Source of the DNA: Candidatus Acidulodesulfobacterium ferriphilum
GTDB taxonomy: Bacteria; SZUA-79; Acidulodesulfobacterales; Acidulodesulfobacteraceae
Length of the DNA: 64,000 nt
Assembly: GCA_004195035.1 (NCBI GenBank)
Contig: SGBD01000002.1
Location: 124,001-188,000 of the forward strand
Reading direction: 5' to 3'
This document shows positions 1 to 64,000 of the stretch, one piece after another (positions within the stretch are counted from its first letter, which is position 1; the number at the start of each line of letters is the position of its first letter). Under the pieces are notes generated by a model. That model did not search any database. It was not told where the DNA came from and worked only from the letters and a program-made list of their open reading frames with translations. Both the position numbers and the translations under genes were made by a program.

Positions 1-2
1 CC

Positions 3-785
3 GCAAATCAAAAAGGGGGCGTAGGAAAAACAACAACGGCGATTACGCTGGGGAGTTCCTTATCGCTTTTCGGACACAGGGTGCTTTTGATAGATCTTGA
101 CCCTCAGGCAAGCCTTACCAATCATTTAGCGGTTGAGCCGGAGAAACTTGAATATTCCGTCAGTAATGTTATAATTTCCGAATCTTTTCACCCAGACGAG
201 GTGATTATAAACAAATACAGATTAAAAACAGGCGGATGCATCGATCTGATACCGTCAAATATAAACCTTGCAAGGATTGAAGCGGAGCTTTCGGTTTCAA
301 AGGGCGGGGGGTTAAGACTTAAGGAAAGATTAAAGTTTTTACCGAATAATTACGATTACATAATAATAGATTCATCGCCTGCGTTAAGCGTTCTTCTTAT
401 CAGCGCTATCGCGGCAAGCGATGAGGTTATTATTCCAGTTATGTCCGATTTTTTATCGGCAAGGGGCGTTGAATTATTACTCTCAACCATCGGCAAGATC
501 GAAACGGCGATAAATATTAAATGTAATTATAAGCTTTTAATCACCATGTTTGATAGAAGGACAAATTCGTCATGGAAATCTTTGGACTATTTTAAAAATA
601 AGTATCAAAGCTGCCATTTTAATAGTATAATAAATATAGATACAAGATTCAGGGATGCAAGCTTAATAAGAAAGCCTTTAACATATCTCGATGTTAATGC
701 GAGGGGAACCTTAGATTATATTAATGTTGCGAAAGAGATAATAAACCGCCTTCATAACGGGATTAAGGGGGTAAACGATGAATGA
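3..785 (+). CDS. ParA/Soj/MinD-family ATPase, 5' end outside the window
   Basis: The frame is open from the window edge and about 260 residues are visible. It begins inside the deviant Walker A motif (KGGVGKTTT), followed by LLIDLDPQASLTNHL (Walker A' / switch I region) and IIIDSSPALSVL (Walker B). These are the signatures of ParA-type P-loop ATPases that position DNA or protein complexes. A GTG at 81 could be mistaken for the start, but it lies after the Walker A motif, so the real start is upstream of base 1. The 3' end overlaps the next, CheW-like gene by 8 bases (778-785), implying translational coupling. With a CheW-like partner and flagellar genes next to it, a role in placing chemotaxis arrays or flagella is more likely than chromosome segregation. 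That role is inferred from context. Confidence 0.88.
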   Translation, partial: ANQKGGVGKTTTAITLGSSLSLFGHRVLLIDLDPQASLTNHLAVEPEKLEYSVSNVIISESFHPDEVIINKYRLKTGGCIDLIPSNINLARIEAELSVSKGGGLRLKERLKFLPNNYDYIIIDSSPALSVLLISAIAASDEVIIPVMSDFLSARGVELLLSTIGKIETAINIKCNYKLLITMFDRRTNSSWKSLDYFKNKYQSCHFNSIINIDTRFRDASLIRKPLTYLDVNARGTLDYINVAKEIINRLHNGIKGVNDE

Positions 786-1488
786 GAGCGCAGAATTATA
801 CGATATGAATGGTTTTAAATTCAAAGATTCGGATCTGGTGTCTTCATGGATAGGCAGTCTTTTAGATGAAGTTGAAAATCAGCAAAGCTCAAAAAATTCG
901 GACTATCTAAAAGAACCCGCCCGAATTATTGCTTATCCTGTTGAAAGAATATTAACCCCTCGAAACGAAGCGGCAGTTGTTTTAGATCAGGGAGATTTTT
1001 ATTTAGAAGAGGTCAAAAAGCCGGAAATTTCTCCAAGTGTAAAAATAAATCCCGAAAAAGAGATGCCTTATTTTACCTTTACTTCGGGCAATTCTCTTTA
1101 CGGCATACCCGCCTTTCATATAAACGAAATAATAAAATACAAAGAACCCGTAAATATCCCTTCAAAAAAGATTGGACTGCTGGGACTGATTCCTTACAGG
1201 GCAAAGATAATACCCGTTTATAATTTTTCTTCATTAGTCCTACTTTCGGCGGATGTGAAAACTATTTGCAAATATATCGTCATTTGCGTCTATGAAGGCA
1301 AATTATTCGGCCTATGCATAGAAGATATTAAGAATATAATTAAGGTTAAAAATAAAAATCTTATTTCATCCGCCACATTTAGGTTTTGGGGTTCCAATAA
1401 AATATGTTCCGATGTTTTTGAAGGTGAAAGCGGAAAATTTTATTCGTCGGTTGACATAAAAAGCATTTATAATTATTTAAAATCATGA
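778..1488 (+). CDS. CheW-like domain protein
   Basis: A 236-residue protein. Roughly residues 95-236 form a CheW-like beta-barrel: FTFTSGNSLYGIPAFHINEI is followed by a segment like the CheW core (LLGLIPYRAKIIPVYNF), then YIVICVYEGKLFGLCIEDI. About 90 polar N-terminal residues precede it and match nothing I recognise. CheW adaptors link chemoreceptors to CheA. The gene overlaps the ParA-family gene by 8 bases, and its own stop overlaps the next start (1485). The ParA-CheW pairing resembles systems in which a ParA ATPase and a CheW-domain partner localise chemosensory arrays. CheW identity is fairly secure; whether it is the main coupling CheW or a ParP-like partner is open. Confidence 0.75.
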   Translation: MNESAELYDMNGFKFKDSDLVSSWIGSLLDEVENQQSSKNSDYLKEPARIIAYPVERILTPRNEAAVVLDQGDFYLEEVKKPEISPSVKINPEKEMPYFTFTSGNSLYGIPAFHINEIIKYKEPVNIPSKKIGLLGLIPYRAKIIPVYNFSSLVLLSADVKTICKYIVICVYEGKLFGLCIEDIKNIIKVKNKNLISSATFRFWGSNKICSDVFEGESGKFYSSVDIKSIYNYLKS

Positions 1489-1775
1489 TAGATTTAGTCG
1501 AAATTCAACAAATTATTTCAAACATGCCTTCGGTTGAAAAAATTACCTCCACGCCTCAGGTTCTGGCGGTTAATTCAAGCAACATTATCCAAAAAGAGAT
1601 GGAAAATGTGAATATGGAAAAACTGAGCACGGTTGTTGAATTAAGCGAGGTTCTGGAGCCTATTAACGATAAAAATAAAAATTCGAAAGAGGAAAAGAAG
1701 TTTTCATCCGAATCTGAAGAAGAAGAAAAAGAAACCGATAAAAAGAATACACCCCATATTAACATAATTGCATGA
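1485..1775 (+). CDS. Small acidic protein of the flagellar cluster, function unknown
   Basis: A 96-residue protein, ATG at 1485 overlapping the CheW-like stop codon by four bases. The N-terminal half (MIDLVEIQQIISNMPSVEKI) could form amphipathic helices; the C-terminal third is a low-complexity run rich in Glu, Lys and Ser. I do not recognise the family. Tight coupling on both sides, with CheW-like upstream and a FliK-like gene downstream, makes it a real operon member. Small genes with similar N-terminal patterns often sit just before fliK-like genes, but that is only positional. Confidence 0.6.
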   Translation: MIDLVEIQQIISNMPSVEKITSTPQVLAVNSSNIIQKEMENVNMEKLSTVVELSEVLEPINDKNKNSKEEKKFSSESEEEEKETDKKNTPHINIIA

Positions 1776-1782
1776 GTATGCA

Positions 1783-2655
1783 ATGACCTTCGATGCCGCC
1801 GTTTTTTTTAATAATATTCAATTTCAAGCATTACAGGGTGATATAACCTCTCTTGACAAAAATTTAGCTTCGTTTTTAGAACTTACAAATTCCGGAAAAA
1901 TTTTAGATGTAAAATTAATAGACACCCTTAATAATTTAACAGGCATATTCAGTTTTAACGGTAAACTGTTTAATGCCCAGATTCCGGAAGATTTATATAA
2001 TGAGTTTGCCTTAAGTTCGCCTGTCGGCGCTAATGTCGGCATGAAGGTAAAATTACAGCTAAGCAAGATTGATAATAACGAGGTAACTTTTCGGATTGTT
2101 AACGATTTAAATAAAGGGAATATCCAAAAAGCCGTAGAATTATACGGCAAGGTATATTCCAATGATATTGCGGGTAATTTTAAAACCGTCTTAAACGAAG
2201 AGTTAAACCTTAATACTGGAAATATCGGCGTCTCGGTTAAAGGTAATTTTTTATTTATTCACTTCAATTTTAATTCAGGGTTGGGAAGCGGTACCGTTAT
2301 CCTGACAACTAATCAGGCTTACGGTAAAGAACTTAACGCTCAAAATGACGGCAAAAAAAAATTAAACAAAATGCCTGCCGGGTATTCGTTTATGCTGGAA
2401 ATAAACATTGAGCCTCTTGGATACATTAAGGTATTTTCCTACTATTTTAACAGGACATTAACCGTTAATTTTAAAGATTATTCTGAAATTGCGCATAACG
2501 CCATAACTAAGAACATGAAGGTATTTAAAGATATGCTGTCATTGGAGGGAATTGCGCTTAAAGAAATCTCGTTTTATAATAAGAATAACGATAAAAATAC
2601 AGGCATGCCGAATGATGTTTTACTGAATCATAACATTATAAATGAAAGAATATAA
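1783..2655 (+). CDS. FliK-like hook-length control domain protein
   Basis: About 290 residues. The C-terminal part (GYIKVFSYYFNRTLTVNF, then a helical stretch KNMKVFKDMLSLEGIALKEI) has the pattern of the FliK/Flg_hook C-terminal domain, which switches the export gate from hook to filament substrates. No long Gln/Pro-rich ruler region is seen. I start it at ATG 1783 (MTFDAAVFF); a TTG at 1768 would add five residues. The stop overlaps the next gene, an FlhB C-terminal homologue, by 14 bases. This pairing is like Bacillus ylqG-ylqH, which supports the call. It may be an accessory FliK-like protein with the main fliK elsewhere. Confidence 0.6.
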   Translation: MTFDAAVFFNNIQFQALQGDITSLDKNLASFLELTNSGKILDVKLIDTLNNLTGIFSFNGKLFNAQIPEDLYNEFALSSPVGANVGMKVKLQLSKIDNNEVTFRIVNDLNKGNIQKAVELYGKVYSNDIAGNFKTVLNEELNLNTGNIGVSVKGNFLFIHFNFNSGLGSGTVILTTNQAYGKELNAQNDGKKKLNKMPAGYSFMLEINIEPLGYIKVFSYYFNRTLTVNFKDYSEIAHNAITKNMKVFKDMLSLEGIALKEISFYNKNNDKNTGMPNDVLLNHNIINERI

Positions 2656-2947
2656 AAATTATAAGAATATTAAGGCTTCGGCTCTAAGGTACGATAAAGG
2701 AAAGGAAAACGCCCCAATTTTGATTGCTAAGGGTAAGGGTAAAGTCGCAGAAAAAATAATAGAAATTGCAAACAAAGAAAATATCCCGGTGGTAGAAAAT
2801 AAAGCGCTTGCCGATATCTTAGACAAGCTTGACATATATGACGAGATTCCACCCGAACTTTATAAGGTTGTTGCGCAGCTATTTGCGTTTATTTATAAAT
2901 TAAACGAAAAAGTCGCAGGTGATTTAAAATTTAAATCCCTTTCATAG
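2642..2947 (+). CDS. FlhB C-terminal-domain homologue (YlqH/FhlB type)
   Basis: A 101-residue protein. ASALRYDKGKENAPILIAKGKGKVAEKIIEIA, followed by IPVVENKALADIL and IPPELYKVVAQLFAFIYKLN, matches the cytoplasmic C-terminal half of FlhB, the specificity-switch subunit of the flagellar export gate. The NPTH autocleavage motif and the membrane domain are absent, so this is a free-standing C-terminal domain, as known for FhlB/YlqH proteins, which can substitute for the cleaved FlhB fragment. It overlaps the FliK-like gene, its natural functional partner. The 3' end overlaps the convergent PilZ gene by 17 bases. Confidence 0.85.
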   Translation: MKEYKNYKNIKASALRYDKGKENAPILIAKGKGKVAEKIIEIANKENIPVVENKALADILDKLDIYDEIPPELYKVVAQLFAFIYKLNEKVAGDLKFKSLS

Positions 2948-3689
2948 CCGCCACAATCTCCCTTTGTCTTTTAAATATGTATTTAAACATTATATCCTGT
3001 TCTTTCGGTCCCAGGTTTATCAGTTGCGCGCCGGTTTTATATTTAAGATTGTCAAGCCTCGTTGCCGCCCTTATTTCCATTCTAACGGTTATCGCCGGAA
3101 TATTTCCCGGGAATTCTATTTTTACCCCCTCCAATACCGTATGCTTTTCTATGGGAAAATCTAATAAGAACGAAATCCCTTCTCCTCCAATGTCGTAAAT
3201 GTTTGCGTTAAAATACTTATTATTCAGGAAAAAACTTAATCCCACAGGCTCCTTCAAAGACGGTTCTATTCTGAAATATTTTCTTTTTTCTAAAGACAGT
3301 ATTTCTAGAGGCTTGTAAATATTAAATGTAAAATAATCATTATTTTTCCTGAAGTCGTAAAGCTTCGATACAAAAAAGTGTTCGTTATTTTTAAATTTAA
3401 AATTAAGCTTAAGATATGATGACTCCAAAAGGCTTATATTGCCGTTTTGCGGCATGAGGGAGTCTATGGTAATGTAATCCTCGGCTATTTTTATTATGCT
3501 GCTCGAATATGAGGTTTGCCCCGCCATGCCTGCCGCCCTGCCGAACTTCGTTTCGTTATTAAACGGAACAGGGGTAACTATAAGGCTTTTTTTTAAGTTG
3601 AGAAACCCTTTTAAAATACTGTCTATTTCCGGCCTTCTGGAATAAATATTTACATTAGGGTCTTCTTTTAATTTTTTAATATCGAACAT
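2931..3689 (-). CDS. YcgR-like PilZ protein (c-di-GMP-responsive flagellar brake)
   Basis: About 252 residues from ATG 3689; a TTG at 3749 would add 20 residues but has no clear ribosome binding site. The N-terminal half (about 60-130) resembles the YcgR N domain. The C-terminal half is PilZ: EKRKYFRIEP supplies the RxxxR c-di-GMP-binding motif, and DIGGEGISF occupies the (D/N)xSxxG position with Gly in place of Ser. YcgR proteins bind c-di-GMP and act on the motor to slow rotation. The gene sits on the minus strand between two flagellar runs, converging with the FlhB-C homologue. The Ser-to-Gly change may alter ligand affinity. Confidence 0.8.
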   Translation of the reverse strand: MFDIKKLKEDPNVNIYSRRPEIDSILKGFLNLKKSLIVTPVPFNNETKFGRAAGMAGQTSYSSSIIKIAEDYITIDSLMPQNGNISLLESSYLKLNFKFKNNEHFFVSKLYDFRKNNDYFTFNIYKPLEILSLEKRKYFRIEPSLKEPVGLSFFLNNKYFNANIYDIGGEGISFLLDFPIEKHTVLEGVKIEFPGNIPAITVRMEIRAATRLDNLKYKTGAQLINLGPKEQDIMFKYIFKRQREIVAAMKGI

Positions 3690-3860
3690 AATAGGCGTAT
3701 TATATTTTAAATATTCTATAGTATAAATCAAGTTTTTAAATAATATCAATATTTTTTATTTTTGCGGTATATTTTTCCTTTATTTTAAAAAATAGGGAAA
3801 TTTTTTCCTAAAAACTTTATCATCCTTTTCAAGAAGCGATAATGAAAGGGTAATATTTTT

Positions 3861-3874
3861 GGCATATTTTTTGC
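3861..3874 (+). promoter_or_regulatory. Sigma-54 (RpoN) type promoter ahead of flgF
   Basis: The stretch TTGGCATATTTTTTGCA carries the invariant GG (3861-3862) and GC (3873-3874) separated by exactly 10 bases, the -24/-12 signature of RpoN promoters. It lies about 52 bases before the flgF start codon in an AT-rich leader. RpoN control of rod and hook genes is common in flagellated proteobacteria. No enhancer site or RpoN activator gene was identified in the window. Confidence 0.7.
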
Positions 3875-3925
3875 AAACTATTTAATAAATTTTAGAATAT
3901 TAATAAAATCTAAGAGGTCGTTATT

Positions 3926-4702
3926 ATGAACGGCGGTTCGTATGTTGCCTTAAGCGGAATAATCGCCGAGGGGCAAAAGCTTAATATGATTACGAATAAT
4001 CTGGCTAACGCAAATACCGTCGGATATAAAAGCAGCGGTTCTCTTTTTGGCGAATTTTTATCGCGTAAAGCTATCCAAACTTTAGATTCGAAAAGCTTTA
4101 AACCGTTTGTCGATAAGGCTTATCCTGTAACTCTTAACAGTTATATAAATAACTCTCAGGGACCCCTTAAAAAAACAGGCAACAGGCTTGACCTTGCAAT
4201 AAACGGGGATGGGTTTTTTGTTTTACAAACGCCGGATGGAATTAAATTTACAAGAAACGGGGTGTTTTCTCTAAACAGCGCGGGAGAGCTTGTAAATCAG
4301 AATGGTTTTCCTGTCCTAAACATTCGCAAAAGACCTATTTTTTTAAATGAAAGGGGTTCAAATATTACTATTACAAAGAACGGCATAATAAATCTGACAG
4401 ACCCCCTGACAAACAATGAAATGTATTACGGACAAATTCTTACGGTAAATTTTAACGGTCCGAAATATTTGTCGAAATACGGCGACACCATGTTTTCGGC
4501 AACCAAAAATTCGGGAGCGCCGGCCTTAAATAAAAACCCTGACATCTTGCAGGGTTATGTCGAGGAATCCAATGTAAACGAAATTAGGGACATGGCGGAA
4601 ATGATAAATGTTTCTCAGGTTCACAACAATATGGTAGAAGTGTTAAAGTCATATTCAAATGTAAATAATACTACGATTAACACTATCGGCGCGGCGGTTT
4701 AA
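3926..4702 (+). CDS. flgF: Flagellar basal-body rod protein FlgF
   Basis: A 258-residue rod/hook-family protein. The N-terminus (GGSYVALSGIIAEGQKLNMITNNLANANTVGYK) is the coiled flg_bb_rod domain with the family ANANTVGYK signature. The central part has NRLDLAINGDGFFVLQTPDG and TRNGVFSLNSAGELV, typical of FlgF/FlgG, and the C-terminus has the flg_bbr helix (GYVEESNVNEIRDMAEMI). It forms part of the proximal rod. It is the first gene of the plus-strand flagellar run, preceded by a sigma-54-type promoter. It is assigned as FlgF rather than FlgG because flgG follows and is much closer to the FlgG consensus. Confidence 0.9.
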   Translation: MNGGSYVALSGIIAEGQKLNMITNNLANANTVGYKSSGSLFGEFLSRKAIQTLDSKSFKPFVDKAYPVTLNSYINNSQGPLKKTGNRLDLAINGDGFFVLQTPDGIKFTRNGVFSLNSAGELVNQNGFPVLNIRKRPIFLNERGSNITITKNGIINLTDPLTNNEMYYGQILTVNFNGPKYLSKYGDTMFSATKNSGAPALNKNPDILQGYVEESNVNEIRDMAEMINVSQVHNNMVEVLKSYSNVNNTTINTIGAAV

Positions 4703-4710
4703 CATGATTA

Positions 4711-4766
4711 AATCACCGTTAGATATCCTCTTCCTTTATTGGGAGGAGGGTTGGGGGAGGGTGATT
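4711..4766. repeat. Imperfect inverted repeat in the flgF-flgG spacer
   Basis: AATCACC at 4711-4717 pairs with GGTGATT at 4760-4766, and inside it a CCTCTTCC segment (about 4727-4734) faces a G-rich GGGAGGAGGG segment (4741-4750). The spacer can therefore fold into one long hairpin between the flgF stop and the flgG ribosome binding site (GGAGG near 4791). There is no T-run, so it is a poor terminator candidate; it could be an mRNA-processing or stability element, or a degenerate repeat. Confidence 0.4.
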
Positions 4767-4801
4767 ATCCCCTTCAAATTGTAATATATGGAGGTTAATA
4801 A

Positions 4802-5587
4802 ATGAGGGCGCTATGGACGGCTTCCACCGGTATGGAGGCGCAGCAATTGGAAATAGACAACATTGCAAACAATCTTGCCAATACCAATACGACAGGCTAT
4901 AAAGAATCGAGAGTTAACTTCGAGGATCTTTTTTATCAAACCATTAAGTCTCCGGGGGCGTACTCTTCCGAATATACTCAGGTGCCGACGGGCATTCAAA
5001 TCGGCTTAGGAACCAAGGTGTCTTCTATAGAAAAAGAATTTACGCAGGGCGATCTCCAGCAAACATCCAATCCCTTGGATGTTGCAATATCGGGGCAGGG
5101 TTTTTTTCAGATACAGATGCCGGATGGCGAGGCTGCATATACAAGAGACGGTACTTTTCAAACAAATTCCCAGGGTCAGCTTGTCGATGCAAACGGTTAT
5201 CAACTTGTGCCGCCTATTACTATACCGCCAAACGCTACCTCCGTTACCATTTCGCAAAACGGTACGGTATCGGCGGTTGTTTCCGGTCAGACAAATCCTG
5301 CTCAGATTGGTACGATAACGCTTGCTAATTTTATTAATCCCGCAGGCCTTAACAGCATCGGACATAATCTTTATCTCCAAACTTCGGCTTCAGGCGTCCC
5401 ACAGATTGGAACCCCGGGACAGAACGGCATTGGAACGGTTCAGCAGGGTTTTCTGGAAATGTCCAATGTAAATTTGGTGGGTCAGATGGTATCTATGATA
5501 ACAGCCCAAAATGCTTATACCATCGATTCAAAAGCGATAACCATCGCAAATCAGATGTTGCAAACGGCGGCTGGATTGATACCGTAA
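4802..5587 (+). CDS. flgG: Flagellar basal-body rod protein FlgG
   Basis: A 261-residue distal rod protein. MRALWTASTGMEAQQLEIDN is almost the family consensus N-terminus; ANNLANTNTTGYKESRVNFE and NPLDVAISGQGFFQIQMPDG are the conserved middle motifs; the C-terminal VNLVGQMVSMITAQNAYTID is the FlgG helix. FlgG builds the distal rod across the periplasm. The start follows a clear GGAGG about 8 bases upstream. flgA, flgH and flgI (P- and L-rings around this rod) follow directly. Confidence 0.97.
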   Translation: MRALWTASTGMEAQQLEIDNIANNLANTNTTGYKESRVNFEDLFYQTIKSPGAYSSEYTQVPTGIQIGLGTKVSSIEKEFTQGDLQQTSNPLDVAISGQGFFQIQMPDGEAAYTRDGTFQTNSQGQLVDANGYQLVPPITIPPNATSVTISQNGTVSAVVSGQTNPAQIGTITLANFINPAGLNSIGHNLYLQTSASGVPQIGTPGQNGIGTVQQGFLEMSNVNLVGQMVSMITAQNAYTIDSKAITIANQMLQTAAGLIP

Positions 5588-5591
5588 GCTT

Positions 5592-6326
5592 ATGTTAAAT
5601 AAAAACTTTTATAAAAATACGATTTTTATTTTCATTTTTTTAGGGTTTATTATTGCGTGTCCGTGGAAAAATTCCTATGCGACAGGTTATAGAAGAAACC
5701 CAGTAAAATTAAAACAAATTATAATAAATTCTTATTTAAAAGAGATACCGCTAAAATTCAAAAAATATTTTCACTTTAGCCACTTCAGGTTTACAGGCCC
5801 GCTTAAAAATGTTTTTAGATATTCTATAAAACCGATAACTTATAATCCAGGATTTGCAGGGTATCATACGGCTATAATCAAATTAACGGATAAGAACAAA
5901 GGTTTACTTAGAGGAATTGCCTATGCCGCTTTTAAAGTAAGAATTTATGCGCCTGTTGCGGTTGCCGCCCAAACTATTGGAAAATTTCAAATATTAAAGG
6001 CAAACGATGTCGAAATTGATTATAAAAACATTCCTGACATATATTCAGGGTATTATCTAAATAAAAAAGGCATTATCGGCAAAGAAGCCAAATTCGTTAT
6101 TATTCAAAACTCTATCCTGTCAAAAATAAATACGGAAAGGAAAAGGATAATAAATTTTGGAAATATGGTTTATATTGTTTACAAAAGATACGGATTAAAT
6201 TTAAAAACTAGGGGAATGGCGCTTCAAGCCGGTCCTTATAATTCTACCATAAGGGTAAAAAATATCGAATCGGGTGTCGTCGTGGATGGGATTGTCAAGT
6301 CAAATAAAATAGTGATAGTCAGGTAA
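5592..6326 (+). CDS. flgA: Flagella basal-body P-ring formation protein FlgA
   Basis: A 244-residue exported protein. The N-terminus (NTIFIFIFLGFIIACPWKNS) is a signal sequence. The C-terminal half is the SAF/FlgA region: ILKANDVEIDYKNIP, then IGKEAKFVI, and NIESGVVVDGIVKSNKIVIV with the usual end of FlgA proteins. FlgA is the periplasmic chaperone for P-ring (FlgI) assembly. The gene starts 4 bases after flgG and is followed closely by flgH. The divergent middle is normal for this family. Confidence 0.88.
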   Translation: MLNKNFYKNTIFIFIFLGFIIACPWKNSYATGYRRNPVKLKQIIINSYLKEIPLKFKKYFHFSHFRFTGPLKNVFRYSIKPITYNPGFAGYHTAIIKLTDKNKGLLRGIAYAAFKVRIYAPVAVAAQTIGKFQILKANDVEIDYKNIPDIYSGYYLNKKGIIGKEAKFVIIQNSILSKINTERKRIINFGNMVYIVYKRYGLNLKTRGMALQAGPYNSTIRVKNIESGVVVDGIVKSNKIVIVR

Positions 6327-6332
6327 GTATGT

Positions 6333-7028
6333 ATGAAAAAATTTAAAAAACTGCTCTTTTTATTAGCTGTATTTTCCTTTTTAGCCTTGTCTTTAAGCGG
6401 GTGCGGTACAGGTTTTGTCACTCCGCCAAAATCTATGGTGCCCCCAACTTACGTCAAGCCCACGGCAAAAAACGGCGGAATCAAGAGCAGGCCGATTTTA
6501 GGTTCTTTATGGAACGGTTCGCAAAACGGGACGAATCTATATTCGGATAATGTCGCATATCAGCTTAACGACATAGTTACCATAATCGTAAACGATCAGA
6601 CGCAGGCGCAGGATTCTTCGGGAACAACCCTGTCCAAGAATTCTTCGGGGCAGGGGAGCATTGCCTTCGGCAGCCTTTCGACCGCAAAACCTACCGGTTA
6701 TCAGGGGTCAAATGTCGAAAGTTTTAACGGGGGGGGCGGGGTGGCCGAAAGCGGGCAAATATCCACCATGATAGAGGCGCAGGTTGTGCGTGTTTTTCCA
6801 AACGGAAATTTGGAAGTTAAAGGCGAAAGAGAGGTCTCTATTAACGGTGAAACAAGATATATCTTAATTAAAGGCATCGTCAGGCCCATAGACATTGCTC
6901 CGGGCAACACCGTTCTTTCAAGCCAGATTGCCGACCCGAGGATATGGATAAACGGAGAGGGTCCCGTAAAATGGCAGCAAAGACCGGGGTGGCTGTATCA
7001 TATATTGAACTTTATATGGCCATTTTAA
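6333..7028 (+). CDS. flgH: Flagellar L-ring lipoprotein FlgH
   Basis: A 231-residue lipoprotein with a signal peptide ending in the lipobox LSGC (about residues 25-28). GSLWNGSQNGTNLYSDNVAYQLNDIVTI and MIEAQVVRVFPNGNLEVKGE, followed by VNGETRYI-like NGETRYILIKGIVRPIDI and VLSSQIADPRIWINGEGPV, are characteristic FlgH motifs. It forms the ring in the outer membrane, which is direct evidence for a Gram-negative envelope. It is short-spaced after flgA. Confidence 0.95.
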   Translation: MKKFKKLLFLLAVFSFLALSLSGCGTGFVTPPKSMVPPTYVKPTAKNGGIKSRPILGSLWNGSQNGTNLYSDNVAYQLNDIVTIIVNDQTQAQDSSGTTLSKNSSGQGSIAFGSLSTAKPTGYQGSNVESFNGGGGVAESGQISTMIEAQVVRVFPNGNLEVKGEREVSINGETRYILIKGIVRPIDIAPGNTVLSSQIADPRIWINGEGPVKWQQRPGWLYHILNFIWPF

Positions 7029-7097
7029 TATAACATATATTACCGCTCACCCGTCTTTATTTCGCGGCCGGGTATAGCGAGGATATGAGGATACGAA

Positions 7098-8162
7098 ATG
7101 AGTAAGATTAAAAATATATTTTTAACGATGCTGTTATTTTTAGCAGCCGCGATTATTACCGGTATAAACCCTAATTTTTCCTATGCGGCTAAAATCGGCA
7201 ACATTACATCTATTTACGGCGCAATGAGCAACCCAATCGTCGGTTACGGTCTTGTCGTAGGACTCGACGGAACGGGAGACCAGTGGGGCGTCAATGTTAC
7301 GCAGCAAAGCATTGTTACTATGCTGTCCAAATTAGGCATTAATACCGACCAGGCTTCTCTTTATGAAATAAGAGACACGGCTGCGGTTATGGTTACAGCG
7401 GAGCTTCCGCCGTTTGCTATTCCCGGTCAAAAAATAACCGTTACGGTGGGTTCTATCGGAAACGCGCAAAGCTTACAGGGAGGAGTTTTATTAATGACGC
7501 CGTTAAAAGGACCAAACGGCGCTGTTTACGCGCTGGCGCAGGGGAGCGTGTCAACCGGCGGAAATGTCTCGACCGATAATGTGTTGCCGCTCCCGGGTTA
7601 TATTCCCGTGTCTCAAAATTTTCAAACATCCGGCATAATAGATAACGGCGGGATAATAGAAAAAGGGGTTTCAATAGGGTTAAATTCATTTAATTCCATA
7701 AGATTAATTCTTAAAAATCCAAGTTTTACTACGGCGTCAAGGATAGCCTCGGCTATAAACGCGAAATTCGGAAAAGGTATTTCTAAATCGTTAAATTCCA
7801 CTCAAGTATTGGTTGATGTTCCCGCCTCATACAAAGGCAATGTTGCAGATTATGTTTCCATTATTAATGCCGTTAGCGTGAAAACGCATTCAAGGGCGAT
7901 TATAGTCATTAATGAACGCTCCGGGACTGTCGTAATGGGGGGCAATATCGAGATAAATCCGGTGGCAATATCTAATAGAAACATAATGCTTAAAATAAAT
8001 AAAAAAAGAATACCAAACGCATTTTTTTTAAAAAATGGCTTAACGGTGGACCAGCTTGTTAAAGCCTTAAATGCGGTTGGGGCATCGACTTCAAGTATTA
8101 TATCTATATTAGAATCTATTAAAGCCGCCGGAGCTCTTTCGGCGCAAATTAAGATAATGTAA
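7098..8162 (+). CDS. flgI: Flagellar P-ring protein FlgI
   Basis: A 354-residue periplasmic protein with a signal peptide (to about residue 30, SYA). KIGNITSIYGAMSNPIVGYG followed by VVGLDGTGDQ is the FlgI hallmark. Further motifs are PPFAIPGQKITVTVGSIGNA, SLQGGVLLMTPLKG and a C-terminal GLTVDQLVKALNAVGAS. FlgI polymerises as the P-ring in the peptidoglycan layer with the help of FlgA. The start is preceded by GAGG. The protein is complete at normal family length. Confidence 0.97.
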   Translation: MSKIKNIFLTMLLFLAAAIITGINPNFSYAAKIGNITSIYGAMSNPIVGYGLVVGLDGTGDQWGVNVTQQSIVTMLSKLGINTDQASLYEIRDTAAVMVTAELPPFAIPGQKITVTVGSIGNAQSLQGGVLLMTPLKGPNGAVYALAQGSVSTGGNVSTDNVLPLPGYIPVSQNFQTSGIIDNGGIIEKGVSIGLNSFNSIRLILKNPSFTTASRIASAINAKFGKGISKSLNSTQVLVDVPASYKGNVADYVSIINAVSVKTHSRAIIVINERSGTVVMGGNIEINPVAISNRNIMLKINKKRIPNAFFLKNGLTVDQLVKALNAVGASTSSIISILESIKAAGALSAQIKIM

Positions 8163-8277
8163 AGGGGAGCGGAAAATATTAAAGATTTTATTTAAAAATG
8201 ACGATTGCTATATGCGTAATTAAATCCTCGTTTAATTAATTACCGAATAATACAAAAATAAAAAGAAGGATAAACAT

Positions 8278-8568
8278 ATGACAATCCAGATTTCAAATGT
8301 TCCGCCTGTTATTAACGAAGTACCCGAAAGTAACGGCAATAAAACAAGGGGGGCAAATTTGCAAACCGGTCAAACGGCCGGGGATGAGGTGAATATATCC
8401 GACAGCGCAAGTTTCGCCGGCAATTTGAAAAGCTCCATCGATTCGGCTTCGGCAGCGGGTCCTGCAAAGCTCAACGGCATTAAACAACAAGTAGCTTCCG
8501 GGAATTATGCCGATAGCTCTAAAATAGCCGAAGGATTACTTAAGAATTTAGCTATAACTAATGAATAA
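8278..8568 (+). CDS. flgM: Anti-sigma-28 factor FlgM
   Basis: A 96-residue protein. The disordered, polar N-terminal half and the C-terminal helical region (LNGIKQQVASGNYADSSKIAEGLLKNL) match FlgM, where the second half binds and holds FliA until it is exported through the completed hook. AGGA precedes the ATG by about 7 bases. Position between flgI and flgN-flgK-flgL is the usual one, so late-gene expression is probably tied to hook completion here. Confidence 0.85.
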   Translation: MTIQISNVPPVINEVPESNGNKTRGANLQTGQTAGDEVNISDSASFAGNLKSSIDSASAAGPAKLNGIKQQVASGNYADSSKIAEGLLKNLAITNE

Positions 8569-8589
8569 TATAGACTAATTTTATAATTT

Positions 8590-9033
8590 ATGGAAAATTT
8601 GACTGAAAATAAAAAACATTTTGGTGAGCTGCTCGAAATTGTTTTAAGATTAAAAAAAGAACTTAACGAATCTTATTTAATCTTAAAGTCCGATTTTAAT
8701 CCTCTCGAAAATATCGATGCTTTTAACGATAAGAGAAAAATATTAAATGAACTAACCTTAAAGTTAAGAGAATTTGTTTTGGTAGAACAGGATAAAAAAG
8801 GTGAAGAATTAGCCGATATTAAAAACAGGATAAGGGCTGAAATCTTTGAAATAATAAATATAAACGGGGCATTTTCGGGATTGATTAAAAAAAACATATA
8901 TTATAATCAACTTACAATATCTTTCATTACCGATATATTTCATAAAAATTCTATTTATAACAAAGTTGGCGAAACTAATTCAAACTTTTCTCCATTAAAA
9001 AACGTTTTAATGGGGTCGGGTCTTAAAATTTAA
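8590..9033 (+). CDS. flgN: FlgN-like export chaperone
   Basis: A 147-residue, largely helical, charged protein placed between flgM and flgK. The pattern (an amphipathic N-terminal helix ENKKHFGELLEIVLRLKKEL, repeated Leu/Ile heptads, disordered C-terminus) suits FlgN, the chaperone of the hook-filament junction proteins FlgK and FlgL. Sequence conservation in FlgN is low, so gene order is the main support. It starts 21 bases after the flgM stop. Confidence 0.72.
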   Translation: MENLTENKKHFGELLEIVLRLKKELNESYLILKSDFNPLENIDAFNDKRKILNELTLKLREFVLVEQDKKGEELADIKNRIRAEIFEIININGAFSGLIKKNIYYNQLTISFITDIFHKNSIYNKVGETNSNFSPLKNVLMGSGLKI

Positions 9034-9042
9034 CCTCAACTT

Positions 9043-9110
9043 GTCATTGGAGATGGCGAAGCGGTAATCCAGTGTTTGAAACAGTTTTAAAAATTTCTAT
9101 CGGTAACTTT
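9043..9110 (+). repeat. Degenerate partial copy of the dispersed hairpin repeat (copy A)
   Basis: The spacer between flgN and flgK resembles the right end of the repeats at 35.6 kb and 47.7 kb. It shows TGTCATT, GGTAATCCAGT, TTTGAAACAG and TTTCTATCGGTAA in the same order and spacing, while the central hairpin has decayed. It is therefore an old insertion of the same element upstream of flgK. Confidence 0.6.
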
Positions 9111-9129
9111 ATAATAAAGGTAATTTAAA

Positions 9130-11187
9130 ATGCTTACGATAAATAATATATTCGATATTGCCAATTCGGCTATGACGACCAATCAGGCGGCCATGAATAC
9201 GGTGAGCCAGAATGTCGCGAATGTCAACACCCCATTTTACAATAATGAAACCCCTATTCTAAGCGAGGCTCCCGCCGTTGTCGGCGCGCCGTACACTTAC
9301 GGAACGGGAGTTAATTTAACGCAGGTTCAAAGAAGCACAAACGCTTTCGTTCAGTCCGAGGTTAATAACGAAACAACCCAAAATAGCTATTATACTAATC
9401 TGTATCAGGGTTTAAATCAGATTCAAAACCTCTTTAATGACCAGTCCGGTTCTGGTTTTAGCTCGGCTATTTCGGCATTTTTCAACGACTTTCAAAATGT
9501 CGCCAATAATCCGTCCAATACGGCTCAAAGGACGGCTCTTTTATCCGACGCGAAATCTCTTGCGGGAGATATTAATAATGCCTATACGACCATAATGAAT
9601 TCCGTGTCCTCGACTAATACATCGATTAACGGAATTATTCCGGAAATAAACAGCCTGTCGTCGCAGATAGCCTCTTTAAATCAGCAGGTTACATACGCGC
9701 AAAATACAGGAAGCAATGCCAACGAATTGCGAGACGAGAGGATGAATGCAATAAATCAACTCTCTAAATTAGTCAATATTTCTTATTATGAAAATAATAA
9801 CGGTAAAATTAACATTTCGATCGGCGGCACGCCCCTTGTTTTAAGCGATTCATCGTTTAATCTTTCAACCAAAATTAATAGCGGAAATGTCAGCTCTTTA
9901 GATATAATGTGGAATGGGCCTGCCGGTTCCCAGCAGGATATTACTCAAAATGTTACGGGGGGCAGTCTTGGCGCCTATGTTAATTTCGAACAGGCTGCGG
10001 CGCCTTCTTATATAAAGCAGCTCAACTCGCTGTCTGCCGCGATAACCGACAATGTCAACTCTTTGCAATATAACGGCTATGGTCTCGACGGTTCGACGGG
10101 CAGCTACTTTTTTAATCCTAATCTTACGACTTCTGCCGGCAGCGGTGTTACGGATGCAACTATCAATACAGGATATGTTGCCGACCCGTCTAAACTTACG
10201 GGGGATAAATATACGATTTCGACGACCGGCGGCGGTGTTTTTACGGTTACGGACAATACAACCGGCCAAACTCCTATAAGTAATCAAACAATAACCCCGA
10301 CAGTAAATAAATACGGCCAAAGTGTATATACGCTTAACTTTGACGGGGTTTCCGTTAATATTACCGGAACGTCCACATCTGGAACCGCTCCGGCAAGCGG
10401 CGATACATTTACCGTAAATCAGCTGACGACCAATCCGGCTTTTACTATGGCGGTTAATCCAAATCTTACGGCATCTCAGGTAGCGGCGGCATCCGCCGTT
10501 TCCACCGCGGTTAACCCCACAAATACCGGCAATGCGACTATAAGTGCCGGCTCGATTGTAAATCCTTATGGCGATACTAATGCGGGAGGACAATATTCTA
10601 TAACATACAATACCGGAGGCACCTTTACCGTTACCAACCAAACATCTAATTATTCGGAAACTATTACTCCTACGGTTACGACTAATTCATCCGGACAGAA
10701 TGTTTACTCTGTTTTTTTTGGGAATAACGGAAGCAGTACTAATTCTGCACCGCCACAATATTTTCATGTTAATATTACGGGAACTCCTTCAAACGGCGAT
10801 TCCTTTACGGCAAATGTTTTAACATCAGGACTAAGCCTTACGCAGATGAATAATATCGGTCTTAGCGGCAATAATGAAAACGCGTTAAATCTTGCGGCGC
10901 TGCAAAACAATAATGTGCCTATTAACGGGACTGACACGACTATTTCAACCTATTATTCGGGTATTGTTTCAAATATCGGCACTCAGGCTCAAAGCGCAAA
11001 CACCAATTATACAAATTCAAGTTCGGTTCTGACTAATTTGCAAAATCAATTGTCATCATCCGTCGGGGTAAATATGAATCAGCAGATGACCGACCTTGTT
11101 AATTACCAAAATTCTTATCAGGCGGCGGCGGCTATAACGCATTCCGCGGAGGCGATTATGACGGCGCTTTTAAGTATTGTTCCGTAA
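9130..11187 (+). CDS. flgK: Flagellar hook-associated protein FlgK (HAP1)
   Basis: A 685-residue protein. Its N-terminus (NSAMTTNQAAMNTVSQNVANVNTPFY) and C-terminus (VNMNQQMTDLVNYQNSYQAAAAITHSAEAIM) are FlgK signatures; the middle has FNDFQNVANNPSNTAQRTALL and NELRDERMNAINQLSKLVNI. FlgK joins hook to filament. It is longer than classic FlgK (about 550 residues) because of a Thr/Asn/Gly-rich insert near residues 335-570, which contains two related repeats (see findings). AAAGG lies about 9 bases ahead of the ATG. It is followed by flgL. Confidence 0.95.
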   Translation: MLTINNIFDIANSAMTTNQAAMNTVSQNVANVNTPFYNNETPILSEAPAVVGAPYTYGTGVNLTQVQRSTNAFVQSEVNNETTQNSYYTNLYQGLNQIQNLFNDQSGSGFSSAISAFFNDFQNVANNPSNTAQRTALLSDAKSLAGDINNAYTTIMNSVSSTNTSINGIIPEINSLSSQIASLNQQVTYAQNTGSNANELRDERMNAINQLSKLVNISYYENNNGKINISIGGTPLVLSDSSFNLSTKINSGNVSSLDIMWNGPAGSQQDITQNVTGGSLGAYVNFEQAAAPSYIKQLNSLSAAITDNVNSLQYNGYGLDGSTGSYFFNPNLTTSAGSGVTDATINTGYVADPSKLTGDKYTISTTGGGVFTVTDNTTGQTPISNQTITPTVNKYGQSVYTLNFDGVSVNITGTSTSGTAPASGDTFTVNQLTTNPAFTMAVNPNLTASQVAAASAVSTAVNPTNTGNATISAGSIVNPYGDTNAGGQYSITYNTGGTFTVTNQTSNYSETITPTVTTNSSGQNVYSVFFGNNGSSTNSAPPQYFHVNITGTPSNGDSFTANVLTSGLSLTQMNNIGLSGNNENALNLAALQNNNVPINGTDTTISTYYSGIVSNIGTQAQSANTNYTNSSSVLTNLQNQLSSSVGVNMNQQMTDLVNYQNSYQAAAAITHSAEAIMTALLSIVP

Positions 11188-11209
11188 AGCGATAAAGGAG
11201 GCACGAAAA

Positions 11210-12187
11210 ATGATACAGATAACGGACAACATGATATACAACAACATTAATAACGAGCTGTTAAATCAGTCGGCGCAGATTTATAACCTTCAGGATCAAA
11301 TATCCAGCGGCTTGCAAATAAACTATCCGCAGGATAATCCCGCAGGAATGGTTAATGTCCTGTCTTACAAAAATAGCACTTCGCTTATTAACCAGTATAA
11401 TTCTAATGTTAATCTTGCCAATGAGATTTCGTCTTTAGCCTCATCCACCCTCAATAATGCCATCGGGGTCGTAAATCAGGCTAAAACCCTTGCAATAGAA
11501 GTGGCAAACGGCGGAACATCGGCGACTAACCAATCCGGTGCGGCACAGGAGGTTAAACAAATCATAAACGAACTTTTGCAATCCTCCGATACCTCTTATA
11601 ACGGTCAAAATATTTTTACCGGAGAAAATTTATCGCAAACTCAGGCTTACACATCCTCTCAAGCCTTTTACAATGTTACTTCGCCTAACGGAACCGTAAC
11701 GCAGGTTAAATATAATGTTTATACTTATGCGGGAACGGATGTCAACCAGAGATACCAAATTACCCAGAACGAAACGATTGCTCCGTCGCTTACTGCCGAT
11801 GCCGTATTCGGAAATGATCCCGCAAATCAAACTGCTTCATATAATCCGTCCGGATTAATATCGGTTCTTTCGCTTTTCCAATCGGAGCTTTCGTCGGGGG
11901 TCTATCAAAGCGATTCGCAAAATATAATAAACGGTATAAGTAACGGTTTAAATCAAATATTATCCGCGCAGTCAACTCTTGGGACAAAAGTGCAAAGATT
12001 AAACGAGCAATCTACAAGTTATCAAACGGTATTATCTAATATTTCCCAACTGTTAGGGCAGACGGAAAATGTCAACATTCCTCAAGCTATGACAAGCCTT
12101 ACACAGGCGCAGGATTCATATCAGGCTACGCTCGAAGCGGCGGCAGGCATTACTCAATTGACCCCTATGCTGCTCAAATATTTATAG
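11210..12187 (+). CDS. flgL: Flagellar hook-associated protein FlgL (HAP3)
   Basis: About 325 residues. The N-terminus [20 protein letters not shown] with [20 protein letters not shown] and the C-terminus ([28 protein letters not shown]) are flagellin-like coiled ends characteristic of FlgL. An upstream GTG-free frame extension to 11177 is possible, but AAAGGAGG at 11195-11202 sits about 8 bases before ATG 11210, which decides the start. FlgL forms the second hook-filament junction zone. csrA follows 23 bases later. Confidence 0.94.
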
Positions 12188-12210
12188 TAAATAAATTCCC
12201 ACATCAATAT

Positions 12211-12453
12211 ATGCTTATTTTGTCCCGAAAAGAGGGTGAAAGTATAAAAATCGGCGATAATATTACCGTCGAAATTATTTCTATTAGAGGCGGAACAGTC
12301 AAGATAGGAATAAACGCGCCTGAGGATGCCCTGATTTTAAGAAAAGAATTGTATGATTCGATAAAGGAGGAAAATATAAATGCCTCCAATTTAAATTCGG
12401 GTATTATATCCAACTTGAACGATATATTTAATAAGGAAAAAAACAAAAAATAA
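12211..12453 (+). CDS. csrA: Carbon storage regulator CsrA
   Basis: An 80-residue protein. [20 protein letters not shown] and [20 protein letters not shown] are the complete CsrA core; a 25-residue polar tail ([20 protein letters not shown]) extends beyond the usual 60 or so residues. CsrA binds GGA motifs in mRNA leaders and represses flagellin translation in many bacteria. It is followed by fliW, its protein antagonist, in the standard flgL-csrA-fliW order. Confidence 0.96.
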
Positions 12454-12485
12454 TAATTAATAACAAAAATAAGGGGTTTTGATAA

Positions 12486-12962
12486 GTGGATGACGGAGGA
12501 GCAGTTATTTTAGTAAAGAGCATATATTACCCGCAAGGGTTGGCGGTAGAGAAGTCAAAAATCATAGAATTCGTTAAACCCATACTCGGGTTTAACGCTT
12601 TTAAAAAGTTCTGTATTTTGAATATCGATAAAGAAAAAAATGTTCCGTTTTTTATTTTGCAAAGCATAGAAAACGAGAATTTATGTTTTATTATCACCGA
12701 TCCAAACCTGTTTTTTAAAGATTATAGCGTTCAGGTTACGGACGAGGAAAAAAACTTATTAAGCCTTGATAATAAAGCTGATGCAATAATATTCGCAATA
12801 GCCACGCTGTCTTCCGATTTTTCCTCTTCGACGGTAAATTTAAAAGGCCCTATCGTTATAAATATAAAAAATAATAAGGCTCTGCAAGCGGTTTTAAGTA
12901 ATGATATGTATTCCGTGAGGCAGAAACTTCCCATTATAAAAGGTGAAGCAACATCAGGTTAA
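12486..12962 (+). CDS. fliW: Flagellar assembly factor FliW
   Basis: A 158-residue protein with a GTG start at 12486 behind AAGGGG. The core (KIIEFVKPILGFNAFKKFCIL, PFFILQSIENENLCFIITDP, NLKGPIVINIKNNKALQAVL) matches FliW. FliW binds CsrA allosterically and is displaced by flagellin, coupling flagellin translation to filament export. Canonical FliW has LLGF and LQS motifs, and both are seen in slightly altered form. The 3' end overlaps the convergent GGDEF gene by four bases. Confidence 0.9.
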   Translation: MDDGGAVILVKSIYYPQGLAVEKSKIIEFVKPILGFNAFKKFCILNIDKEKNVPFFILQSIENENLCFIITDPNLFFKDYSVQVTDEEKNLLSLDNKADAIIFAIATLSSDFSSSTVNLKGPIVINIKNNKALQAVLSNDMYSVRQKLPIIKGEATSG

Positions 12963-13984
12963 GGCGTTGTTTCCCTTTTATCGATAACCACTTTAGACCC
13001 GATACTTTCTTTGGCGGAAGACTTAAGAGCCGATGTTATTTCGCTGATTTGCCCGTAATGCGTGATCTTTTTGTTTGCATTTGGAATTATTGAAATAGAC
13101 AGGCTCATTATCGGAAACCGCCTCAATATTTTTTGCCTGTCATAAGCCTCTATATAGCCTCTTTCTTTGTCGGTATTATCATAAAAGGAGAGTATTATCT
13201 TATCAAAGTTATATATAATGGTGTTTGCTATATCCAGCGCATCACCCGCATGAGAAACCACGGTAAAGTCGTCTCCGCCGATATGTCCGACAAGCACATA
13301 TTTTTCGATATCCCTTTTGCGTGTTTTGGATATGTCATAGACTGTTGTCGCAATAAGCCTCGAGGTCATCATAATCACTTCATCGCCCCTGACAAACCCA
13401 TATTTGTCGTTATACGATTTAAAATTATCGATATCTATATAAGAAAAAGAAAAATCTATATTTTCATCTATTTTATTTTTAATTGACCCCATTATCGACG
13501 AGTTTCCGGGCAATTTTGTGAGCGGATTGGCATCGAGGGCAGATTTAGAAGAACACAAAATACTGTTAATTTTATATGAAATTTCACCTGTTGATAATGG
13601 TTCTTTAATGTAATCCTTTAAATAATACTTTGAACTTTGCCGGTCTATCTGCCCGTCTTTAATGGTTTCAAAATTAAAATTCGCCGGTAATACAAAAAGT
13701 ATCGGAATATTGCTAAGCATATTGTCAAGCTGCATATCGTTTATCAATTTAAGCTGGGTCATGCATGAGCCGTTAGACTCTTGAAAGCTGCCATCCCCGC
13801 AAGGAAGGTTTTCTATGCCGATTACGATTAACTGCGGCGGCGAAGCATATACGGAATAGTAGGCTTGATTAAAAGACTCGAATATTTTAAAGCTATACTC
13901 CTTAAGTTCACCGGGAATAATTTCTTTATATTTAGAGTCTTTGTTTGAAACGAGAAAAATTTTTATGTTTGTCTTTTTCAGCAT
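12959..13984 (-). CDS. GGDEF-domain protein with receiver-like N-terminus, variant GGDDF site
   Basis: A 341-residue protein. Residues 1-135 look like a pseudo-receiver (KIFLVSNKDS, LIVIGIENLPC, IPILFVLPANF, YLKDYIKEPLS) but lack a convincing phospho-acceptor Asp cluster. The rest is GGDEF: NPLTKLPGNSSIM, FSYIDIDNFKSYNDKYGFVRGDE, and the active-site loop HIGGDDFTVV with Asp in place of the second acidic Glu. Diguanylate cyclases make c-di-GMP; the GGDDF change may reduce activity or leave a regulatory domain. It is the last of three minus-strand genes (with HDOD and a small domain protein), possibly one operon. Confidence 0.85.
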   Translation of the reverse strand: MLKKTNIKIFLVSNKDSKYKEIIPGELKEYSFKIFESFNQAYYSVYASPPQLIVIGIENLPCGDGSFQESNGSCMTQLKLINDMQLDNMLSNIPILFVLPANFNFETIKDGQIDRQSSKYYLKDYIKEPLSTGEISYKINSILCSSKSALDANPLTKLPGNSSIMGSIKNKIDENIDFSFSYIDIDNFKSYNDKYGFVRGDEVIMMTSRLIATTVYDISKTRKRDIEKYVLVGHIGGDDFTVVSHAGDALDIANTIIYNFDKIILSFYDNTDKERGYIEAYDRQKILRRFPIMSLSISIIPNANKKITHYGQISEITSALKSSAKESIGSKVVIDKRETTP

Positions 13985-14010
13985 TATATTTACGGATTAA
14001 AAGTTTTTAA

Positions 14011-14904
14011 CTAATCGAAGATATAAAGCTCTTCCTTGAAGGAATATATTTCTTCTATTATGTTTCTTATGAAATCTATATCTATGCCGAGTATTTTGAT
14101 GACCTCCCCGTTTAACTTTTCAATATAAGGACTTCCAGAAAATCCTATGCCTATCGACTTTGTTAAAAAATCGGCGAGATTTATTATTGCGGTTTCTATC
14201 TTAAATTCATCCGCCAATACTAAATTGTGATGATACTTTATCGGAAAATATATGGACGGCGGCAGATGCCATTCTTTAATGAGGACATAACCAAGATAAT
14301 CGTGAGAGGTATTAAAATTTTTATATTCGATATCTATTAACGGTATATTATTATGTTTGGCGGTTTCTATAATATTTTTAAAATCATTTTTAAATGTGGT
14401 CGCTATTATAACCTTTCCAATGTCGTGGAGAAGAGCCGCCGAAAATACCAAATCCTCGTCTATCATATACTTTTTCTTATTTCCGTTTGAAATAAGTCTC
14501 TTTTTATCTTTATTTAATGTTCTGGCGACACACTTGGCCGTGAAGGCGCAAAAAAGACTGTGCTCCCACAGCCCTTCCATCGATTCCTTCATTGCGGTAA
14601 ATACCGATGTGGAAATTACTATGCTTTTTAAAACATTAGCGCCAAGTAAAACGATGGCATGGTTTAAATTGTATATTCTTTGAGAAAATCCATAAAAAGG
14701 GGAATTGACTATTTTTAAGATTCGAGCCGAAAGGCTTAAATCCTTTGTCATCAATTCCCCGATATATTTTACGGAAAAAGTGTCGTCATCCATCAAATCC
14801 GTAATTTTGTTAATAATCTTCGGTAATGTAGGAATATTATCGGTTTTTTGGATAGTTGACATTAATTCATCTAACCTATCGACATTTTTTCGCCCGTATT
14901 CCAT
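14011..14904 (-). CDS. HDOD domain signalling protein
   Basis: A 297-residue protein consisting essentially of one HDOD domain. NIPTLPKIINKITDLMDDDTF, LSARILKIVNSPFYGFSQRI and INHAI-like NLNHAIVLLGANVLKSIVIS are the typical HDOD motifs. LLHDIGKVI retains an HD pair, and the C-terminal part has IKYHHN. HDOD proteins act in signal transduction in delta- and gammaproteobacteria, often alongside chemotaxis and c-di-GMP genes. It lies between a GGDEF gene and a small gene on the same strand. The output partner is unknown. Confidence 0.88.
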   Translation of the reverse strand: MEYGRKNVDRLDELMSTIQKTDNIPTLPKIINKITDLMDDDTFSVKYIGELMTKDLSLSARILKIVNSPFYGFSQRIYNLNHAIVLLGANVLKSIVISTSVFTAMKESMEGLWEHSLFCAFTAKCVARTLNKDKKRLISNGNKKKYMIDEDLVFSAALLHDIGKVIIATTFKNDFKNIIETAKHNNIPLIDIEYKNFNTSHDYLGYVLIKEWHLPPSIYFPIKYHHNLVLADEFKIETAIINLADFLTKSIGIGFSGSPYIEKLNGEVIKILGIDIDFIRNIIEEIYSFKEELYIFD

Positions 14905-14912
14905 ATGTATAT

Positions 14913-15275
14913 TTAAAATGTTTGTTTTAGAATAACATCCTTTATGATTTCTTTGATTTCATCCATTAATGCGTCGCCTTTAACCTTTTCGAATCTTTTT
15001 TCTAATAAAGCAACCGAGCTTTGCCTGAACTGCATCTCTTTTTTGATATAATCTTTATTTTGCGCAACGGTTTTATCGTTGTTTTCCATGTTTTTTTCTA
15101 TAAATACAAAGTTTTCCTCGATTTCTTCGGCGGCAAACTTTGTATTTTTAATCTTATTTATAAATTTCTCATTTAAAACCGTTCCCTTTTTAAGTATTAA
15201 CATGCCGTTGCCTGAGACAATATCTCTCCCTAAAACATCCCCGATTTTTAATTCGGAGGCTAAGACCTTTTCCAT
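14913..15275 (-). CDS. Small protein with the DUF3391-like domain usually found before HD-GYP
   Basis: A 120-residue protein. The segment ASELKIGDVLGRDIVSGNGMLILKKGTVL resembles the beta-rich module that precedes HD-GYP domains in c-di-GMP phosphodiesterases. Here it stands alone, followed by a charged helical tail (LLEKRFEKVKGDALMDEIKEIIKD). It is co-directional with and 8 bases from the HDOD gene, so it may act as a separate input or docking module for HDOD or GGDEF proteins. The function is inferred only from similarity of the short motif. Confidence 0.55.
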   Translation of the reverse strand: MEKVLASELKIGDVLGRDIVSGNGMLILKKGTVLNEKFINKIKNTKFAAEEIEENFVFIEKNMENNDKTVAQNKDYIKKEMQFRQSSVALLEKRFEKVKGDALMDEIKEIIKDVILKQTF

Positions 15276-15439
15276 GGCAGCCCCTAAACTTTTTATTAAG
15301 ATTATCGCCCCGCAACCGTTTTCGGACGGGATAAAATTAATTATAATCGATAATTACTTGAATTAAGCAAGTTTTTATTATAATATATAACAAAGAAAAA
15401 GTTCAAATCATTTTTTGATAATCTTTGCAGACTTTTTGT

Positions 15440-15784
15440 ATGAAAAATTCTATCGATTTAAAAATTAAAATTGCAAATAAAATTCTTATAATAAATAAAT
15501 ACATACTCATTGCCCTCCTTGAAAAGAGAGAAAAAATTAGCGATATTTCGCAGTTATTTGACAGAAAACTTTTTTTTACTAAGATTTTTTCAAAGACGCC
15601 TGCCGTCTCTAACGATAGCAAAATACCTATTCTGAAAAACAAACTTATCGAAATAACGGAGCTTGAAAAGGCTATTTTAGATGTTTTAATGGCAAGGAAA
15701 GAGGAAGCGGGCGAGAAAATTAAATTTTTTCAAAAGATTACCGTTGCAATTAAAGCATATAAATTGAACAATATAATAAAATAA
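15440..15784 (+). CDS. Small helical protein, FlgN/FliT-like in character, function unknown
   Basis: A 114-residue lysine-rich helical protein (ANKILIINKYILIALLEKRE at the N-terminus, ELEKAILDVLMARKEEAGEK near the C-terminus). I take ATG 15440; a TTG at 15425 would add five residues. The pattern is reminiscent of small flagellar export chaperones, but I see no diagnostic motif. It stands 8 bases before the PilZ-like gene and is probably co-transcribed with it. Confidence 0.5.
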   Translation: MKNSIDLKIKIANKILIINKYILIALLEKREKISDISQLFDRKLFFTKIFSKTPAVSNDSKIPILKNKLIEITELEKAILDVLMARKEEAGEKIKFFQKITVAIKAYKLNNIIK

Positions 15785-15792
15785 TAAAATAT

Positions 15793-16710
15793 ATGGATAA
15801 TTTAGAAAACTATTTTTATAACAATCAGGAAATAGTTTTTCGAATACCTCAAAAAACTTATAAAGGATTTGTCTCTAATATCGAAGAAGGTTATTTATAT
15901 ATTATTCTTTACGCATCCTTTACTTCAAGCCGGGTTTACGAGTTTAATGAAGCGGATTACGATATTAATGCCGATATAAATTTAATTAATAGTTCTAAAG
16001 ATAATACTTTAATATATCAGGACATCGATTCGGCATATTTATTTAAACTTTTGGTTAACAGCGTGATCAAGAGCGCCGGCAATATTGCAGTGAAAGTTCA
16101 GATGCCCGAATTATTATCTAAAAGAGAAGGAAGAGAATTTTTAAGAATATCGACGCACCTTCAATTTATTTATGAAGAAATACAGGTTAAAGAGTTTCTT
16201 GATATCAAAGATGAGTACATATCTAAACCCTCGTTTTCGACATCCGTTTACGGAATTTATAATTTAGCCGCTCCTAAAGTTTATCAGCTATCCGCCCTTG
16301 CGGAGGGCGAAGTACCTGTTAATCCCCGTCTCGAAAAGATTTTAATTGCCATAAACAGCAAATTAGATGTTATATTATCGCTGCTTAACCCTGAGGCATC
16401 TATTTTTGCCGATATCAAGGAAAAGAAGGTTTCTATCAGCGGGTCAGGAATTATGTTTAACGAGCCGCAAGACCGGCGCGGTTCAAATGCGGAAGGTTTA
16501 AAACAGGGGAGCATTATTAAAATTACGATGTTATTTCCGACCGTTCCCCAGTTTATGATAAAGGCTATAGCTCAGGTTGTGAAGGTTGAGGAAAATGACG
16601 GATATAATATCGCCTGCAAATTTATCGCGATAAATGAATCCGACAGGGACGAGATAATAAAATTTACATTAGACAAACAAAGGCAGCAGATTAAAACCCC
16701 CGCTCCTTGA
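15793..16710 (+). CDS. Atypical PilZ-domain protein with internal insert
   Basis: A 305-residue protein. Residues 1-100 form an N-terminal beta domain (KTYKGFVSNIEEGYLYIILY). REGREFLRIST (about 110-120) supplies RxxxR, the first c-di-GMP motif. The second motif comes more than 100 residues later in KKVSISGSGIMF, where the usual Asp/Asn is Ser. Between them is an insert with a predicted helix (LEKILIAINSKLDVILSLLNPE). A PilZ end follows (GSIIKITMLFPTVPQFMIKA). It probably binds c-di-GMP or acts as a degenerate PilZ adaptor. It converges with motB and may belong to motility control. Confidence 0.65.
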   Translation: MDNLENYFYNNQEIVFRIPQKTYKGFVSNIEEGYLYIILYASFTSSRVYEFNEADYDINADINLINSSKDNTLIYQDIDSAYLFKLLVNSVIKSAGNIAVKVQMPELLSKREGREFLRISTHLQFIYEEIQVKEFLDIKDEYISKPSFSTSVYGIYNLAAPKVYQLSALAEGEVPVNPRLEKILIAINSKLDVILSLLNPEASIFADIKEKKVSISGSGIMFNEPQDRRGSNAEGLKQGSIIKITMLFPTVPQFMIKAIAQVVKVEENDGYNIACKFIAINESDRDEIIKFTLDKQRQQIKTPAP

Positions 16711-16758
16711 TTGAAGCCGGCATAAGCCGCCCGTGCGTTTTTCTTGAAAGGAAAAGGT

Positions 16759-17553
16759 TTACGATTTTGGGAGTTCATTATTCAAAAAGGTGGAGAGAAC
16801 GACGATGTTAACCCTTCTATTAAGCGCCCTTCCTTGAGCCGTTTTATTCGTTGCCGCAGGCCTGTACTTTCCGTATCCGGCGGCTGAAAGCCTTGTCGGC
16901 GGGAAATGTACATTCTTAATAAAAAACCTTAAAACACTGACCGCCCTTGCCGTGGAAAGCATCCAGTTATTAGGGTATTTAACCGTGTGAATAGGGGTCG
17001 AATCGGTATAGCCTTCTATGGCAATATTATTTTTTTCTTTCAATAATTCGGATGCGATATGCAATAGAAGAGGGTGAAATTCTTTTAGTATTCGTGCGCT
17101 GCCCGACTTAAAAAAGCTTGAACCTTTAAGGGATATAACCAATCCCCTCGTCGATTTATAAATTCTTAAGCTTGATTTGTAGGCGCTGTTGCTGGAAACA
17201 AAGGCTTTTATCTTTCCTTCTATACTATTAAAGACTTTAACCTCGTGTCTTTCCGCTTTAATTAATTTTTTGTTGGATTGCGAAACCTTAAAGGTGGAGG
17301 GGGCGACTCTGGTAACGATAAGTTTTGGCGTGGATGCTATATTGGGTTTCGATTTTGAAACGGTAATAAATTTATTTGCTCCAAAAGCCTGTTGAATAGA
17401 TACGGCAAGCTCTTTAAGCCTGACATTGTTAACCTTCGATATGGCAAACATTACTATGAAAAAAGATAAAAGCGTGGTTAAAAAATCCCCGTAACTTATC
17501 ATCCATCTTTCTTTGTTTGTACCTTCCTCAGACTTTTTCTTTTTTTTTCTCAA
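16759..17553 (-). CDS. motB: Flagellar motor stator protein MotB
   Basis: A 264-residue inner-membrane protein. After a charged N-terminus (RKKKKKSEEG) comes one TM helix with the proton-binding Asp (YGDFLTTLLSFFIVMFAIS). The C-terminal OmpA-like peptidoglycan-binding domain has IAIEGYTDSTPI, NWMLSTARAVSVLRFFI, RLSAAGYGKYRPAATN and GRALNRRVNIVV. MotB anchors the stator to the cell wall. The start lies one base after the motA stop, so the two are translated together. Confidence 0.95.
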   Translation of the reverse strand: MRKKKKKSEEGTNKERWMISYGDFLTTLLSFFIVMFAISKVNNVRLKELAVSIQQAFGANKFITVSKSKPNIASTPKLIVTRVAPSTFKVSQSNKKLIKAERHEVKVFNSIEGKIKAFVSSNSAYKSSLRIYKSTRGLVISLKGSSFFKSGSARILKEFHPLLLHIASELLKEKNNIAIEGYTDSTPIHTVKYPNNWMLSTARAVSVLRFFIKNVHFPPTRLSAAGYGKYRPAATNKTAQGRALNRRVNIVVLSTFLNNELPKS

Positions 17554-17554
17554 C

Positions 17555-18337
17555 TTACTTCCCCTTGCTTCTTTCTTCGTACATCCTTTTTTGACTCTCG
17601 TTTAAAAACGATTTCAGCTTTTCTTCTATTAACCTTGGGTTTTCACCGTTTTGAATGGATTCTATACCCATTAGTATCAGTTCGTTTCTCATAACTTTTG
17701 CTCTTAAATTAATCTTAAGCTTGCTCGATATGGGAAATAAAATTGTGTTAGCAAAAGCAAGACCGTAAAGGGTTGCGGTAAAAGCCACGGCGATGCCTGC
17801 CCCAAGCCTGTTGGGATTATTTAGATGCTGCATAACATGTATAAGTCCGAGGACGGCTCCGATTATACCGAGGGTTGGAGAATATCCCCCCGCCTGTTCG
17901 AAAATTTTTACGCTTTCATCCCCGACATCTTCTATATTAGACAGCTCGGTTTCCATAATTTCCGTTACGACATGCGGGTCTATCCCATCCACTACTAATG
18001 ATAACGCCTTTTTTATAAATAGGTCGGATGAGGCTTCTATATCAGATTCTAAGGCAAGCACGCCGTTTTTTCTTGCTTTTGCAGCATAATTGATTAATTC
18101 CGAAATAGTATTTTCATAATCGACTTTTTTAAAAAAAATTACTTCTTTAGCGGATATCATAGCCCGTTTTAAGTTTTCCATAGGATTTCCGGCGATTGTT
18201 GCGCCGGCGGTTCCCAATATGACTATGACAAAACCAATCGGATCTATCAGCTGCATTAAATTGGAACCCTGCAGGAAATTCCCGAATATTATGCCGCCAA
18301 CCCCAAGAATAAAGCCTATGATAGATGCTAAATCCAT
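17555..18337 (-). CDS. motA: Flagellar motor stator protein MotA
   Basis: A 260-residue, four-TM protein. IGFILGVGGIIFGNFLQGSN, GFVIVILGTAGATIAGNPME and the cytoplasmic charged loop NLKRAMISAKEVIFFKK are followed by QAGGYSPTLGIIGAVLGLIH and AGIAVAFTATLYGLAFAN, the conserved third and fourth TM regions. It is of the shorter PomA/MotP-like type (about 250 residues) rather than the 295-residue enteric type. It forms the ion channel with MotB. Confidence 0.95.
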   Translation of the reverse strand: MDLASIIGFILGVGGIIFGNFLQGSNLMQLIDPIGFVIVILGTAGATIAGNPMENLKRAMISAKEVIFFKKVDYENTISELINYAAKARKNGVLALESDIEASSDLFIKKALSLVVDGIDPHVVTEIMETELSNIEDVGDESVKIFEQAGGYSPTLGIIGAVLGLIHVMQHLNNPNRLGAGIAVAFTATLYGLAFANTILFPISSKLKINLRAKVMRNELILMGIESIQNGENPRLIEEKLKSFLNESQKRMYEERSKGK

Positions 18338-18572
18338 ACTTTATACTTATTTATGTTTTTTTTGAAATATTTTTTTATTATAACACAAGATTTAAATAAT
18401 TATTATCCTTTTTATATTTTTTTATGTGATGAATTGTATATAATTAACGCAATTATATACTAATTATTCTTTAAAATCATTTATTTTATTCATTAAATAT
18501 GGAACTAATAATTTGATTATGATATAATTTCACTGTATTAAATTTAGATTAATATCAAACGAAAAAAAGTTT

Positions 18573-19472
18573 ATGAATAATTTTAAAGCCATTACGGATG
18601 CCGTTAATTCCAATAATGCCGCCCCCGATAAGGCGGCGCGGCAAAAAGATAAAATAACGCCTTCGGATTTAAATAAAATCAAACTTGTAGCCACAAAATT
18701 CGAAGCACTATTTTTGGATATGATTTTTAATTCCATGGCTAAAGAGGTTGATAAAGGTTCTTTTATAAACCGCGGGGAAGGGTATAAAATATTCAATTCG
18801 CTTTTTTACGAAGCCATCGCAAATAATGAAACCTATGGAAATGGAATAGGCATAGCAAAAATGATAGTGGATTATTTTAAGGAGCATCCGTCTTTAATAA
18901 ATAATATCGGGGCAAAAGGCATAACACCCTCTTTAGATAAACTTTCCAACACAAATGATATATTTCAGGCATATAAACTTTTATCCAAACCTTCCAGCGG
19001 CTTTAACCCGCCCCCCTTTCAAAATAAAACAGGTAATGCCGCCTATAATGGCAATAATTATCAGAATTACGGGAATGGATATGTTACCGTAAGCGAACTG
19101 GCAAAAAAAGCCTCGGAAATTTACGATGTCCCTTGCAATCTTATAAAAGCCGTTATAAAAACGGAATCGGATTTTAATCCTTATGCTGTTTCGAATAAAG
19201 GCGCAATAGGACTTATGCAGCTTATGCCGGGGACGGCAAACGACCTTGGAGTTGACCCGTATAACCCTGCTTACAATGTTTTGGGCGGAACATTGTACTT
19301 AAAAAAGCTATTAAACCTTTATAATGGAAATGTCGGGTTTGCCCTTGCCGCTTATAACGCGGGGATTGAAAATGTCAACAAATATAACGGGATACCTCCG
19401 TTCGAAGAAACCAAAAATTATGTTAAAACCGTTTTAAGTTATTACGACGAATATAATAACTCCAAATCATAA
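18573..19472 (+). CDS. flgJ: FlgJ-type rod-binding domain fused to a lytic transglycosylase
   Basis: A 299-residue protein with two domains. Residues about 28-110 ([36 protein letters not shown]) are the FlgJ N-terminal rod-binding/capping domain. Residues about 175-295 are an SLT lytic transglycosylase: [20 protein letters not shown] with catalytic Glu, [18 protein letters not shown] and [20 protein letters not shown]. In enteric FlgJ the second domain is a glucosaminidase; here it is SLT. The protein likely caps the rod and cuts peptidoglycan locally. fliI starts 9 bases later. No clear export signal is seen, as expected for a type III substrate. Confidence 0.9.
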
Positions 19473-19481
19473 TGGCGGCGT

Positions 19482-20804
19482 ATGGGCAAAATTATTAATT
19501 TAAAAGAATATAACTGCCTTCTTAAAAGCGTTGACAGGTTTATTATTAAAGGCAAATTAACAAAGGCCGTGGGACTTATTCTCGAAGCCAAACACCCCGC
19601 TCTTTCCATAGGAAAGATTTGTAAAATTCAAAGTAAAAATCAGGCTAAAAGAGAATGCGTTCTGGCGGAGGTTATAGGTTTTAATAACGATAAGGCGATA
19701 CTCATGCCGTACGGGGATATTAGCGGAATAAATTTAGAAAGTGAAGTGATTCTGCTTGACGAAGAAGAGAAATTTCCGGCAGGACCGGAACTTAAGGGCA
19801 GGGTTTTGGATCCGTTTGGCAATCCTTTAGATGATAAGGGTAAAATAACCTGCAGGGACTTTGCAAAAATATTCAACGACCCGCCGCCGCCGCTTTCAAG
19901 AAAAAGAATACAGGAGGTTATGGATGTTGGGGTGAGGGCGATAAATTCTTTCCTTACAATTTGCAAAGGGCAGAGGATTGGAATTTTTGCAGGCTCAGGC
20001 GTGGGCAAAAGCACTCTTCTTGGAATGATTACAAAAAATTCAAACGCTGATATTAATGTAGTCGCTTTAATCGGCGAAAGAGGGAGAGAGGTCAAAGAGT
20101 TTGTCGAAAAAAACCTTGGAGAAGAGGGATTAAAAAAATCGGTTGTTATCGTTGCGACATCCGATAAATCTCCCCTGATAAGATTACGGGGGGCGTTTGC
20201 CGCTACGGCAATCGCCGAATATTTTAGGGATGCAGGATTAGATGTTTTATTTTTAATGGATTCGATAACAAGGTTTGCAATGGCTTCACGGGAAGTAGGC
20301 TTGTCCGCCGGCGAACCGCCGACGGTCAGGGGCTATACCCCGTCGGTTTTTGCTGTTTTGCCGAAGCTTCTAGAACGGGCGGCTAATTCCGATACGGGCA
20401 GTATTACAGGTATTTATACGGTTTTAGTGGAAGGCGACGATATGAACGAACCTATTTCCGATACGGCGAGGTCGATATTGGACGGACACATAGTGCTTTC
20501 GAGGAAAATTGCGGAAAACGGCATTTTTCCCGCAATAGATATACTTAACAGCATATCCAGAGTGATGCCGGATGTAATTTCGGAAAGCCATTTGCTTAAG
20601 ACGAGAGAAGTATTAAAAGTGGCGTCGGAATACAGGGTAAATGAGGACCTTATTAATATCGGCGCTTACTCTAAGGGTACGAACGAGAAAATAGATTTTG
20701 CAATCGACCATATGGAAAGTATAGAAAATTATATAAGGCAGACGCCGGATGAAACATATTCTTTCGAGGAAAGTTTAGAAGGGCTTAATACCCTGTTAAA
20801 TTAA
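19482..20804 (+). CDS. fliI: Flagellum-specific ATPase FliI
   Basis: A 440-residue F1-beta-like ATPase. The Walker A motif is GIFAGSGVGKSTLLG, followed by NVVALIGERGREVKEFVE and the Walker B stretch LDVLFLMDSITRFAMA. ESREVG-like ASREVGLSAGEPPTVRGYTPSVF and SDTGSITGIYTVLVEGDDMN are conserved in FliI/SctN. FliI drives chaperone-substrate release at the export gate. It is separated from fliH, fliJ and fliG, none of which are in the window. mqnC follows 29 bases later, a non-flagellar neighbour. Confidence 0.96.
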   Translation: MGKIINLKEYNCLLKSVDRFIIKGKLTKAVGLILEAKHPALSIGKICKIQSKNQAKRECVLAEVIGFNNDKAILMPYGDISGINLESEVILLDEEEKFPAGPELKGRVLDPFGNPLDDKGKITCRDFAKIFNDPPPPLSRKRIQEVMDVGVRAINSFLTICKGQRIGIFAGSGVGKSTLLGMITKNSNADINVVALIGERGREVKEFVEKNLGEEGLKKSVVIVATSDKSPLIRLRGAFAATAIAEYFRDAGLDVLFLMDSITRFAMASREVGLSAGEPPTVRGYTPSVFAVLPKLLERAANSDTGSITGIYTVLVEGDDMNEPISDTARSILDGHIVLSRKIAENGIFPAIDILNSISRVMPDVISESHLLKTREVLKVASEYRVNEDLINIGAYSKGTNEKIDFAIDHMESIENYIRQTPDETYSFEESLEGLNTLLN

Positions 20805-20833
20805 CAAAAACGGACAAAACAGGATTTTTATTT

Positions 20834-21898
20834 ATGAATAATACTTTAACGGCGGCTTCTTATCCAAGCTCAAGAATAAACAAAGAACAGGCTGTCAATC
20901 TTTTCAGGAAGAAAAATATTCTCGAACTTGGAAGGATGGCGAATGAAATAAGAAAAGATAAACATCCGCGAAACATAGTTACTTTTATTATCGACAGGAA
21001 TATCAACTATACCAATATCTGTACATCCAGGTGTAAATTTTGCGCTTTCTATAAAGAGCCGCAGGATAAGGACGCTTATGTTTTAAACGATGACGATATT
21101 TTTAAAAAAATTAAAGAAACGGCGGATTTAGGCGGGACTCAAATTTTACTGCAGGGAGGATTAAATCCGGATATCGGTTTTGATTATTATTTAAATCTTT
21201 TATCCGCAATTAAGGAAAAATTTAATATTCACATACATGCCTTTTCTCCGCCCGAAATTTTTTACTTAGCGGATGCAAATAATATTACCGTCAAGGAAAC
21301 GATTCTTCTTTTAAAAGATGCGGGGCTGGATTCTATTCCCGGCGGCGGAGCGGAAATATTAGTCGATAGAGTGAGAAAAAAAATAAGCCCGAATAAAATA
21401 GGCAGCGACAAATGGCTTAAAGTGATGGAAGAAGCTCACAGCGCAGGTTTGCGTTCATCTGCCACAATGATGTTCGGAACTATAGAAACGGATGAAGAGA
21501 TTATAGAGCATCTTTTTAAACTTCGCAATCTTCAGGATAAAACAGGCGGCTTCAGGGCATTTATCCCGTGGAGTTTTCAAAGCAAACATACAAAATTAAA
21601 CCCCAAAGGCGTATATGGACACTATTATCTTAAAGTGCTGGCAATTTCCAGGATAGTCCTCGATAATTTTGACAACATTCAATCCTCATGGGTCACGCAG
21701 GGAGTAAAAATGGGCCAGGCCGCGTTAAGTTTTGGCGCAAACGATATGGGTTCGACAATGATAGAAGAAAATGTCGTTAAAGCGGCAGGGACTCAAAATG
21801 TCATGGCTGACGAAAAAATTATGGTAAAGCTTATTAAAGATGCAGGATTTATTCCCGCCCAGAGATTTAATAGTTATGATATAGTAAAATTTTATTAA
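20834..21898 (+). CDS. mqnC: Cyclic dehypoxanthinyl futalosine synthase MqnC (radical SAM)
   Basis: A 354-residue radical SAM enzyme. The cluster motif is NYTNICTSRCKFCAFYK (CxxxCxxC). MqnC-typical stretches are AGLDSIPGGGAEILVDRVRK (PGGGAEI), NKIGSDKWLKVMEEAHSAGL, ATMMFGTIET and FRAFIPWSFQ. It cyclises dehypoxanthine futalosine in the futalosine route to menaquinone. MqnE would have a different cluster context, and CofG/CofH have PGTAAEI. mqnA, mqnE and mqnD are not seen in the window. It sits directly behind fliI. Confidence 0.9.
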   Translation: MNNTLTAASYPSSRINKEQAVNLFRKKNILELGRMANEIRKDKHPRNIVTFIIDRNINYTNICTSRCKFCAFYKEPQDKDAYVLNDDDIFKKIKETADLGGTQILLQGGLNPDIGFDYYLNLLSAIKEKFNIHIHAFSPPEIFYLADANNITVKETILLLKDAGLDSIPGGGAEILVDRVRKKISPNKIGSDKWLKVMEEAHSAGLRSSATMMFGTIETDEEIIEHLFKLRNLQDKTGGFRAFIPWSFQSKHTKLNPKGVYGHYYLKVLAISRIVLDNFDNIQSSWVTQGVKMGQAALSFGANDMGSTMIEENVVKAAGTQNVMADEKIMVKLIKDAGFIPAQRFNSYDIVKFY

Positions 21899-22026
21899 AT
21901 TATATTACTTATTATTGAATAATTTTATAAAAAAGTATGTTATAATAAACGCTTTAATCCATTATTTAAGTTAACTTAAAATTAAACAATTTATTCAATA
22001 TCCCCAAAAAAAAGGAGTTGTTGCCT

Positions 22027-22392
22027 TTGAATGAAGAGAAACTATTATATTTTAAAAACATCCTTAGTAAAAAATTAGAGATGCTGCTTGACGAAGCCCT
22101 TAAGACCGTGGGTACCATGTCAAAAGAAGATGATAATTTTCCGGATCCGACCGATAGGGCCACTTTAGAATCCGATAGAAATTTTGAACTTCGCATCAGG
22201 GATAGGGAAAGGAAACTTATATCAAAAATACAAGAGGCATTAGAAAGAATAGAAAACGGAACTTACGGCATTTGCACGGAATGCGGGGAAGAAATATCGG
22301 AAAAAAGATTAGGATCGCGGCCCGAAACCACAATGTGTATTACATGTAAGACAAAAGAAGAAGAACTTGAAAAAAAATCCAATATTTCATAA
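22027..22392 (+). CDS. DksA/TraR-family zinc-finger regulator
   Basis: About 121 residues. The N-terminal half is coiled coil (LYFKNILSKKLEMLLDEALK) ending with DDNFPDPTDRATLESDRNFE, the usual DksA coiled-coil tip region. The C-terminal zinc finger is ICTECGEEISEKRLGSRPET with MCITCK (Cys pairs). DksA proteins bind the RNA polymerase secondary channel and tune the stringent response. TTG at 22027 sits 9 bases after AAGGAG (22012-22017); two other TTGs (22018, 22021) are too close to it. No ATG start is available. Confidence 0.9.
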   Translation: MNEEKLLYFKNILSKKLEMLLDEALKTVGTMSKEDDNFPDPTDRATLESDRNFELRIRDRERKLISKIQEALERIENGTYGICTECGEEISEKRLGSRPETTMCITCKTKEEELEKKSNIS

Positions 22393-22485
22393 ATGTTGAA
22401 GCGGGCTGCCTTTTCAACAGAGTTGCAAAGGACGGTAGTCCGTTTCCATAAACCTTGCTAATTTCTTGAAAGGAGAGAATGATTT

Positions 22486-23982
22486 ATGAATGTCCTGTTT
22501 ATGAGTTCGGAATTTTTTCCTTTCGCCAAGACAGGCGGTCTTGCCGATGTTTCCGAGGCTATTGCCGTAAATTTAGTTAAAAAGGGGATAAATGTTACTG
22601 CATGTCTTCCTTACTATAATCAGGTTCAAAAACAAAATTTAAGAATGACGGGGAAAATTCTTAAAATGGAAATAGAAATTTCCCGTGAGTGCGTTAAAAT
22701 ATTTGAAGATAAAAAGAATATAGCAAAGGAATTAAAATTTTTTGACATCATTCCTTACAAATATAAAGGCGTAAATATATATTTCTTAAAAAACGATTAT
22801 CTTTTTAATAGAGAATTTATATATGGATTTGCAGGTAAAGATTACGAGGATAATCTTTTAAGATTTTCCCTGTTTTGCCATGTCAGCCTTGCCTTTTTTA
22901 AAGATAATAACATAAAATTCGATATTATCCATGCTAATGACTGGCAAACCTCTTTAATCCCGATTTTTTCAAAATTTAAATTTAAATTTCCTTCTAAAAT
23001 TTTACTCACAATCCATAATCTTGGCTATCAGGGAATATTTCCAAAAGAACAATTTCCTTGCACGGGCATTAATAGTATCTTATTTAATCCCGAAGGCATG
23101 GAATATTTCGACAAGATTAACCTGCTTAAAGGCGGCATAGAATTCAGCGATACGGTTAACACCGTAAGCAAAAAATATTCTGCGGAAATTCAAACGGAAG
23201 AGTTTGGTTTCGGTTTATCGGGGGTTCTTAAAAATAAAGGGAATATATACGGGATATTAAACGGTATAGATTATGACGAATGGAACCCTGAAACGGATAA
23301 ATATATTAATAAAAACTATAGCGCCGAAAATTTTAAAACAGGTAAAAAGTCGTGTAAAAGGGATTTGCTTAATTTGTTTTTCGGCAAAGAAAAGTCAAAG
23401 CCGCTTCTTGACAGACCTTTATTGGGCGTAGTTTCAAGGCTGGAAGACCAAAAAGGCCTTGATATTTTTATAAAAATCATCGGCCGTTTGGTTGAAAAAG
23501 GGTGTATAATTGCCGTTCTTGGAGAGGGGGAAAGGGAGATTGAGGGTGAATTTAAAAAAATTGCGGAAACATATCCTGGAAATGTTTCCGTTAAAATTAT
23601 TTACGACAATCCAACAGCCCACAAAATGGAAGCCGGGAGCGATTTTTTAATTATGCCTTCAAAATACGAACCTTGCGGCCAGAGCCAGATGTACGGCATG
23701 AAATACGGAACTATTCCGATAGTCCGCGCTACAGGCGGTTTAGATGATACTATAATAAGCTATGACGGTTCAAACATTAATATTGCGACGGGATTTAAGT
23801 TTTATAAATTTGACGCGTCCGAACTGGAAAAAACTATTTTAAACGCGGTCGATATTTATTATAATGATAAAAAAACATTACGCAACATTATAGCAAACGC
23901 TATGAATTTAAATCTTTCATGGGATAAAAGAATCGGCGATTATATATCCCTTTATAATGATATGCTGAACATTAAACATTAA
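22486..23982 (+). CDS. glgA: Glycogen synthase GlgA
   Basis: A 498-residue GT5 glycosyltransferase. MSSEFFPFAKTGGLADVSEA carries KTGGLADV, the ADP-glucose site. IIHANDWQT, TIHNLGYQGIFP and NTVSKKYSAEI are in the N-terminal lobe; VVSRLEDQKGLDIF and DFLIMPSKYEPCGQSQMYGM are in the C-terminal lobe. It elongates alpha-1,4-glucan. AAAGGAGAG lies about 10 bases upstream. Another alpha-glucan-related enzyme, a GH57 protein, occurs 9 kb downstream. Confidence 0.95.
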   Translation: MNVLFMSSEFFPFAKTGGLADVSEAIAVNLVKKGINVTACLPYYNQVQKQNLRMTGKILKMEIEISRECVKIFEDKKNIAKELKFFDIIPYKYKGVNIYFLKNDYLFNREFIYGFAGKDYEDNLLRFSLFCHVSLAFFKDNNIKFDIIHANDWQTSLIPIFSKFKFKFPSKILLTIHNLGYQGIFPKEQFPCTGINSILFNPEGMEYFDKINLLKGGIEFSDTVNTVSKKYSAEIQTEEFGFGLSGVLKNKGNIYGILNGIDYDEWNPETDKYINKNYSAENFKTGKKSCKRDLLNLFFGKEKSKPLLDRPLLGVVSRLEDQKGLDIFIKIIGRLVEKGCIIAVLGEGEREIEGEFKKIAETYPGNVSVKIIYDNPTAHKMEAGSDFLIMPSKYEPCGQSQMYGMKYGTIPIVRATGGLDDTIISYDGSNINIATGFKFYKFDASELEKTILNAVDIYYNDKKTLRNIIANAMNLNLSWDKRIGDYISLYNDMLNIKH

Positions 23983-23995
23983 ATACAGGATATAT

Positions 23996-24571
23996 ATGCT
24001 ATTAAGTTCTATTTTAAAAAACGGCGACATGCCCCTTTTAACCGATACGGGCAATAACGCCGGTCAAGGCGTTAACCCGCCCGTGACCGTGAGCTTTGTC
24101 GTTAGCGGCGCGGTTTCCTATTCTAATATACTTATTGCGGATGATAACTCGGTAAATGCCAATCTAATGAAAGCAATTTTGGAATCTACGGGAGAAAGGT
24201 ACAATATTACCATTGTAAACGACGGCAAAGAGGCGCTCGACATGATTTCGTCAAATATAAATTTTGATTTAATTATACTGGATATTATGATGCCGAAGGT
24301 TAACGGTCTTGAAGTTCTAAAAGAATTGCGCAGGGAAGATAACAACATAGAGCCTGCGCAAACCCGCCTTTGTTGCAATTTTCCCGTTATGATTGTGAGC
24401 GCTTTAACGGATCCCCTGACGGTTGCCAGGGGAATTGAAATGGGAGCGAACGATTATATGGTAAAACCGATTTCCAAAGATGTCTTTAAAGCTAAAGTTG
24501 TTTTTTTGATAAATCAAAAAAAGATGTACGACGCACTAATTAACCTAAACCCGCAGAATAACGGCGAATAA
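23996..24571 (+). CDS. Receiver-domain response regulator with a non-standard N-terminal extension
   Basis: A 191-residue protein. The first 42 residues (KNGDMPLLTDTGNNAGQGVN and VSFVVSGAVSYS) are unlike any receiver. A complete receiver follows: NILIADDNSVNANLMKAILE, phospho-acceptor Asp in LIILDIMMPKVNGLEVLKEL, MIVSALTD (Ser/Thr switch) and YMVKPISKDVF (Lys). No DNA-binding output is present. It lies 14 bases after glgA and 61 before the hybrid kinase, so it is a likely partner of that kinase. Confidence 0.85.
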   Translation: MLLSSILKNGDMPLLTDTGNNAGQGVNPPVTVSFVVSGAVSYSNILIADDNSVNANLMKAILESTGERYNITIVNDGKEALDMISSNINFDLIILDIMMPKVNGLEVLKELRREDNNIEPAQTRLCCNFPVMIVSALTDPLTVARGIEMGANDYMVKPISKDVFKAKVVFLINQKKMYDALINLNPQNNGE

Positions 24572-24631
24572 AAATTTTAATATTAAAGGAGATTTTGTTT
24601 TCTGAAGAAAAATAATTTTATAAATGGTGTC

Positions 24632-27562
24632 ATGGCAAAAATCCTGATTTACGGCGGGGGGAATGCCGCCAAGACAATGATCGACATGTTTGAAGGCGAT
24701 AAAAATATCGATATTACCGCCTTGGTTGCCAGGGATTTAAATAAAGAGGGCGCAGTTTTTGCGAAGGAAAGGGGTATTAAATGCTTTTCAAGCATTAAAG
24801 AGGCGCTTAACGGCGGGCTTGACTTTAATATCATATTTAATTTAACAGGAAACCCGCGGTCATCTCTTCCAGAGCTTAAAGAGCTTGCGGACAACGGCGT
24901 AGAGATTATAAATTCCGTCAGCTCTAAGTTAATTTACGACCTTCTTTACGATAGACATAAAAGCCACATCGATAAAGAAATCATAATTAAGCAGTTAAGG
25001 GAGCAAAAAGCATATTTTCAAAATATTCTCGACGATTCTTTCGATATGATTATCGTTACCGATAAACACGGCAAGATTACCGAGTTTAATAAAGGCGGCG
25101 AAAAGATACTTGGATACTCCAAAAAGGAGATAATAGGCGGGAAGGCGAAGGATTTATATGTAAATCCGGAAGAAAGGGACGATATTCTTTCAAAGCTAAA
25201 AAAAGACCATTTCGTTGCAAATTATGAAACCGTCTTGCAAAGAAAAGATAAAAGTCTTGCGGATATATCCCTTACAATATCGCGCATTTTAAATAAAGAC
25301 GGCGATATAATCGGAACAATCGGCATTTCTAAAGATATTACGGAAAAAAAGCTATACGAAGGGGAGCTTAAAGAACTTAACGAAAGCCTTGAAAACAAGG
25401 TTATGGAGAGGACAAAACAGATTGAGGAGAGCAATAAGGAGCTTGCCAGGGCAAACGAGCTTAAATCAAAATTTATCGCAAATATGTCGCACGAACTCAG
25501 AACCCCGCTCAATGCTATCATAGGCTATTCCGACCTTCTGGTGGAGTCGAAAGAGATTACCGATAAACATAAGCAATATATAAATAATATTCTTATTTCG
25601 GGAAAACATTTGCTTCAGCTTATAAACAACATATTAGATATAGCAAAAATCGAGGCGGGAAGATTTTCGTTGGAATACTCCATATTTTCATTAAAGAATG
25701 CGCTTGATGAAGTTATATCTGTTTTAAAATCCCTTGCAGACAAAAAGAGCATATCTCTTAATGTGAATTATGACTGTAGTTATGATTATAAAATATATGC
25801 CGATAGAATAAAATTCAAACAAATAATTTATAACTTATTAAGTAATGCAATCAAATTTTCTTTTGAAAATACCGAAATTAATGTTGCCTGCAAGAATATT
25901 CCGGGGACTTTCGACATTGATGCAGCCGCCAATTTTAAGCCTCGCAACAATAGCGGGTCAGCCGGAGATAAAATATTCGAATATTTCCAGATGGATGTTA
26001 TAAATCACGGTATCGGCATTCCCGACAGCTTTAGAAAAAATATTTTTGAGGAATTTATTCAGGCCGACAACAATTATTCAAGGCAATATGAAGGCACCGG
26101 CCTCGGGCTTTCTTTGACAAAAAAAATAATTGAACTTCACGGCGGACATATACATTTTGAATCCACCCCGAATGAAACCACTAATTTTACATTTATAATT
26201 CCAAATATATTCGATGTTGAAGTAATACCGCTAAAACCTGCCGAACAGGAAGAAGCTCTAATAACAATAGATTCTAAGTCCTTTTTTAGGGATAACAATA
26301 TTAAAAGAAACAAACCGCTGGTTCTTGTTGTGGAAGACGACAGGGCAACTTCGGAACTGTTCACAATCAATCTTGTAAATTCGGGGTATTCCGTTGCACA
26401 TGCGTATGACGGCGTCGAGGCTGTCGAAAAAACTAAATCTTTAAAGCCGTTTGCCGTCCTTCTCGATATAATGATACCGAAAAAAGATGGGTGGGAGATT
26501 CTAAGCGAATTAAAATCGGATAGGGATACAAAAAACATACCTGTAATTATAACAAGCGTAATCGACAATAAAGATCTCGGATTTGCTCTGGGAGCTACCG
26601 ACTACCTCATAAAGCCTATCGACAAAGAAACCTTGATTTATACGCTATCCCAGTTTACTCTTACTTCGAAAAGAAAAAGAAGGCAGGTAAATATTTTATT
26701 GATAGACGATGACCCCATCGTCCATAAAATGATAGAAAAAATCCTTGTCCCCGAAGGCTTTAATTTGCTTCACGCTTACAACGGCGAAGAGGGGCTTAAA
26801 ATGGCGATAGAACTTAAACCGGATTTAATCCTCTTAGATTTAATTATGCCGGATATTGACGGATTTGAAGTTGCCGAGAACATTAAAAAGCACCCTATCT
26901 CTGCTCAAATTCCTATTTTTATTATAACTTCAAAGGATCTGTCCGTCGAGGAAAGATTAAGGCTTTCCGGCAACATCGAAAGAATAATCGGCAAAAAAGC
27001 CTTTTCAGCCGAGGAACTCAGCCGTTCGATAAGGGAACTGGAACTTATATATCCGCAAAAGGCGGGACTTTTTGATGAAATTACGGGACTGTTAGACCGT
27101 AACTACTTTAATATAAGGCTTGCTCAGGAGATTAGCAGGGCTAAAAGGTATAATATAGCATTCAGCGTGGTCTTTTTCGATATCGATAATTTTAAAGAGT
27201 ATGCGGGGATAGTCGGTAATTTTCATTCCGATATAGCCCTTAAAAAGATTGCGGACACTCTAAAAAAATATTTAAGGGGTTCCGATGTAGTGGCGAGATT
27301 CGGATATGATGAATTTGCCCTTATACTTAACAATACTTTGAAAGAACCGGCAGCTTATGTTGCAAATCGATTTTGCTCCATTATCAGAGACTACCCGTTT
27401 TATAAAGAAGAGGAACTTAAGTCGAAAAAATTGACGGCTTCGTTTGTTGTTGCCTCGTTTCCGAAAGACGGAGATTCTCCTGAGGAACTTATTTCTAAAA
27501 TCTACAATAGATTGTGCGATGTTAAAAATTCCGGCGGCGGCGCGGTAATCGAGGTAAGCTAA
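24632..27562 (+). CDS. Rossmann-PAS-histidine kinase-REC-REC-GGDEF hybrid protein
   Basis: A 976-residue cytoplasmic protein, no TM segments seen. Residues 1-110 are a Rossmann-like domain (ILIYGGGNAAKTMIDMFEGD, GxGxxA pattern, then FNIIFNLTGNPRSSLPELKE). A PAS domain follows (ILDDSFDMIIVTDKHGKITE), a coiled coil, HisKA (FIANMSHELRTPLNAIIGYS with His) and HATPase. In the HATPase, INHGIGIPDS has Asn where the G1 box normally has Asp; the GTGLGLSLTKKI box is intact. Two receivers follow (LVVEDDRATSELF, LLIDDDPIVHKMIE). The C-terminal GGDEF domain has RFGYDEFALIL, so a likely inactive site. It could sense nucleotide or redox state. ATG 24632 has only a poorly placed AAAGGAG 41 bases upstream. 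Confidence 0.88.
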   Translation: MAKILIYGGGNAAKTMIDMFEGDKNIDITALVARDLNKEGAVFAKERGIKCFSSIKEALNGGLDFNIIFNLTGNPRSSLPELKELADNGVEIINSVSSKLIYDLLYDRHKSHIDKEIIIKQLREQKAYFQNILDDSFDMIIVTDKHGKITEFNKGGEKILGYSKKEIIGGKAKDLYVNPEERDDILSKLKKDHFVANYETVLQRKDKSLADISLTISRILNKDGDIIGTIGISKDITEKKLYEGELKELNESLENKVMERTKQIEESNKELARANELKSKFIANMSHELRTPLNAIIGYSDLLVESKEITDKHKQYINNILISGKHLLQLINNILDIAKIEAGRFSLEYSIFSLKNALDEVISVLKSLADKKSISLNVNYDCSYDYKIYADRIKFKQIIYNLLSNAIKFSFENTEINVACKNIPGTFDIDAAANFKPRNNSGSAGDKIFEYFQMDVINHGIGIPDSFRKNIFEEFIQADNNYSRQYEGTGLGLSLTKKIIELHGGHIHFESTPNETTNFTFIIPNIFDVEVIPLKPAEQEEALITIDSKSFFRDNNIKRNKPLVLVVEDDRATSELFTINLVNSGYSVAHAYDGVEAVEKTKSLKPFAVLLDIMIPKKDGWEILSELKSDRDTKNIPVIITSVIDNKDLGFALGATDYLIKPIDKETLIYTLSQFTLTSKRKRRQVNILLIDDDPIVHKMIEKILVPEGFNLLHAYNGEEGLKMAIELKPDLILLDLIMPDIDGFEVAENIKKHPISAQIPIFIITSKDLSVEERLRLSGNIERIIGKKAFSAEELSRSIRELELIYPQKAGLFDEITGLLDRNYFNIRLAQEISRAKRYNIAFSVVFFDIDNFKEYAGIVGNFHSDIALKKIADTLKKYLRGSDVVARFGYDEFALILNNTLKEPAAYVANRFCSIIRDYPFYKEEELKSKKLTASFVVASFPKDGDSPEELISKIYNRLCDVKNSGGGAVIEVS

Positions 27563-27589
27563 TTTAAATAGTTTTACTAATTATGAATT

Positions 27590-27979
27590 ATGGCTTCAAA
27601 AAATAACAGGCAACGCAACAAGATTCTTATTGTCGAAGACAATAGGATTAATATGGATCTTTTAATAGCGCTTCTTGAGCCTTTTAATTTTAACATAATA
27701 ACGGCGCTCGATGGATACGAGGCTATAAAAAAAGCCGATGAAAATCCCGGACTGTCTTTAATTTTACTTGACATAGGTCTTCCGGGAATAGACGGCATCG
27801 AAGTATTTAAAAGGCTTAAATGTACGGACGCAGCGAAAAATGTGCCGGTTATTGCCGTTACGGCGCACGCTATGGCAGGCAACCGGGAACACCTTTTGTC
27901 GTTAGGTTTTAACGATTTTGTCGAAAAACCGATCGACAAAAACATACTTTATGAAAAAATTAGAGGTTATATAAAATAA
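27590..27979 (+). CDS. Single-domain response regulator (DivK/CheY type)
   Basis: A 129-residue receiver: KILIVEDNRINMDLLIALLE, Asp in LILLDIGLPGIDGIEVFKRL, PVIAVTAHAMAGNREHLLSL (Thr) and FVEKPIDKNIL (Lys). AHAMAGD-like sequence and the lone domain resemble DivK and hybrid-kinase phosphotransfer partners. It is 27 bases after the hybrid kinase gene and likely in one unit with it. Confidence 0.88.
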   Translation: MASKNNRQRNKILIVEDNRINMDLLIALLEPFNFNIITALDGYEAIKKADENPGLSLILLDIGLPGIDGIEVFKRLKCTDAAKNVPVIAVTAHAMAGNREHLLSLGFNDFVEKPIDKNILYEKIRGYIK

Positions 27980-27982
27980 AAT

Positions 27983-28435
27983 TTGACTGACGATTTTAAA
28001 TTTTACACAGAATTAGTAGTCCGATATGAAGAAACGGATGCGATGTCGGTTGTCTATTACGGCAATTACTTCATTTTCTTTGAAGTGGCGAGAACGGAAT
28101 ATCTTAAAAATATCGGCTATAACTATGTAAGCATAGAAAAGGACGGATTTTATTTTGTCGTTGCGGAATCTAACTGCAAATATTTTAGTCCGGCAAGATA
28201 CGACGACGATTTAAAAGTTTTTGCAAAAATAGAATATGTTAAAAATTCGAGCTTTAATTTTTTATATAATATTGTTAAAAAAGGTAAAAATGAAAATGAA
28301 AATTCAAGCGAACAGGATGTAAATATAGCAAAAGGCAATACCGTTTTGGTCTGCGTGGACAATGTCGATTTCAGGCCGCGCAGAATTCCCGATTATCTTA
28401 GAAAAGCGATACAAAACTTTGAGGGTTTTGAATAG
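27983..28435 (+). CDS. YbgC/FadM-family acyl-CoA thioesterase (hot-dog fold)
   Basis: A 150-residue protein starting at TTG 27983, three bases after the receiver gene. VRYEETDAMSVVYYGNYFIF and FEVARTEYLK match the 4HBT signature with the catalytic Asp (ETDA) and Asn (YGNY). Family members hydrolyse acyl-CoA thioesters; substrates vary. The central loop (KKGKNENENSSEQDVNIA) is longer and more polar than usual. The DnaJ-like gene follows 8 bases later. No Tol-Pal genes accompany it, so the YbgC role is not supported by context. Confidence 0.82.
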   Translation: MTDDFKFYTELVVRYEETDAMSVVYYGNYFIFFEVARTEYLKNIGYNYVSIEKDGFYFVVAESNCKYFSPARYDDDLKVFAKIEYVKNSSFNFLYNIVKKGKNENENSSEQDVNIAKGNTVLVCVDNVDFRPRRIPDYLRKAIQNFEGFE

Positions 28436-28443
28436 GGTTTTAT

Positions 28444-29241
28444 ATGAAGGACTACTATTCGATTTTAGAAATTCAGGAAAATGCCGGCGAAACATTAATT
28501 AAAAGCCAGTATAAAAGACTTGCATCCGTGTATCATCCGGATAAAAACCCAAATAACGCCGATAAATTTTTGGATTTGAACGAGGCTTACAGGACATTGA
28601 TGAACCGTGCGCTCAGAGAATCCTACGATAAGGATTTTAAAGAATTTAATAATTTAAAAAAATACCGATCAGGGGATAAAATTATTCCTTATAGGACAAG
28701 GTTAAGGGATGGCGGAAATGTCAATATAGAGATAGATTTCACGGGCGATGTTATAAACTCAAAGGATGTGCAATTTATTACTAAAACTATACAATTGCAA
28801 AGGTATGTAAAATGTCCCGACTGCGGCGGAGAAGGCAGGGAAAGAGGCACGCTGAAGGCGGTATGTCCCCAATGTAACGGTTCCGGTACCGCTAAAAACC
28901 ATAGTACAAAGATTAACGAGGTTTGTCAAAATTGCAATGGATACGGCGATATATTTTTATATAAATGCAAAATATGCAACGGTATGGGCAGAATAAAGGC
29001 ATCCGAAGAAATTACGCTGGAATTTAAAAAGGATGATATATTAAATAGCGGCGCCGCGAACGGTAACGATAACGGCAATAAAATTATAATATTTAGCGGC
29101 AGGGGAGACGACGGAGTTTTTGGCGGAAAAAACGGGGACATGACGGTTTCGGTTAAGATTGACGATGATATTTTAAATAAGATAAATAACCGCGGTAATG
29201 GTTTTTTTATCAAGAGGTTATTTTCAAAAAAAATTAAATAA
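28444..29241 (+). CDS. DnaJ-like J-domain protein with zinc-finger, shortened C-terminus
   Basis: A 265-residue protein. Residues 3-67 are a J domain with VYHPDKNP (HPD at about 33-35). The zinc-binding region carries four repeats in order: CPDCGGEG, CPQCNGSG, CQNCNGYG and CKICNGMG. Only one C-terminal beta domain follows, ending with a basic tail, so it is about 100 residues shorter than DnaJ, and the Gly/Phe linker is missing. It should stimulate DnaK but may serve special clients. No dnaK is nearby. It ends 31 bases before the convergent cbiB. Confidence 0.85.
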   Translation: MKDYYSILEIQENAGETLIKSQYKRLASVYHPDKNPNNADKFLDLNEAYRTLMNRALRESYDKDFKEFNNLKKYRSGDKIIPYRTRLRDGGNVNIEIDFTGDVINSKDVQFITKTIQLQRYVKCPDCGGEGRERGTLKAVCPQCNGSGTAKNHSTKINEVCQNCNGYGDIFLYKCKICNGMGRIKASEEITLEFKKDDILNSGAANGNDNGNKIIIFSGRGDDGVFGGKNGDMTVSVKIDDDILNKINNRGNGFFIKRLFSKKIK

Positions 29242-29272
29242 TGTGCACAAATATTATCTATAGCATAAAATT

Positions 29273-30322
29273 CTAATGCAAGATTAATAACGACGCAGAT
29301 GTCGAAATGTAAAAGATGAGAATAATAAGCGAAGCAAGTTCCATAATCCTTATCCCCCTTAAAATATCTTCCTTGCCCGCCCTGCCGTAATATTCGAATC
29401 CGATAACGGGTCTTTTGCTTATTTTTCCGCCGTAATAATTTATGCCGCCTAATTTTATCCTTAAAGAGCCTGCCATAACAGATTCAAGCTGGCCTGCATT
29501 TGGGCTTGGGTGTAAATTTTTAAATTTTTTCCACGACTTTAACGCATTTTTAATGTCATAATTTTTGCTAAAAACTCTCAAAATAACAACGGATAAAATC
29601 ATAAAAAACGCCGTCAATCGAAACGGAATATAATTTAACATATCGTCAAGTTTAGCAGAAAACTTCCCAAACCGCATATACCTTTCATTTTTATAACCGA
29701 CCAGCGAGTCCATAAGATTGGCAGTCTTATAAATTACCGCAGAGGTCAACGCAAAAACTAACGGGAAGCTCGCGCTCCAATTTCCTTCGCCGCTTTTAAT
29801 CCACTGCCCAATCAAAAATCCGGCTGCTATATAAAAAAACACCGATCCGATGCCGTCCCCTGTATTTTCGGCAATGGATTCTATGGCAGCCCTTGAAATT
29901 TCGGACACATCGAGTGTCTCGCCGTCCCTTCCCGCAAGCGATATTAAATTTTTCCTTGCATCCGTTATGTTATTATCTTTCAGCTTATTATACACTTCCA
30001 TAGCAGCGTGTTTTAAGCCACCGGTCGAGATAAAAGACGAAACGGCATAGATGAAAAAAGCATAAAACAGGTATATCGAGATTTTTACGATTATAAAACT
30101 TAAAATCATAAAAATGCCGGAAATTATTAAAAGAGTGGAAACATTAAAAATGAGTCCGGATAAAAAGTTCCCCGAAATTCCGTAAAAAACCCTTTCCGTT
30201 AAGCCGCTAATATATCCCATTAAGTTTACTATATGATAACGGTATTGTATTCCGCCGACAATTAAATATTCTAACAAAAAGGCGATAACGGGAAGCGATA
30301 TAAAGATATAATAATTATACAT
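29273..30322 (-). CDS. cbiB: Adenosylcobinamide-phosphate synthase CbiB/CobD family
   Basis: A 349-residue membrane protein with several TM helices. ISLAGRD-like NLISLAGRDGETLDVSEISR, AAIESIAENTGDGIGSVFFY and YKTANLMDSLVGYKNERYMR are the CbiB core motifs; HPSPNAGQLESVMAGSLRIK is also conserved. The enzyme attaches aminopropanol phosphate to adenosylcobyric acid. No other cobalamin gene and no cobalamin riboswitch were seen nearby. Confidence 0.9.
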   Translation of the reverse strand: MYNYYIFISLPVIAFLLEYLIVGGIQYRYHIVNLMGYISGLTERVFYGISGNFLSGLIFNVSTLLIISGIFMILSFIIVKISIYLFYAFFIYAVSSFISTGGLKHAAMEVYNKLKDNNITDARKNLISLAGRDGETLDVSEISRAAIESIAENTGDGIGSVFFYIAAGFLIGQWIKSGEGNWSASFPLVFALTSAVIYKTANLMDSLVGYKNERYMRFGKFSAKLDDMLNYIPFRLTAFFMILSVVILRVFSKNYDIKNALKSWKKFKNLHPSPNAGQLESVMAGSLRIKLGGINYYGGKISKRPVIGFEYYGRAGKEDILRGIRIMELASLIILIFYISTSASLLILH

Positions 30323-30409
30323 AAATAACCTTTTTTAGTTTTAACGGAGGAGAACTTCGGGCAGGGGAGCATCTTAATAATAATGAATAATAATGAAGAG
30401 GATAAGAGG

Positions 30410-31108
30410 TTAATCCCTTCTTTGGCCGAACAGATTTAAAAGCATTAAAAAAAGGTTAATAAAGTCTAAATATAAAGTTAAAGCGCCCATAACGGTTTCC
30501 TTTCTTTCATCGAAAGAGCCGCTTAAATATAGCTGTTTAAGTTTTTGCATATCGTAGGCGGTTAAACCTAAAAATATAACAACTCCAAGTATTGATATAA
30601 CATACATTAACATGGAACTATGAAGGAAAAAATTTACGAACATTGCGATTATAATTGCAAATAATCCCACCATCATAAAATTGCCCATTTCGGTTAAGTC
30701 TCTTTTGGTAGTATAACCTAAAAACGCCAGTAAGCCGAATGATGCGGCCGCAATAAAAAATACCTCGCCTATAGATTGATTTGTGTAAACCAAGAAAATA
30801 AAAGAAAATGTAATGCCGGTTAAGGCGGAATATAATAAAAATATTGCCTCGCTGACGGCGGCGGGAAGCTTGTTTATTCCAAACGATAATCCTAATACGG
30901 CGGCAAGTTGAAGCCCGATTAATAAATAAAACACTAAAACATGGGTATAAAGATAAAGGACTACGGGCTTGTCCATAGCAATAAGGTAAGAAATTACGCC
31001 TGTTATTGCAAGCCCTGAAGTCATCCATGTAAAAACGCCCCTGAAAAAATCGGACAAGCCTTCGGCCGCGTTTTCCCGCGTTCCCGTAATATCGTAATCG
31101 TAATTCAT
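30410..31108 (-). CDS. BAX inhibitor-1 family membrane protein (YbhL/YccA type)
   Basis: A 232-residue protein with seven predicted TM helices. FFRGVFTWMTSGLAITGVIS, ALTGITFSFIFLVYTNQSIG, TKRDLTEMGNFMMVGLFAII and FLGLTAYDMQKLKQLYLSGS are typical of the bacterial BI-1 family, as is the DFINLFLMLLNLFG end. Family members act as pH-sensitive Ca2+ leak channels or protease regulators. The gene is alone, divergent from the K+ channel gene with 288 bases between them. Confidence 0.9.
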   Translation of the reverse strand: MNYDYDITGTRENAAEGLSDFFRGVFTWMTSGLAITGVISYLIAMDKPVVLYLYTHVLVFYLLIGLQLAAVLGLSFGINKLPAAVSEAIFLLYSALTGITFSFIFLVYTNQSIGEVFFIAAASFGLLAFLGYTTKRDLTEMGNFMMVGLFAIIIAMFVNFFLHSSMLMYVISILGVVIFLGLTAYDMQKLKQLYLSGSFDERKETVMGALTLYLDFINLFLMLLNLFGQRRD

Positions 31109-31396
31109 TTATTTTCTTTCCCCTTATTTATTATTTTATATGGTTATATTTTTCGCACATTTTTGTTTTAAAACGGCTTTAGTATAAATATTGTAAAATA
31201 AAAATGCGTCAAAATCAAGAAAATTTAATGTCATGTCATGCCGGCGGTCAGTCTGAAATGAAACTCGTTATGTGGTATAATAAATTGCATAATAATATAT
31301 AAATTGTGCTTACCGCTTCTTGCAAATTAAATTAAACTGAATTAAATTAATGCAGATTAACTTTTTAAATTTAAAGAATGGTCCGGGTCTACAAGA

Positions 31397-32389
31397 ATGT
31401 TTAATGTCCTTTTAAATTTTTTTCGTAAATTTAATATAATAACCTCAAAACATAAATCCGACATCTTGCGAATTCTTTTTATACTTGCAATTATTCTTTT
31501 AGCATTTGCATATCTTTTTAGTTACTATGAAAAGATTTCGTTTTTTAAATCCTTTTATTGGGCAGTCACCACTGCCACAACGGTAGGTTATGGAGATGTA
31601 ACGCCGACTAATAATGCAGGCAGGGTTATTGCCATGGGGCTTATGATTGCGGGGATTGGCACTTTAGGACTGTTTTTAGCTACAATTTCGTCGATTATGT
31701 TTGATTTTAAAATCGGGAGGATATTTGGAACAATGGAAAGCCACTTTTTTAAAAATCATATAGTAATTCTGGGGTACAGCGATTTAATTAAATCCTCGTT
31801 AGACGGTATATTAAAAGAAGGCGAGAATGTAACATTAGTTGCAGAGATTGAAAAAGCCCCTACCGACAATACTAATTTAGTATTTATTAAAGGGAATATT
31901 ACCGATGAAAATATTATAAAAAAAGCAAACCTTAAAAATGCAAAGATATGTATTATTTCCGATGAAGACGATTCAAAATCGTTAATAGCAGGGGTAGCGG
32001 TCAGGGCAGATGCCGGCTATAAAGATTTATATATAATCGCCCTGATTCATAAAAAAGAAATTGCAAAGGCACTAAAAGAAATAGGCGTAAACGAGGTGTT
32101 CGCATCCGGTTCATTTTCAAGTAAAGTCCTTACAAAGTCTATTAAATTTAGGGGCGCTTCTAAGTTCTTCGATCAGCTTCTGGATGAAAATTTTAAAGAA
32201 GGATTATTAGAAAGACCAGTCCCGCAAAATATTGCAGGCAAAGGTTTTTATGAAGCCATAAAATATTTTAAGGAAAAAAAGGGTGAAATAATCGTAGGGA
32301 TAAAAAGAGAAAATAATATAATCATTAACCCTGACAACGCTTTTAGCCTTAAAATAGATGATAAAATTATTTTAATAGGTAAAAAATAA
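31397..32389 (+). CDS. Two-TM potassium channel with RCK domain (MthK-like)
   Basis: A 330-residue protein. One N-terminal TM helix, a pore loop with the selectivity filter TATTVGYGDVTP, a second TM helix (GIGTLGLFLATISSIMF), then an RCK-N domain (HIVILGYSDLIKSSLDGILK) and an RCK-C domain (NIAGKGFYEAIKYFKEKKGE). The GYSD motif replaces the GxGxxG of NAD-binding TrkA-N domains, as in MthK-type Ca2+-gated channels. It probably forms a ligand-gated K+ channel. Confidence 0.92.
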   Translation: MFNVLLNFFRKFNIITSKHKSDILRILFILAIILLAFAYLFSYYEKISFFKSFYWAVTTATTVGYGDVTPTNNAGRVIAMGLMIAGIGTLGLFLATISSIMFDFKIGRIFGTMESHFFKNHIVILGYSDLIKSSLDGILKEGENVTLVAEIEKAPTDNTNLVFIKGNITDENIIKKANLKNAKICIISDEDDSKSLIAGVAVRADAGYKDLYIIALIHKKEIAKALKEIGVNEVFASGSFSSKVLTKSIKFRGASKFFDQLLDENFKEGLLERPVPQNIAGKGFYEAIKYFKEKKGEIIVGIKRENNIIINPDNAFSLKIDDKIILIGKK

Positions 32390-32458
32390 AAAACTTTCGT
32401 TTCATTCATCATTTTCAGTTTACATAATGTTCCTTATGGGACATAAACTAAAATAAAC

Positions 32459-32487
32459 ATAGTGCCAGAATTCAATTCTGGCACTAT
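32459..32487. terminator. 29-base perfect inverted repeat between convergent genes
   Basis: ATAGTGCCAGAATT (32459-32472), a single C, then its exact complement AATTCTGGCACTAT (32474-32487). It lies between the channel and GH57 genes, which converge. The position suits a bidirectional terminator, but no T-run follows on either side, so a protein-binding or other structural role is also possible. Confidence 0.5.
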
Positions 32488-32494
32488 CACAAAA

Positions 32495-34894
32495 TTACAC
32501 GAGCCAGTTTATAATTTCGAAGTTTTTATCGGGAACCGTTGCCTCAAAATAACCGTTGACGGGAAAACGTTCTATTTCCTCGAGAAGATTGTTTTTATAA
32601 GTTAGAGTTACATAAAAATCGATTGGATTAAGCGGACTTACATTAAGGACCGAGATTGGGACCGACATCTCGAGAATGTTTTTAAAAACGGCCTTTATTC
32701 CATATTTTTGTTTCTGTAATAACTTATTGCTATTGTTATTAGTACCACCCTGCGTTCTTGCCGATACCGATAAAGCCGCCCCCGAATCTTTCTTATAAAA
32801 TTCCAGATTTATTCCAAACTTTGCAGGGTTTATAAATTCTATTTTTAATATCTTATCCTGTAAATCCAAATCTTCCTTTTTTAAGAAATCGAATCTCATA
32901 AAAAAGGTAGTCTCATTAAATCCGTAAAAAAGTTTTCTTATAAATCTATCCGTATGAGCCATTGTCTTTCCTGCCAAAACACTCGGAAAATAAACTGCGC
33001 TCCCGAGCCACTCGAAATAATTGCCTATAAAGCCGTCTATTTTTGGATTTATAAAAGATACCATATCCAATCTCGGCCTGATCACCCTCTTTTCTTCGAT
33101 TATAGGTATATAATAATCATCGGGGGGATTATCGTTTAAAAACTTATAAACATTTATAAGGTGTGTTCTGTACAACAGATCGTATTCTTCATCTATTCCC
33201 GATGTCCTGTCTTCTCCGTACCACCAGTTATAATCGCTGCCCTCGGCGATATAAATTTGCTCCCATGCCATTCTTAAACCACTGTCGTCAAATATTTTGT
33301 CCTGCTTTTGCTTCGGGTCATGTCCCTGAGCGTATGATTTCGACTTATCAATCAGATAATCTCTTGTTTTTGATAATAAATCCCATGCCTTATTGTCTTC
33401 GCTATCCCCGATCCATATTCTAAAGTTATGGTTAATCCATGAACCTGGATAAATGGTCGGGATATTATAAATCTTCGAGAAATCGAAATCTTGCGGGGAT
33501 TTCCATTTAACATCGAGAAATTCACGAGTCTTGCCGCCGGCGTTTCCCTTTAGAGCATCCTCAGTATTTAGCGTTTTTTCCAGCTTTCTTAAATATCCGC
33601 TTACCGTCGCGGTATTTATTATCTGGGCGTTTTCTTCGCTTGATAACCCCTCGTAAAGATAATTAAAAAAGTCATAACCGTTATTTTTATAATATTCCCA
33701 TGCATTTTCACCGTCTAATATTATCGGAATAACTGCTAAACCATTTTCATTATAATTTTGAAGACTTACTGCTATATTCTTAATGTTATTGATTAAGTCG
33801 TTGGCCGCTGTTTCGGGTTCATAGCTTGAGTATTTAAATCCAATTAAGTCGGAAAGTCCTTTATCCCTAAAAAACATATATAAATACTTGTTATCTCTTT
33901 TAACCGCGTACGGCCTATAAAGCAGTTTCCTGTTATTAAAATCGGCAAAGTTAAGTCCTATGGAGTTTGAAAGTATATCTTCATCGGTTGCTATCCACTT
34001 TATATTATTATCTATAAAAAGTTTTAAGGTTTTTTCGCTGACGCTTCCTTCGGACGGCCACATCCCATTTACTTTATAATTTAATTTTTCGCCGAAGTAA
34101 TTTATCGCGCTTTTAATCTGGTAATCGGCGTCTTCGGGATGCCTGAACGGCTGCGGAAGTTTCAAATTTCCATGGAAGCCCGCAATACCGGTATCGCATA
34201 ACAGGGGTAATATAGGGTGATAATAAGGGCTTGCGGAAAGCTCTATTTGACCTCCGTCCGCAAGTTCCGTTAATAAGGGAAATATCCTGCTTAATATCTC
34301 TGGTATCTTTTCGTTTATTAATTTATCCTTTTCTAATTCCGTAAAGTTTTTATCCTTATTTTTAAGTCCGGTAAGAAATTCATCCGAATTTATCGAAACA
34401 GGGTCTATCCACAGCATATTAAACAAAATGATTATATCTATATAATCCTGAGAGCTAAATAATTCTATTTTTTCTTCATCGCCAAGGGTTCCTCTTGCGC
34501 ATGCATCTTTTAATGCATAATAAAGCTGCTTAAATCTTTTGCTTTTTTCTAAAAAGTTATTGCTCGATGCGCAAGCCGGAAAAAATTTTTCTATAATAAA
34601 TAGTTTATCTTCTTCGGATAATTCGTATAATTTTTTGTTTGATATATTTAAGAATCTCTCTTTTTCGAGCGCATCCTTATAACCTTTATCATATTCATCC
34701 AATTGACCGATTAATGAAGGGGAATAATTAAATGTGGCGTGAACTTTTGGAAAATTTTTTAGGACAGCCCCCATAAAATAATAGTCTTTGGTTGCATGAA
34801 GCCTTGCCCACGGCATCAGTATCTCGCCTGTGAAATTATCTTTATAATAAGGCTGGTGAAAATGCCATAAAAATAATACATTTATAGGGTTCAT
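32495..34894 (-). CDS. Glycoside hydrolase family 57 protein
   Basis: A 799-residue cytoplasmic protein. VLFLWHFHQPYYKDNFTGEI gives the GH57 first motif (HQPYY); QIELSASPYYHPILPLLCD and FRHPEDADYQIKSAI follow; NGMWPSEGSVSEKTL contains the likely nucleophile Glu; VIPIILDGENAWEYY has the second acidic residue region. The C-terminal 250 residues lie outside the barrel. GH57 enzymes act on alpha-glucans (amylase, 4-alpha-glucanotransferase or branching). This matches glgA in the window. The exact specificity is not readable. It is followed by a TPR protein gene. Confidence 0.88.
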   Translation of the reverse strand: MNPINVLFLWHFHQPYYKDNFTGEILMPWARLHATKDYYFMGAVLKNFPKVHATFNYSPSLIGQLDEYDKGYKDALEKERFLNISNKKLYELSEEDKLFIIEKFFPACASSNNFLEKSKRFKQLYYALKDACARGTLGDEEKIELFSSQDYIDIIILFNMLWIDPVSINSDEFLTGLKNKDKNFTELEKDKLINEKIPEILSRIFPLLTELADGGQIELSASPYYHPILPLLCDTGIAGFHGNLKLPQPFRHPEDADYQIKSAINYFGEKLNYKVNGMWPSEGSVSEKTLKLFIDNNIKWIATDEDILSNSIGLNFADFNNRKLLYRPYAVKRDNKYLYMFFRDKGLSDLIGFKYSSYEPETAANDLINNIKNIAVSLQNYNENGLAVIPIILDGENAWEYYKNNGYDFFNYLYEGLSSEENAQIINTATVSGYLRKLEKTLNTEDALKGNAGGKTREFLDVKWKSPQDFDFSKIYNIPTIYPGSWINHNFRIWIGDSEDNKAWDLLSKTRDYLIDKSKSYAQGHDPKQKQDKIFDDSGLRMAWEQIYIAEGSDYNWWYGEDRTSGIDEEYDLLYRTHLINVYKFLNDNPPDDYYIPIIEEKRVIRPRLDMVSFINPKIDGFIGNYFEWLGSAVYFPSVLAGKTMAHTDRFIRKLFYGFNETTFFMRFDFLKKEDLDLQDKILKIEFINPAKFGINLEFYKKDSGAALSVSARTQGGTNNNSNKLLQKQKYGIKAVFKNILEMSVPISVLNVSPLNPIDFYVTLTYKNNLLEEIERFPVNGYFEATVPDKNFEIINWLV

Positions 34895-34904
34895 CTATTC
34901 TATT

Positions 34905-35540
34905 TTATGAGTTGAGTTGAATAAGATTTTCTATGTATCCCCTATCCCCGGTTACGGCATCGTTTGTCAGCATTGTTTTATAAATTGCCACAGCCTTTTT
35001 GGGCTCTTTGATTTGAGTATAAAGAGATGCCTCCTCCAGCAGGGCATATTCCTGTAATTTAATATTATCGACCTTCGCCATATCGGAAAAATAAGTTATA
35101 GCATTATCGTAATTTTTTTGAAGCATGGAGGCAGCAGCCATGTTGCTGTAAGCTAAATAGGATAAGTTATTTGAATCAGGTTTGGGATAAATTTTAGTGT
35201 ATTCGGTCAGATAAGATATTGCCCTTTTAAGGTTTCCGATTCTCATATAACTAAGTCCCAGATAAAACTTAGAAATCTTATATGCGTGTGTTCCGTTATA
35301 TTTATTTTTAAGTCTTTTAAAATAGGAAACAGACCTGTTCAGAACTTTTTGGTTTTTACCGTTAAAAGACATATAAAGCCTTACGCCTTTCCATAGTAAT
35401 TTATTGGCGTTCTCATTTCTTTTGTAATTATAATATCTGAAACCGAATATTCCTCCCGCTATTAAGACTATGATTACAAGACCTGCTATAAGCAATAGTT
35501 TGTTTCTAATAAAAAAGCCCTCGAAATCTATTCCATCCAT
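34905..35540 (-). CDS. Membrane-anchored TPR-like protein
   Basis: A 211-residue protein. One TM helix (LLLIAGLVIIVLIAGGIFGF, about 15-35) is followed by TPR-like helical repeats: FYLGLSYMRIGNLKRAISYL, YSNMAAASMLQKNYDNAITY and EEASLYTQIKEPKKAVAIYK. The topology resembles YfgM, a periplasmic chaperone-linked protein, but no companion gene supports that. It starts upstream of the GH57 gene with 10 bases between them. Confidence 0.75.
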   Translation of the reverse strand: MDGIDFEGFFIRNKLLLIAGLVIIVLIAGGIFGFRYYNYKRNENANKLLWKGVRLYMSFNGKNQKVLNRSVSYFKRLKNKYNGTHAYKISKFYLGLSYMRIGNLKRAISYLTEYTKIYPKPDSNNLSYLAYSNMAAASMLQKNYDNAITYFSDMAKVDNIKLQEYALLEEASLYTQIKEPKKAVAIYKTMLTNDAVTGDRGYIENLIQLNS

Positions 35541-35605
35541 AATAAAACCTTTTAACCCCTTTTTATTAAATAAATTAATTTAAAAATATATACGTATACG
35601 GCATA

Positions 35606-35737
35606 GATTCCTGCTTCCGCAGGAATGACTTTGCAGGTTTTTAAGTTTTCGCCCAACGGGCGTCATTCCCGCGAAAGCGGGAATCCAGTATTTATTATAT
35701 GTTGAAACAGTTTTACCTGTTTCTATCGGCAATTTTG
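35606..35737 (+). repeat. Dispersed hairpin repeat, copy B
   Basis: Two small palindromes, ATTCCTGC..GCAGGAAT (35607-35626) and ATTCCCGC..GCGGGAAT (35665-35684), are separated by a segment with GCCCAACGGGC. The second is followed by CCAGTA, TGTTGAAACAG and TTTCTATCGGCAATTTTG. The same right part occurs in copy C at 47.7 kb, and the core in copy D at 57.7 kb. The left outer end present in copy C is missing here. Confidence 0.8.
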
Positions 35738-35751
35738 AGTATATACAGCCG

Positions 35752-36417
35752 TTATATTTTATATTTTTTTAACAAAGTCATTGCATTTTCTTTTAATTTG
35801 TCGAGTTCTTCCTTAGTCAATCCCGCTCCCAGTCCGACATTATTATATTTTGTTTCGTCTAAAATATCCGAAGGCGAATGGGCATCGCTCGAGATAATAA
35901 GTCCTGCCCCCAACTTTTTAGCTATATTGCTAATATGCCCGTTTGCGAGACAGTGCCCCTTTCTATACGAAAGTTCTAAATAAATGCCGTTTTTCTTTGC
36001 CAGTTTTACCTCGTCTTCCGTAATTAAACCTGGATGGGACAGTATATCGATATCCTCATTTAGCGCCGCTAAATTTGTTCCTTTTTCCACAGGTTCGCTG
36101 AGTGTTTCGCCGTGAACGACAACAATCGACGCGCCGGATTTTCTTGCGAGATTAACGGCGTCTTTTATAAGCGCGGGCGGAACATGGGTTATCTCTACGC
36201 CCGGCAGGACACTGAATTTATTATTATTCCGGTATAGCGAATTTATTTTTTCACAAATCTTTTTAATATTCGATAAATTAAGCTCTATATTAGAAAAATC
36301 GGCATGGTCGGTAATTGCAAGAGCGTATGCCCCTGAATATATAGCCCTTCTAATTAATTCGGCAGGAATAAGTTCCCCATCCGAGAAAATGGTGTGCGTG
36401 TGAAAATCCGCTATCAT
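35752..36417 (-). CDS. PHP-domain metal-dependent phosphoesterase
   Basis: A 221-residue protein. The PHP motifs are visible: MIADFHTHTIFSDGELIPAE (motif I), LAITDHADFSN (motif II), VLPGVEITHVP and LIISSDAHSPSDI. The family includes histidinol phosphatases, which hydrolyse phosphoesters with two or three metals; HisK activity is not proven. Histidine genes do not neighbour it. It starts 9 bases downstream of the miaB stop, on the same strand. Confidence 0.85.
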   Translation of the reverse strand: MIADFHTHTIFSDGELIPAELIRRAIYSGAYALAITDHADFSNIELNLSNIKKICEKINSLYRNNNKFSVLPGVEITHVPPALIKDAVNLARKSGASIVVVHGETLSEPVEKGTNLAALNEDIDILSHPGLITEDEVKLAKKNGIYLELSYRKGHCLANGHISNIAKKLGAGLIISSDAHSPSDILDETKYNNVGLGAGLTKEELDKLKENAMTLLKKYKI

Positions 36418-36425
36418 TATTTTAT

Positions 36426-37829
36426 TTAAATAACCTCTCCGTAAAGCCTGTTATTTTCAATATATGTAATATCCGCAATTCTCTTGTCCCCTATCCGTAA
36501 ATTTTTATATTTGTCTTTATTAACGATATATACCGTTCTATCGTTTAACCCTTCTCCTTTAAATAATATGCCGTTTTTAAATTCAGCTGAATTTTTTTCT
36601 TTATCTACGGCCAGAATCGTAACATCGAGCCGTTTACCCTTTAAATTATTTAAAATAGAACTAAAAACCTTCTTTTGCTTTTCGAAAACCATCCCAAGCC
36701 TTTCTTTTTTTTCCTTCAATGAGACATCGTCTTTAATTTTAAAAGCTTTAGTAAAAGGCCTCGGAGAATATTTAAATCCGAAAAGAAAATCGAACCCCGC
36801 CTCATCTATGAGGGAGAGCGTCATATTAAAGTCTTCTTTAGTTTCCGTTGGAAAACCGACTATTATATCGGTGGAGAAGGCGGCATCGGGGCATTTTTTT
36901 CTAAGTTTTTCTATAAGATTTAAATAATCCCGCCTGATATAACCCCTGTTCATAGCGGAAAGTATCCTATCCGAACCTGCTTGAACGGGAAGATGAATAT
37001 TTTTTGAAATCTTATCGTTTGAAGCAATTAATTCTATTAATTTATCATTAAAATCCTTAGGATGGGATGTTAAAAATTTTATCTTTTTAATGCCGTCTAT
37101 TTTTGTCAACGACTCAAGCATGTAGGAAAAATCTTTTTTATCGTCTTCGGGAGATAAATAAGAGTTCACATTTTGACCTAAAAGAAGAAGTTCTCTTACC
37201 CCTTTGTCCGCATATCTTTTTGCGCTGTTATATATTATTTCAAAAGGTATCGACCTTTCTTTTCCTCTTACAAACGGGACTATGCAATAGGAGCAAAAAT
37301 TGTTGCACCCCTCGATAATCTTGATTGTTGCGAAGCCGCTATCTACCTTTTTATTATAAAAATATTCTTCGACTAAATTAAAATTTTGATAGTCGTCTTT
37401 TGCCGTTGCCTTAAATTCTTCCTTAAACCCTTTATCGTTTATATCGCCGTTATAATTCTTTTCGAAATTACCGGCAAGAATCTCCGGAATGGATAATATT
37501 TCATCGGGAGCAAAACAGTAATCTACTGGTATATCGGCATTATTAACGCTAACTCCGTTCTCTCTTTTTAGTTTAATCTGCCTTGCAAAGCAGCCGGTAA
37601 GAACTATTTTTTTATCGCCTTTTAATCTGCCAATCTCCGAGACGATTTTATGGTCGGCATTTTCTCTGACGCTGCAGGTATTAAGAATAACAATGTCGGC
37701 ATCCCTAAGAGAGCCTGCTTTATCGAACCCGTTTTTTAAAAGACCGTCTTCGATTAAGCCTGAGTCATGAAAATTCATCTGGCAGCCGTAAGTTTTTATA
37801 AGAATCCTGTTTTTTTTAACGCCTTCCAT
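36426..37829 (-). CDS. miaB: tRNA-2-methylthio-N6-dimethylallyladenosine synthase MiaB
   Basis: About 467 residues. The N-terminal UPF0004 domain has LIKTYGCQMNFHDS, VILNTCSVRENADHK and KIVLTGCFARQ (three Cys for the auxiliary cluster). The radical SAM motif is EGCNNFCSYCIVPFVRGKE. The TRAM domain ends the protein. MiaB methylthiolates i6A37 in tRNA. The frame extends up to a TTG at 37898, but ATG 37829 gives the usual MiaB N-terminus; the region in between matches nothing. Confidence 0.93.
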   Translation of the reverse strand: MEGVKKNRILIKTYGCQMNFHDSGLIEDGLLKNGFDKAGSLRDADIVILNTCSVRENADHKIVSEIGRLKGDKKIVLTGCFARQIKLKRENGVSVNNADIPVDYCFAPDEILSIPEILAGNFEKNYNGDINDKGFKEEFKATAKDDYQNFNLVEEYFYNKKVDSGFATIKIIEGCNNFCSYCIVPFVRGKERSIPFEIIYNSAKRYADKGVRELLLLGQNVNSYLSPEDDKKDFSYMLESLTKIDGIKKIKFLTSHPKDFNDKLIELIASNDKISKNIHLPVQAGSDRILSAMNRGYIRRDYLNLIEKLRKKCPDAAFSTDIIVGFPTETKEDFNMTLSLIDEAGFDFLFGFKYSPRPFTKAFKIKDDVSLKEKKERLGMVFEKQKKVFSSILNNLKGKRLDVTILAVDKEKNSAEFKNGILFKGEGLNDRTVYIVNKDKYKNLRIGDKRIADITYIENNRLYGEVI

Positions 37830-37948
37830 AAAGTCCCAGCCCGCTTCGGCGATATTTTTGTCCACGAGCTCATCGAAGCATGCCTTTGATGTGGACAAAA
37901 ATGCTATATAATAAATTTTTATATTCCATATTTTTATTTTTAAGAGGG

Positions 37949-38233
37949 CTAATCATTCTCATTAATAAGGTTGTTTTTGTAAATCTTGCTCATCTTAAAA
38001 AAGGGGGCTAATTTATTTTGAACTCCGATACTTTCTCCTGTTTTTGGGTTTCTCCCCGTATATGAATCGTACTCCTTGACGCTAAAGCTCCCGAAACCCC
38101 TGATTTCGACCCTTTTTTTCTGAATCAAAGCCTCTTTTATCGTATCGAGTATTGTATTTACAACAGCCCCTGATATTTTAACGGAGATATTATTTTCTTT
38201 TGCAAATTTTTCAATGAAATCAGCCTTATTCAT
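37949..38233 (-). CDS. HU/IHF-family DNA-binding protein
   Basis: A 94-residue protein: MNKADFIEKFAKENNISVKI, VEIRGFGSFSVKEYDSYTGRN and NPKTGESIGVQNKLAPFFKM. GFGSF and GRNPKTGE are the HU/IHF signatures of the dimer core and beta arm. HU versus IHF cannot be decided; IHF-alpha would match RNPKTGE and P in the arm. It bends DNA in nucleoid organisation and could help sigma-54 promoters. It lies between priA and miaB on the same strand. Confidence 0.92.
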   Translation of the reverse strand: MNKADFIEKFAKENNISVKISGAVVNTILDTIKEALIQKKRVEIRGFGSFSVKEYDSYTGRNPKTGESIGVQNKLAPFFKMSKIYKNNLINEND

Positions 38234-38328
38234 TAAAACCCTCTCTAAAATTACCCTACTAAATTATTATATTAGATTATTATATAAATTACATAAGTTT
38301 ATTTTTTCGACTAGGAGATTTTAGTCTA

Positions 38329-40461
38329 TCACATAAGAACATCGGGGTCAACATCTATGATGATTTTTTGGGATGAAAAATATTTGGATAAGCGCGGATT
38401 TTGCTTTAAAATATTTATTAATTTATGCAGATTGGACATTCCGCCGGACGACTTTAATATCGATTGATACCTGAAATTATTTTCTATTTTTTCGATTGGG
38501 CAGGGAGACGGCCCCAGTACCGATATATTTGCAAATCCGTTTAATTTAATTATTTCATCGAGGATTTTCCTTAAGCTTTGCGCTTTTTCTTTAAGTTCAT
38601 CGAGATTTTTATCGAAGAGCCTTATTGCCGCTATTTTTGAATATGGCGGATAGCCGTATTCTCTTCTTATCTCAAGCTCTTTTTCGTAAAAACCGACTAC
38701 ATCGTGCATAGCCGCATAATTTAATACATAGTTGTCCGCTATAAAAGTCTGAATTACGATGCTCCCCCGATGGCCGCCCCTTCCCGCTCTTCCCGAAACC
38801 TGCGTTAATACTTGAAATGCCTTCTCGGCGCTTCTAAAATCTGGAATATTTAACAAACTGTCCGCTAAAATCACAACGACAAGCCCGACATCCGGAAAAT
38901 CATGTCCTTTAGTAATAATTTGAGTTCCTATAAGTATATCTATTTCTTTTCCCCGCATTTTTTTAAATATGTCTAAACCCTTTTTTTGGCTTTTTACGAT
39001 ATCTGAGTCAATCCGCTCAACTTTAATATTACCGCTAAATACCTGTTTTATATTATCTTCCAATTTTTGGACACCCGCGCCGTATGGTTCGATATTATCG
39101 CTTCCGCACTCAGGGCATAATTTTGGAACACCTTCTTGATAGTTGCAGTAGTGGCATTTTAAAACCCCGTTTTCTTCCGTAATTTTATTGCGTTCTTTAT
39201 GGTAAACAAGCGATATAGCGCAATTTTTACAAAAAAATTGATGCCCACATGATGTGCAAATTAAAAATGTAGAAAATCCCCTCCTGTTTAAAAAAAGTAT
39301 TACCTGCCTCTTTTTATCTATATTGTCTTTTATAAACAAGGTGGACTGATTGGATATAATTTTATCTTTAAATTCTCTTTTCCCTGAATTTTTAAATTCA
39401 TTTTTTAAATCTACTATATGTACTTCAGGCATAGATTTTCCATTTATCCTGTTTTTTATATAAATGTATTCATATTTTTTAAGTTCCTTTGCATTGTAAT
39501 AAGATTCAAGGGCAGGGGTTGCCGAACCCAAGACGCAAACAGCGGGAGCCTTTTTAGAAACCATAACGGCAACATCCCTTGCGTTATATAAGAGTCCTGC
39601 TTGTTGCTTATAAGAGCTGTCGTGTTCCTCATCCACTATTATAAGCCCGGAATTTTTTAATGGTGCGAAAATAGCCGATCTTGCCCCCAGAATCAATTTA
39701 ATATCGCCGTTTATTATCTTAAACCAGTTGACCAATTTTTCTTTTTTGGAAACCTTGCTATGAAATACCGCAAATCTATTTTCTTCAACCAGCTTTTTAA
39801 ATCTATTTTTTATCAGATATATAAATTGATTAGTGATGAATATTTCTGGAACAATTATAATAACTTGCTTATTTAAATTTAAAGCAAATTCTAATAAATT
39901 GAAATAAATCTCGGTTTTACCGCTTGCGGTAACGCCGTGCAGTAAAAATGTTTTGTAAATACCGCCCTCCATAGCCTCTTTAATTATATTGATCGAATTT
40001 ATCTGGTCTTTTGTAAGCCTGTAAGGAATATCGGTAATATCGGTTGAGCCTTCGCTATCATAATTTTCTTTATCGTTATCTTTACCGCCGCTTGCCTCTT
40101 TATAATATTTATCTAAGAGGTCAAAGTGCTTTATATCTATGGACGGCAATGCCGTTTCAAAAACTCTCGATATATTTTCATGATAATATGAGGATAGAAA
40201 ATTATATATATCTTTGTGAGGTTCTTTAAAAAAAGAGGCTTCCGAAAGTTGATGGATTTCTTTTAATTTTATATTTTTTAATTCGACTGGGTCGATTTGG
40301 GTTTTGGTTTTAAGATTATAAATATAACCGTAAGCCGTTTTGTTTCTTAAAGGCGCTAAAACAGCTTTACCCACTTCTGCACTGTTTTTAAATTCGTCAG
40401 GTATTAGATAACTAAATTTAATATCGGTTCCGCTTTTTGGAATAACTATGTCGGCTATCAT
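38329..40461 (-). CDS. priA: Primosomal helicase PriA
   Basis: A 710-residue protein. Walker A is LLHGVTASGKTEIYFNLLEF, the DEEH box is GLIIVDEEHDSSYKQ, and ARDVAVMVSKKAPAVCVLGS follows. The zinc region holds CTSCGHQFFCKNCAISLVYH and CHYCNYQEGVPKLCPECGSD. The helicase C-terminal part has GTQIITKGHDFPDVGLVVV and VSGRAGRGGHRGSIVIQTF. PriA restarts stalled forks. It runs upstream of HU and miaB on the same strand. Confidence 0.95.
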   Translation of the reverse strand: MIADIVIPKSGTDIKFSYLIPDEFKNSAEVGKAVLAPLRNKTAYGYIYNLKTKTQIDPVELKNIKLKEIHQLSEASFFKEPHKDIYNFLSSYYHENISRVFETALPSIDIKHFDLLDKYYKEASGGKDNDKENYDSEGSTDITDIPYRLTKDQINSINIIKEAMEGGIYKTFLLHGVTASGKTEIYFNLLEFALNLNKQVIIIVPEIFITNQFIYLIKNRFKKLVEENRFAVFHSKVSKKEKLVNWFKIINGDIKLILGARSAIFAPLKNSGLIIVDEEHDSSYKQQAGLLYNARDVAVMVSKKAPAVCVLGSATPALESYYNAKELKKYEYIYIKNRINGKSMPEVHIVDLKNEFKNSGKREFKDKIISNQSTLFIKDNIDKKRQVILFLNRRGFSTFLICTSCGHQFFCKNCAISLVYHKERNKITEENGVLKCHYCNYQEGVPKLCPECGSDNIEPYGAGVQKLEDNIKQVFSGNIKVERIDSDIVKSQKKGLDIFKKMRGKEIDILIGTQIITKGHDFPDVGLVVVILADSLLNIPDFRSAEKAFQVLTQVSGRAGRGGHRGSIVIQTFIADNYVLNYAAMHDVVGFYEKELEIRREYGYPPYSKIAAIRLFDKNLDELKEKAQSLRKILDEIIKLNGFANISVLGPSPCPIEKIENNFRYQSILKSSGGMSNLHKLINILKQNPRLSKYFSSQKIIIDVDPDVLM

Positions 40462-40517
40462 ATTTTTATATTATAACCTGCCCCAAAGCAAATAAAAACA
40501 AAAAAAGCGCCTCTCAA

Positions 40518-40566
40518 ACAAACAGGGCGTCAAGTCTCGATATTCCGAACATGACACCCTGTTTGT
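40518..40566. terminator. Long-stem inverted repeat between priA and the radical SAM gene
   Basis: ACAAACAGGGCGTCA (40518-40532) faces TGACACCCTGTTTGT (40552-40566), 14 of 15 pairs, with a loop of about 19 bases. It lies downstream of the minus-strand radical SAM gene and upstream of priA, and short A runs stand on the lower flank. A terminator for the radical SAM transcript is plausible. Confidence 0.45.
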
Positions 40567-40599
40567 ATTTATACATATAAGTATAATGTTTCCCTATTT

Positions 40600-42057
40600 T
40601 TATTGAGCTTTCGTTTCGTTCTTTACGGTTTTTCCGCCCTCCAAAGGATAAAAACTCCTTCTGTAATAATCATCTTCATTTAATTTAATCTTTTCCCCGT
40701 CATAGTTGTAGAAAAACTTACCATTGTCAAATTCTTCTTCCCAAGCCGCGTCGGCAATCTTTCCATAGCTCTGTGAATATGTATCCATCTTATCCTTTAG
40801 TTCCGATATGATGGAATCACCCCCTTCCTGCGTCGCTTTCGCACCCCCTTCGGCGACAACCTTTCGCAATATATCGGGATGGTCTATTATCATGCAGGGG
40901 CGAAGCCTGTTTTTAATACCCATTTGTTCTTTTCTAATGGATTTAAAGTACATGGAATTAAGAATATCCTCCATTGATTTATCAAATATGTTATCTGCGG
41001 CAAATTGGGCAAAGACGCATGGTTCTACGCCGCCGTTCGCGTTTATATGAAGATACACGCGGCCGCCGGAAAGGCATCCGTGCGAAAGAATCCCGTCATT
41101 CCAAAAATCCGCAACAACTATGGGTTTAGTTTCCCTTATTTCGACCACTCTCTTTCTTCGATAATTTCGCTGTTCCGGCGTCGGCATAAGGTTCATATCG
41201 GGTTCGCGGCCGATAGGTATATAGTTAAAATACCAGCCTAAGAAACATCCCTGTTTAACATAAAAGTCTATAAATTCGTCGCTTACTATTACATTGTTAT
41301 TAAACCTCGTGGCTGTCGCCGAAAATCCAAAAAGCATTCCGTTGTCTTTAAGATTTTTCATCGCGGAAACGACCTTTTTAAAATGCCCCTTTCCCCTTCT
41401 TTCATCGGTTTCGTCTTCAAAACCCTCAACGCTGATGCATGGAAAAACATTTCCCATGTCGGCAAGCTTTTTGGCCATTTTACCATCGATTAACGAACCG
41501 TTCGTATATATCTGAAAATAGCAATCGCTGTTTTTTTCGATTATATCCAGAATATCTTTTCTTACAAACGGCTCTCCGCCGGAGAAGGTATAGAAAAATA
41601 TCCCGAAACTTTTACCTTCCTCGATAATTTGGTTGATTTTTTCGTATGAAAGCATATCTTTTCTTTCGTAGTTCGCCGAATAGCACCCGTAGCATTTTAA
41701 ATTGCAGTGCATCGTCGGGCTTATTACATAAAAAAGAGGCGGATAAAACCCGTTCTTTTCAATAAATTCTTTCCTTTTTTCGCCGCTTAACAGTAAAAAA
41801 TTAGAAATAAAATTATTCAAAATCCCCTTTTTAACATTTTTAGAAAGATACGGGAGTTTTCTCTTTAAGTTTACAAAAATATGGTCAAAAAATATTTTAC
41901 CCGCAGGAGCTTTAAAATTATTTAGCTTATCGGAAATCTTGATTATCGTTTCGTCGGTTAGTTTTGGAATTATGTAATTGCTTGCGAGATAAAGGGTGTT
42001 TCTTACGACCGCGCTCTTAACCCTTTTTCTCAGCGGTGACAGCGATAGCTCTACCAT
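40600..42057 (-). CDS. Radical SAM protein with SPASM-like C-terminus
   Basis: A 485-residue protein. The cluster motif is SPTMHCNLKCYGCYSANYER (CxxxCxxC) preceded by about 110 N-terminal residues with no recognised domain. FYTFSGGEPFVRKDILDIIE and ISVEGFEDETDERRGKGHFK are canonical radical SAM motifs. A second Cys set, HGCLSGGRVYLHINANGGVE with PCVFAQFA and LRPCMIIDHP, suggests a SPASM-like auxiliary cluster, as in PqqE/anaerobic sulfatase maturases. No substrate peptide or partner was seen. An AcuC-like gene and an MFS gene lie upstream on the same strand. Function unknown. Confidence 0.75.
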   Translation of the reverse strand: MVELSLSPLRKRVKSAVVRNTLYLASNYIIPKLTDETIIKISDKLNNFKAPAGKIFFDHIFVNLKRKLPYLSKNVKKGILNNFISNFLLLSGEKRKEFIEKNGFYPPLFYVISPTMHCNLKCYGCYSANYERKDMLSYEKINQIIEEGKSFGIFFYTFSGGEPFVRKDILDIIEKNSDCYFQIYTNGSLIDGKMAKKLADMGNVFPCISVEGFEDETDERRGKGHFKKVVSAMKNLKDNGMLFGFSATATRFNNNVIVSDEFIDFYVKQGCFLGWYFNYIPIGREPDMNLMPTPEQRNYRRKRVVEIRETKPIVVADFWNDGILSHGCLSGGRVYLHINANGGVEPCVFAQFAADNIFDKSMEDILNSMYFKSIRKEQMGIKNRLRPCMIIDHPDILRKVVAEGGAKATQEGGDSIISELKDKMDTYSQSYGKIADAAWEEEFDNGKFFYNYDGEKIKLNEDDYYRRSFYPLEGGKTVKNETKAQ

Positions 42058-42195
42058 ATGGACCCCCTACACTAATTAATATTACACCTAAATTTAATGT
42101 TATATTTTAAGTATTATATTTTTTACAATCCATTTTTTGCCCGCTAAATAAAGTTTACCACGATAATATAAAAAGTCAAAATATCCAAATTTGGC

Positions 42196-43230
42196 CTAAA
42201 TTTGATTAAGCGTATATTTTTCTAAAAATTTATATATGCCTTCCGCATAATTAAAGGCTTTTTCATTTTTAATATCTGTTTTAATGTTATTAACCGTTAT
42301 ATCGCCTAAAACCAAGCTGAACGCGGATGACCATGCGCATGAAGTAAATTTATTATTGTAGCCTCCACCGCCAAGCCATATCTTATTTACATTTTTTTCA
42401 TTAATATTTTTTATTGTATTTAAATACCCTTTTAACGATAGATTAATATGGGACAATAAATCAAATTTCGATGTATCCGCCCCTATTTGCGCCACTATTA
42501 CATCGGGCTTAAATCCTTGAAAAACTTCGTCGAATACTTTTATAAAATTAATTATATAAGTATAGTCGTCCGTGCCTGGATAAAGAGGAAAATTAACCGA
42601 ACCTTTTTCTTCGGCATAACCCTCCGCGGGAAATAAAAAATCGCCGCTTTCATGAAAAGACAATATTAATAAATCTTTTTTGTTTCTTGGATCATTTTTA
42701 AAAGCATCCGTGACGCCGTCGCAAAAATGTGCGTCGATATCGACATATAAAACCCTTTTTCCGTATTCCAGCAATCTTAATATGGCGTAAACAGGGTCAT
42801 TTACATAACAAAATCCCCATGCGTAATTTTTTTTTGCGTGATGCAGTCCTCCCGGAAAATAAAACACATCCGAATAATTTTCCTTAACAATTAAATCGGC
42901 GGCTAAATTAACTGCCCCTATATGAATGCTTGAGGCGGTAAAAATTCCTTTGAAATAAGGATTATCAGTGGTTCCTATCCCGTATTTTTTTGGGGCATAT
43001 TCTGTTTCATCTTTTTCTGTATCGTAAAGATACCGGATATAATCAATGTCATGGTATAAACTCATGTCGGATATGGCGGCAGGCTGGACGGTAAAACTGT
43101 CGTAAACGCCTTTGGAGTATTTTTTTATTCTTTGCATCGTATAAATGATTCTTTCCCTCTTTAAAGGATGGTAAGAGGCATATTTATATTTTTCTAATTC
43201 TTTATTGTATAAAAGCGCTATTTTTTTCAT
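42196..43230 (-). CDS. AcuC-like class I deacetylase (HDAC fold) with altered motif
   Basis: A 344-residue protein. Motifs are GGLHHAKKNYAWGFCYVND (paired His), VDIDAHFCDGVTDAFKND, IVAQIGADTSKFD and IWLGGGGYN. Zinc ligands (Asp and His in DIDAH, Asp in GADT) are preserved. The usual AHHGDGV is replaced by AHFCDGV, so the second His is Phe and Gly is Cys. Family members deacetylate proteins or small amides; AcuC acts on acetyl-CoA synthetase. The substitution may change specificity. acs was not seen here. Confidence 0.85.
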   Translation of the reverse strand: MKKIALLYNKELEKYKYASYHPLKRERIIYTMQRIKKYSKGVYDSFTVQPAAISDMSLYHDIDYIRYLYDTEKDETEYAPKKYGIGTTDNPYFKGIFTASSIHIGAVNLAADLIVKENYSDVFYFPGGLHHAKKNYAWGFCYVNDPVYAILRLLEYGKRVLYVDIDAHFCDGVTDAFKNDPRNKKDLLILSFHESGDFLFPAEGYAEEKGSVNFPLYPGTDDYTYIINFIKVFDEVFQGFKPDVIVAQIGADTSKFDLLSHINLSLKGYLNTIKNINEKNVNKIWLGGGGYNNKFTSCAWSSAFSLVLGDITVNNIKTDIKNEKAFNYAEGIYKFLEKYTLNQI

Positions 43231-43253
43231 TTTCCATTCTTTTCTCTATGATT

Positions 43254-44501
43254 TTAAAGGTTGGATTTTGAAGAAAAAATAATTAAAGAGGCGATTAGAC
43301 TTAATATTGCGGCATATAAATATGAATAATTAGCTCCGATATAATAAAGAAGCCCCATAAGAACATTGCCGCCAAATAACCCCAAGCTTCTTGCGGCGGT
43401 GAGCGACCCCATTCCTCTTCCTATTGTTTCGTTTTTGACGATTAAACTAATTGCAGTAGGCTCTATAGTTTCTATAATGCCTAAAGATATTCCAAGAATG
43501 GCAACGCAAATATAATATAATAAAGGATTTAAAGAAAATGTAAATATCAATGCCATACCAAGAGAACCTGCAAAAGTAAGAAAATAACCAAAACCAAGTT
43601 TATTAATAGTTTTAGCTATTGTTTTTCCTGCAATTAAACCTGTCAGCGCCGTGCAGATAAAGAATAAAACATATGAAAGAATACCTAAAGCATCATTTTT
43701 AGAGGATTCGGCTATAGTTAAAATTGGAAATCCAAAGCTGAAAGAACTAAAGCCGTATAAGGAAGTTGCAATTAAAATCCTTTTAAACAAGTTTTCATTC
43801 AAATCGCTATTTTTCTTATTTAAACCCGCGCTGTTATTTGCGTTATTATTGTTATCGGTATTAATAGCGGCATTCTTTTTAGGATTATTATTTATATTAC
43901 CGTTTGCGCTATTATCAGGGTTATTAATTAATTTTTTCTTTGAAATCAATGTCAAAAAAAGAGTTGAAATCAATAAGGGTCCGATAGTTGTTAATAAAAT
44001 ATATTTTAAAGGAACATGATAAGTAAATAGAATTAACGCATAAATACCCGCAAAGAATCCTCCTCCTTGATCAAGCGCATGCAAAAAACCAAAAGCCTTT
44101 CCGTAAAATTCTTTTAGAACCGACCGTGAAAGCAAGACCCTTCTTGAAGGAGACCTGAAATTTCTTGCCCACCACCCCGTTGAAAAAAATGCGACCGCTT
44201 CCGCGGGATAAAGGCTGAATCCTGTAAAGGATAGAAGCGGTATTAAAAGATTGCCTATGATTGCAATTTTTTTATGTCCGAATTTATCTCCCGCCCTTCC
44301 GCCGAAATAACCAAAGAAAGCCCCTATTCCATAACTTATTGCAGAAGCTATGCCAAAATAGATAACGGAACTGTGGAGGTCTAAAACCAGGAATATTGGA
44401 AATATCACCAGAACAGCCTGATAACCTAAATCGGCAAAAAAAGCCGATAACGATATAAAAAAAACATTGCTGTTTAACCATTTTTTTTTAGAACCTTCCA
44501 T
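43254..44501 (-). CDS. MFS transporter with Asn-rich central loop
   Basis: A 415-residue protein with about 12 TM helices. GYFGGRAGDKFGHKKIAIIG is an A-type loop. Between the two six-helix halves (about residues 190-235) is a polar loop with repeated Asn (NSANGNINNNPKK and NTDNNNNANNSAG). SSFSFGFPILTIAESS and AISLIVKNETIGRGMGSLTA are in the second half. Substrate unknown. It stands alone behind the tRNA gene on the other strand. No regulator was seen. Confidence 0.85.
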   Translation of the reverse strand: MEGSKKKWLNSNVFFISLSAFFADLGYQAVLVIFPIFLVLDLHSSVIYFGIASAISYGIGAFFGYFGGRAGDKFGHKKIAIIGNLLIPLLSFTGFSLYPAEAVAFFSTGWWARNFRSPSRRVLLSRSVLKEFYGKAFGFLHALDQGGGFFAGIYALILFTYHVPLKYILLTTIGPLLISTLFLTLISKKKLINNPDNSANGNINNNPKKNAAINTDNNNNANNSAGLNKKNSDLNENLFKRILIATSLYGFSSFSFGFPILTIAESSKNDALGILSYVLFFICTALTGLIAGKTIAKTINKLGFGYFLTFAGSLGMALIFTFSLNPLLYYICVAILGISLGIIETIEPTAISLIVKNETIGRGMGSLTAARSLGLFGGNVLMGLLYYIGANYSYLYAAILSLIASLIIFSSKSNL

Positions 44502-44625
44502 ATCCCCTCTTATTTTTATAATTATCGTATTTCCACATTAACACAATTATGTTGTTATTTACTGCGTATATATTAATATTTTCATGCCCAAAACTCAAGG
44601 ATGGGATTGAATTAATTTTTGGTAA

Positions 44626-44654
44626 TTGCTTTTTTAAGGATTTTTTGCGATAAT
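44626..44654 (+). promoter_or_regulatory. Sigma-70-type promoter for tRNA-Ala
   Basis: TTGCTT (44626-44631), a 17-base spacer and GATAAT (44649-44654) match the -35/-10 elements with ideal spacing. The predicted start near 44661 leaves a leader of about 37 bases before the tRNA. Confidence 0.6.
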
Positions 44655-44697
44655 AATGTTGAATTAAGTGTAACTTAATTCTAATTTTTAATAAAGT

Positions 44698-44773
44698 GGG
44701 GGGTTAGCCCAGTTGGTAGAGCGACGCCTTCGCATGGCGTAGGCCGCGGGTTCGAGTCCCGTGCCCTCCACCA
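44698..44773 (+). tRNA. tRNA-Ala (anticodon CGC)
   Basis: 76 bases, CCA encoded. Acceptor strands GGGGGGT and GCCCTCC pair; the anticodon arm is ACGCC-TTCGCAT-GGCGT with anticodon CGC reading GCG. The T arm is GCGGG-TTCGAGT-CCCGT. Base 3 G faces base 70 U, the alanine identity pair. The D stem GCCC/GAGC carries a C-A mismatch at its third pair, a small oddity. The discriminator is A. Confidence 0.93.
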
Positions 44774-44845
44774 CTTAAAATAAATATTTAAAACAGCGCA
44801 GGTAACTTTTTGTATAAATTTTTTTATAAAAAACGAGGAGTTAAC

Positions 44846-45301
44846 ATGAAAAAGATATTTTTATTAATAAGTATATTTATAAGCATAGCTTTTGCTAACA
44901 GTGCATTTGCAAGCAGGCTGTTTTTGCCGGGATTATGGCAATATACCTCTACAACAACTGTTTCGGGACTCCCGTACGCTATGCCTCCTGTAACCTCGAC
45001 TTATTCATCTTGCATGGGTAATAAACTTAAACCGCCTATGCAGAAAAATCCCGATATACCGGCTAACTGTCCAAAGCCTATCGTAACTGTTAACGGAAAT
45101 ACTGTCGTTACACGCTTTGAATGTTCTACTGGAGTCGGCATGGAGATAAAAGAACTTATGTTTGAATATTTTCCTAACGATACAACAATGCATATGCATG
45201 GACATGTTAATACTATCAACACATATCAAGGCAGGACTATGAATGTTAATTCAAACATCGAACTTACCGGAAAAAGAATCGGCGCATGCAGTGTGAAATA
45301 A
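44846..45301 (+). CDS. DUF3617-like exported protein
   Basis: About 151 residues from ATG 44846, which has GAGGAG 6 bases upstream; a longer frame from 44810 is less likely. A Sec signal peptide (MKKIFLLISIFISIAFANSA) ends near SAFAS. LFLPGLWQYTSTTTVSGLP and SCMGNKLKPPMQKNPDIPAN with paired Cys match the DUF3617 pattern of small periplasmic proteins. Function unknown. It is the first gene behind tRNA-Ala, followed by a lipoprotein on the same strand. Confidence 0.65.
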   Translation: MKKIFLLISIFISIAFANSAFASRLFLPGLWQYTSTTTVSGLPYAMPPVTSTYSSCMGNKLKPPMQKNPDIPANCPKPIVTVNGNTVVTRFECSTGVGMEIKELMFEYFPNDTTMHMHGHVNTINTYQGRTMNVNSNIELTGKRIGACSVK

Positions 45302-45340
45302 ACAAAAACCGTGGGAAAATAAAAAATAAGGTTATCAAAT

Positions 45341-46021
45341 ATGAAAATCAACCGCTTTTTTATTTTTTTATTGTTGATTTCTGTTGCCGCAACTGTAATT
45401 TCAGGCTGCTCTAAAACGCCGTCAAAGATTTCAGCCGATAAATCCGTCGCATCACAGAGCAATAGCGGTATAACCATGGCTAAGCTGACCTCGCTGAAAA
45501 ATTACGAATCAATCACACGGGCGATGTTTGTAACTACCATAGACAAAATTTATAATTTAAATAACTGGCAGGAAGAAATAATCGAAGGTACTAAAGCAAA
45601 GCCAGCCTATACATTTACCAGAAACATAAATGGAGTTTTTTACGCAATTATAACATTTCATTCTTCGCCGCATGGTTTAAAATGGTTTAAAGAGCCTTCA
45701 AGTTTTAGAGAAAGACCTAAGGGTCAGCTGCGTTTATTCTCCGGATTTGTAGTAAGAGACACAGCCCCTCCTATGAAACTCGTATTTGTAAAATATGCCG
45801 TAGTAGCAAACAGGCAGTCTATTGAATACCGTGGAATAAATCCTTACAATGAATACTCCGGAACTTTCTGGATAGACAAAAAAACGGATGCGCTCTTAAA
45901 ATACATCAATCCGTCTGTTAATATAGGATCTAATGGATTAAATTCAGGCATGAAATTCATAGTTAAAAAAATAGGAAAAATCCATGCTTTTAAAACACCT
46001 TTAATCAGTTCAATTCCTTAA
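45341..46021 (+). CDS. Exported lipoprotein of unknown function
   Basis: A 226-residue protein. The signal peptide (FIFLLLISVAATVISGCSKT) ends in the lipobox ISGC, so it is a lipoprotein. The mature part has TFTRNINGVFYAIITFHSSP and FSGFVVRDTAPPMKLVFVKY with a WIDKKTDALLKY stretch, reminiscent of outer-membrane lipoprotein-sorting or LolA-like beta proteins, but I do not recognise a family. It follows the DUF3617 gene by 39 bases. Confidence 0.6.
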   Translation: MKINRFFIFLLLISVAATVISGCSKTPSKISADKSVASQSNSGITMAKLTSLKNYESITRAMFVTTIDKIYNLNNWQEEIIEGTKAKPAYTFTRNINGVFYAIITFHSSPHGLKWFKEPSSFRERPKGQLRLFSGFVVRDTAPPMKLVFVKYAVVANRQSIEYRGINPYNEYSGTFWIDKKTDALLKYINPSVNIGSNGLNSGMKFIVKKIGKIHAFKTPLISSIP

Positions 46022-46062
46022 TAGATTATCTATTATATAGCCGCAATAAAAATTAAAAAGTT

Positions 46063-46097
46063 TTTTACTGGTATAAATCAGCGGCGAAACAGGGATT
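46063..46097 (+). pseudogene. Remnant of a Sel1-repeat gene
   Basis: The plus strand reads FYWYKSAAKQG here, one Sel1 repeat unit, and its DNA is close to the repeats in the intact Sel1 genes at 48.4-48.9 kb. Upstream sequence (46045-46062) still resembles the KNFKKA part but has a stop codon and a deletion; downstream the frame loses the Sel1 pattern. It is a broken copy between the lipoprotein gene and an LprI-type gene. Confidence 0.7.
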
Positions 46098-46233
46098 TTT
46101 TGTCCGCACTCAGAACAACACAGGCGATGTTTCATTATTTTTGCAGAAAAACTGTTTCTCCGTTATTTTTGCCTTTTAATGCTTCGTGCGCAATATTTGG
46201 GATATAGACGAATCGCAAAATGGCGGCGGGTGT

Positions 46234-47013
46234 TTAATATTTTTTGCAGCGCCCTTCTTTAAGGTTATATGTTCCGTACTCATCAAGATCGTTAGATCCA
46301 TACAATTTGTTTATTTTGACCGGCTTTAACGACAGAATGTATCCATTTGAGCGCCTTGCTATGCTGCCGTCTCCCGTGTTTCCCCACCCGTCTATAAATC
46401 GAAAATAAATATCACCCTCAGATTTTTTCTTAAAAGGTACTTTTCCTGTGTCCAAAAGATGTCCCGTCCATGAAAATTCAACCTGAACATTCACATATTT
46501 AAACCTTTTATTTACTTTGGCGCAAATTTGAAGATTGCCTATGGGGAAATTTTTTCCGTTTCCTGTATCTCCCATAATCTGATTATTATTAAAGTACTCA
46601 ACTGTTTTGGAATCTGCCGCCCCTTCAACATTATCAGAAAGCTTCTTTAACCACCTAACGCGATCTATTAGCATACTTCTTAAGCACGCCCCTATTTCTA
46701 AACCTTCTAAGGCTCCGCCGCCGTACATCATCTGGCCGTCGGCATCACAATTATACCTGCGGTAAAGCATCCAACTGATTTCCGATTTTTTTAGATATTT
46801 CCCGTATTTGGACGGTAGTTTTTTCATTAGGCCAAAATACTCTTTATTAAGCTCCAAGTTCCATTTTTCCACGCTTTTATAATAACAACTGGCCCAACCT
46901 GCATTAGATTCATGCTTGCTCATACATAACCTGTATTCTTGACCTGCCGCCGCCGTCAAAGGAACACCTATCATTAGTAATAACGCTATTATAAATATTA
47001 TAATTTTTAGCAT
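46234..47013 (-). CDS. LprI-domain (DUF1311) exported protein, longer paralogue
   Basis: A 259-residue protein with signal peptide (MLKIIIFIIALLLMIGVPLT, then AAAG). Residues about 26-135 form an LprI-like domain: RLCMSKHESNAGWASCYYKS, YLKKSEISWMLYRRYNCDAD and CLRSMLIDRVRWLKKL, with paired Cys. Some LprI proteins inhibit lysozyme. The second half (FPIGNLQICAKVNKRFKYVN onward) is unlike the neighbour and may be another beta domain. It lies next to a shorter paralogue with near-identical core motifs. Confidence 0.75.
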   Translation of the reverse strand: MLKIIIFIIALLLMIGVPLTAAAGQEYRLCMSKHESNAGWASCYYKSVEKWNLELNKEYFGLMKKLPSKYGKYLKKSEISWMLYRRYNCDADGQMMYGGGALEGLEIGACLRSMLIDRVRWLKKLSDNVEGAADSKTVEYFNNNQIMGDTGNGKNFPIGNLQICAKVNKRFKYVNVQVEFSWTGHLLDTGKVPFKKKSEGDIYFRFIDGWGNTGDGSIARRSNGYILSLKPVKINKLYGSNDLDEYGTYNLKEGRCKKY

Positions 47014-47057
47014 TTATCCGCAACTATTAAGAATTCGATTCACATCGCTATTAATGA

Positions 47058-47447
47058 TTAGTGCTGCCTGTTTGCCGGCAGGAACGGTTCTAAGTCTTTA
47101 ACCCTATCTATTAGCATGGCCCTGAGGCAAGATTCTCTCTGTATAATATTACCGCTGCTGCTGCCGAACATAATATCTCCTGCGGCAATGCAATTATACC
47201 TGCGGTAAAGAATCCAACTGATTTCCGATTTTTTTAGATAACTGCGGGATTTTGGGCCATCAGCTTTCATTATATCATAATAAACAGCGTTAAGCTTCAT
47301 ATTCCACCTCTTAATGCTTTGCACATAACACTCGTTTATCCCTGCGGTAGATTTGTTTCGCCTAATGCACGATTTAAATTCCTGCCTAGCGACAGCTGTT
47401 GATGAAAAGCTTGCTATCAGGATAATTGCCAATATGTATTTCATCAT
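47058..47447 (-). CDS. LprI-domain (DUF1311) exported protein, short paralogue
   Basis: A 129-residue protein, signal peptide IILIASFSSTAVA. YLKKSEISWILYRRYNCIAA and CLRAMLIDRVKDLEPFL match the longer neighbour almost exactly, with the same Cys spacing. The pair probably arose by tandem duplication. The LprI type of domain has been linked to lysozyme inhibition. The gene ends 44 bases upstream of the longer paralogue on the same strand. Confidence 0.75.
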   Translation of the reverse strand: MMKYILAIILIASFSSTAVARQEFKSCIRRNKSTAGINECYVQSIKRWNMKLNAVYYDIMKADGPKSRSYLKKSEISWILYRRYNCIAAGDIMFGSSSGNIIQRESCLRAMLIDRVKDLEPFLPANRQH

Positions 47448-48050
47448 AAAAATCTATAAACGCAAGTTGGAGATTGAAAGTTTAATATTATTTGTATAGC
47501 TTACGTTATCTGACGCTGGTCAACTGCCCATGAAATAAGTTATATCGGTTTAAAAAATATTTGTCAACTATTTTTCCGCTCCTGGCTGGACATGCTATAA
47601 ATTAATAAACACACGGTTAAGACTATTTTAAAATAATTAGAAGTTTAATTAGACCCAAAATTGCCGATAGAAATTTCTTTTTCCGGATTAACGCTTCGCT
47701 CTCGCACCTTGTGCTCGTGAAGTTTCAATAAAACTTTCACGCTTTCGCGGGAATGACTTTGAGGGAATTTTACAATTCACCCGACGGGTGTCATTCCTGC
47801 GAAAGCAGGAATCCAGTATGTGTAATATGTTGAAACAGTTTCATAGATTTCTATCAGCAATTTTGTGTTAGAAGTTTGCGTTGACAATACGATATATAAA
47901 ATTATAATATTGTAACTATTATAAAAGATTTAAGATATAAATAATATTATAAATATATGTCAAATATTAAACTGCGAAAGGCTAAAGCAAGTCTGTCAGT
48001 ATAAAACACACCCTTATTCTAAAATTATATTAAAGGATATACATATATAA
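47448..48050. other. 603-base intergenic stretch, mostly a repeat element
   Basis: No gene was seen. It holds the complete repeat copy C (47657-47864) and AT-rich flanks. A 10-base direct repeat TTAGAAGTTT stands at 47637-47646 and 47868-47877 on either side of the element. AGGATATAC precedes the Sel1 gene start at 48051. Confidence 0.6.
47657..47864 (+). mobile_element. MITE-like dispersed repeat, copy C, with terminal inverted repeats
   Basis: Left end AAAATTGCCGATAGAAATTT (47657-47676) and right end AGATTTCTATCAGCAATTTT (47845-47864) are near-perfect inverted repeats. The interior contains ATTCCTGC..GCAGGAAT (near 47794-47813) and a TCACCCGACGGGTG hairpin. Flanks carry a 10-base direct repeat. 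The right part is shared with copies A and B, the core with copy D. It has no open frame, so it would move with help from a transposase elsewhere. Confidence 0.7.
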
Positions 48051-49184
48051 ATGATTAAAACCAAAATAAAAATAATATCGGTTTTATTATTTTCTATTAT
48101 TTTTTTATATCTGTCGCCGGCCTATGCGGCACAATCTTATGCCGTCATGATAAAAAAAGTTAATAATGACTTTGCAAAGCATCATTATGAAAAAGCGTTT
48201 TTGATTCTTAGAATGTTAGCGGACAAAGGAAATATGAAAGCTCAAAGAAAACTTGGGTTTATGTATGATAACGGTTATGACGGGTTTCCTAAAAACTTTA
48301 AAAAGGCAAACCGCTGGTTCAAATTAGCCGCAGAGCAAGGAGATGCTGAATCTCAGCTTAATGTAGGCAATGCTTTCTTTTGTGGATTTGGGGTTCCTAA
48401 AAACTTTAAAAAAGCTCTTTACTGGTATAAATTAGCGGTAAAACAAGGAAATTCCGCAGATGTTGAGGGCGAAGGCAACGTGGGATCCAATCTGTATCTT
48501 TATGAAACGCATAAATACGCAAGTTATCCAACAACCTACGACGGCGAAACTAACATAGGGGTTATTTATTATATGGGAGGATACGGCATCCGCAAAAACT
48601 TGAAAAAAGCGATATACTGGTCAAAATTAGCGGCAAAACAGGGAAACGAATATGGGGAATATAATATTGGTTTTCTGTATTATAACGGCGAAGTAATTCC
48701 AAAGAAATGGGCAGAAGCAAACTTCTGGTATAGATTTGCCGCAAAACAGGGAAATCAAGTTATTAAAATGGAATTAAATAAAGCATATCGTTATGATTAT
48801 ATTCAAGAAGACTTTAAAAAAGCGGCCTACTGGTATAAATTAGCGGCAGAACAGGGGGATATAGATGCGCAAACCGATTTAGGCCATATCTATTATCACG
48901 GAAAAGGAGTGCCTCAAAATTACAAATTAGCGGTCTATTGGTATAAATCAGTGGCAGCAGGGGGAGTCTCAACAGGGCAGGCAACCTTAGGCTATTGTTA
49001 TTACAAAGGGTACGGGGTTGCTAAAAACTATATTAAAGCCCTTAAATGGTTCATCATAGCAAAAACTAACGGTTGTAAATGTATTAATAAATATATTAAC
49101 GATATTAAACATCGCCTGACCGCAAGCCAGATTGCCGAAGCCAAGCGGGAAGCTCAAGAGTGGCGGTTAAAACATCGTGAATAA
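48051..49184 (+). CDS. Exported Sel1-repeat protein
   Basis: A 377-residue protein. Signal peptide at the N-terminus (IISVLLFSIIFLYLSPAYAA). At least six Sel1 (TPR-like) repeats follow, e.g. ANRWFKLAAEQGDAESQLNV and AAYWYKLAAEQGDIDAQTDL, with GNVGSNLYLYETHK breaking the array. The C-terminus is NDIKHRLTASQIAEAKREAQ, shared with the gene at 49427. Sel1 proteins are scaffolds or secretion and immunity factors. A likely function cannot be chosen. Confidence 0.88.
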   Translation: MIKTKIKIISVLLFSIIFLYLSPAYAAQSYAVMIKKVNNDFAKHHYEKAFLILRMLADKGNMKAQRKLGFMYDNGYDGFPKNFKKANRWFKLAAEQGDAESQLNVGNAFFCGFGVPKNFKKALYWYKLAVKQGNSADVEGEGNVGSNLYLYETHKYASYPTTYDGETNIGVIYYMGGYGIRKNLKKAIYWSKLAAKQGNEYGEYNIGFLYYNGEVIPKKWAEANFWYRFAAKQGNQVIKMELNKAYRYDYIQEDFKKAAYWYKLAAEQGDIDAQTDLGHIYYHGKGVPQNYKLAVYWYKSVAAGGVSTGQATLGYCYYKGYGVAKNYIKALKWFIIAKTNGCKCINKYINDIKHRLTASQIAEAKREAQEWRLKHRE

Positions 49185-49322
49185 TATTCATCGGCAGGTT
49201 AATAAGTCAGCGGGTATAAAGCAGTCATGCAGTTTTAATTTATCGTATATCATTTATTTATTGCCTGTATTAAAAAAACATTTACTGATAAAGTTCCTTT
49301 GCCGAAGTTAGTAACATATGTA

Positions 49323-49336
49323 CTGCAGTACTGCAG
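49323..49336. repeat. 14-base perfect palindrome
   Basis: CTGCAGTACTGCAG is its own complement. It lies between the two convergent Sel1 genes, in 242 bases without any gene. It could be a chance feature. Confidence 0.3.
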
Positions 49337-49426
49337 CTGTTTGGAGCAAAAGCCATAGTCATGGTTCAATAGTAGCGCTATTAATCAATATAAAATTAAA
49401 ACATTCTTAAAATTCAAATTCAAATT

Positions 49427-50437
49427 TCATTTTTTTTGTGTTAAATTAAGTAAACGGCGGTAGAATAATTTAAATTTTCGCACCCACTCTTGAGCTCCCA
49501 GTCTGGCTTCGGCAATCTGGCTTGCGGTCAGGCGATGCTTAATATCGTTTAAAAATTTATTTTTATAGACAAAGCCGTAATGTCTCGCTATAAAAGACAA
49601 TTCAAGGGCCTCAGTATAATTTTTAGCAACCCCGTACCCTTTGTAAAAGCAATAGCCTAAGGCTACCTGCCCAATTACATCTCCCTGCTCTGCGGTCTTA
49701 TTCCACCAGTAAACTGCTTTTTTAAAGTCTTCTTGTATATAATTATAACGATAGGCTTTATTTAATTCTGTTTTGACAGTTTTATTTCCTTGTTTCGAGG
49801 CAAATTTATACCAATAGTTTGCTTCTATCCATTTTTTTGGAATTAAAACGCCGTCATAATACATATATCCAATATTATCTTGCGCTGCGATATTTCCATG
49901 AGCGGTCGCTTTTTTCCACCAGTAAACTGCCTTAGAATAGTTTTTCGGCATGCCTTGACCTTGTTCGTAAGCATAGCCCAACTTATTTTCGACCATGCCC
50001 AAATGATATTTGGCTGCGATATATCCCTTAGCGATGGCTTTTTTAAGCAAATAGAAGGCTTTGAAATAGTTTTTAGGAACGCCGTGGCCTGCATAATAGG
50101 CATAAGCTAAATGATCTTCAGCCTCGGCATATCCCTGCGCGGCAGATTTTTTAAGCCAGTAAACTGACTTGGAATAATTTTGTTTTACCCCTAGACCGTG
50201 TTCATAAGCATAAGCTAAATTGCTTTCTGCAGCTGCGTTTCCCTGAGCTGCGGCTATTCTGTACCAGTAGAACGCATTATGATAGCTATGCTTTACACCG
50301 CCAAGACCGGAATAATAACCATTGCCCAGCTTATTTTCTGCTTTTGGGTTGAGGGTTTTGCCGCAGCTTAAAGAAGGCATTATAAATATTAAAAGCAAAA
50401 GTAAAAATGCAACAATTATGCTGTGTTTGATTTTCAT
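49427..50437 (-). CDS. Exported Sel1-repeat protein, paralogue in inverse orientation
   Basis: A 336-residue protein with signal peptide (IIVAFLLLLLIFIMPSLSCG). Sel1 repeats include AFYWYRIAAAQGNAAAESNL and SVYWLKKSAAQGYAEAEDHL. A long stretch (NKAYRYNYIQEDFKKAVYWW) and the C-terminal NDIKHRLTASQIAEARLGAQ match the gene at 48051 closely, so the two are an inverted duplication that has diverged at the N-terminal repeats. Cys at the end of the signal could be a lipobox-like LSCG. Confidence 0.88.
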   Translation of the reverse strand: MKIKHSIIVAFLLLLLIFIMPSLSCGKTLNPKAENKLGNGYYSGLGGVKHSYHNAFYWYRIAAAQGNAAAESNLAYAYEHGLGVKQNYSKSVYWLKKSAAQGYAEAEDHLAYAYYAGHGVPKNYFKAFYLLKKAIAKGYIAAKYHLGMVENKLGYAYEQGQGMPKNYSKAVYWWKKATAHGNIAAQDNIGYMYYDGVLIPKKWIEANYWYKFASKQGNKTVKTELNKAYRYNYIQEDFKKAVYWWNKTAEQGDVIGQVALGYCFYKGYGVAKNYTEALELSFIARHYGFVYKNKFLNDIKHRLTASQIAEARLGAQEWVRKFKLFYRRLLNLTQKK

Positions 50438-50489
50438 TGCTTTTTTCCTGTTTTAATTGAAGTAGAAGCGGACAAAATTATCCGCAATT

Positions 50490-51794
50490 TTATAAATTTT
50501 TATAATTGCTAAAATATTTTTTTATCGCTTCCGAAATAATAGCAACGGTTTTGTCTAAGTCGGATTTAGTATGTTTGGAACTTACAAACATTGCTTCATA
50601 CTGGGACGGAGCAATAAATAATCCTCCGTTTAATACAGAGGAGAAAAAATCTTTAAATCTGTTTGTATCGGATTTCATAACGTCGTTAAAATTAAGAACC
50701 CCTCCACCCTTAAAAAATATAGTCAGTATCGAAGAAATAGAATTAACGGTTATTTTATCGTTAAAATTTTTAAGTTCGTTTTTTAAACCGTCTATTAAAT
50801 AATTAGCGGAAGAATTAGCCTTAGATACGGCATCGTCGCTTTCTATAGCTTTTAAAGTCGCAATGCCGGCGGCTACGCATATGGGATTACCCGATAAAGT
50901 GCCAGCCTGATAAACAGGCCCAAGCGGGGAAAGAAATTTCATTATATCTTTTCTGCCGCCGAAAGCCCCTATTGGAAGTCCGCCGCCTATTATTTTGCCG
51001 AGGCACGTAATATCGGGTTTTAAACCGAATAACCCCTGCGCTCCGCCGTTAGAAAGCCTGAAGCCCGTTATAACTTCGTCGAAAATGATTAGAGAACCGT
51101 TATCGTGGGCTAAATTTATTAATTCGTTTAAAAAACCTTCCTTCGGCAAAACGACGCCCATATTTGCCGCAACCGGTTCTATTATAACAGCCGCTATCTC
51201 TTTTTTGTTCGCGGAAAAAAGTTCTTTAACCGATGATATATCGTTGTAAACAGCGACTAAAGTATCCTTTGAAAGGCTTTCCGTTATGCCGGCGCTTGAA
51301 GGAACGGACGTAGTCAGCGCTCCGGAGCCTGCTTTAACAAGCATAGAATCTGAATGTCCGTGATAGCATCCTTCAAATTTTATAATTTTGCTTCTTCCGG
51401 TAAAACCTCTTGCAAGCCTAAGCGCGCTCATCACGGCTTCCGTTCCGGAATTTACGAGCCTGACGGACTCTATGGAAGGAAAATGCTTATTGATTAAACC
51501 GGCAAGTTCGATTTCGGCTTCCGTCGTAGCGCCGAAGCTGAAACCTTCCGACGCGGCGGACCAGACGGACTTGACTACTCTTTCGTCTGCGTGTCCAAGG
51601 AGCATCGGGCCGTAAGACATTACGTAATCAATATATTCGTTTCCGTCTATATCGTAAATTTTATCGTCTTTAGCCTTTTTTACGATTATCGGCGATAACC
51701 CGACGGATTTAAATGCCCTGACCGGACTGTTAACGCCTCCGGGCATAAGCGATTCGGCATGTTTTACGGCGTCTAAGCTTTTATCCAGTTTCAT
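50490..51794 (-). CDS. hemL: Glutamate-1-semialdehyde 2,1-aminomutase HemL
   Basis: A 434-residue PLP enzyme. SLMPGGVNSPVRAFKSVGLS is the HemL N-terminus; IKFEGCYHGHSDSMLVKAGS, LIIFDEVITGFRLSNGGAQG and ITCLGKIIGGGLPIGAFGGR (PLP Lys) follow; GPVYQAGTLSGNPICVAAG is diagnostic. It makes 5-aminolevulinate in C5 heme synthesis, consistent with cytochrome c and cobalamin needs. It is a single gene with no heme neighbours. Confidence 0.96.
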   Translation of the reverse strand: MKLDKSLDAVKHAESLMPGGVNSPVRAFKSVGLSPIIVKKAKDDKIYDIDGNEYIDYVMSYGPMLLGHADERVVKSVWSAASEGFSFGATTEAEIELAGLINKHFPSIESVRLVNSGTEAVMSALRLARGFTGRSKIIKFEGCYHGHSDSMLVKAGSGALTTSVPSSAGITESLSKDTLVAVYNDISSVKELFSANKKEIAAVIIEPVAANMGVVLPKEGFLNELINLAHDNGSLIIFDEVITGFRLSNGGAQGLFGLKPDITCLGKIIGGGLPIGAFGGRKDIMKFLSPLGPVYQAGTLSGNPICVAAGIATLKAIESDDAVSKANSSANYLIDGLKNELKNFNDKITVNSISSILTIFFKGGGVLNFNDVMKSDTNRFKDFFSSVLNGGLFIAPSQYEAMFVSSKHTKSDLDKTVAIISEAIKKYFSNYKNL

Positions 51795-51873
51795 AAAATT
51801 CCCTTTAAAATTTTTTTATATAATAAATACGGCGGCATAATTGAATTCTGTCACCGTATTAAGATTGATATTA

Positions 51874-52968
51874 TTATAAAAATTTCCTTCCGTTTTTATT
51901 GCTTTTTATATTTTTTTTAACGGCGTTTTTATCGTATTTCGGCAGATAAGGAGCAAAAAATTTAAAAACTTCCATATTCCAGCCCGGAAGCACGACGTGA
52001 CCGCTGTTTTTTGCGACAAAAAGCTTTTTCTTCGATTTAATCATTTTATAAACTACCAAAGTGCCTTTAGGCGGACAGTCCTCATCTTTAAGTCCTATGC
52101 CTATCATTACCGGAACTTTTATCCATTTTGCAAAGTGTTTAGTATCCACGTAATATAAAGAGCGCATAACTTTAGATTTGTCGCCGGGATGTTTTTTTAG
52201 AAAAGCCTTAACTTCCATATAAGGACCCATTTTTGCGAGCGGCATCTGCACCGGAATATCGCTCAAAAAAGGCACATCCGCAGCCGCCGCAACGACATGA
52301 CTATCTATAGCGGCATCTATTAGAGACAGCCCGCCTCCCATGCTTCCGCCCGTTACGAATATATATTTATGGTTAACACCCTTAAAATGTTCGAGGAATT
52401 TTAACGACGCTAATGAATCCATAACTATCTTAACCATCGAAAAAGTTTTTACATGTAGAATTCCGTTTGTCATAAGCCCCGGGAAACCGGGATTATAAAC
52501 CGCCCTGCTTCTTCCATGCCCCCTTAAATCGATAGAAAGCGCGCCGTAACCCCTTCTTGCAAAAAAGTGCGCCCAGCCCGGCGTTCCGTAAGAACCGTAA
52601 CCGTGCAGTAATAAAACCCCCGGATATTTTTTGCCTTTAACGCCGTAAGGAATGGCGAAATAACCCTTCAACTTTAAACCGTCATATGAGGTTAAGGTTA
52701 AATCGTATGTTTCTATTTTATTTATCCTGTCGTTATAAAGCGGTTTCAGAGTATATAGAACCTTTTCCTTGCGAAGGTTTTTATACATGCCGCGCCAGAA
52801 CTTTTTAAACTTTTGATATTTAGTAAGCGTCGCCGTTTTAAGATTAGCAGGAATATTTTTAACGGATTTTGGAGATTGATTGGATATGGAGAAGTGTTTA
52901 TATAAAAAAAATGAAATTGCAAAAATAACTACTACAAACAGTAATATATATAAGCTTTTCTTTTTCAT
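51874..52968 (-). CDS. Alpha/beta hydrolase with N-terminal signal anchor
   Basis: About 364 residues from ATG 52968 (GGCGGAA upstream); a longer frame starts at 53019. The N-terminal hydrophobic segment (LYILLFVVVIFAISFFLYKH) anchors or exports it. GVLLLHGYGSYGTPGWAHFF has the oxyanion region, FVTGGSMGGGLSLIDAAIDS has the nucleophile Ser, and KNSGHVVLPGW carries the His. It resembles acetyl-xylan esterase/dienelactone-type hydrolases; substrate unknown. Confidence 0.8.
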   Translation of the reverse strand: MKKKSLYILLFVVVIFAISFFLYKHFSISNQSPKSVKNIPANLKTATLTKYQKFKKFWRGMYKNLRKEKVLYTLKPLYNDRINKIETYDLTLTSYDGLKLKGYFAIPYGVKGKKYPGVLLLHGYGSYGTPGWAHFFARRGYGALSIDLRGHGRSRAVYNPGFPGLMTNGILHVKTFSMVKIVMDSLASLKFLEHFKGVNHKYIFVTGGSMGGGLSLIDAAIDSHVVAAAADVPFLSDIPVQMPLAKMGPYMEVKAFLKKHPGDKSKVMRSLYYVDTKHFAKWIKVPVMIGIGLKDEDCPPKGTLVVYKMIKSKKKLFVAKNSGHVVLPGWNMEVFKFFAPYLPKYDKNAVKKNIKSNKNGRKFL

Positions 52969-52992
52969 AAAATTCCGCCGTTTATCATAAAA

Positions 52993-53031
52993 ATAGGCAT
53001 CTTTTTTGATATATTTCAAAAAGATGCCTAT
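52993..53031 (-). terminator. Rho-independent terminator behind the cytochrome c gene
   Basis: ATAGGCATCTTTTT (52993-53006) and AAAAAGATGCCTAT (53018-53031) form a 14-pair stem with an 11-base loop. Read on the minus strand it is followed by TTTTTAT. It stands 27 bases after the cytochrome c stop. Confidence 0.75.
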
Positions 53032-53057
53032 AGATATTTATTATTTTCAAATTAAAT

Positions 53058-53519
53058 TTATTTTAACGATTCAAGATACTCAGCCACAGTTTCAAGTTGA
53101 GCCGGTTTCAGAGCGTGGTTTGGCATCATTGTATTAGGATTATGAACCTTTGGGGTGTTGATTTGCACTTCAAGCCAGTGAATAGAACGGCCTTTAGTTC
53201 CTTCCTTCGATAAATTCGGTCCGATTGAACCGCCTTTGCCGTTTATTATGTGGCAGCCCATGCAACCTTGAGCATTAATAATTTTCATTGCAGCTGCTTC
53301 CAAATTTTTGGAACCGGCTTTTTTAGCAGCTTTTGGAACTGAAGGCATTTTCATGCCGGGAGCCATTGTAGTACTTGGGGCAGGTGCTGCCGGCGCAGGG
53401 GTTGTTTCTGCTGCAGGTTTTGACGGGGATGGCTTTTGAGCGCATCCGTAAAGCCCTATACCGATAAATAATAAAAATAAAGCAGTAAATAAAACGGTTA
53501 ATCCTTTTCTTGCTTTCAA
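53058..53519 (-). CDS. Cytochrome c lipoprotein (monoheme)
   Basis: A 153-residue protein. TTG start at 53519 behind GGGAGGG. Signal peptide ends in the lipobox LYGC. A Pro/Ala-rich linker (KPAAETTPAPAAPAPSTTMA) leads to a c-type domain with CMGCH heme site and NTMMPNH Met ligand region, ending VAEYLESLK. It is a small membrane-attached electron carrier. The oxidoreductase partner is not in the window. A terminator follows. Confidence 0.9.
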   Translation of the reverse strand: MKARKGLTVLFTALFLLFIGIGLYGCAQKPSPSKPAAETTPAPAAPAPSTTMAPGMKMPSVPKAAKKAGSKNLEAAAMKIINAQGCMGCHIINGKGGSIGPNLSKEGTKGRSIHWLEVQINTPKVHNPNTMMPNHALKPAQLETVAEYLESLK

Positions 53520-53626
53520 GATTTTTCCCTCCCTAAATTTTTAAAATTAAAAATAGAATTAAATAAAATAAAATTTTATAAACACTAATTTTAAATATAT
53601 TATATTTATTTAATTTTTTGTCAAGT

Positions 53627-55969
53627 TTAAATTTTAAAGCCGGCTTCTACTTCTGTAATATCCAGAACCTTCAATCCGGCGGGCAAAAAATCATTAATTA
53701 AACTTTTTAAATTATCCACCCCGCCAAACGGTTTATTTTTTATTTTAATCGTCAAATATAAATTATCGCTTTCGCTCATAAAAGGCATCGGATTAGAATA
53801 ACTTATTTTTGGCTTTGGGCTGAACCGCGATTCTTTATAGGCAATGGGAAGTTTTGCGATCCTAAAAACTCTGAGCAGTATTTTGGCAGTTTCTAAATGC
53901 CCGATATATTTGACCGCCCCCCTCTTGGAATACCTGATTAGAAGTTTGAAGTCGGCTTTATTTTTATTATCGTTTTCGGTTTTTGGCGTATTAATAACAT
54001 CCGCGCGGTTATCCATAATATCCATATTATTTTTCTGCCTCTTATGTATTTTGATATTTTCCTTTTTTGACGAATAAACGGGGCTTATCTCTTCAAAGTC
54101 GCAGACCCCGCATAAACGGCAGACTTTCCTGCAGTTTTCCGTAGTTAATCTTTCTTCCCCGCTTTGTTCCGCATCGTCGCTGGCTTCGGCGATAACATCC
54201 GAACTAACATCATCATAAATTGAAATCGTATTCTGTTTACCGGCTTTTTCAAACTCGGACTTAAGATAATCCTTTTTAACCAATATATCTATAAAATCCC
54301 ACGGCAAAGCGTCATTTAAATCTTTTTCATCATAAAGATGCCGGTTTATTATCCCATCGCGGCTTATATTATCGAATGAATTTAACGCCTTAATCCATGC
54401 GTCGAAATTAAACAACTTCATTTCGCTGTCGTAAACCGCTCCAAATTTATAAGCCTTATAAATAATTTTCGAAGTAAACTCGTCGCCTCTCGAAATCAGC
54501 CCCTCTATAAAGCTGACCTTTGGGTCTTGATACCTTAGATTTACATTTATGGGCCGTAACAACTTTTTTAAATAATTAATCTTAAAGTTAAGTTCGGATG
54601 CCTTATTCATGGGATGCCATTGAAAAGGGGTATGCGGTTTAGGAACGAAGTTATTGACATTAACTGTTATATTTAAGCCTTTCGAAACCCGTTTTATCTT
54701 TAAAACCAAATCCTTAATGCCGTCGATATCGGAAATCCTTTCGTAAGGCAGTCCGATCATAAAATATAATTTAAGGCTTTTAAATCCCCGTTTCGATAAA
54801 TTTTCAACCTCTTTGAGCAAGTCGTATTCCGATATATTTTTATTTATAATATCCCTGAGTCTTTGGGTTCCCGCCTCGGGGGCGAGGGTGAAATTAGTCT
54901 TTTTTACTTCGGCGGTTTTTTGTAAAATTTTTTCGCTAAGGGAGCCTATCCTCATTGATGGAAAAGACATAGATACCTGTTTGTCTTCGCTCAAATACGA
55001 TAATTCGTCCAATAAACCGTTAATGTCGGAATAGTCGCCCGTCGATAAAGACGATAACGAAATTTCGCCGAGTCCCGTATCGCCTATGCCTTTTTTAATT
55101 ATTTCGACAACCGTCTCCTTTTTCCGTTCCCTTACCGGTCTATAAATATAGCCGGCCTGGCAAAACCTGCATCCGGACGAACAACCCCTTGCTATCTCGA
55201 CCGAAAGCCTGTTATGCACGGTTTCTATCAACGGAACGATATTTTTTTTAACATAACCCATTAAATTTAAGTCATAACATATCGCTTTTTTTACATTTTT
55301 TGAATAACCTGGAACATAAACTCCGCGTATTTTCACAAGCCCTGCTTTTACATAGTCTCTGTAATCTTTTTCGGCGATAAGTCCGTTTTTAAGGTCATTT
55401 TTGGCCTTTAAAACCGCATCGCAAACCGAAACCGCCGCAGTCTCGCCGTCTCCTATTATAAAGAAGTCTATGAAATCGTTTAACGGCAATGGATTAAAAG
55501 CGCATGGTCCGCCCGCCCCGACCAACGGATGGCTGAAATCCCTGTCTTTCGAGAAAACCGGAATACAGGACGACTCCAGCATAGACAATATATTTGTATA
55601 GGAAAGTTCGTATTGAAGGGAAAACCCCACAATATCGAACTCCTTTATATCTTCAAACGATTCCAATGAAAAAAGGGGTATTTTATTTTCTTTCAGTTTT
55701 GAGCTCATATCGGGATAAGGCAGATAAACCCTCTCGCACGCTATATAATCTTTAGAGTTTAATATATCGTAAATAATTCCCATTCCGATATGGCTCATCC
55801 CCAATTCATAAAAATCTGGAAATGCAAGCGCATACTTAACGGGCATTTTTTTAATATCCTTTTTCGAAATACCCTGTTCGATACCTAAATATCTGGTCGG
55901 CTTTTGGACAAATGGAAAGATATTATTATTTAATTTGTCGAATAATCTTGATTTATTCATCTTAATCAT
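53627..55969 (-). CDS. Radical SAM protein (TIGR03960-like) fused with DUF2344 domain
   Basis: A 780-residue protein. The N-terminal half has a B12-binding-like region (ILNSKDYIACERVYLPYPDM) and the radical SAM motif ARGCSSGCRFCQAGYIYRPV. The C-terminal part (LIRYSKRGAVKYIGHLETAK and FSPKPKISYSNPMP) is the DUF2344 domain that in many bacteria is a separate or fused partner, often beside RNase G. Here rng is not adjacent. A small Cys cluster (CRKVCRLCGVCDF) precedes the last domain. Function unknown, possibly RNA or tRNA modification. Confidence 0.85.
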   Translation of the reverse strand: MIKMNKSRLFDKLNNNIFPFVQKPTRYLGIEQGISKKDIKKMPVKYALAFPDFYELGMSHIGMGIIYDILNSKDYIACERVYLPYPDMSSKLKENKIPLFSLESFEDIKEFDIVGFSLQYELSYTNILSMLESSCIPVFSKDRDFSHPLVGAGGPCAFNPLPLNDFIDFFIIGDGETAAVSVCDAVLKAKNDLKNGLIAEKDYRDYVKAGLVKIRGVYVPGYSKNVKKAICYDLNLMGYVKKNIVPLIETVHNRLSVEIARGCSSGCRFCQAGYIYRPVRERKKETVVEIIKKGIGDTGLGEISLSSLSTGDYSDINGLLDELSYLSEDKQVSMSFPSMRIGSLSEKILQKTAEVKKTNFTLAPEAGTQRLRDIINKNISEYDLLKEVENLSKRGFKSLKLYFMIGLPYERISDIDGIKDLVLKIKRVSKGLNITVNVNNFVPKPHTPFQWHPMNKASELNFKINYLKKLLRPINVNLRYQDPKVSFIEGLISRGDEFTSKIIYKAYKFGAVYDSEMKLFNFDAWIKALNSFDNISRDGIINRHLYDEKDLNDALPWDFIDILVKKDYLKSEFEKAGKQNTISIYDDVSSDVIAEASDDAEQSGEERLTTENCRKVCRLCGVCDFEEISPVYSSKKENIKIHKRQKNNMDIMDNRADVINTPKTENDNKNKADFKLLIRYSKRGAVKYIGHLETAKILLRVFRIAKLPIAYKESRFSPKPKISYSNPMPFMSESDNLYLTIKIKNKPFGGVDNLKSLINDFLPAGLKVLDITEVEAGFKI

Positions 55970-56015
55970 TATATAATAAAAAAGATTATTTTAAAAATAA
56001 TAACATTTAAATACA

Positions 56016-56726
56016 ATGAACAACACCATCCAACTTATCGTAATTGCAATAATTCCAGTTTTATTTGCAATAATATTGCACGAAGTCTCACACGGCTATG
56101 TAGCCCATATCTTCGGCGACGACACCGCAAAGAATGCCGGCAGGTTAACTCTTAATCCCATAAAACATATAGACCCTTTCGGAACAATTCTACTTCCTTT
56201 GCTTTTAATTCTTTTGGGTTCGCCCTTTCTCTTCGGTTATGCAAAACCTGTTCCGGTGAATTTTAACGGACTTAAAAATCCTAAAAGGGATACAGGATTT
56301 GTTGCGGCCGCAGGTCCGGTTACCAACTTTTTACTTGCGCTAATCTCATTTATATTCTTAAAAATAATTCTCGCAAATTTCCCTATAATGAATATTTACC
56401 TCGCTTATTTTATAAGCCACCTTAAATTTCAGGCAGTAACCGGAGGGGTATTTTTTAAATTTTTCATCTATCCGGTAACATTTATGCTTTTCATCGGTAT
56501 AATGATAAACCTTGTCCTGGGCGTATTTAACCTAATACCGATTCCGCCACTGGACGGCGGAAGAGTTGCGGTCAGCATCCTGCCCGCGCCGTTTTCGGAT
56601 TATTTAAGCAGGCTCGAACCCTTCGGAATATTTATAATCCTTATATTATTGCTGATAAATCCAGGGAACTTTTTGGGTGCTTTATTTAATTTTATCGTAA
56701 ATAATATAGTTTTAAGAAATTTATAA
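56016..56726 (+). CDS. Site-2 protease family membrane metallopeptidase
   Basis: A 236-residue protein with about six TM helices. The HExxH motif is ILHEVSHGYVAHIFGDD; NLIPIPPLDGGRVAVSILPA carries the third metal ligand Asp. AGRLTLNPIKHIDPFGTILL and VAAAGPVTNFLLALI are family hallmarks. It is of the short YwhC-like type, no PDZ domain. Substrate unknown. scpA follows 41 bases later, a frequent pairing in bacteria. Confidence 0.93.
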   Translation: MNNTIQLIVIAIIPVLFAIILHEVSHGYVAHIFGDDTAKNAGRLTLNPIKHIDPFGTILLPLLLILLGSPFLFGYAKPVPVNFNGLKNPKRDTGFVAAAGPVTNFLLALISFIFLKIILANFPIMNIYLAYFISHLKFQAVTGGVFFKFFIYPVTFMLFIGIMINLVLGVFNLIPIPPLDGGRVAVSILPAPFSDYLSRLEPFGIFIILILLLINPGNFLGALFNFIVNNIVLRNL

Positions 56727-56766
56727 TATATATAACATAATATAAATTAAAAAATTAAAGCCGCAT

Positions 56767-57618
56767 ATGTCATCACCGGGTACCTCCCCCGCAACCCAAA
56801 GCAGTAATGTTAATTTAAATAATGTAAGTCTTCAGGCTTACGACGGCCCGCTAGATTTGCTGTTATCCCTTATAAAAAAAAATAAAATAAACATTTACGA
56901 CATTCCTATCGCCTCCATTACCGATCAATATCTAAATACGATAGGGCTCGACGAGGATATGCTGTCCACTTCTTTGTTAAGTTTTAATCTGGATTCAAGT
57001 GGAGATTTTATCGTTATGGCAGCCCAGCTTATATATATTAAATCACTAATGCTTTTACCGTCTTATTACGATAAAGAGAAAAATATGACGGGCGATGAAG
57101 ATATAGACCCAAGAACCGAACTTGCCAATATGCTTATAGAGTATCAAAAGGTTAAAGAAGTTGCCTCCTTTCTGGATAACAGGCCTATTTTGGGCCGCGA
57201 TGTGTTTGAAATTAATATATTTCGCACAGACAAGCCATCTGAACCAGAACAGGAAAAATCAAAAGAAATCCTTTTTGAAGCAAACATTTTCATTCTTTCC
57301 GAATATTTCTATTATAAAATGACCGAGGCTAAAAAAAGGATAAATACATACGAGGTAGCAAAAGAACGCTTTTCCATTAAAGATAAAATTATCGAGATAA
57401 TGGAAAAATTCAACATAGCCGAAAGAATTATATTTTCGGGGCTTATGAAAGAAGCCGCCTCCAAGGATGAGCTATTTACCTATTTTCTGGCTCTCCTCGA
57501 AATGTCGAGATTGATTTTAATAAATTTAGACCAGATGCGGCCGTTTGGCGAAATATATATATCTCCCGTTGCGGGCGGCGTTTTAAATTATAAGCCGAAA
57601 ATTATTAACATAATGTAG
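56767..57618 (+). CDS. scpA: Segregation and condensation protein ScpA
   Basis: A 283-residue protein. LQAYDGPLDLLLSLIKKNKI, DIPIASITDQYLNTI and DFIVMAAQLIYIKSLMLLPS are the ScpA N-terminal motifs; the C-terminal winged helix has FLALLEMSRLILINLDQMRP. It bridges SMC heads with ScpB as kleisin. scpB, normally next to scpA, is not here; a repeat element stands where it would be and rluB follows on the opposite strand. Confidence 0.95.
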   Translation: MSSPGTSPATQSSNVNLNNVSLQAYDGPLDLLLSLIKKNKINIYDIPIASITDQYLNTIGLDEDMLSTSLLSFNLDSSGDFIVMAAQLIYIKSLMLLPSYYDKEKNMTGDEDIDPRTELANMLIEYQKVKEVASFLDNRPILGRDVFEINIFRTDKPSEPEQEKSKEILFEANIFILSEYFYYKMTEAKKRINTYEVAKERFSIKDKIIEIMEKFNIAERIIFSGLMKEAASKDELFTYFLALLEMSRLILINLDQMRPFGEIYISPVAGGVLNYKPKIINIM

Positions 57619-57652
57619 TCGGTATCCATAATATAATTACTCATCCTTAAAA

Positions 57653-57738
57653 CTGGATTCCCGCATACGCGGGAATGACACCTAACGGGTGAAATTATAA
57701 ATTTCCTTAAAGTCATTCCCGCGTATGCGGGAATCCAG
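57653..57738 (-). repeat. Dispersed hairpin repeat, core unit, copy D
   Basis: CTGGATTCCCGCATACGCGG at 57653 and its exact complement ending at 57738 form a 27-base perfect inverted repeat (57653-57679 and 57712-57738); each arm is itself a palindrome. The intervening 32 bases, read on the minus strand, match the core of copy C (TTTAAGGAAATTT..ACCCGTTAGGTG). It lies in the scpA-rluB gap where two genes converge. Confidence 0.85.
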
Positions 57739-57769
57739 AATATAAAATCCTAAATCGGGATTTGGGTAA

Positions 57770-58552
57770 TTACTCGTTAATTTTCTTTTTAAATATCAGC
57801 TCGGCAACCTTTTTATTTAATATCCTGTACTGGCCCGACGGTAAATCCCCGATATAAAGTCCTCCGATAGCAACCCTTTTAAGCGTTATGATTTTAAGGT
57901 TGAAAAACTCTAAAAGTCTCCTTATCTCCCTATTCTTCCCATGATTTAAATCTATGGATAAAATAAATTTTACAGGTTTTTTACTTATAACTCTGACATT
58001 TTGAGGCTTCATTAAGCCTGTTTCTTCAAGATTTATTCCCTTTTTTATCTTTTTTAGAAGTTCATCCGTAAGTTCGCCCTTTACCTCGACTATATAAGAT
58101 TTAACGACATTAAATTTGGGATGGGTTGCCTTGTATGTAAAATCACCGTCGTTGGTTAGTAAAAGTAAGCCTTCGCTCATAAAATCAAGCCTGCCTACAG
58201 GGAATATATGTTTATGGCTTAAAGTCTCCTTTTTAATCAATTCCATTACCGTTTTAAAACCTGACTCGGATTTTACGGCAGTAATATAGCCTTGGGGCTT
58301 GTTTAACATTATGTAAACAGGGGGTTCCATTTTATAAACGATTTTTTTTCCGTCAAAGTTTACCTCGTCGCCGGGATTTACAAATGTTGCGAGATTTTTA
58401 ACGCTTTTACCGTTTATAATAACCCTGCCTTCTTTTATTATACCGTCCGCTTCCCTTCTTGAAACACCTGTTCTTGCGGCAAGAAATTTATTTAATCTTA
58501 AATCTTGCGTCAAATCGGATTTTTTTGCGGTTTTAGGCTTTTTTTCTATCAA
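57770..58552 (-). CDS. rluB: RluB-type 23S rRNA pseudouridine synthase
   Basis: A 260-residue protein. The S4-type N-terminal domain ([20 protein letters not shown]) is followed by the catalytic [19 protein letters not shown] with Asp, and [20 protein letters not shown]. It modifies 23S rRNA. The start overlaps the thiG stop by four bases, so it is coupled to the thiamine operon, although in many bacteria it follows scpA-scpB. Confidence 0.93.
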
Positions 58553-59358
58553 AATACGATTCCCTCCATTTGCGTTGAGGCTTGCGCATAAAGTTTCATA
58601 GGAATGCGGCCGGATAAATACGCAAGCCTGCCCGCTTCTACCCCTTGCTTCATTGCAAGCGCCATTTTTACGGGATTATTCGCCCCGGCTATTGCTGTAT
58701 TAATAAGAATCCCGTCAACGCCGAGTTCCATCGTCTTGCAGGCATCGGACGCCGTCCCTACCCCCGCATCTACTATGACAGGCACGGAAACCGTTTCTTT
58801 TATTATTTTGATATTATAAGGGTTTCTAATTCCTAAACCGGAACCGATAGGCGAAGCAAGCGGCATAACGACCGGACACCCCGCATCCTCGAGTTTTTTA
58901 GCCAAAACAGGATCGTCCATCATATACGGCATAACCGTAAAACCCTCTTTTACCAATATTTTTGCGGCCTTAATTAACTCCTCGTTATCGGGATAAAGAG
59001 TTTTTGCATCGCCGATGACTTCAAGTTTTACCATGTCTGTCTTAAAAACATCGAGTTCTCTCGTAAGCCTGAGTGTGTTAACGGCATCCTCTGCGGTATA
59101 ACACCCTGCCGTGTTCGGCAAAAGCGTAAACCTGTCCAGGTCGATATACGACAGCATATTGTCTTTTGCGTTGAAATCAATCCTCCTGACCGCCACCGTT
59201 ATAATCTCGGCGCCGGAGGCAATCGCGGAGTCTTTCATGGTTTGAAAATCCGGATACTTTCCCGTTCCGACTATGAGCCGCGATTTAAATGTATATTTTC
59301 CAATTTTTAAACCGTCATCCTGCGGCATTTCATCATCCTCTTTTATTGCGCTATTCAT
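58549..59358 (-). CDS. thiG: Thiazole synthase ThiG
   Basis: A 269-residue TIM-barrel enzyme. [46 protein letters not shown] (Schiff-base Lys), [19 protein letters not shown] and [20 protein letters not shown] are ThiG motifs. It forms the thiazole ring from DXP, ThiS-thiocarboxylate and dehydroglycine. GGAGG lies 8 bases ahead of the ATG. It follows thiS and is coupled to rluB. Confidence 0.97.
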
Positions 59359-59460
59359 TTATATACCTCCGTTCTTAATTAAATTGCCGGTATTAACCCG
59401 GCATTAGCTTATGCAAATTTAATTTGTTATGTATTCCGATATTTTTTAATATTTTGTATT

Positions 59461-59673
59461 CTAACCGCCGGGCGCAATAGTTACCAAATCGACTTTATCG
59501 TTTTCGTTTAAAAGGAATTCCCTATAACCGCTCTTCGAAACTATTGTTTTGTTTACGGCGACAGCAGTACTTTTTATGTCTAATTTAAGTTCGTCTATCA
59601 AATTTTGAACTGTTATGCCGTCCGAAACATCAAATTCTTTACCGTTAATATCTATTTTCATAAGTTTTTTCAT
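59461..59673 (-). CDS. thiS: Sulfur carrier protein ThiS
   Basis: A 70-residue ubiquitin-like protein: MKIDINGKEFDVSDGITVQN, TAVAVNKTIV and NDKVDLVTIAPGG with the terminal Gly-Gly that is adenylated and thiocarboxylated. It starts inside the end of the CofH-like gene (29-base overlap), so both are translated together. thiF is not in the window. A small GC hairpin (59385-59402) stands between thiS and thiG. Confidence 0.95.
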   Translation of the reverse strand: MKKLMKIDINGKEFDVSDGITVQNLIDELKLDIKSTAVAVNKTIVSKSGYREFLLNENDKVDLVTIAPGG

Positions 59674-60748
59674 AAATGCGATTATATAATGTATCTCTCC
59701 TGACGGGAAACTTGCCGGATTTTTTTATCAAACTTATGATTTCGTCTTCAGGTAAATATTCGCCGAATTCCCCTCCTGCGCTTTTGGTGATATTTTCTTC
59801 CATTAAAGTCCCGCCAAAATCGTTAACGCCGCATTCAAGAGATTTTAAAGCGGCGAGAATGCCGATTTTAGGCCAGCTTGTCTGAATATTTTTGAAATTA
59901 TCTAAGTAAAGCCTTAAAATTGCATAAAACCTGAATACTTTATCCTGCATCAGCGCCGAATCTACCCTTTTTCTAAGAGATGTTTTGTATGAAATAAACG
60001 GCAATGCAATAAACTCCGTAAACCCGTTTGTTTCGTCCTGAATTTGCCTTATCAAACTCAAATGATAAACTATATCGGGGTTTGACTCGATATGGCCGAA
60101 AAGAATAGTAGCTGAGGTTTTAACGCCGCTTTTATGCGCCGCTTTTATAATTTCGACCCAGATATCCGTGTTTATCTTTTCGGGGCAGATCTTGCTTCTT
60201 GTTTCTTTCGCCAGAATCTCTGCCGCAGTCCCGGGCATTGAATTAAGCCCCGTATCGGCTAATTTTAAAATAACATCCTCGTAAGATTTATTTGTCGCCT
60301 TCGAAAGCTCGTAAATTTCCTGCGGCGAAAATGCGTGAATATGCAAATCGGGAAAATTATCCCTGACGGTCTTAATCAGGCTAAAATAATAATCGGGCTT
60401 TAATTCCGGATTTATTCCGCCCGTTACGCATATTTCATCTATGCCTATCTTTTTGCCTTCCGAAATTTTTTCGAGTATTTTATCATAATCGAGCAAAAAC
60501 GAGTCTTTTGATTTTTTCGTCCTTTTATAGCCGCAAAACCTGCAGTTTAAACCGCATATATTTGTAAAATTTATATTTCTGTTAACGACATAAGAAACCC
60601 TATCAAAATTAATTTTTTGGTTTTTTATGCCGGCGATGCGGATAATATCCTGTCCCTTCTCTTTTTCTTCCAATAGGCAAAGAAGTTCCTCGTCATTGAT
60701 TCTTTCAAAAGATAAAGCCTTTTCAAGTACGGAATTTAATTCAGTCAT
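59645..60748 (-). CDS. CofH-family radical SAM enzyme in the thiamine operon
   Basis: About 367 residues from ATG 60748; ATG 60763 and TTG 60769 are alternatives. NINFTNICGLNCRFCGYKRT carries CxxxCxxC. CofH-type motifs are LNSMPGTAAEILAKETRSKI (PGTAAEI, where MqnE/MqnC have PGGGAEI), WVEIIKAAHKSGVKTSATIL and GFTEFIALPFISYKTS. CofH cleaves tyrosine, releasing dehydroglycine, while joining the hydroxybenzyl group to a ribityl-pyrimidine in F420 synthesis. Here it is the first gene behind a TPP riboswitch and overlaps thiS, with no F420 gene nearby. I infer a role in thiazole synthesis, perhaps replacing ThiH. Confidence 0.85.
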   Translation of the reverse strand: MTELNSVLEKALSFERINDEELLCLLEEKEKGQDIIRIAGIKNQKINFDRVSYVVNRNINFTNICGLNCRFCGYKRTKKSKDSFLLDYDKILEKISEGKKIGIDEICVTGGINPELKPDYYFSLIKTVRDNFPDLHIHAFSPQEIYELSKATNKSYEDVILKLADTGLNSMPGTAAEILAKETRSKICPEKINTDIWVEIIKAAHKSGVKTSATILFGHIESNPDIVYHLSLIRQIQDETNGFTEFIALPFISYKTSLRKRVDSALMQDKVFRFYAILRLYLDNFKNIQTSWPKIGILAALKSLECGVNDFGGTLMEENITKSAGGEFGEYLPEDEIISLIKKSGKFPVRRDTLYNRIYEKTYENRY

Positions 60749-60853
60749 ACATTTATAGCGCATGGTCAAAGACTACGCTTTATTATCAAATTGTTTAATA
60801 AAATATTTTAGGAGAATAGCTTAGCGGCAAAGGAAAGAGAAAAACGGCAGTCT

Positions 60854-60875
60854 TAAACTCCGCCAATGGCGGTTT
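60854..60875 (-). terminator. Possible riboswitch-controlled hairpin ahead of the CofH-like gene
   Basis: AAACTCCGCC (from 60855) and GGCGGTTT (to 60875) form a hairpin; read on the minus strand it is followed after about a dozen bases by GTTTTTCTC. It lies between the TPP aptamer and the start codon, where an intrinsic terminator of the expression platform would be expected. The T-run is displaced, so this is tentative. Confidence 0.4.
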
Positions 60876-60907
60876 ATACGCTAATAATATCTTAATTTTA
60901 ACGCTTT

Positions 60908-61036
60908 CTTGCTTCCCTACGCCGGCATTATCCGTATTCAGGTTCAAAGGGTTGCGAGTTAAAGGCTTGTATGTTATTTAATCTAATCAAACCTGCCGCA
61001 ACTCGACTCTCAGCCAAATTATTAAAGGCACCCCTA
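60908..61036 (-). promoter_or_regulatory. TPP (thiamine pyrophosphate) riboswitch
   Basis: Minus strand reads AGGGGTGCC (61027-61035), GGCTGAGAG (tctcag at 61008-61013), a variable P3 arm with GAGTTGCGG, then CCCTTTGAACCTGAA and GGATAATGCCGGCGTAGGGA (60914-60933). These are the conserved cores of the THI element: the CTGAGA half binding the pyrimidine and the GGATAATGCC-GCGTAGGGAA half binding the pyrophosphate. It precedes the CofH-like-thiS-thiG-rluB genes and should shut them off when TPP is abundant. Confidence 0.93.
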
Positions 61037-61100
61037 TTTAAACATCGGTTAAATCTGTTTGTTTATATCTTACTTATATTTTTTATATATATAGTATAAC

Positions 61101-61859
61101 TTATTTAATAACCCCAATCAAGAAATTCTTATGTTTGTTATTATATACTTTTACGCATGCAACCTTTACGGTTAAAATATCATTTTTCGCCGTTAAAGGA
61201 ACAAAGTAGTATTCCAAAAAGACAGATTTTTTAATATGCCCAAATGTACCGGTTCTTTTATTGATGAAACTTTCGGCATCATTTTCGGGCATAATTAAAA
61301 AATTAAAATCTCCCGCATTTTTATGGACAATGGTTAAATTGTGAAACAGGTAATAGATGTTGCCGTGCTTGATTTTGATAAAATTAATATTCCTGCGGGT
61401 TTTCATTCTATTTTCTATAGTCCTGTCAGACCTGTAATATGACAGATAAAACCCGTGCTTTTTAAAATTATAACTGCTGATGTCCGCCCTGATATATTCC
61501 TTAAAATATTTTACCGAACTTACAAACTTCATTAACTTTTCTAATTTTTGTTTATCCTCATAAAAAAGTTTTTTCCATAAAAACGGATTGTACCTGTCAT
61601 GCATATATTGAGCGGGATTGACAATCTTTATGTATGTCGTAATATCGTCTTTATTAACCGGCCGGTTTGCCGCTTTTAGATATAGCGCGTAAATAACCGG
61701 ATCGGAGGCGTAAACGCCATGGCAGATCCCATTAACGGAACCGGCAAAAGCCCTGCTGCCGAACGCCGTATTCAGAATAGAAATATTCAAAACAACCGTC
61801 AAGAATAAAAAAACCGTCCAAAATATCCTTTCCCTCGTTCTGCCGATTTTTTCTTTCAT
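61101..61859 (-). CDS. Exported protein of unknown function
   Basis: A 252-residue protein. The N-terminus has a TM/signal segment (IFWTVFLFLTVVLNISILNT). The mature part is basic and aromatic with YLSYYRSDRTIENRMKTRRN and YLFHNLTIVHKNAGDFNFLI; paired Cys not evident. I do not recognise a family. It lies 65 bases upstream of the riboswitch on the same strand but is not part of the thiamine operon. Confidence 0.6.
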   Translation of the reverse strand: MKEKIGRTRERIFWTVFLFLTVVLNISILNTAFGSRAFAGSVNGICHGVYASDPVIYALYLKAANRPVNKDDITTYIKIVNPAQYMHDRYNPFLWKKLFYEDKQKLEKLMKFVSSVKYFKEYIRADISSYNFKKHGFYLSYYRSDRTIENRMKTRRNINFIKIKHGNIYYLFHNLTIVHKNAGDFNFLIMPENDAESFINKRTGTFGHIKKSVFLEYYFVPLTAKNDILTVKVACVKVYNNKHKNFLIGVIK

Positions 61860-62404
61860 ACCCTCATCCCCCTCTTATAATATAATTTAAAAGTATCGTT
61901 ATCGTAAGGCATAAATTAATTATTTTTAGTTAATTTTAATAAAATAGTCAAACCTTGTCAAATTTCAAATAATTCATGCCCTGCTCCTGCTCTTTCGCCG
62001 ATAATTTCTCGGGCGGCATATTGCTGCTTTGCAAACTTAAATTGAAAGGTTAAATCATGAAATAAATAATGAATTTTGATTGTTTAAAAACTGTGAAATT
62101 CTTTTTTCCGCAAGGTCGATATACTCCTTATTTATATCATAGCCTACATACTTTCTCCCAGACTTTAACGCCGCCAACGCCGCCGTTCCGCTTCCTCTCC
62201 TTTTAGAACATATGCGTAATAACCGCTTTGTAAGTTATAAAAAAGTTGTTCTGGCGAGGCAAAGTTTTTCAAAGCCTCCTTGAAAAATTTAATTTCGGCA
62301 TCATTATTCCATAGCGTCATTATATAAAACCTTTAATGCTATATTAATATAATTTTACGACATTATAACATATTTTTTAAGCAATTTTATTTGTTCTTCA
62401 TTCT
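61860..62404. other. 545-base stretch without intact genes
   Basis: It contains the methyltransferase-like remnant (62055-62320) and a short open stretch near 61968-62010 on the minus strand (MPPEKLSAKEQEQGMNYLKF) that I cannot place. The rest is AT-rich and shows nothing I recognise. Confidence 0.5.
62055..62320 (-). pseudogene. Decayed restriction-modification remnant (DNA methyltransferase 3' end)
   Basis: The minus-strand frame ending at 62055 reads GSGTAALAALKSGRKYVGYD, then INKEYIDLAEKRISQFL. This is the end of an N6-adenine/N4-cytosine methyltransferase, where the SAM-binding FxGSGT motif stands near the C-terminus. Upstream, another frame from ATG 62320 reads WNNDAEIKFFKEALKNF and ends by a frame change near 62205, so two gene pieces seem to be joined by deletion. 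No catalytic (D/N)PPY motif remains. Confidence 0.65.
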
Positions 62405-62965
62405 TTAATGTTTCAATAATTTTCTGTAATAATCGTAATATTTATAAACCCGCATTATATATATTTCCGTTTGCCTGTAAGGCGGAATAATAAATTCTCT
62501 GCGGTTTTTTGCATATATTATTTTAACAGAGCCTGGACCTGCATTATAGCATGCTAAAGCCGGAACCGGTTTATAGTCGAACATCGTCAGACAATAGCGC
62601 AGGTATTTGGCGCCGGCAATTATATTTATCAAAGGATTAAAGGCATTTAAATTCATGGTTTTTGCCGTATTCGGCATAACCTGCATAAGTCCTACAGCCC
62701 CTTCAGGGCTTACCGCGTTGATGTTAAAATTGCTTTCCGCCCTTATCACCGCAATAAGAAATAGAGCGGGTATTTTGTATTTATTCGATGCAAACATTAT
62801 TGTTTTGTCAAATAACTTATAAGAAAATTTATATCCTTTTCGATGAAACCCAAACCCAAAGGAAACATAAGCCCGCGATATACAGTTTAAAAAAATAGTA
62901 AACCAAAGCAATGCCGTAAATATCGATTTTTTTTCTAAAAAAAATCTAATTTTAAAATTTTCCAT
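62405..62965 (-). CDS. SLT-type lytic transglycosylase
   Basis: A 186-residue protein. A hydrophobic segment (SIFTALLWFTIFLNCISRAY) serves as signal or anchor. The SLT domain has LFLIAVIRAESNFNINAVSP (catalytic Glu), GAVGLMQVMPNTAKTMNLNA and ALACYNAGPGSVKI. It cleaves peptidoglycan. It lies 18 bases downstream of a lipoprotein gene; a secretion or conjugation-type envelope apparatus would fit but is not shown. Confidence 0.88.
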   Translation of the reverse strand: MENFKIRFFLEKKSIFTALLWFTIFLNCISRAYVSFGFGFHRKGYKFSYKLFDKTIMFASNKYKIPALFLIAVIRAESNFNINAVSPEGAVGLMQVMPNTAKTMNLNAFNPLINIIAGAKYLRYCLTMFDYKPVPALACYNAGPGSVKIIYAKNRREFIIPPYRQTEIYIMRVYKYYDYYRKLLKH

Positions 62966-62983
62966 CGGGCGTTTAACGCAGGG

Positions 62984-63673
62984 TTAAAATTTATAAACTA
63001 ATTTATCAAGTTTATTATTGCTGCCGTCGTAATAATTTATGTAAGCGGCAAGCCTTATTTTCGATAAGTCCTCCCGCGCCAAAAATATCGTTTCGCAGGT
63101 AATTTTCTTTAAACCGCTCAAGGGCGTTTTATATTTCAGATTTGATTTAAAAGGCAATCCTCTGACCCCGCTTTTGGATTTTTTAAATAATTCTATCCGG
63201 CAGTTAACCGTTTTATCCGATAAATTTATTATGGAAAAATTTATTAATTCAAAAATTCCTTCTATTTGAACCGATTGAATCGTTAATTCAAATTTTCCAT
63301 TTTGACTTTTAATTATTTTACCGATGCTTATTTTGTAAATATTCAACATTTTATATTTTTTTAAAGATATGTTTGAATTTGAAATAAATGCGGGATGAAG
63401 CAAAGGTTTTAATTTTATGGAATGTTTATTTTGATTTTTTTTATTCTCCCCGCTTAATATATTTTTGATTTCATTACCCGGTATATTGTTTAATTTCAAA
63501 GAATCTCTCAAAACCTTTTTTTTCAATTTATCCGCGCCGTTGTAATGCCTTAAGCCAAAACCAGGAGGATTTTGAGCGCACCCGGACAGCAGGCAAATAA
63601 TTAATATATTACTTAATGAATATATTACTAAGTATTTATATTTATAAAGTTTATTTAATTTAATATATTTCAT
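62984..63673 (-). CDS. Lipoprotein of unknown function
   Basis: A 229-residue protein. The signal part (SLSNILIICLLSGCAQNPPG) ends with lipobox LSGC. The C-terminal half is beta-rich (GKFELTIQSVQIEGIFELIN, IETIFLARED-like CETIFLAREDLSKI) and recalls the YcfL/DUF1425 pattern, though weakly. It is followed by the transglycosylase gene and preceded by a partial gene, all on the minus strand. Confidence 0.6.
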   Translation of the reverse strand: MKYIKLNKLYKYKYLVIYSLSNILIICLLSGCAQNPPGFGLRHYNGADKLKKKVLRDSLKLNNIPGNEIKNILSGENKKNQNKHSIKLKPLLHPAFISNSNISLKKYKMLNIYKISIGKIIKSQNGKFELTIQSVQIEGIFELINFSIINLSDKTVNCRIELFKKSKSGVRGLPFKSNLKYKTPLSGLKKITCETIFLAREDLSKIRLAAYINYYDGSNNKLDKLVYKF

Positions 63674-63701
63674 AGTTTATAATTTTTCCGCCCGTCAGTT
63701 T

Positions 63702-64000
63702 TTAATTATTTAATATATTATCTATCCTCAACTTAATGAGTTTTCCGTTAAGAATGGTATGGATGGATAATTTGAGATTATCTCCCGTTTTAATGTCAGG
63801 TTTTTTGAAAATAATCACATTTTTTACGATTTTATAAGGCATGTACTTAGCATTATGCGGAACATGGTTTACAATATATATCACTTTAAAAACATTTGAG
63901 TTATAACCGTTGAAAAAACTTCCGCCCTCTTCCCTGTATAGATATATATTCCTGATAAAAAACGGTTTATTGTTATCATTGGTTATCTGATATTCAAGAT
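63702..64000 (-). CDS. Partial CDS, 5' end beyond the window
   Basis: The frame stays open from 63702 to the edge (about 99 codons: NKPFFIRNIYLYREEGGSFF, then NVFKVIYIVNHVPHNAKYMP). A GTG at 63884 could look like a start, but the coding pattern continues upstream. No family recognised. It lies 28 bases ahead of the lipoprotein gene, same strand. Confidence 0.55.
   Translation of the reverse strand, partial: LEYQITNDNNKPFFIRNIYLYREEGGSFFNGYNSNVFKVIYIVNHVPHNAKYMPYKIVKNVIIFKKPDIKTGDNLKLSIHTILNGKLIKLRIDNILNN

What the first reader, a model, noticed from the sequence alone, without database searches (positions are those of the whole stretch)
24632..27562. Histidine kinase fused to an N-terminal Rossmann-like domain, with altered ATP and GGDEF sites
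The first 110 residues carry GGGNAAK and look like a dinucleotide-binding fold, ahead of PAS-HisKA-HATPase-REC-REC-GGDEF. The HATPase G1 box reads NHGIGIP instead of DxGxGIP, and the GGDEF site reads GYDEF. It may sense NAD(P) or a nucleotide ligand, and may be a non-classical kinase, phosphatase or scaffold. Two lone receivers flank it (23996 and 27590).
Basis: partly seen in the sequence, partly recalled or inferred. Interest (0 to 1): 0.6.

Follow-up and report, generated by a model that had tools for sequence, protein, structure and literature searches.

The report
Redox-and-c-di-GMP hybrid sensor kinase
This gene of an uncultured acid-loving bacterium encodes a kinase that joins a probable NAD(P)-sensing domain at one end to a switched-off diguanylate cyclase, probably used to sense the messenger c-di-GMP, at the other; it belongs to a widespread, apparently undescribed family of bacterial signalling proteins.

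Summary
The gene encodes Rossmann–PAS–HisKA–HATPase–REC–REC–GGDEF with receivers on both sides. The N-terminal domain models confidently as a Rossmann fold; its best fold matches are NAD(P)-binding domains of dehydrogenases. G1 Asn and GYDEF are not sequencing errors: both are fixed in all 22 sequences from the host family (Candidatus Acidulodesulfobacterales).

The protein belongs to a much wider kinase family (99 of 299 genomes around a distant relative match strongly). Across 54 sequences the cyclase motif is broken in all, in different ways, while the c-di-GMP inhibitory site (RxxD) is intact in all. Partner genes recur across unrelated families: a REC–HD-GYP phosphodiesterase upstream, a DivK/PleD-like receiver downstream. 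In the window the HD-GYP part of the upstream partner is lost.

Best reading: an active hybrid kinase taking a nucleotide-cofactor signal at one end and c-di-GMP at the other, feeding a c-di-GMP phosphorelay. It works like Myxococcus SgmT and Caulobacter PleD/DivK but is neither. Asn at G1 does not imply a dead kinase (VanS, ThkA). Host-lineage novelties are the G1 change and loss of the NAD-selective acid (D/E in 32/32 others, A/S-Arg in 22/22 here), predicting NADP(H). Ligand binding is inferred, not shown.

The parts
24632..27562 (+). Rossmann-PAS-HisKA-HATPase-REC-REC-GGDEF* hybrid histidine kinase, 976 aa (start may be CTG at 24602)
   Evidence: ORF; Pfam; orthologs; leader
24635..24913 (+). 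N-terminal Rossmann domain, residues 2-94, followed by a helix (98-122) leading to PAS
   Evidence: AF2 block pLDDT 86-96 over residues 1-90; Foldseek hits to NAD(P) dehydrogenases; profile match to acetaldehyde dehydrogenase E 1e-7
24653..24673 (+). GGGNAAK, dinucleotide-binding glycine turn, residues 8-14
   Evidence: G8 in 54/54 and G10 in 48/54 family sequences
24728..24733 (+). Ala33-Arg34 at the end of strand 2, where NAD enzymes carry Asp/Glu; predicted NADP preference
   Evidence: A/S then R in 22/22 host-family sequences, D/E in 32/32 others
25043..25345 (+). PAS domain, residues 138-238
   Evidence: Pfam PAS_9 1.3e-17
25463..25660 (+). HisKA, phospho-acceptor His287 at 25490-25492
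   Evidence: Pfam 1.5e-21; His in 54/54
25802..26203 (+). HATPase_c domain
   Evidence: Pfam 1.2e-21
26003..26017 (+). G1 box NHGIG, Asn458 in place of Asp
   Evidence: Asn 22/22 host family, Asp 32/32 others; Asp in the 13 paralogous HATPases read correctly
26321..26653 (+). REC1, acceptor Asp612 at 26465-26467
   Evidence: Response_reg; Asp in 54/54
26693..27022 (+). REC2, acceptor Asp736 at 26837-26839
   Evidence: Response_reg; Asp in 53/54
27071..27538 (+). Degenerate GGDEF domain (GYDEF at 27302-27316)
   Evidence: Pfam 1.8e-29; canonical GG[DE]EF in 0/54 family members
27275..27286 (+). Primary I-site RGSD (R882, D885); secondary I-site Arg913 at 27368-27370
   Evidence: R and D in 54/54, Arg913 in 53/54
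23996..24571 (+). Lone REC, 191 aa; in basal host-family genera the gene here encodes REC-HD-GYP
   Evidence: synteny; relatives
27590..27979 (+). Lone DivK/PleD-like receiver, conserved downstream partner
   Evidence: PDB hits PleD then DivK; in the same place in the host-family loci read and in 14 of 32 distant loci

Best explanation
A soluble hybrid histidine kinase with two small-molecule inputs. The N-terminal Rossmann domain binds a pyridine dinucleotide, probably NADP(H) in this lineage and NAD(H) in the wider family, and with the PAS domain sets kinase activity through the connecting helix (ligand inferred; fold and conserved motif shown). The kinase phosphorylates its own REC1/REC2 and, in trans, the DivK-like receiver downstream and the receiver upstream, which in relatives carries a c-di-GMP-degrading HD-GYP domain (gene linkage shown, phosphotransfer inferred). 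The C-terminal REC-REC-GGDEF part resembles PleD but can no longer make c-di-GMP; it most likely binds c-di-GMP at its invariant I-site and feeds that level back on the kinase or its location (I-site conservation shown, binding inferred). Asn at G1 probably leaves an active kinase with altered nucleotide affinity or preference.
For: Rossmann model with confident core; top Foldseek hits are mostly NAD(P)-binding dehydrogenases; profile match to acetaldehyde dehydrogenase NAD domain E 1e-7; a homologous domain passes Pfam's GFO_IDH_MocA cut-off (34.8 vs 24 bits) and fronts many different outputs. H-box 54/54, REC1 Asp 54/54, REC2 Asp 53/54. No intact GG[DE]EF in 54 sequences, yet I-site R and D 54/54 and I' Arg 53/54; guanine-contacting Asn 6/54. 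REC-HD-GYP next to the kinase in host-family genera and in distant families; DivK-like receiver downstream, overlapping in f208. Best sequence and fold hit of the C-terminal half is PleD. SgmT shows a hybrid kinase with broken A-site and intact I-site binding c-di-GMP.
Against: No binding or activity data. The window's own Rossmann domain is below the Pfam cut-off (18.9 vs 24 bits). RxxD is also kept in 23 of 25 canonical cyclase paralogs (read), so its retention is not by itself proof of a receptor role. In SgmT, c-di-GMP did not change autophosphorylation or phosphotransfer and affected location only. Degenerate AGDEF and SGDEF cyclases can be active. The window lacks the HD-GYP partner. The C-terminal AF2 model is weak (pLDDT 68).
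Confidence: 0.52

Rival explanations
1. The N-terminal domain does not bind a cofactor; it is a dimerisation or docking module derived from a Rossmann fold.
For: Five of 32 distant members have N and one D instead of the second Gly of GxG; one host genus (g2) carries a 20-50 residue Asn-rich insert between strand 4/helix D and strand 5.
Against: First Gly 54/54, second Gly in all 22 host-family sequences and 26/32 others; N[LV]TG motif after strand 4 kept in nearly all; clear NAD-type acid in 32/32 distant kinases; the domain fronts many unrelated outputs, as sensor domains do.
Confidence: 0.25
2. Residual or new enzymatic function of the GGDEF domain: GYDEF still makes c-di-GMP, or the pocket binds another guanine nucleotide such as GTP or (p)ppGpp.
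For: Metal Asp (D850), D893 and E894 retained; AGDEF/SGDEF cyclases can be active; PDB lists PleD complexes with (p)ppGpp; genus g2 keeps the guanine Asn.
Against: Bulky Tyr/Ile/Phe at the second Gly, or Ala/Ser/Lys/Thr at the catalytic Glu, in different branches; guanine-contact Asn lost in 48/54.
Confidence: 0.2
3. Pseudokinase or phosphatase scaffold: Asn at G1 abolishes ATP use.
For: Asn fixed in one clade only; VanS with Asn binds ATP weakly (PMC10017428).
Against: His, N-box and receiver Asp kept; VanS autophosphorylates; ThkA Asn hydrogen-bonds adenine; a B. anthracis kinase with this Asn prefers GTP (as cited in PMC10017428).
Confidence: 0.15

Closest known systems
SgmT of Myxococcus xanthus (GAF-HK-REC-GGDEF; PMC3509222)
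   Same: Cytoplasmic hybrid kinase with a C-terminal GGDEF domain, broken A-site, intact RxxD I-site and secondary Arg
   Different: SgmT has a GAF input and one receiver, no Rossmann domain; A-site GGGVF rather than GYDEF; its partner is the DNA-binding regulator DigR
PleD / DivK module of Caulobacter
   Same: REC-REC-GGDEF order; adjacent single-domain DivK-like receiver; PleD is the top PDB hit for the C-terminal half, PleD then DivK for the lone receiver
   Different: Here fused behind its own kinase; both receivers keep the acceptor Asp; cyclase site broken
PopA-type c-di-GMP receptors
   Same: GGDEF domain with degenerate A-site and intact I-site (as described in PMC3509222)
   Different: PopA is a response regulator, not a kinase
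Acetaldehyde dehydrogenase (acylating) and Gfo/Idh/MocA NAD(P)-binding domains
   Same: Rossmann fold, glycine turn, sequence-profile similarity
   Different: No catalytic domain; fused to signalling domains; in this lineage the NAD-selective acid is replaced by Ala/Ser followed by Arg
VanS, ThkA and a B. anthracis GTP-preferring sporulation kinase
   Same: Asn instead of Asp at the first G1 position
   Different: Other kinase families; VanS also lacks the second G1 glycine, which is present here

Membership tests
SgmT-type c-di-GMP-receptor hybrid kinase | Degenerate A-site with intact RxxD I-site in a C-terminal GGDEF domain | tested here: met
   A-site canonical 0/54, RxxD 54/54
SgmT-type c-di-GMP-receptor hybrid kinase | N-terminal GAF sensor, single receiver | tested here: not met
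   Rossmann + PAS, two receivers
SgmT-type c-di-GMP-receptor hybrid kinase | c-di-GMP binding | not testable with these tools
   needs protein
PleD diguanylate cyclase | REC-REC-GGDEF order | tested here: met
PleD diguanylate cyclase | Intact GG(D/E)EF active site | tested here: not met
   GYDEF; guanine-contact Asn replaced by Ala
NAD(P)-binding Rossmann domain | Rossmann fold with glycine turn | tested here: met
NAD(P)-binding Rossmann domain | Curated Pfam GFO_IDH_MocA threshold | tested here: not met
   18.9 vs 24 bits for the window; homolog L091 passes with 34.8
NAD(P)-binding Rossmann domain | Acidic residue at end of strand 2 (NAD) or small residue + Arg (NADP) | tested here: met
   A/S-R 22/22 in host family, D/E 32/32 elsewhere
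NAD(P)-binding Rossmann domain | Ligand binding | not testable with these tools
   needs protein
Active histidine kinase | H-box His, N-box Asn, glycine-rich lid | tested here: met
Active histidine kinase | Asp at G1 | tested here: not met
   Asn458; known active kinases share this

The most novel reading that the evidence does not exclude
One polypeptide integrates cellular redox (NADP(H) state) and c-di-GMP level to run a phosphorelay. In the host order both purine sites shifted on one branch: the Rossmann site from NAD to NADP and the kinase site from ATP towards another affinity or GTP. The Rossmann input module itself would be an undescribed cytoplasmic sensor domain spread over kinases, sigma-54 activators and cyclases.
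Probability: 0.25. Interest if true: 0.75.

Novelty: new variant of a known kind. Interest (0 to 1): 0.55.

Why it matters
If the Rossmann module binds NAD(P)(H), it gives a direct, testable link between redox state and two-component and c-di-GMP signalling in many uncultured bacteria, and a natural pair (D/E versus A/S-R) for testing cofactor specificity. It also gives a large, deeply diverged set of kinases with broken cyclase sites and intact I-sites, in which SgmT-like c-di-GMP reception could be tested as a general principle.

Tried and rejected
Sequencing error or pseudogene: rejected, both variants are fixed in the clade. A gene split in G005 (L044): looks like an assembly gap, since the upstream half runs into N, so not a natural fission. 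Plasmid search for the N-terminal domain: no match. NCBIfam: no model over its cut-off for this protein in the rows shown. Literature searches for a Rossmann input domain on histidine kinases found nothing relevant, and 'GYDEF' nothing relevant; only open-licence papers are held. The paper on the GTP-preferring kinase is not held and is cited through PMC10017428. A regex census of G1 residues misread two loci as Lys; those were discarded. Naming the distant host genomes was not possible (G handles are anonymous).

Full report
What is there. ORF 24632-27562 (+) encodes 976 residues with PAS, HisKA, HATPase_c, two receivers and GGDEF by Pfam; the first ~110 residues give only sub-threshold hits to GFO_IDH_MocA and CoA_binding. 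Lone receivers lie on either side. The host is an uncultured member of Candidatus Acidulodesulfobacterales: the best genome-collection matches carry titles such as SZUA-79, Candidatus Acididesulfobacter diazotrophicus and Deltaproteobacteria bacterium FK_Sedi_B_Bin.167.

Not an error. Of 30 genomes of the host family (own included) have the gene; one missing genome (G007) is listed as 100% complete, the others are drafts or smaller assemblies. It sits in a conserved neighbourhood with mqnC and dksA upstream, glgA in some genera, a receiver before it, and a receiver and thioesterase after it, with dnaJ further on in several (Pfam of neighbours). In all 22 sequences G1 starts with Asn, the cyclase motif is GYDEF and the I-site is RGSD. 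In four host-family genomes the 13 other HATPases that could be read have Asp, and the cyclase paralogs read GGDEF/GGEEF, with one GCDEF.

The N-terminal domain. AlphaFold2 with 20 relatives gives a five-stranded alpha/beta fold, mean pLDDT 82.5 and block means of 86-96 over residues 1-90. The leading Foldseek hits in the PDB are mostly NAD(P)-binding dehydrogenases: acylating acetaldehyde dehydrogenases and the Gfo/Idh/MocA family. A profile of 16 diverse copies matches acetaldehyde dehydrogenase at E 1e-7, and one homolog passes the Pfam GFO_IDH_MocA threshold. The domain is a reused signalling module: it fronts sigma-54 activators, GAF-GGDEF proteins, GGDEF-HD-GYP proteins, HisKA-REC-REC kinases, multi-PAS kinases and short kinases. 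It was found at E<=0.001 in 59 of 386 genomes around the host (the weakest of these may be ordinary dehydrogenases) and at E<=1e-8 in 122 of 299 genomes around a distant relative.

The wider kinase family. A distant homolog (L098) has Rossmann-GAF-PAS-HK-REC-REC-GGDEF; searching with it gives E<=1e-100 in 99 of 299 genomes (some of those matches cover only the kinase-receiver part). I aligned 22 host-family and 32 distant sequences. The tree puts the host family in one clade (SH-aLRT 100). Counts: phospho-acceptor His 54/54; REC1 Asp 54/54; REC2 Asp 53/54; primary I-site Arg and Asp 54/54; secondary I-site Arg 53/54; intact GG[DE]EF 0/54, broken differently by branch (GYDEF; GIDEF/GFDEF; GGDAF/GGDSF and others); guanine-contacting Asn 6/54. 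So catalysis was lost or abandoned along different routes while the c-di-GMP inhibitory site was kept. Caution: canonical paralogs also mostly keep RxxD (23 of 25, read).

Two lineage-specific changes. At the end of Rossmann strand 2 the acid that selects NAD is D or E in all 32 distant kinases, but Ala or Ser followed by an invariant Arg in all 22 host-family sequences; by general knowledge of Rossmann enzymes this favours NADP(H). Similar residue + Arg pairs occur in three unrelated Rossmann-GAF-GGDEF proteins (L099, L101, L103). At G1 the Asp of 32/32 distant kinases is Asn in 22/22 here. Published work reports Asn at G1 in VanSA/VanSC (weak ATP binding), an Asn-adenine hydrogen bond in ThkA, and a GTP-preferring B. 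anthracis kinase with the same change (PMC10017428). A dead kinase is therefore not the default reading.

Partners. In 14 of 32 distant loci a DivK-like receiver follows the kinase, overlapping it by about 10-45 bases in most, as the 27590 gene follows it here; its closest solved relatives are PleD and DivK. In most of the other distant loci, and in host genera g2 and g4, the upstream neighbour is REC-HD-GYP, a c-di-GMP phosphodiesterase architecture (in the distant set five were read in full and two scanned with Pfam, the rest are judged by size and position). In the window's genus and in g3 and g6 the corresponding gene keeps only the receiver. The module thus points to c-di-GMP from three sides: degenerate cyclase, phosphodiesterase partner and PleD/DivK likeness.

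Mechanism. Shown: domain order, Rossmann fold prediction, invariant I-site, broken A-site, conserved partners, clade-specific residue changes. Inferred: dinucleotide binding, NADP preference, c-di-GMP binding, phosphotransfer to the partners. [quoted passage not shown] there binding changed localisation, not phosphorylation (PMC3509222). The PleD-like C-terminal half is supported by sequence and by Foldseek on a low-confidence model.

Verdict. A real, conserved and apparently undescribed architecture built of known parts: a new variant of c-di-GMP-receptor hybrid kinases with a Rossmann input. Interest is moderate to good, mainly for the testable cofactor switch and the breadth of the Rossmann input module.

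Noticed in passing
23996-24571: Upstream lone receiver appears to be a truncated REC-HD-GYP gene: basal host-family genera keep the HD-GYP domain, the window's genus and sister genera do not.
   Followed up: yes
24585-24631: Shine-Dalgarno-like AAAGGAG with an in-frame CTG at 24602 suggests the kinase may start 10 codons before the ATG.
   Followed up: partly
L046-L051: In one genus (g2) the Rossmann domain carries a variable 20-50 residue Asn-rich insert before its last strand.
   Followed up: no
L099, L101, L103: Rossmann-GAF-GGDEF proteins with Arg-type strand-2 ends and intact GGEEF: possible NADP-controlled cyclases.
   Followed up: no
one search hits with open frames of about 132-157 aa (e.g. 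G496:C192:353-679): Apparent stand-alone copies of the Rossmann module in some genomes.
   Followed up: no
G007: A genome of the host family listed as 100% complete lacks the kinase; only a weak partial hit was found there and none.
   Followed up: no

Follow-up and report, generated by a model that had tools for sequence, protein, structure and literature searches.

Where the thiazole synthase ThiG obtains its dehydroglycine is the question raised by an operon of Candidatus Acidulodesulfobacterium ferriphilum, in which thiS and thiG are preceded by a gene for a CofH-family radical SAM protein, here called CofHL. To our knowledge, two enzymes are known to provide bacteria with the dehydroglycine for their thiazole, ThiH and ThiO. 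CofH also splits tyrosine, and the part that does not become the 4-hydroxybenzyl radical is released as dehydroglycine. CofH takes a hydrogen atom from the tyrosine amine and fragments tyrosine to the 4-hydroxybenzyl radical (PMC8498797), and ThiH makes dehydroglycine from tyrosine and passes it to ThiG (PMC9046217). A link of CofH to thiazole synthesis or dehydroglycine was not found in the open-access papers searched.

The window, that is, the whole stretch of 64,000 nucleotides analysed (contig SGBD01000002.1, positions 124,001 to 188,000), carries on its minus strand, in this order, a TPP aptamer, CofHL, thiS, thiG and the gene of an S4/pseudouridine synthase (Table 1). A sequence-only reading of this DNA had placed a TPP aptamer ahead of a gene with CofH motifs, followed by thiS and thiG, and each of these elements was recovered with its family model. 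The same reading gave CofHL and thiS an overlap of 29 bases. The overlap is real; its length was counted from the first thiS ATG, and since the alignment of E. coli ThiS begins at the second ATG (59661), the actual overlap is probably of 17 bases. The last gene, which had been named rluB, is indeed of the RsuA/RluB/E/F kind, but that name is too specific, only the general model TIGR00093 being matched above cut-off (145.4 bits); the synthase is probably a passenger of the operon.

Table 1. Features of the CofHL operon, in positions of the window
Feature	Positions	Strand	Evidence
TPP riboswitch aptamer (RF00059), operon leader	60897..61045	-	51.1 bits in cmscan (E 3.6e-9), covering the full model (1-105)
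Leader, from aptamer to CofHL start	60770..60896	-	MFE fold, orthologous leaders compared
CofHL, radical SAM protein of the CofH family (374 aa), putative dehydroglycine synthase serving ThiG	59645..60769	-	TIGR03551, motifs, AlphaFold model
thiS, sulfur carrier, C-terminus ...PGG, overlaps CofHL	59461..59673 (likely start ATG 59661)	-	TIGR01683
thiG, thiazole synthase	58549..59358	-	PF05690 E 2.4e-109
Pseudouridine synthase of the RsuA/RluB/E/F type, overlapping thiG by 4 bases	57770..58552	-	PF01479 S4 and PF00849

CofHL scores 402.6 bits against the NCBI equivalog-domain model TIGR03551 (F420_cofH), above its cut-off of 374.1, and three of its relatives score 398-415 bits. Three start codons are candidates (TTG 60769, ATG 60763 and ATG 60748). 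The cluster site is C72xxxC76xxC79, and the CxxxCxxC and PGTAAEIL motifs occur in all members of its clade. The AlphaFold model (pLDDT 92.4) finds its closest solved structure in MqnE (6xig, also 6xi9; TM 0.88), and its TM values with ThiH structures are 0.69-0.72. ThiS passes TIGR01683 (61.5 bits, cut-off 37.45), with its C-terminal Pro-Gly-Gly kept in all the relatives checked, and ThiG is 44% identical to E. coli ThiG, with its presumed catalytic lysine lying in a KLE(V/I) motif in 36 of 36 copies.

The aptamer of the window falls short of the Rfam gathering score of 54.3 bits and is not reported by an Rfam scan at the default threshold, probably on account of a long P3 insert; the orthologous leaders mostly reach 62-76 bits, with a maximum of 75.6. 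A TPP riboswitch heads all the testable thiSG operons of the phylum (26/26; the genome G027 was left out of the count because its contig ends before the expected site). In the minimum free energy fold of the leader, base pairing is possible between the 3' side of the aptamer, GGGAAGCAAGAAAGCG, and a pyrimidine run, UUUUCUCUUUCC, which has a similar counterpart in the orthologous leaders. This pairing is a possible anti-P1 expression platform, through which control would be exerted.

Neither thiH, thiO nor an F420 gene lies in the window, as the sequence-only reading had pointed out, and the genome search that it suggested extends the absence of ThiH, ThiO, CofG and CofD to the whole genome (1.87 Mb, 97% complete). 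In family searches the best match to ThiH is CofHL itself, which scores 30.4-32 bits against TIGR02351 (cut-off 380); the best match to CofG is again CofHL (60 bits, cut-off 213), ThiO reaches 19 bits at most (cut-off 251), and CofD has no match in this genome. The other half of thiamine synthesis is encoded away from the window, at L020 8834-10855, where the genes of ThiC (604.5 bits, cut-off 460) and ThiE (140.3 bits, slightly below its cut-off of 145.1) adjoin each other. The pathway therefore needs the thiazole branch, and among the steps of that branch that were looked for, the missing piece is a recognised source of dehydroglycine. In connection with thiamine, a paper on Candidatus Acidulodesulfobacterales names transcripts of thiM and iscS but not the CofHL gene (PMC6776010).

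The distribution of these genes was followed in the 30 species genomes of the phylum, which are also those of the class and, by their taxonomic codes, form six genera and one family. CofHL and ThiG are encoded by the same 27 genomes, including 19 of the 19 of high quality, and ThiC by 29; ThiH, CofG and ThiO are above cut-off in none of the 30. The three genomes without CofHL and ThiG are 85-86% complete, and because the two genes are linked and these genomes incomplete, their joint absence is weakly informative. The co-occurrence of CofHL and ThiG likewise reflects in part their linkage in incomplete genomes, which is a counterpoint to the proposed role. The strong part of the pattern is that CofHL and ThiG are present together, with the alternatives wholly absent, in complete genomes. 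All 30 belong to one family, so that the association represents a single evolutionary origin and not several.

Whether the linkage to thiS recurs in relatives had been put forward in the sequence-only reading as a test, and CofHL does adjoin thiS-thiG in 26 of 27 genomes, in two gene orders. The order CofHL-thiS-thiG (with the synthase gene, CofHL-thiS-thiG-rlu) is that of four genera, and thiS-thiG-CofHL that of one genus (g2, seven species). In the sixth genus (one species, G028) CofHL lies 37 kb from thiSG and without a riboswitch, the block riboswitch-thiS-thiG-rlu being intact; this arrangement, too, is a counterpoint to the proposed role.

The phylogeny, also suggested beforehand, gathers the thi-linked proteins in one clade (SH-aLRT 100 in a tree of 119 rows, 100/100 in a bootstrap tree of 58 rows). 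The clade joins CofH against MqnC and MqnE with support of 99/98, its position being either inside CofH or sister to it. It has a long stem and a mean identity to CofH of about 41%. The stem of cyanobacterial CofH is equally long, so that the length of the thi-linked stem is no proof of a new function.

Taken together, the absent alternatives, the thiSG linkage and the separate clade support what the sequence-only reading had proposed, a CofH-like protein as the source of dehydroglycine. On this genomic evidence, we consider it very probable that CofHL is a CofH-family tyrosine lyase that supplies dehydroglycine to ThiG, as a non-homologous replacement for ThiH. The TPP riboswitches of the thiSG operons, the presence of ThiC and ThiE, the separate MqnC and MqnE genes and the CofH residues kept in CofHL (see below) also speak for this reading. 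In the model, low TPP would let the riboswitch permit expression of the CofHL-thiS-thiG transcript. CofHL would generate a 5'-deoxyadenosyl radical that abstracts a hydrogen atom at the amino group of L-tyrosine. The bond between C-alpha and C-beta would then break, and the two fragments would be dehydroglycine (2-iminoacetate) and the 4-hydroxybenzyl radical. This radical could end as p-cresol through reduction, which is its fate with ThiH, or be transferred to an acceptor, which is its fate with CofH. From dehydroglycine, deoxyxylulose phosphate and the ThiS thiocarboxylate, ThiG would form the thiazole for ThiE to join to the product of ThiC. We infer what CofHL acts on, which reaction it carries out, that ThiG receives the product and what becomes of the benzyl radical.

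The fate of the radical sets apart an unlikely alternative, in which CofHL makes two products: it would add the 4-hydroxybenzyl radical to 5-amino-6-ribitylaminouracil and ThiG would use the dehydroglycine released with it, the adduct being waste or a novel metabolite. For ThiG this is a sub-case of the preferred reading. When the 78 columns each conserved in at least 95% of CofH proteins were taken as the CofH-invariant set, CofHL was found to keep 73 of them (MqnC 59, MqnE 51), and the positions specific to CofH, nearly all of which are kept, include C114, T181, A182, H226, T251, E252, L256 and K301, all fixed in CofHL. Since the CofH residues are nearly all kept, addition of the benzyl group to an acceptor stays viable, and the score above the CofH cut-off likewise speaks for it; the retained residues may include those binding the diaminouracil acceptor, which would be superfluous in a pure lyase, and this is a counterpoint to the preferred reading. 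A few positions are changed throughout CofHL (F81Y, A105G, Q116T and T219S, the CofH residue first). Position 116, just before the GG motif, is glutamine in CofH (70/71) and in MqnC and threonine in every CofHL, as it is in aligned E. coli ThiH, which argues against the two-product enzyme, though P. heparinus MqnE has threonine at this position as well. A further argument against it is the absence of CofG, which would use the adduct, from 30/30 genomes, and of CofD from the own genome. No description of the MqnE or CofH active site was found in the open-access literature, and so the residues of the tyrosine site and of the acceptor site are not distinguishable in CofHL. Q116T and the other fixed differences make up a short list of candidate positions for what may separate a lyase from a transferase. 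That CofHL couples two pathways, passing the hydroxybenzyl group to the diaminouracil or another acceptor without CofG and dehydroglycine to ThiG, is rather unlikely; if true, the synthesis of vitamin B1 and of a new tyrosine-derived product would share one TPP-controlled enzyme.

It is similarly doubtful that CofHL serves thiamine metabolism or TPP control in some other way, with the dehydroglycine of ThiG coming from an unrecognised enzyme or arising spontaneously. Room for it is left by a substrate that we infer, and by weak ThiO-like oxidases in a few genomes. These matches were rejected as ThiO: they occur in three of the 30 genomes and reach at most 73 bits against a cut-off of 251, with none in the own genome at the threshold of that search. 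Moreover, the known half-reaction of CofH yields exactly the missing intermediate, and the linkage to thiSG survives a change of gene order, both of which speak against this reading.

Annotation with TIGR03551 would suggest an ordinary CofH that lies in a thiamine operon by chance and whose product, FO, goes to F420 or serves as photolyase antenna. This is very improbable, as CofG is missing from all the genomes of the phylum and CofD from the own genome; the production of FO for a photolyase without F420 was rejected on the same absence of CofG. The surroundings of other CofH genes point in the same direction. When some 85,000 species genomes were scanned and the best 80 loci kept, the six loci at 64-77% identity proved to be all of the same group and all thiSG-linked, and the next have 38-48%. 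Among these 74 outgroup loci of the best 80, CofG stands beside 50, mostly directly upstream (three confirmed by NCBIfam), and thiS or thiG was found near none within flanks of up to 6 kb. More distant thi-linked relatives could exist beyond the best 80. Finally, the possibility of a menaquinone enzyme of the futalosine pathway, here by chance, is practically negligible, for CofHL shares the superfamily and matches the MqnC and MqnE models (362 and 330.2 bits) but stays below their cut-offs (428.1 and 434.6), has PGTAAEIL in place of PGGGAEI and belongs to a separate clade. Its identification as MqnC or MqnE was also rejected because both are separate genes in the own genome, of whose radical SAM proteins ten were classified against NCBIfam (MqnC 506.9 bits, MqnE 467.5 bits, both above cut-off). 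The futalosine pathway thus has dedicated enzymes, and MqnC and MqnE are also encoded by most relatives.

If CofHL is the tyrosine lyase proposed, dehydroglycine would have a third source, from the CofH family, and non-homologous replacement a clear example, in which one radical SAM half-reaction, the fragmentation of tyrosine, has been redirected between cofactors. The NCBI CofH model assigns to F420 synthesis an enzyme that probably serves thiamine, with the consequence that F420 capacity would be over-called in this phylum and thiamine capacity under-called.

Among the known systems, MqnC and MqnE of the futalosine menaquinone pathway are sister families that differ from CofHL in the motif already described. 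ThiO (TIGR02352; glycine oxidase) would fill the same step but is an unrelated protein, an FAD oxidase acting on glycine with O2. ThiH (TIGR02351; 2-iminoacetate synthase) has in common with CofHL the neighbourhood of thiS and thiG, the radical SAM chemistry and, as proposed, the product. The profile alignment of the two spans the N-terminal 148 columns only, with residues 15-178 aligned by hhalign. ThiH binds tyrosine in its C-terminal part, through R300, T299, S318, S321 and R306 (PMC9046217), and the C-terminal halves do not align, so that this site has no aligned counterpart in CofHL; a divergent ThiH was rejected, since the N-terminal part alone aligns. With CofH (TIGR03551; 5-amino-6-(D-ribitylamino)uracil--L-tyrosine 4-hydroxyphenyl transferase, of FO synthesis) CofHL shares family, fold and motifs and, as proposed, the first half-reaction, the fragmentation of tyrosine. 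It differs in belonging to a phylum without CofG or the FO pathway, in its linkage to thiSG and in an operon led by a TPP riboswitch. Because it lacks two traits of a functional CofH, the CofG partner and the F420 pathway (as judged from CofD in the own genome), and falls outside the sequence definition of ThiH, CofHL is classed as a putative CofH-family dehydroglycine synthase for thiazole synthesis.

The chromosomal position of the operon coding for the CofH-family radical SAM protein (CofHL), ThiS and ThiG is conserved, since similar DUF4852-type proteins lie upstream of the TPP riboswitch both in the window and in the relative G028, even though in the latter CofHL has moved away. Two other relatives, G018 and G019, carry an extra full-length thiG, and a riboswitch scan of both loci found no TPP riboswitch there; contamination or duplicated contigs are a possible origin of these copies.

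Features at and beyond the thiSG locus (G, genome, G000 being the source organism's own; C, contig; L, single stretch with internal positions)
Feature	Genome	Position
DUF4852-type protein, upstream of TPP riboswitch	G000	window 61101-61859
Similar DUF4852-type protein, upstream of TPP riboswitch	G028	L186:3079-3507
Extra full-length thiG, close to contig start	G018	C34:316-1050 (L192)
Extra full-length thiG, close to contig start	G019	C11:330-1064 (L169)
Additional ThiC-family gene	G000	C4:165065-166300 (L225)
NifB-like protein, 311-aa form	G000	L033:1441-2376 (C1:825 kb)
LipS1/LipS2 pair	G000	L034:1416-2525 and 4357-5358 (C2:227-231 kb)
Cluster, six radical SAM genes in 13 kb	G000	L035:880-13993 (C3:53.9-67 kb)

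A family search found a second ThiC-family gene in almost all of the 30 phylum genomes. Because a frame resembling CobB (cobyrinate a,c-diamide synthase) lies near it in the own genome, its product may not be ThiC but an enzyme of the Bza type, for the B12 lower ligand.

The own genome holds further radical SAM genes, among them a six-gene cluster; a near copy of one member lies at L036:1225-2502. The NifB-like protein, scoring 333.8 bits, slightly under the NifB cut-off of 343.65, suggests nitrogen fixation or a related cofactor. LipS1 and LipS2, each scoring below its curated cut-off here, constitute a two-protein lipoyl synthase.
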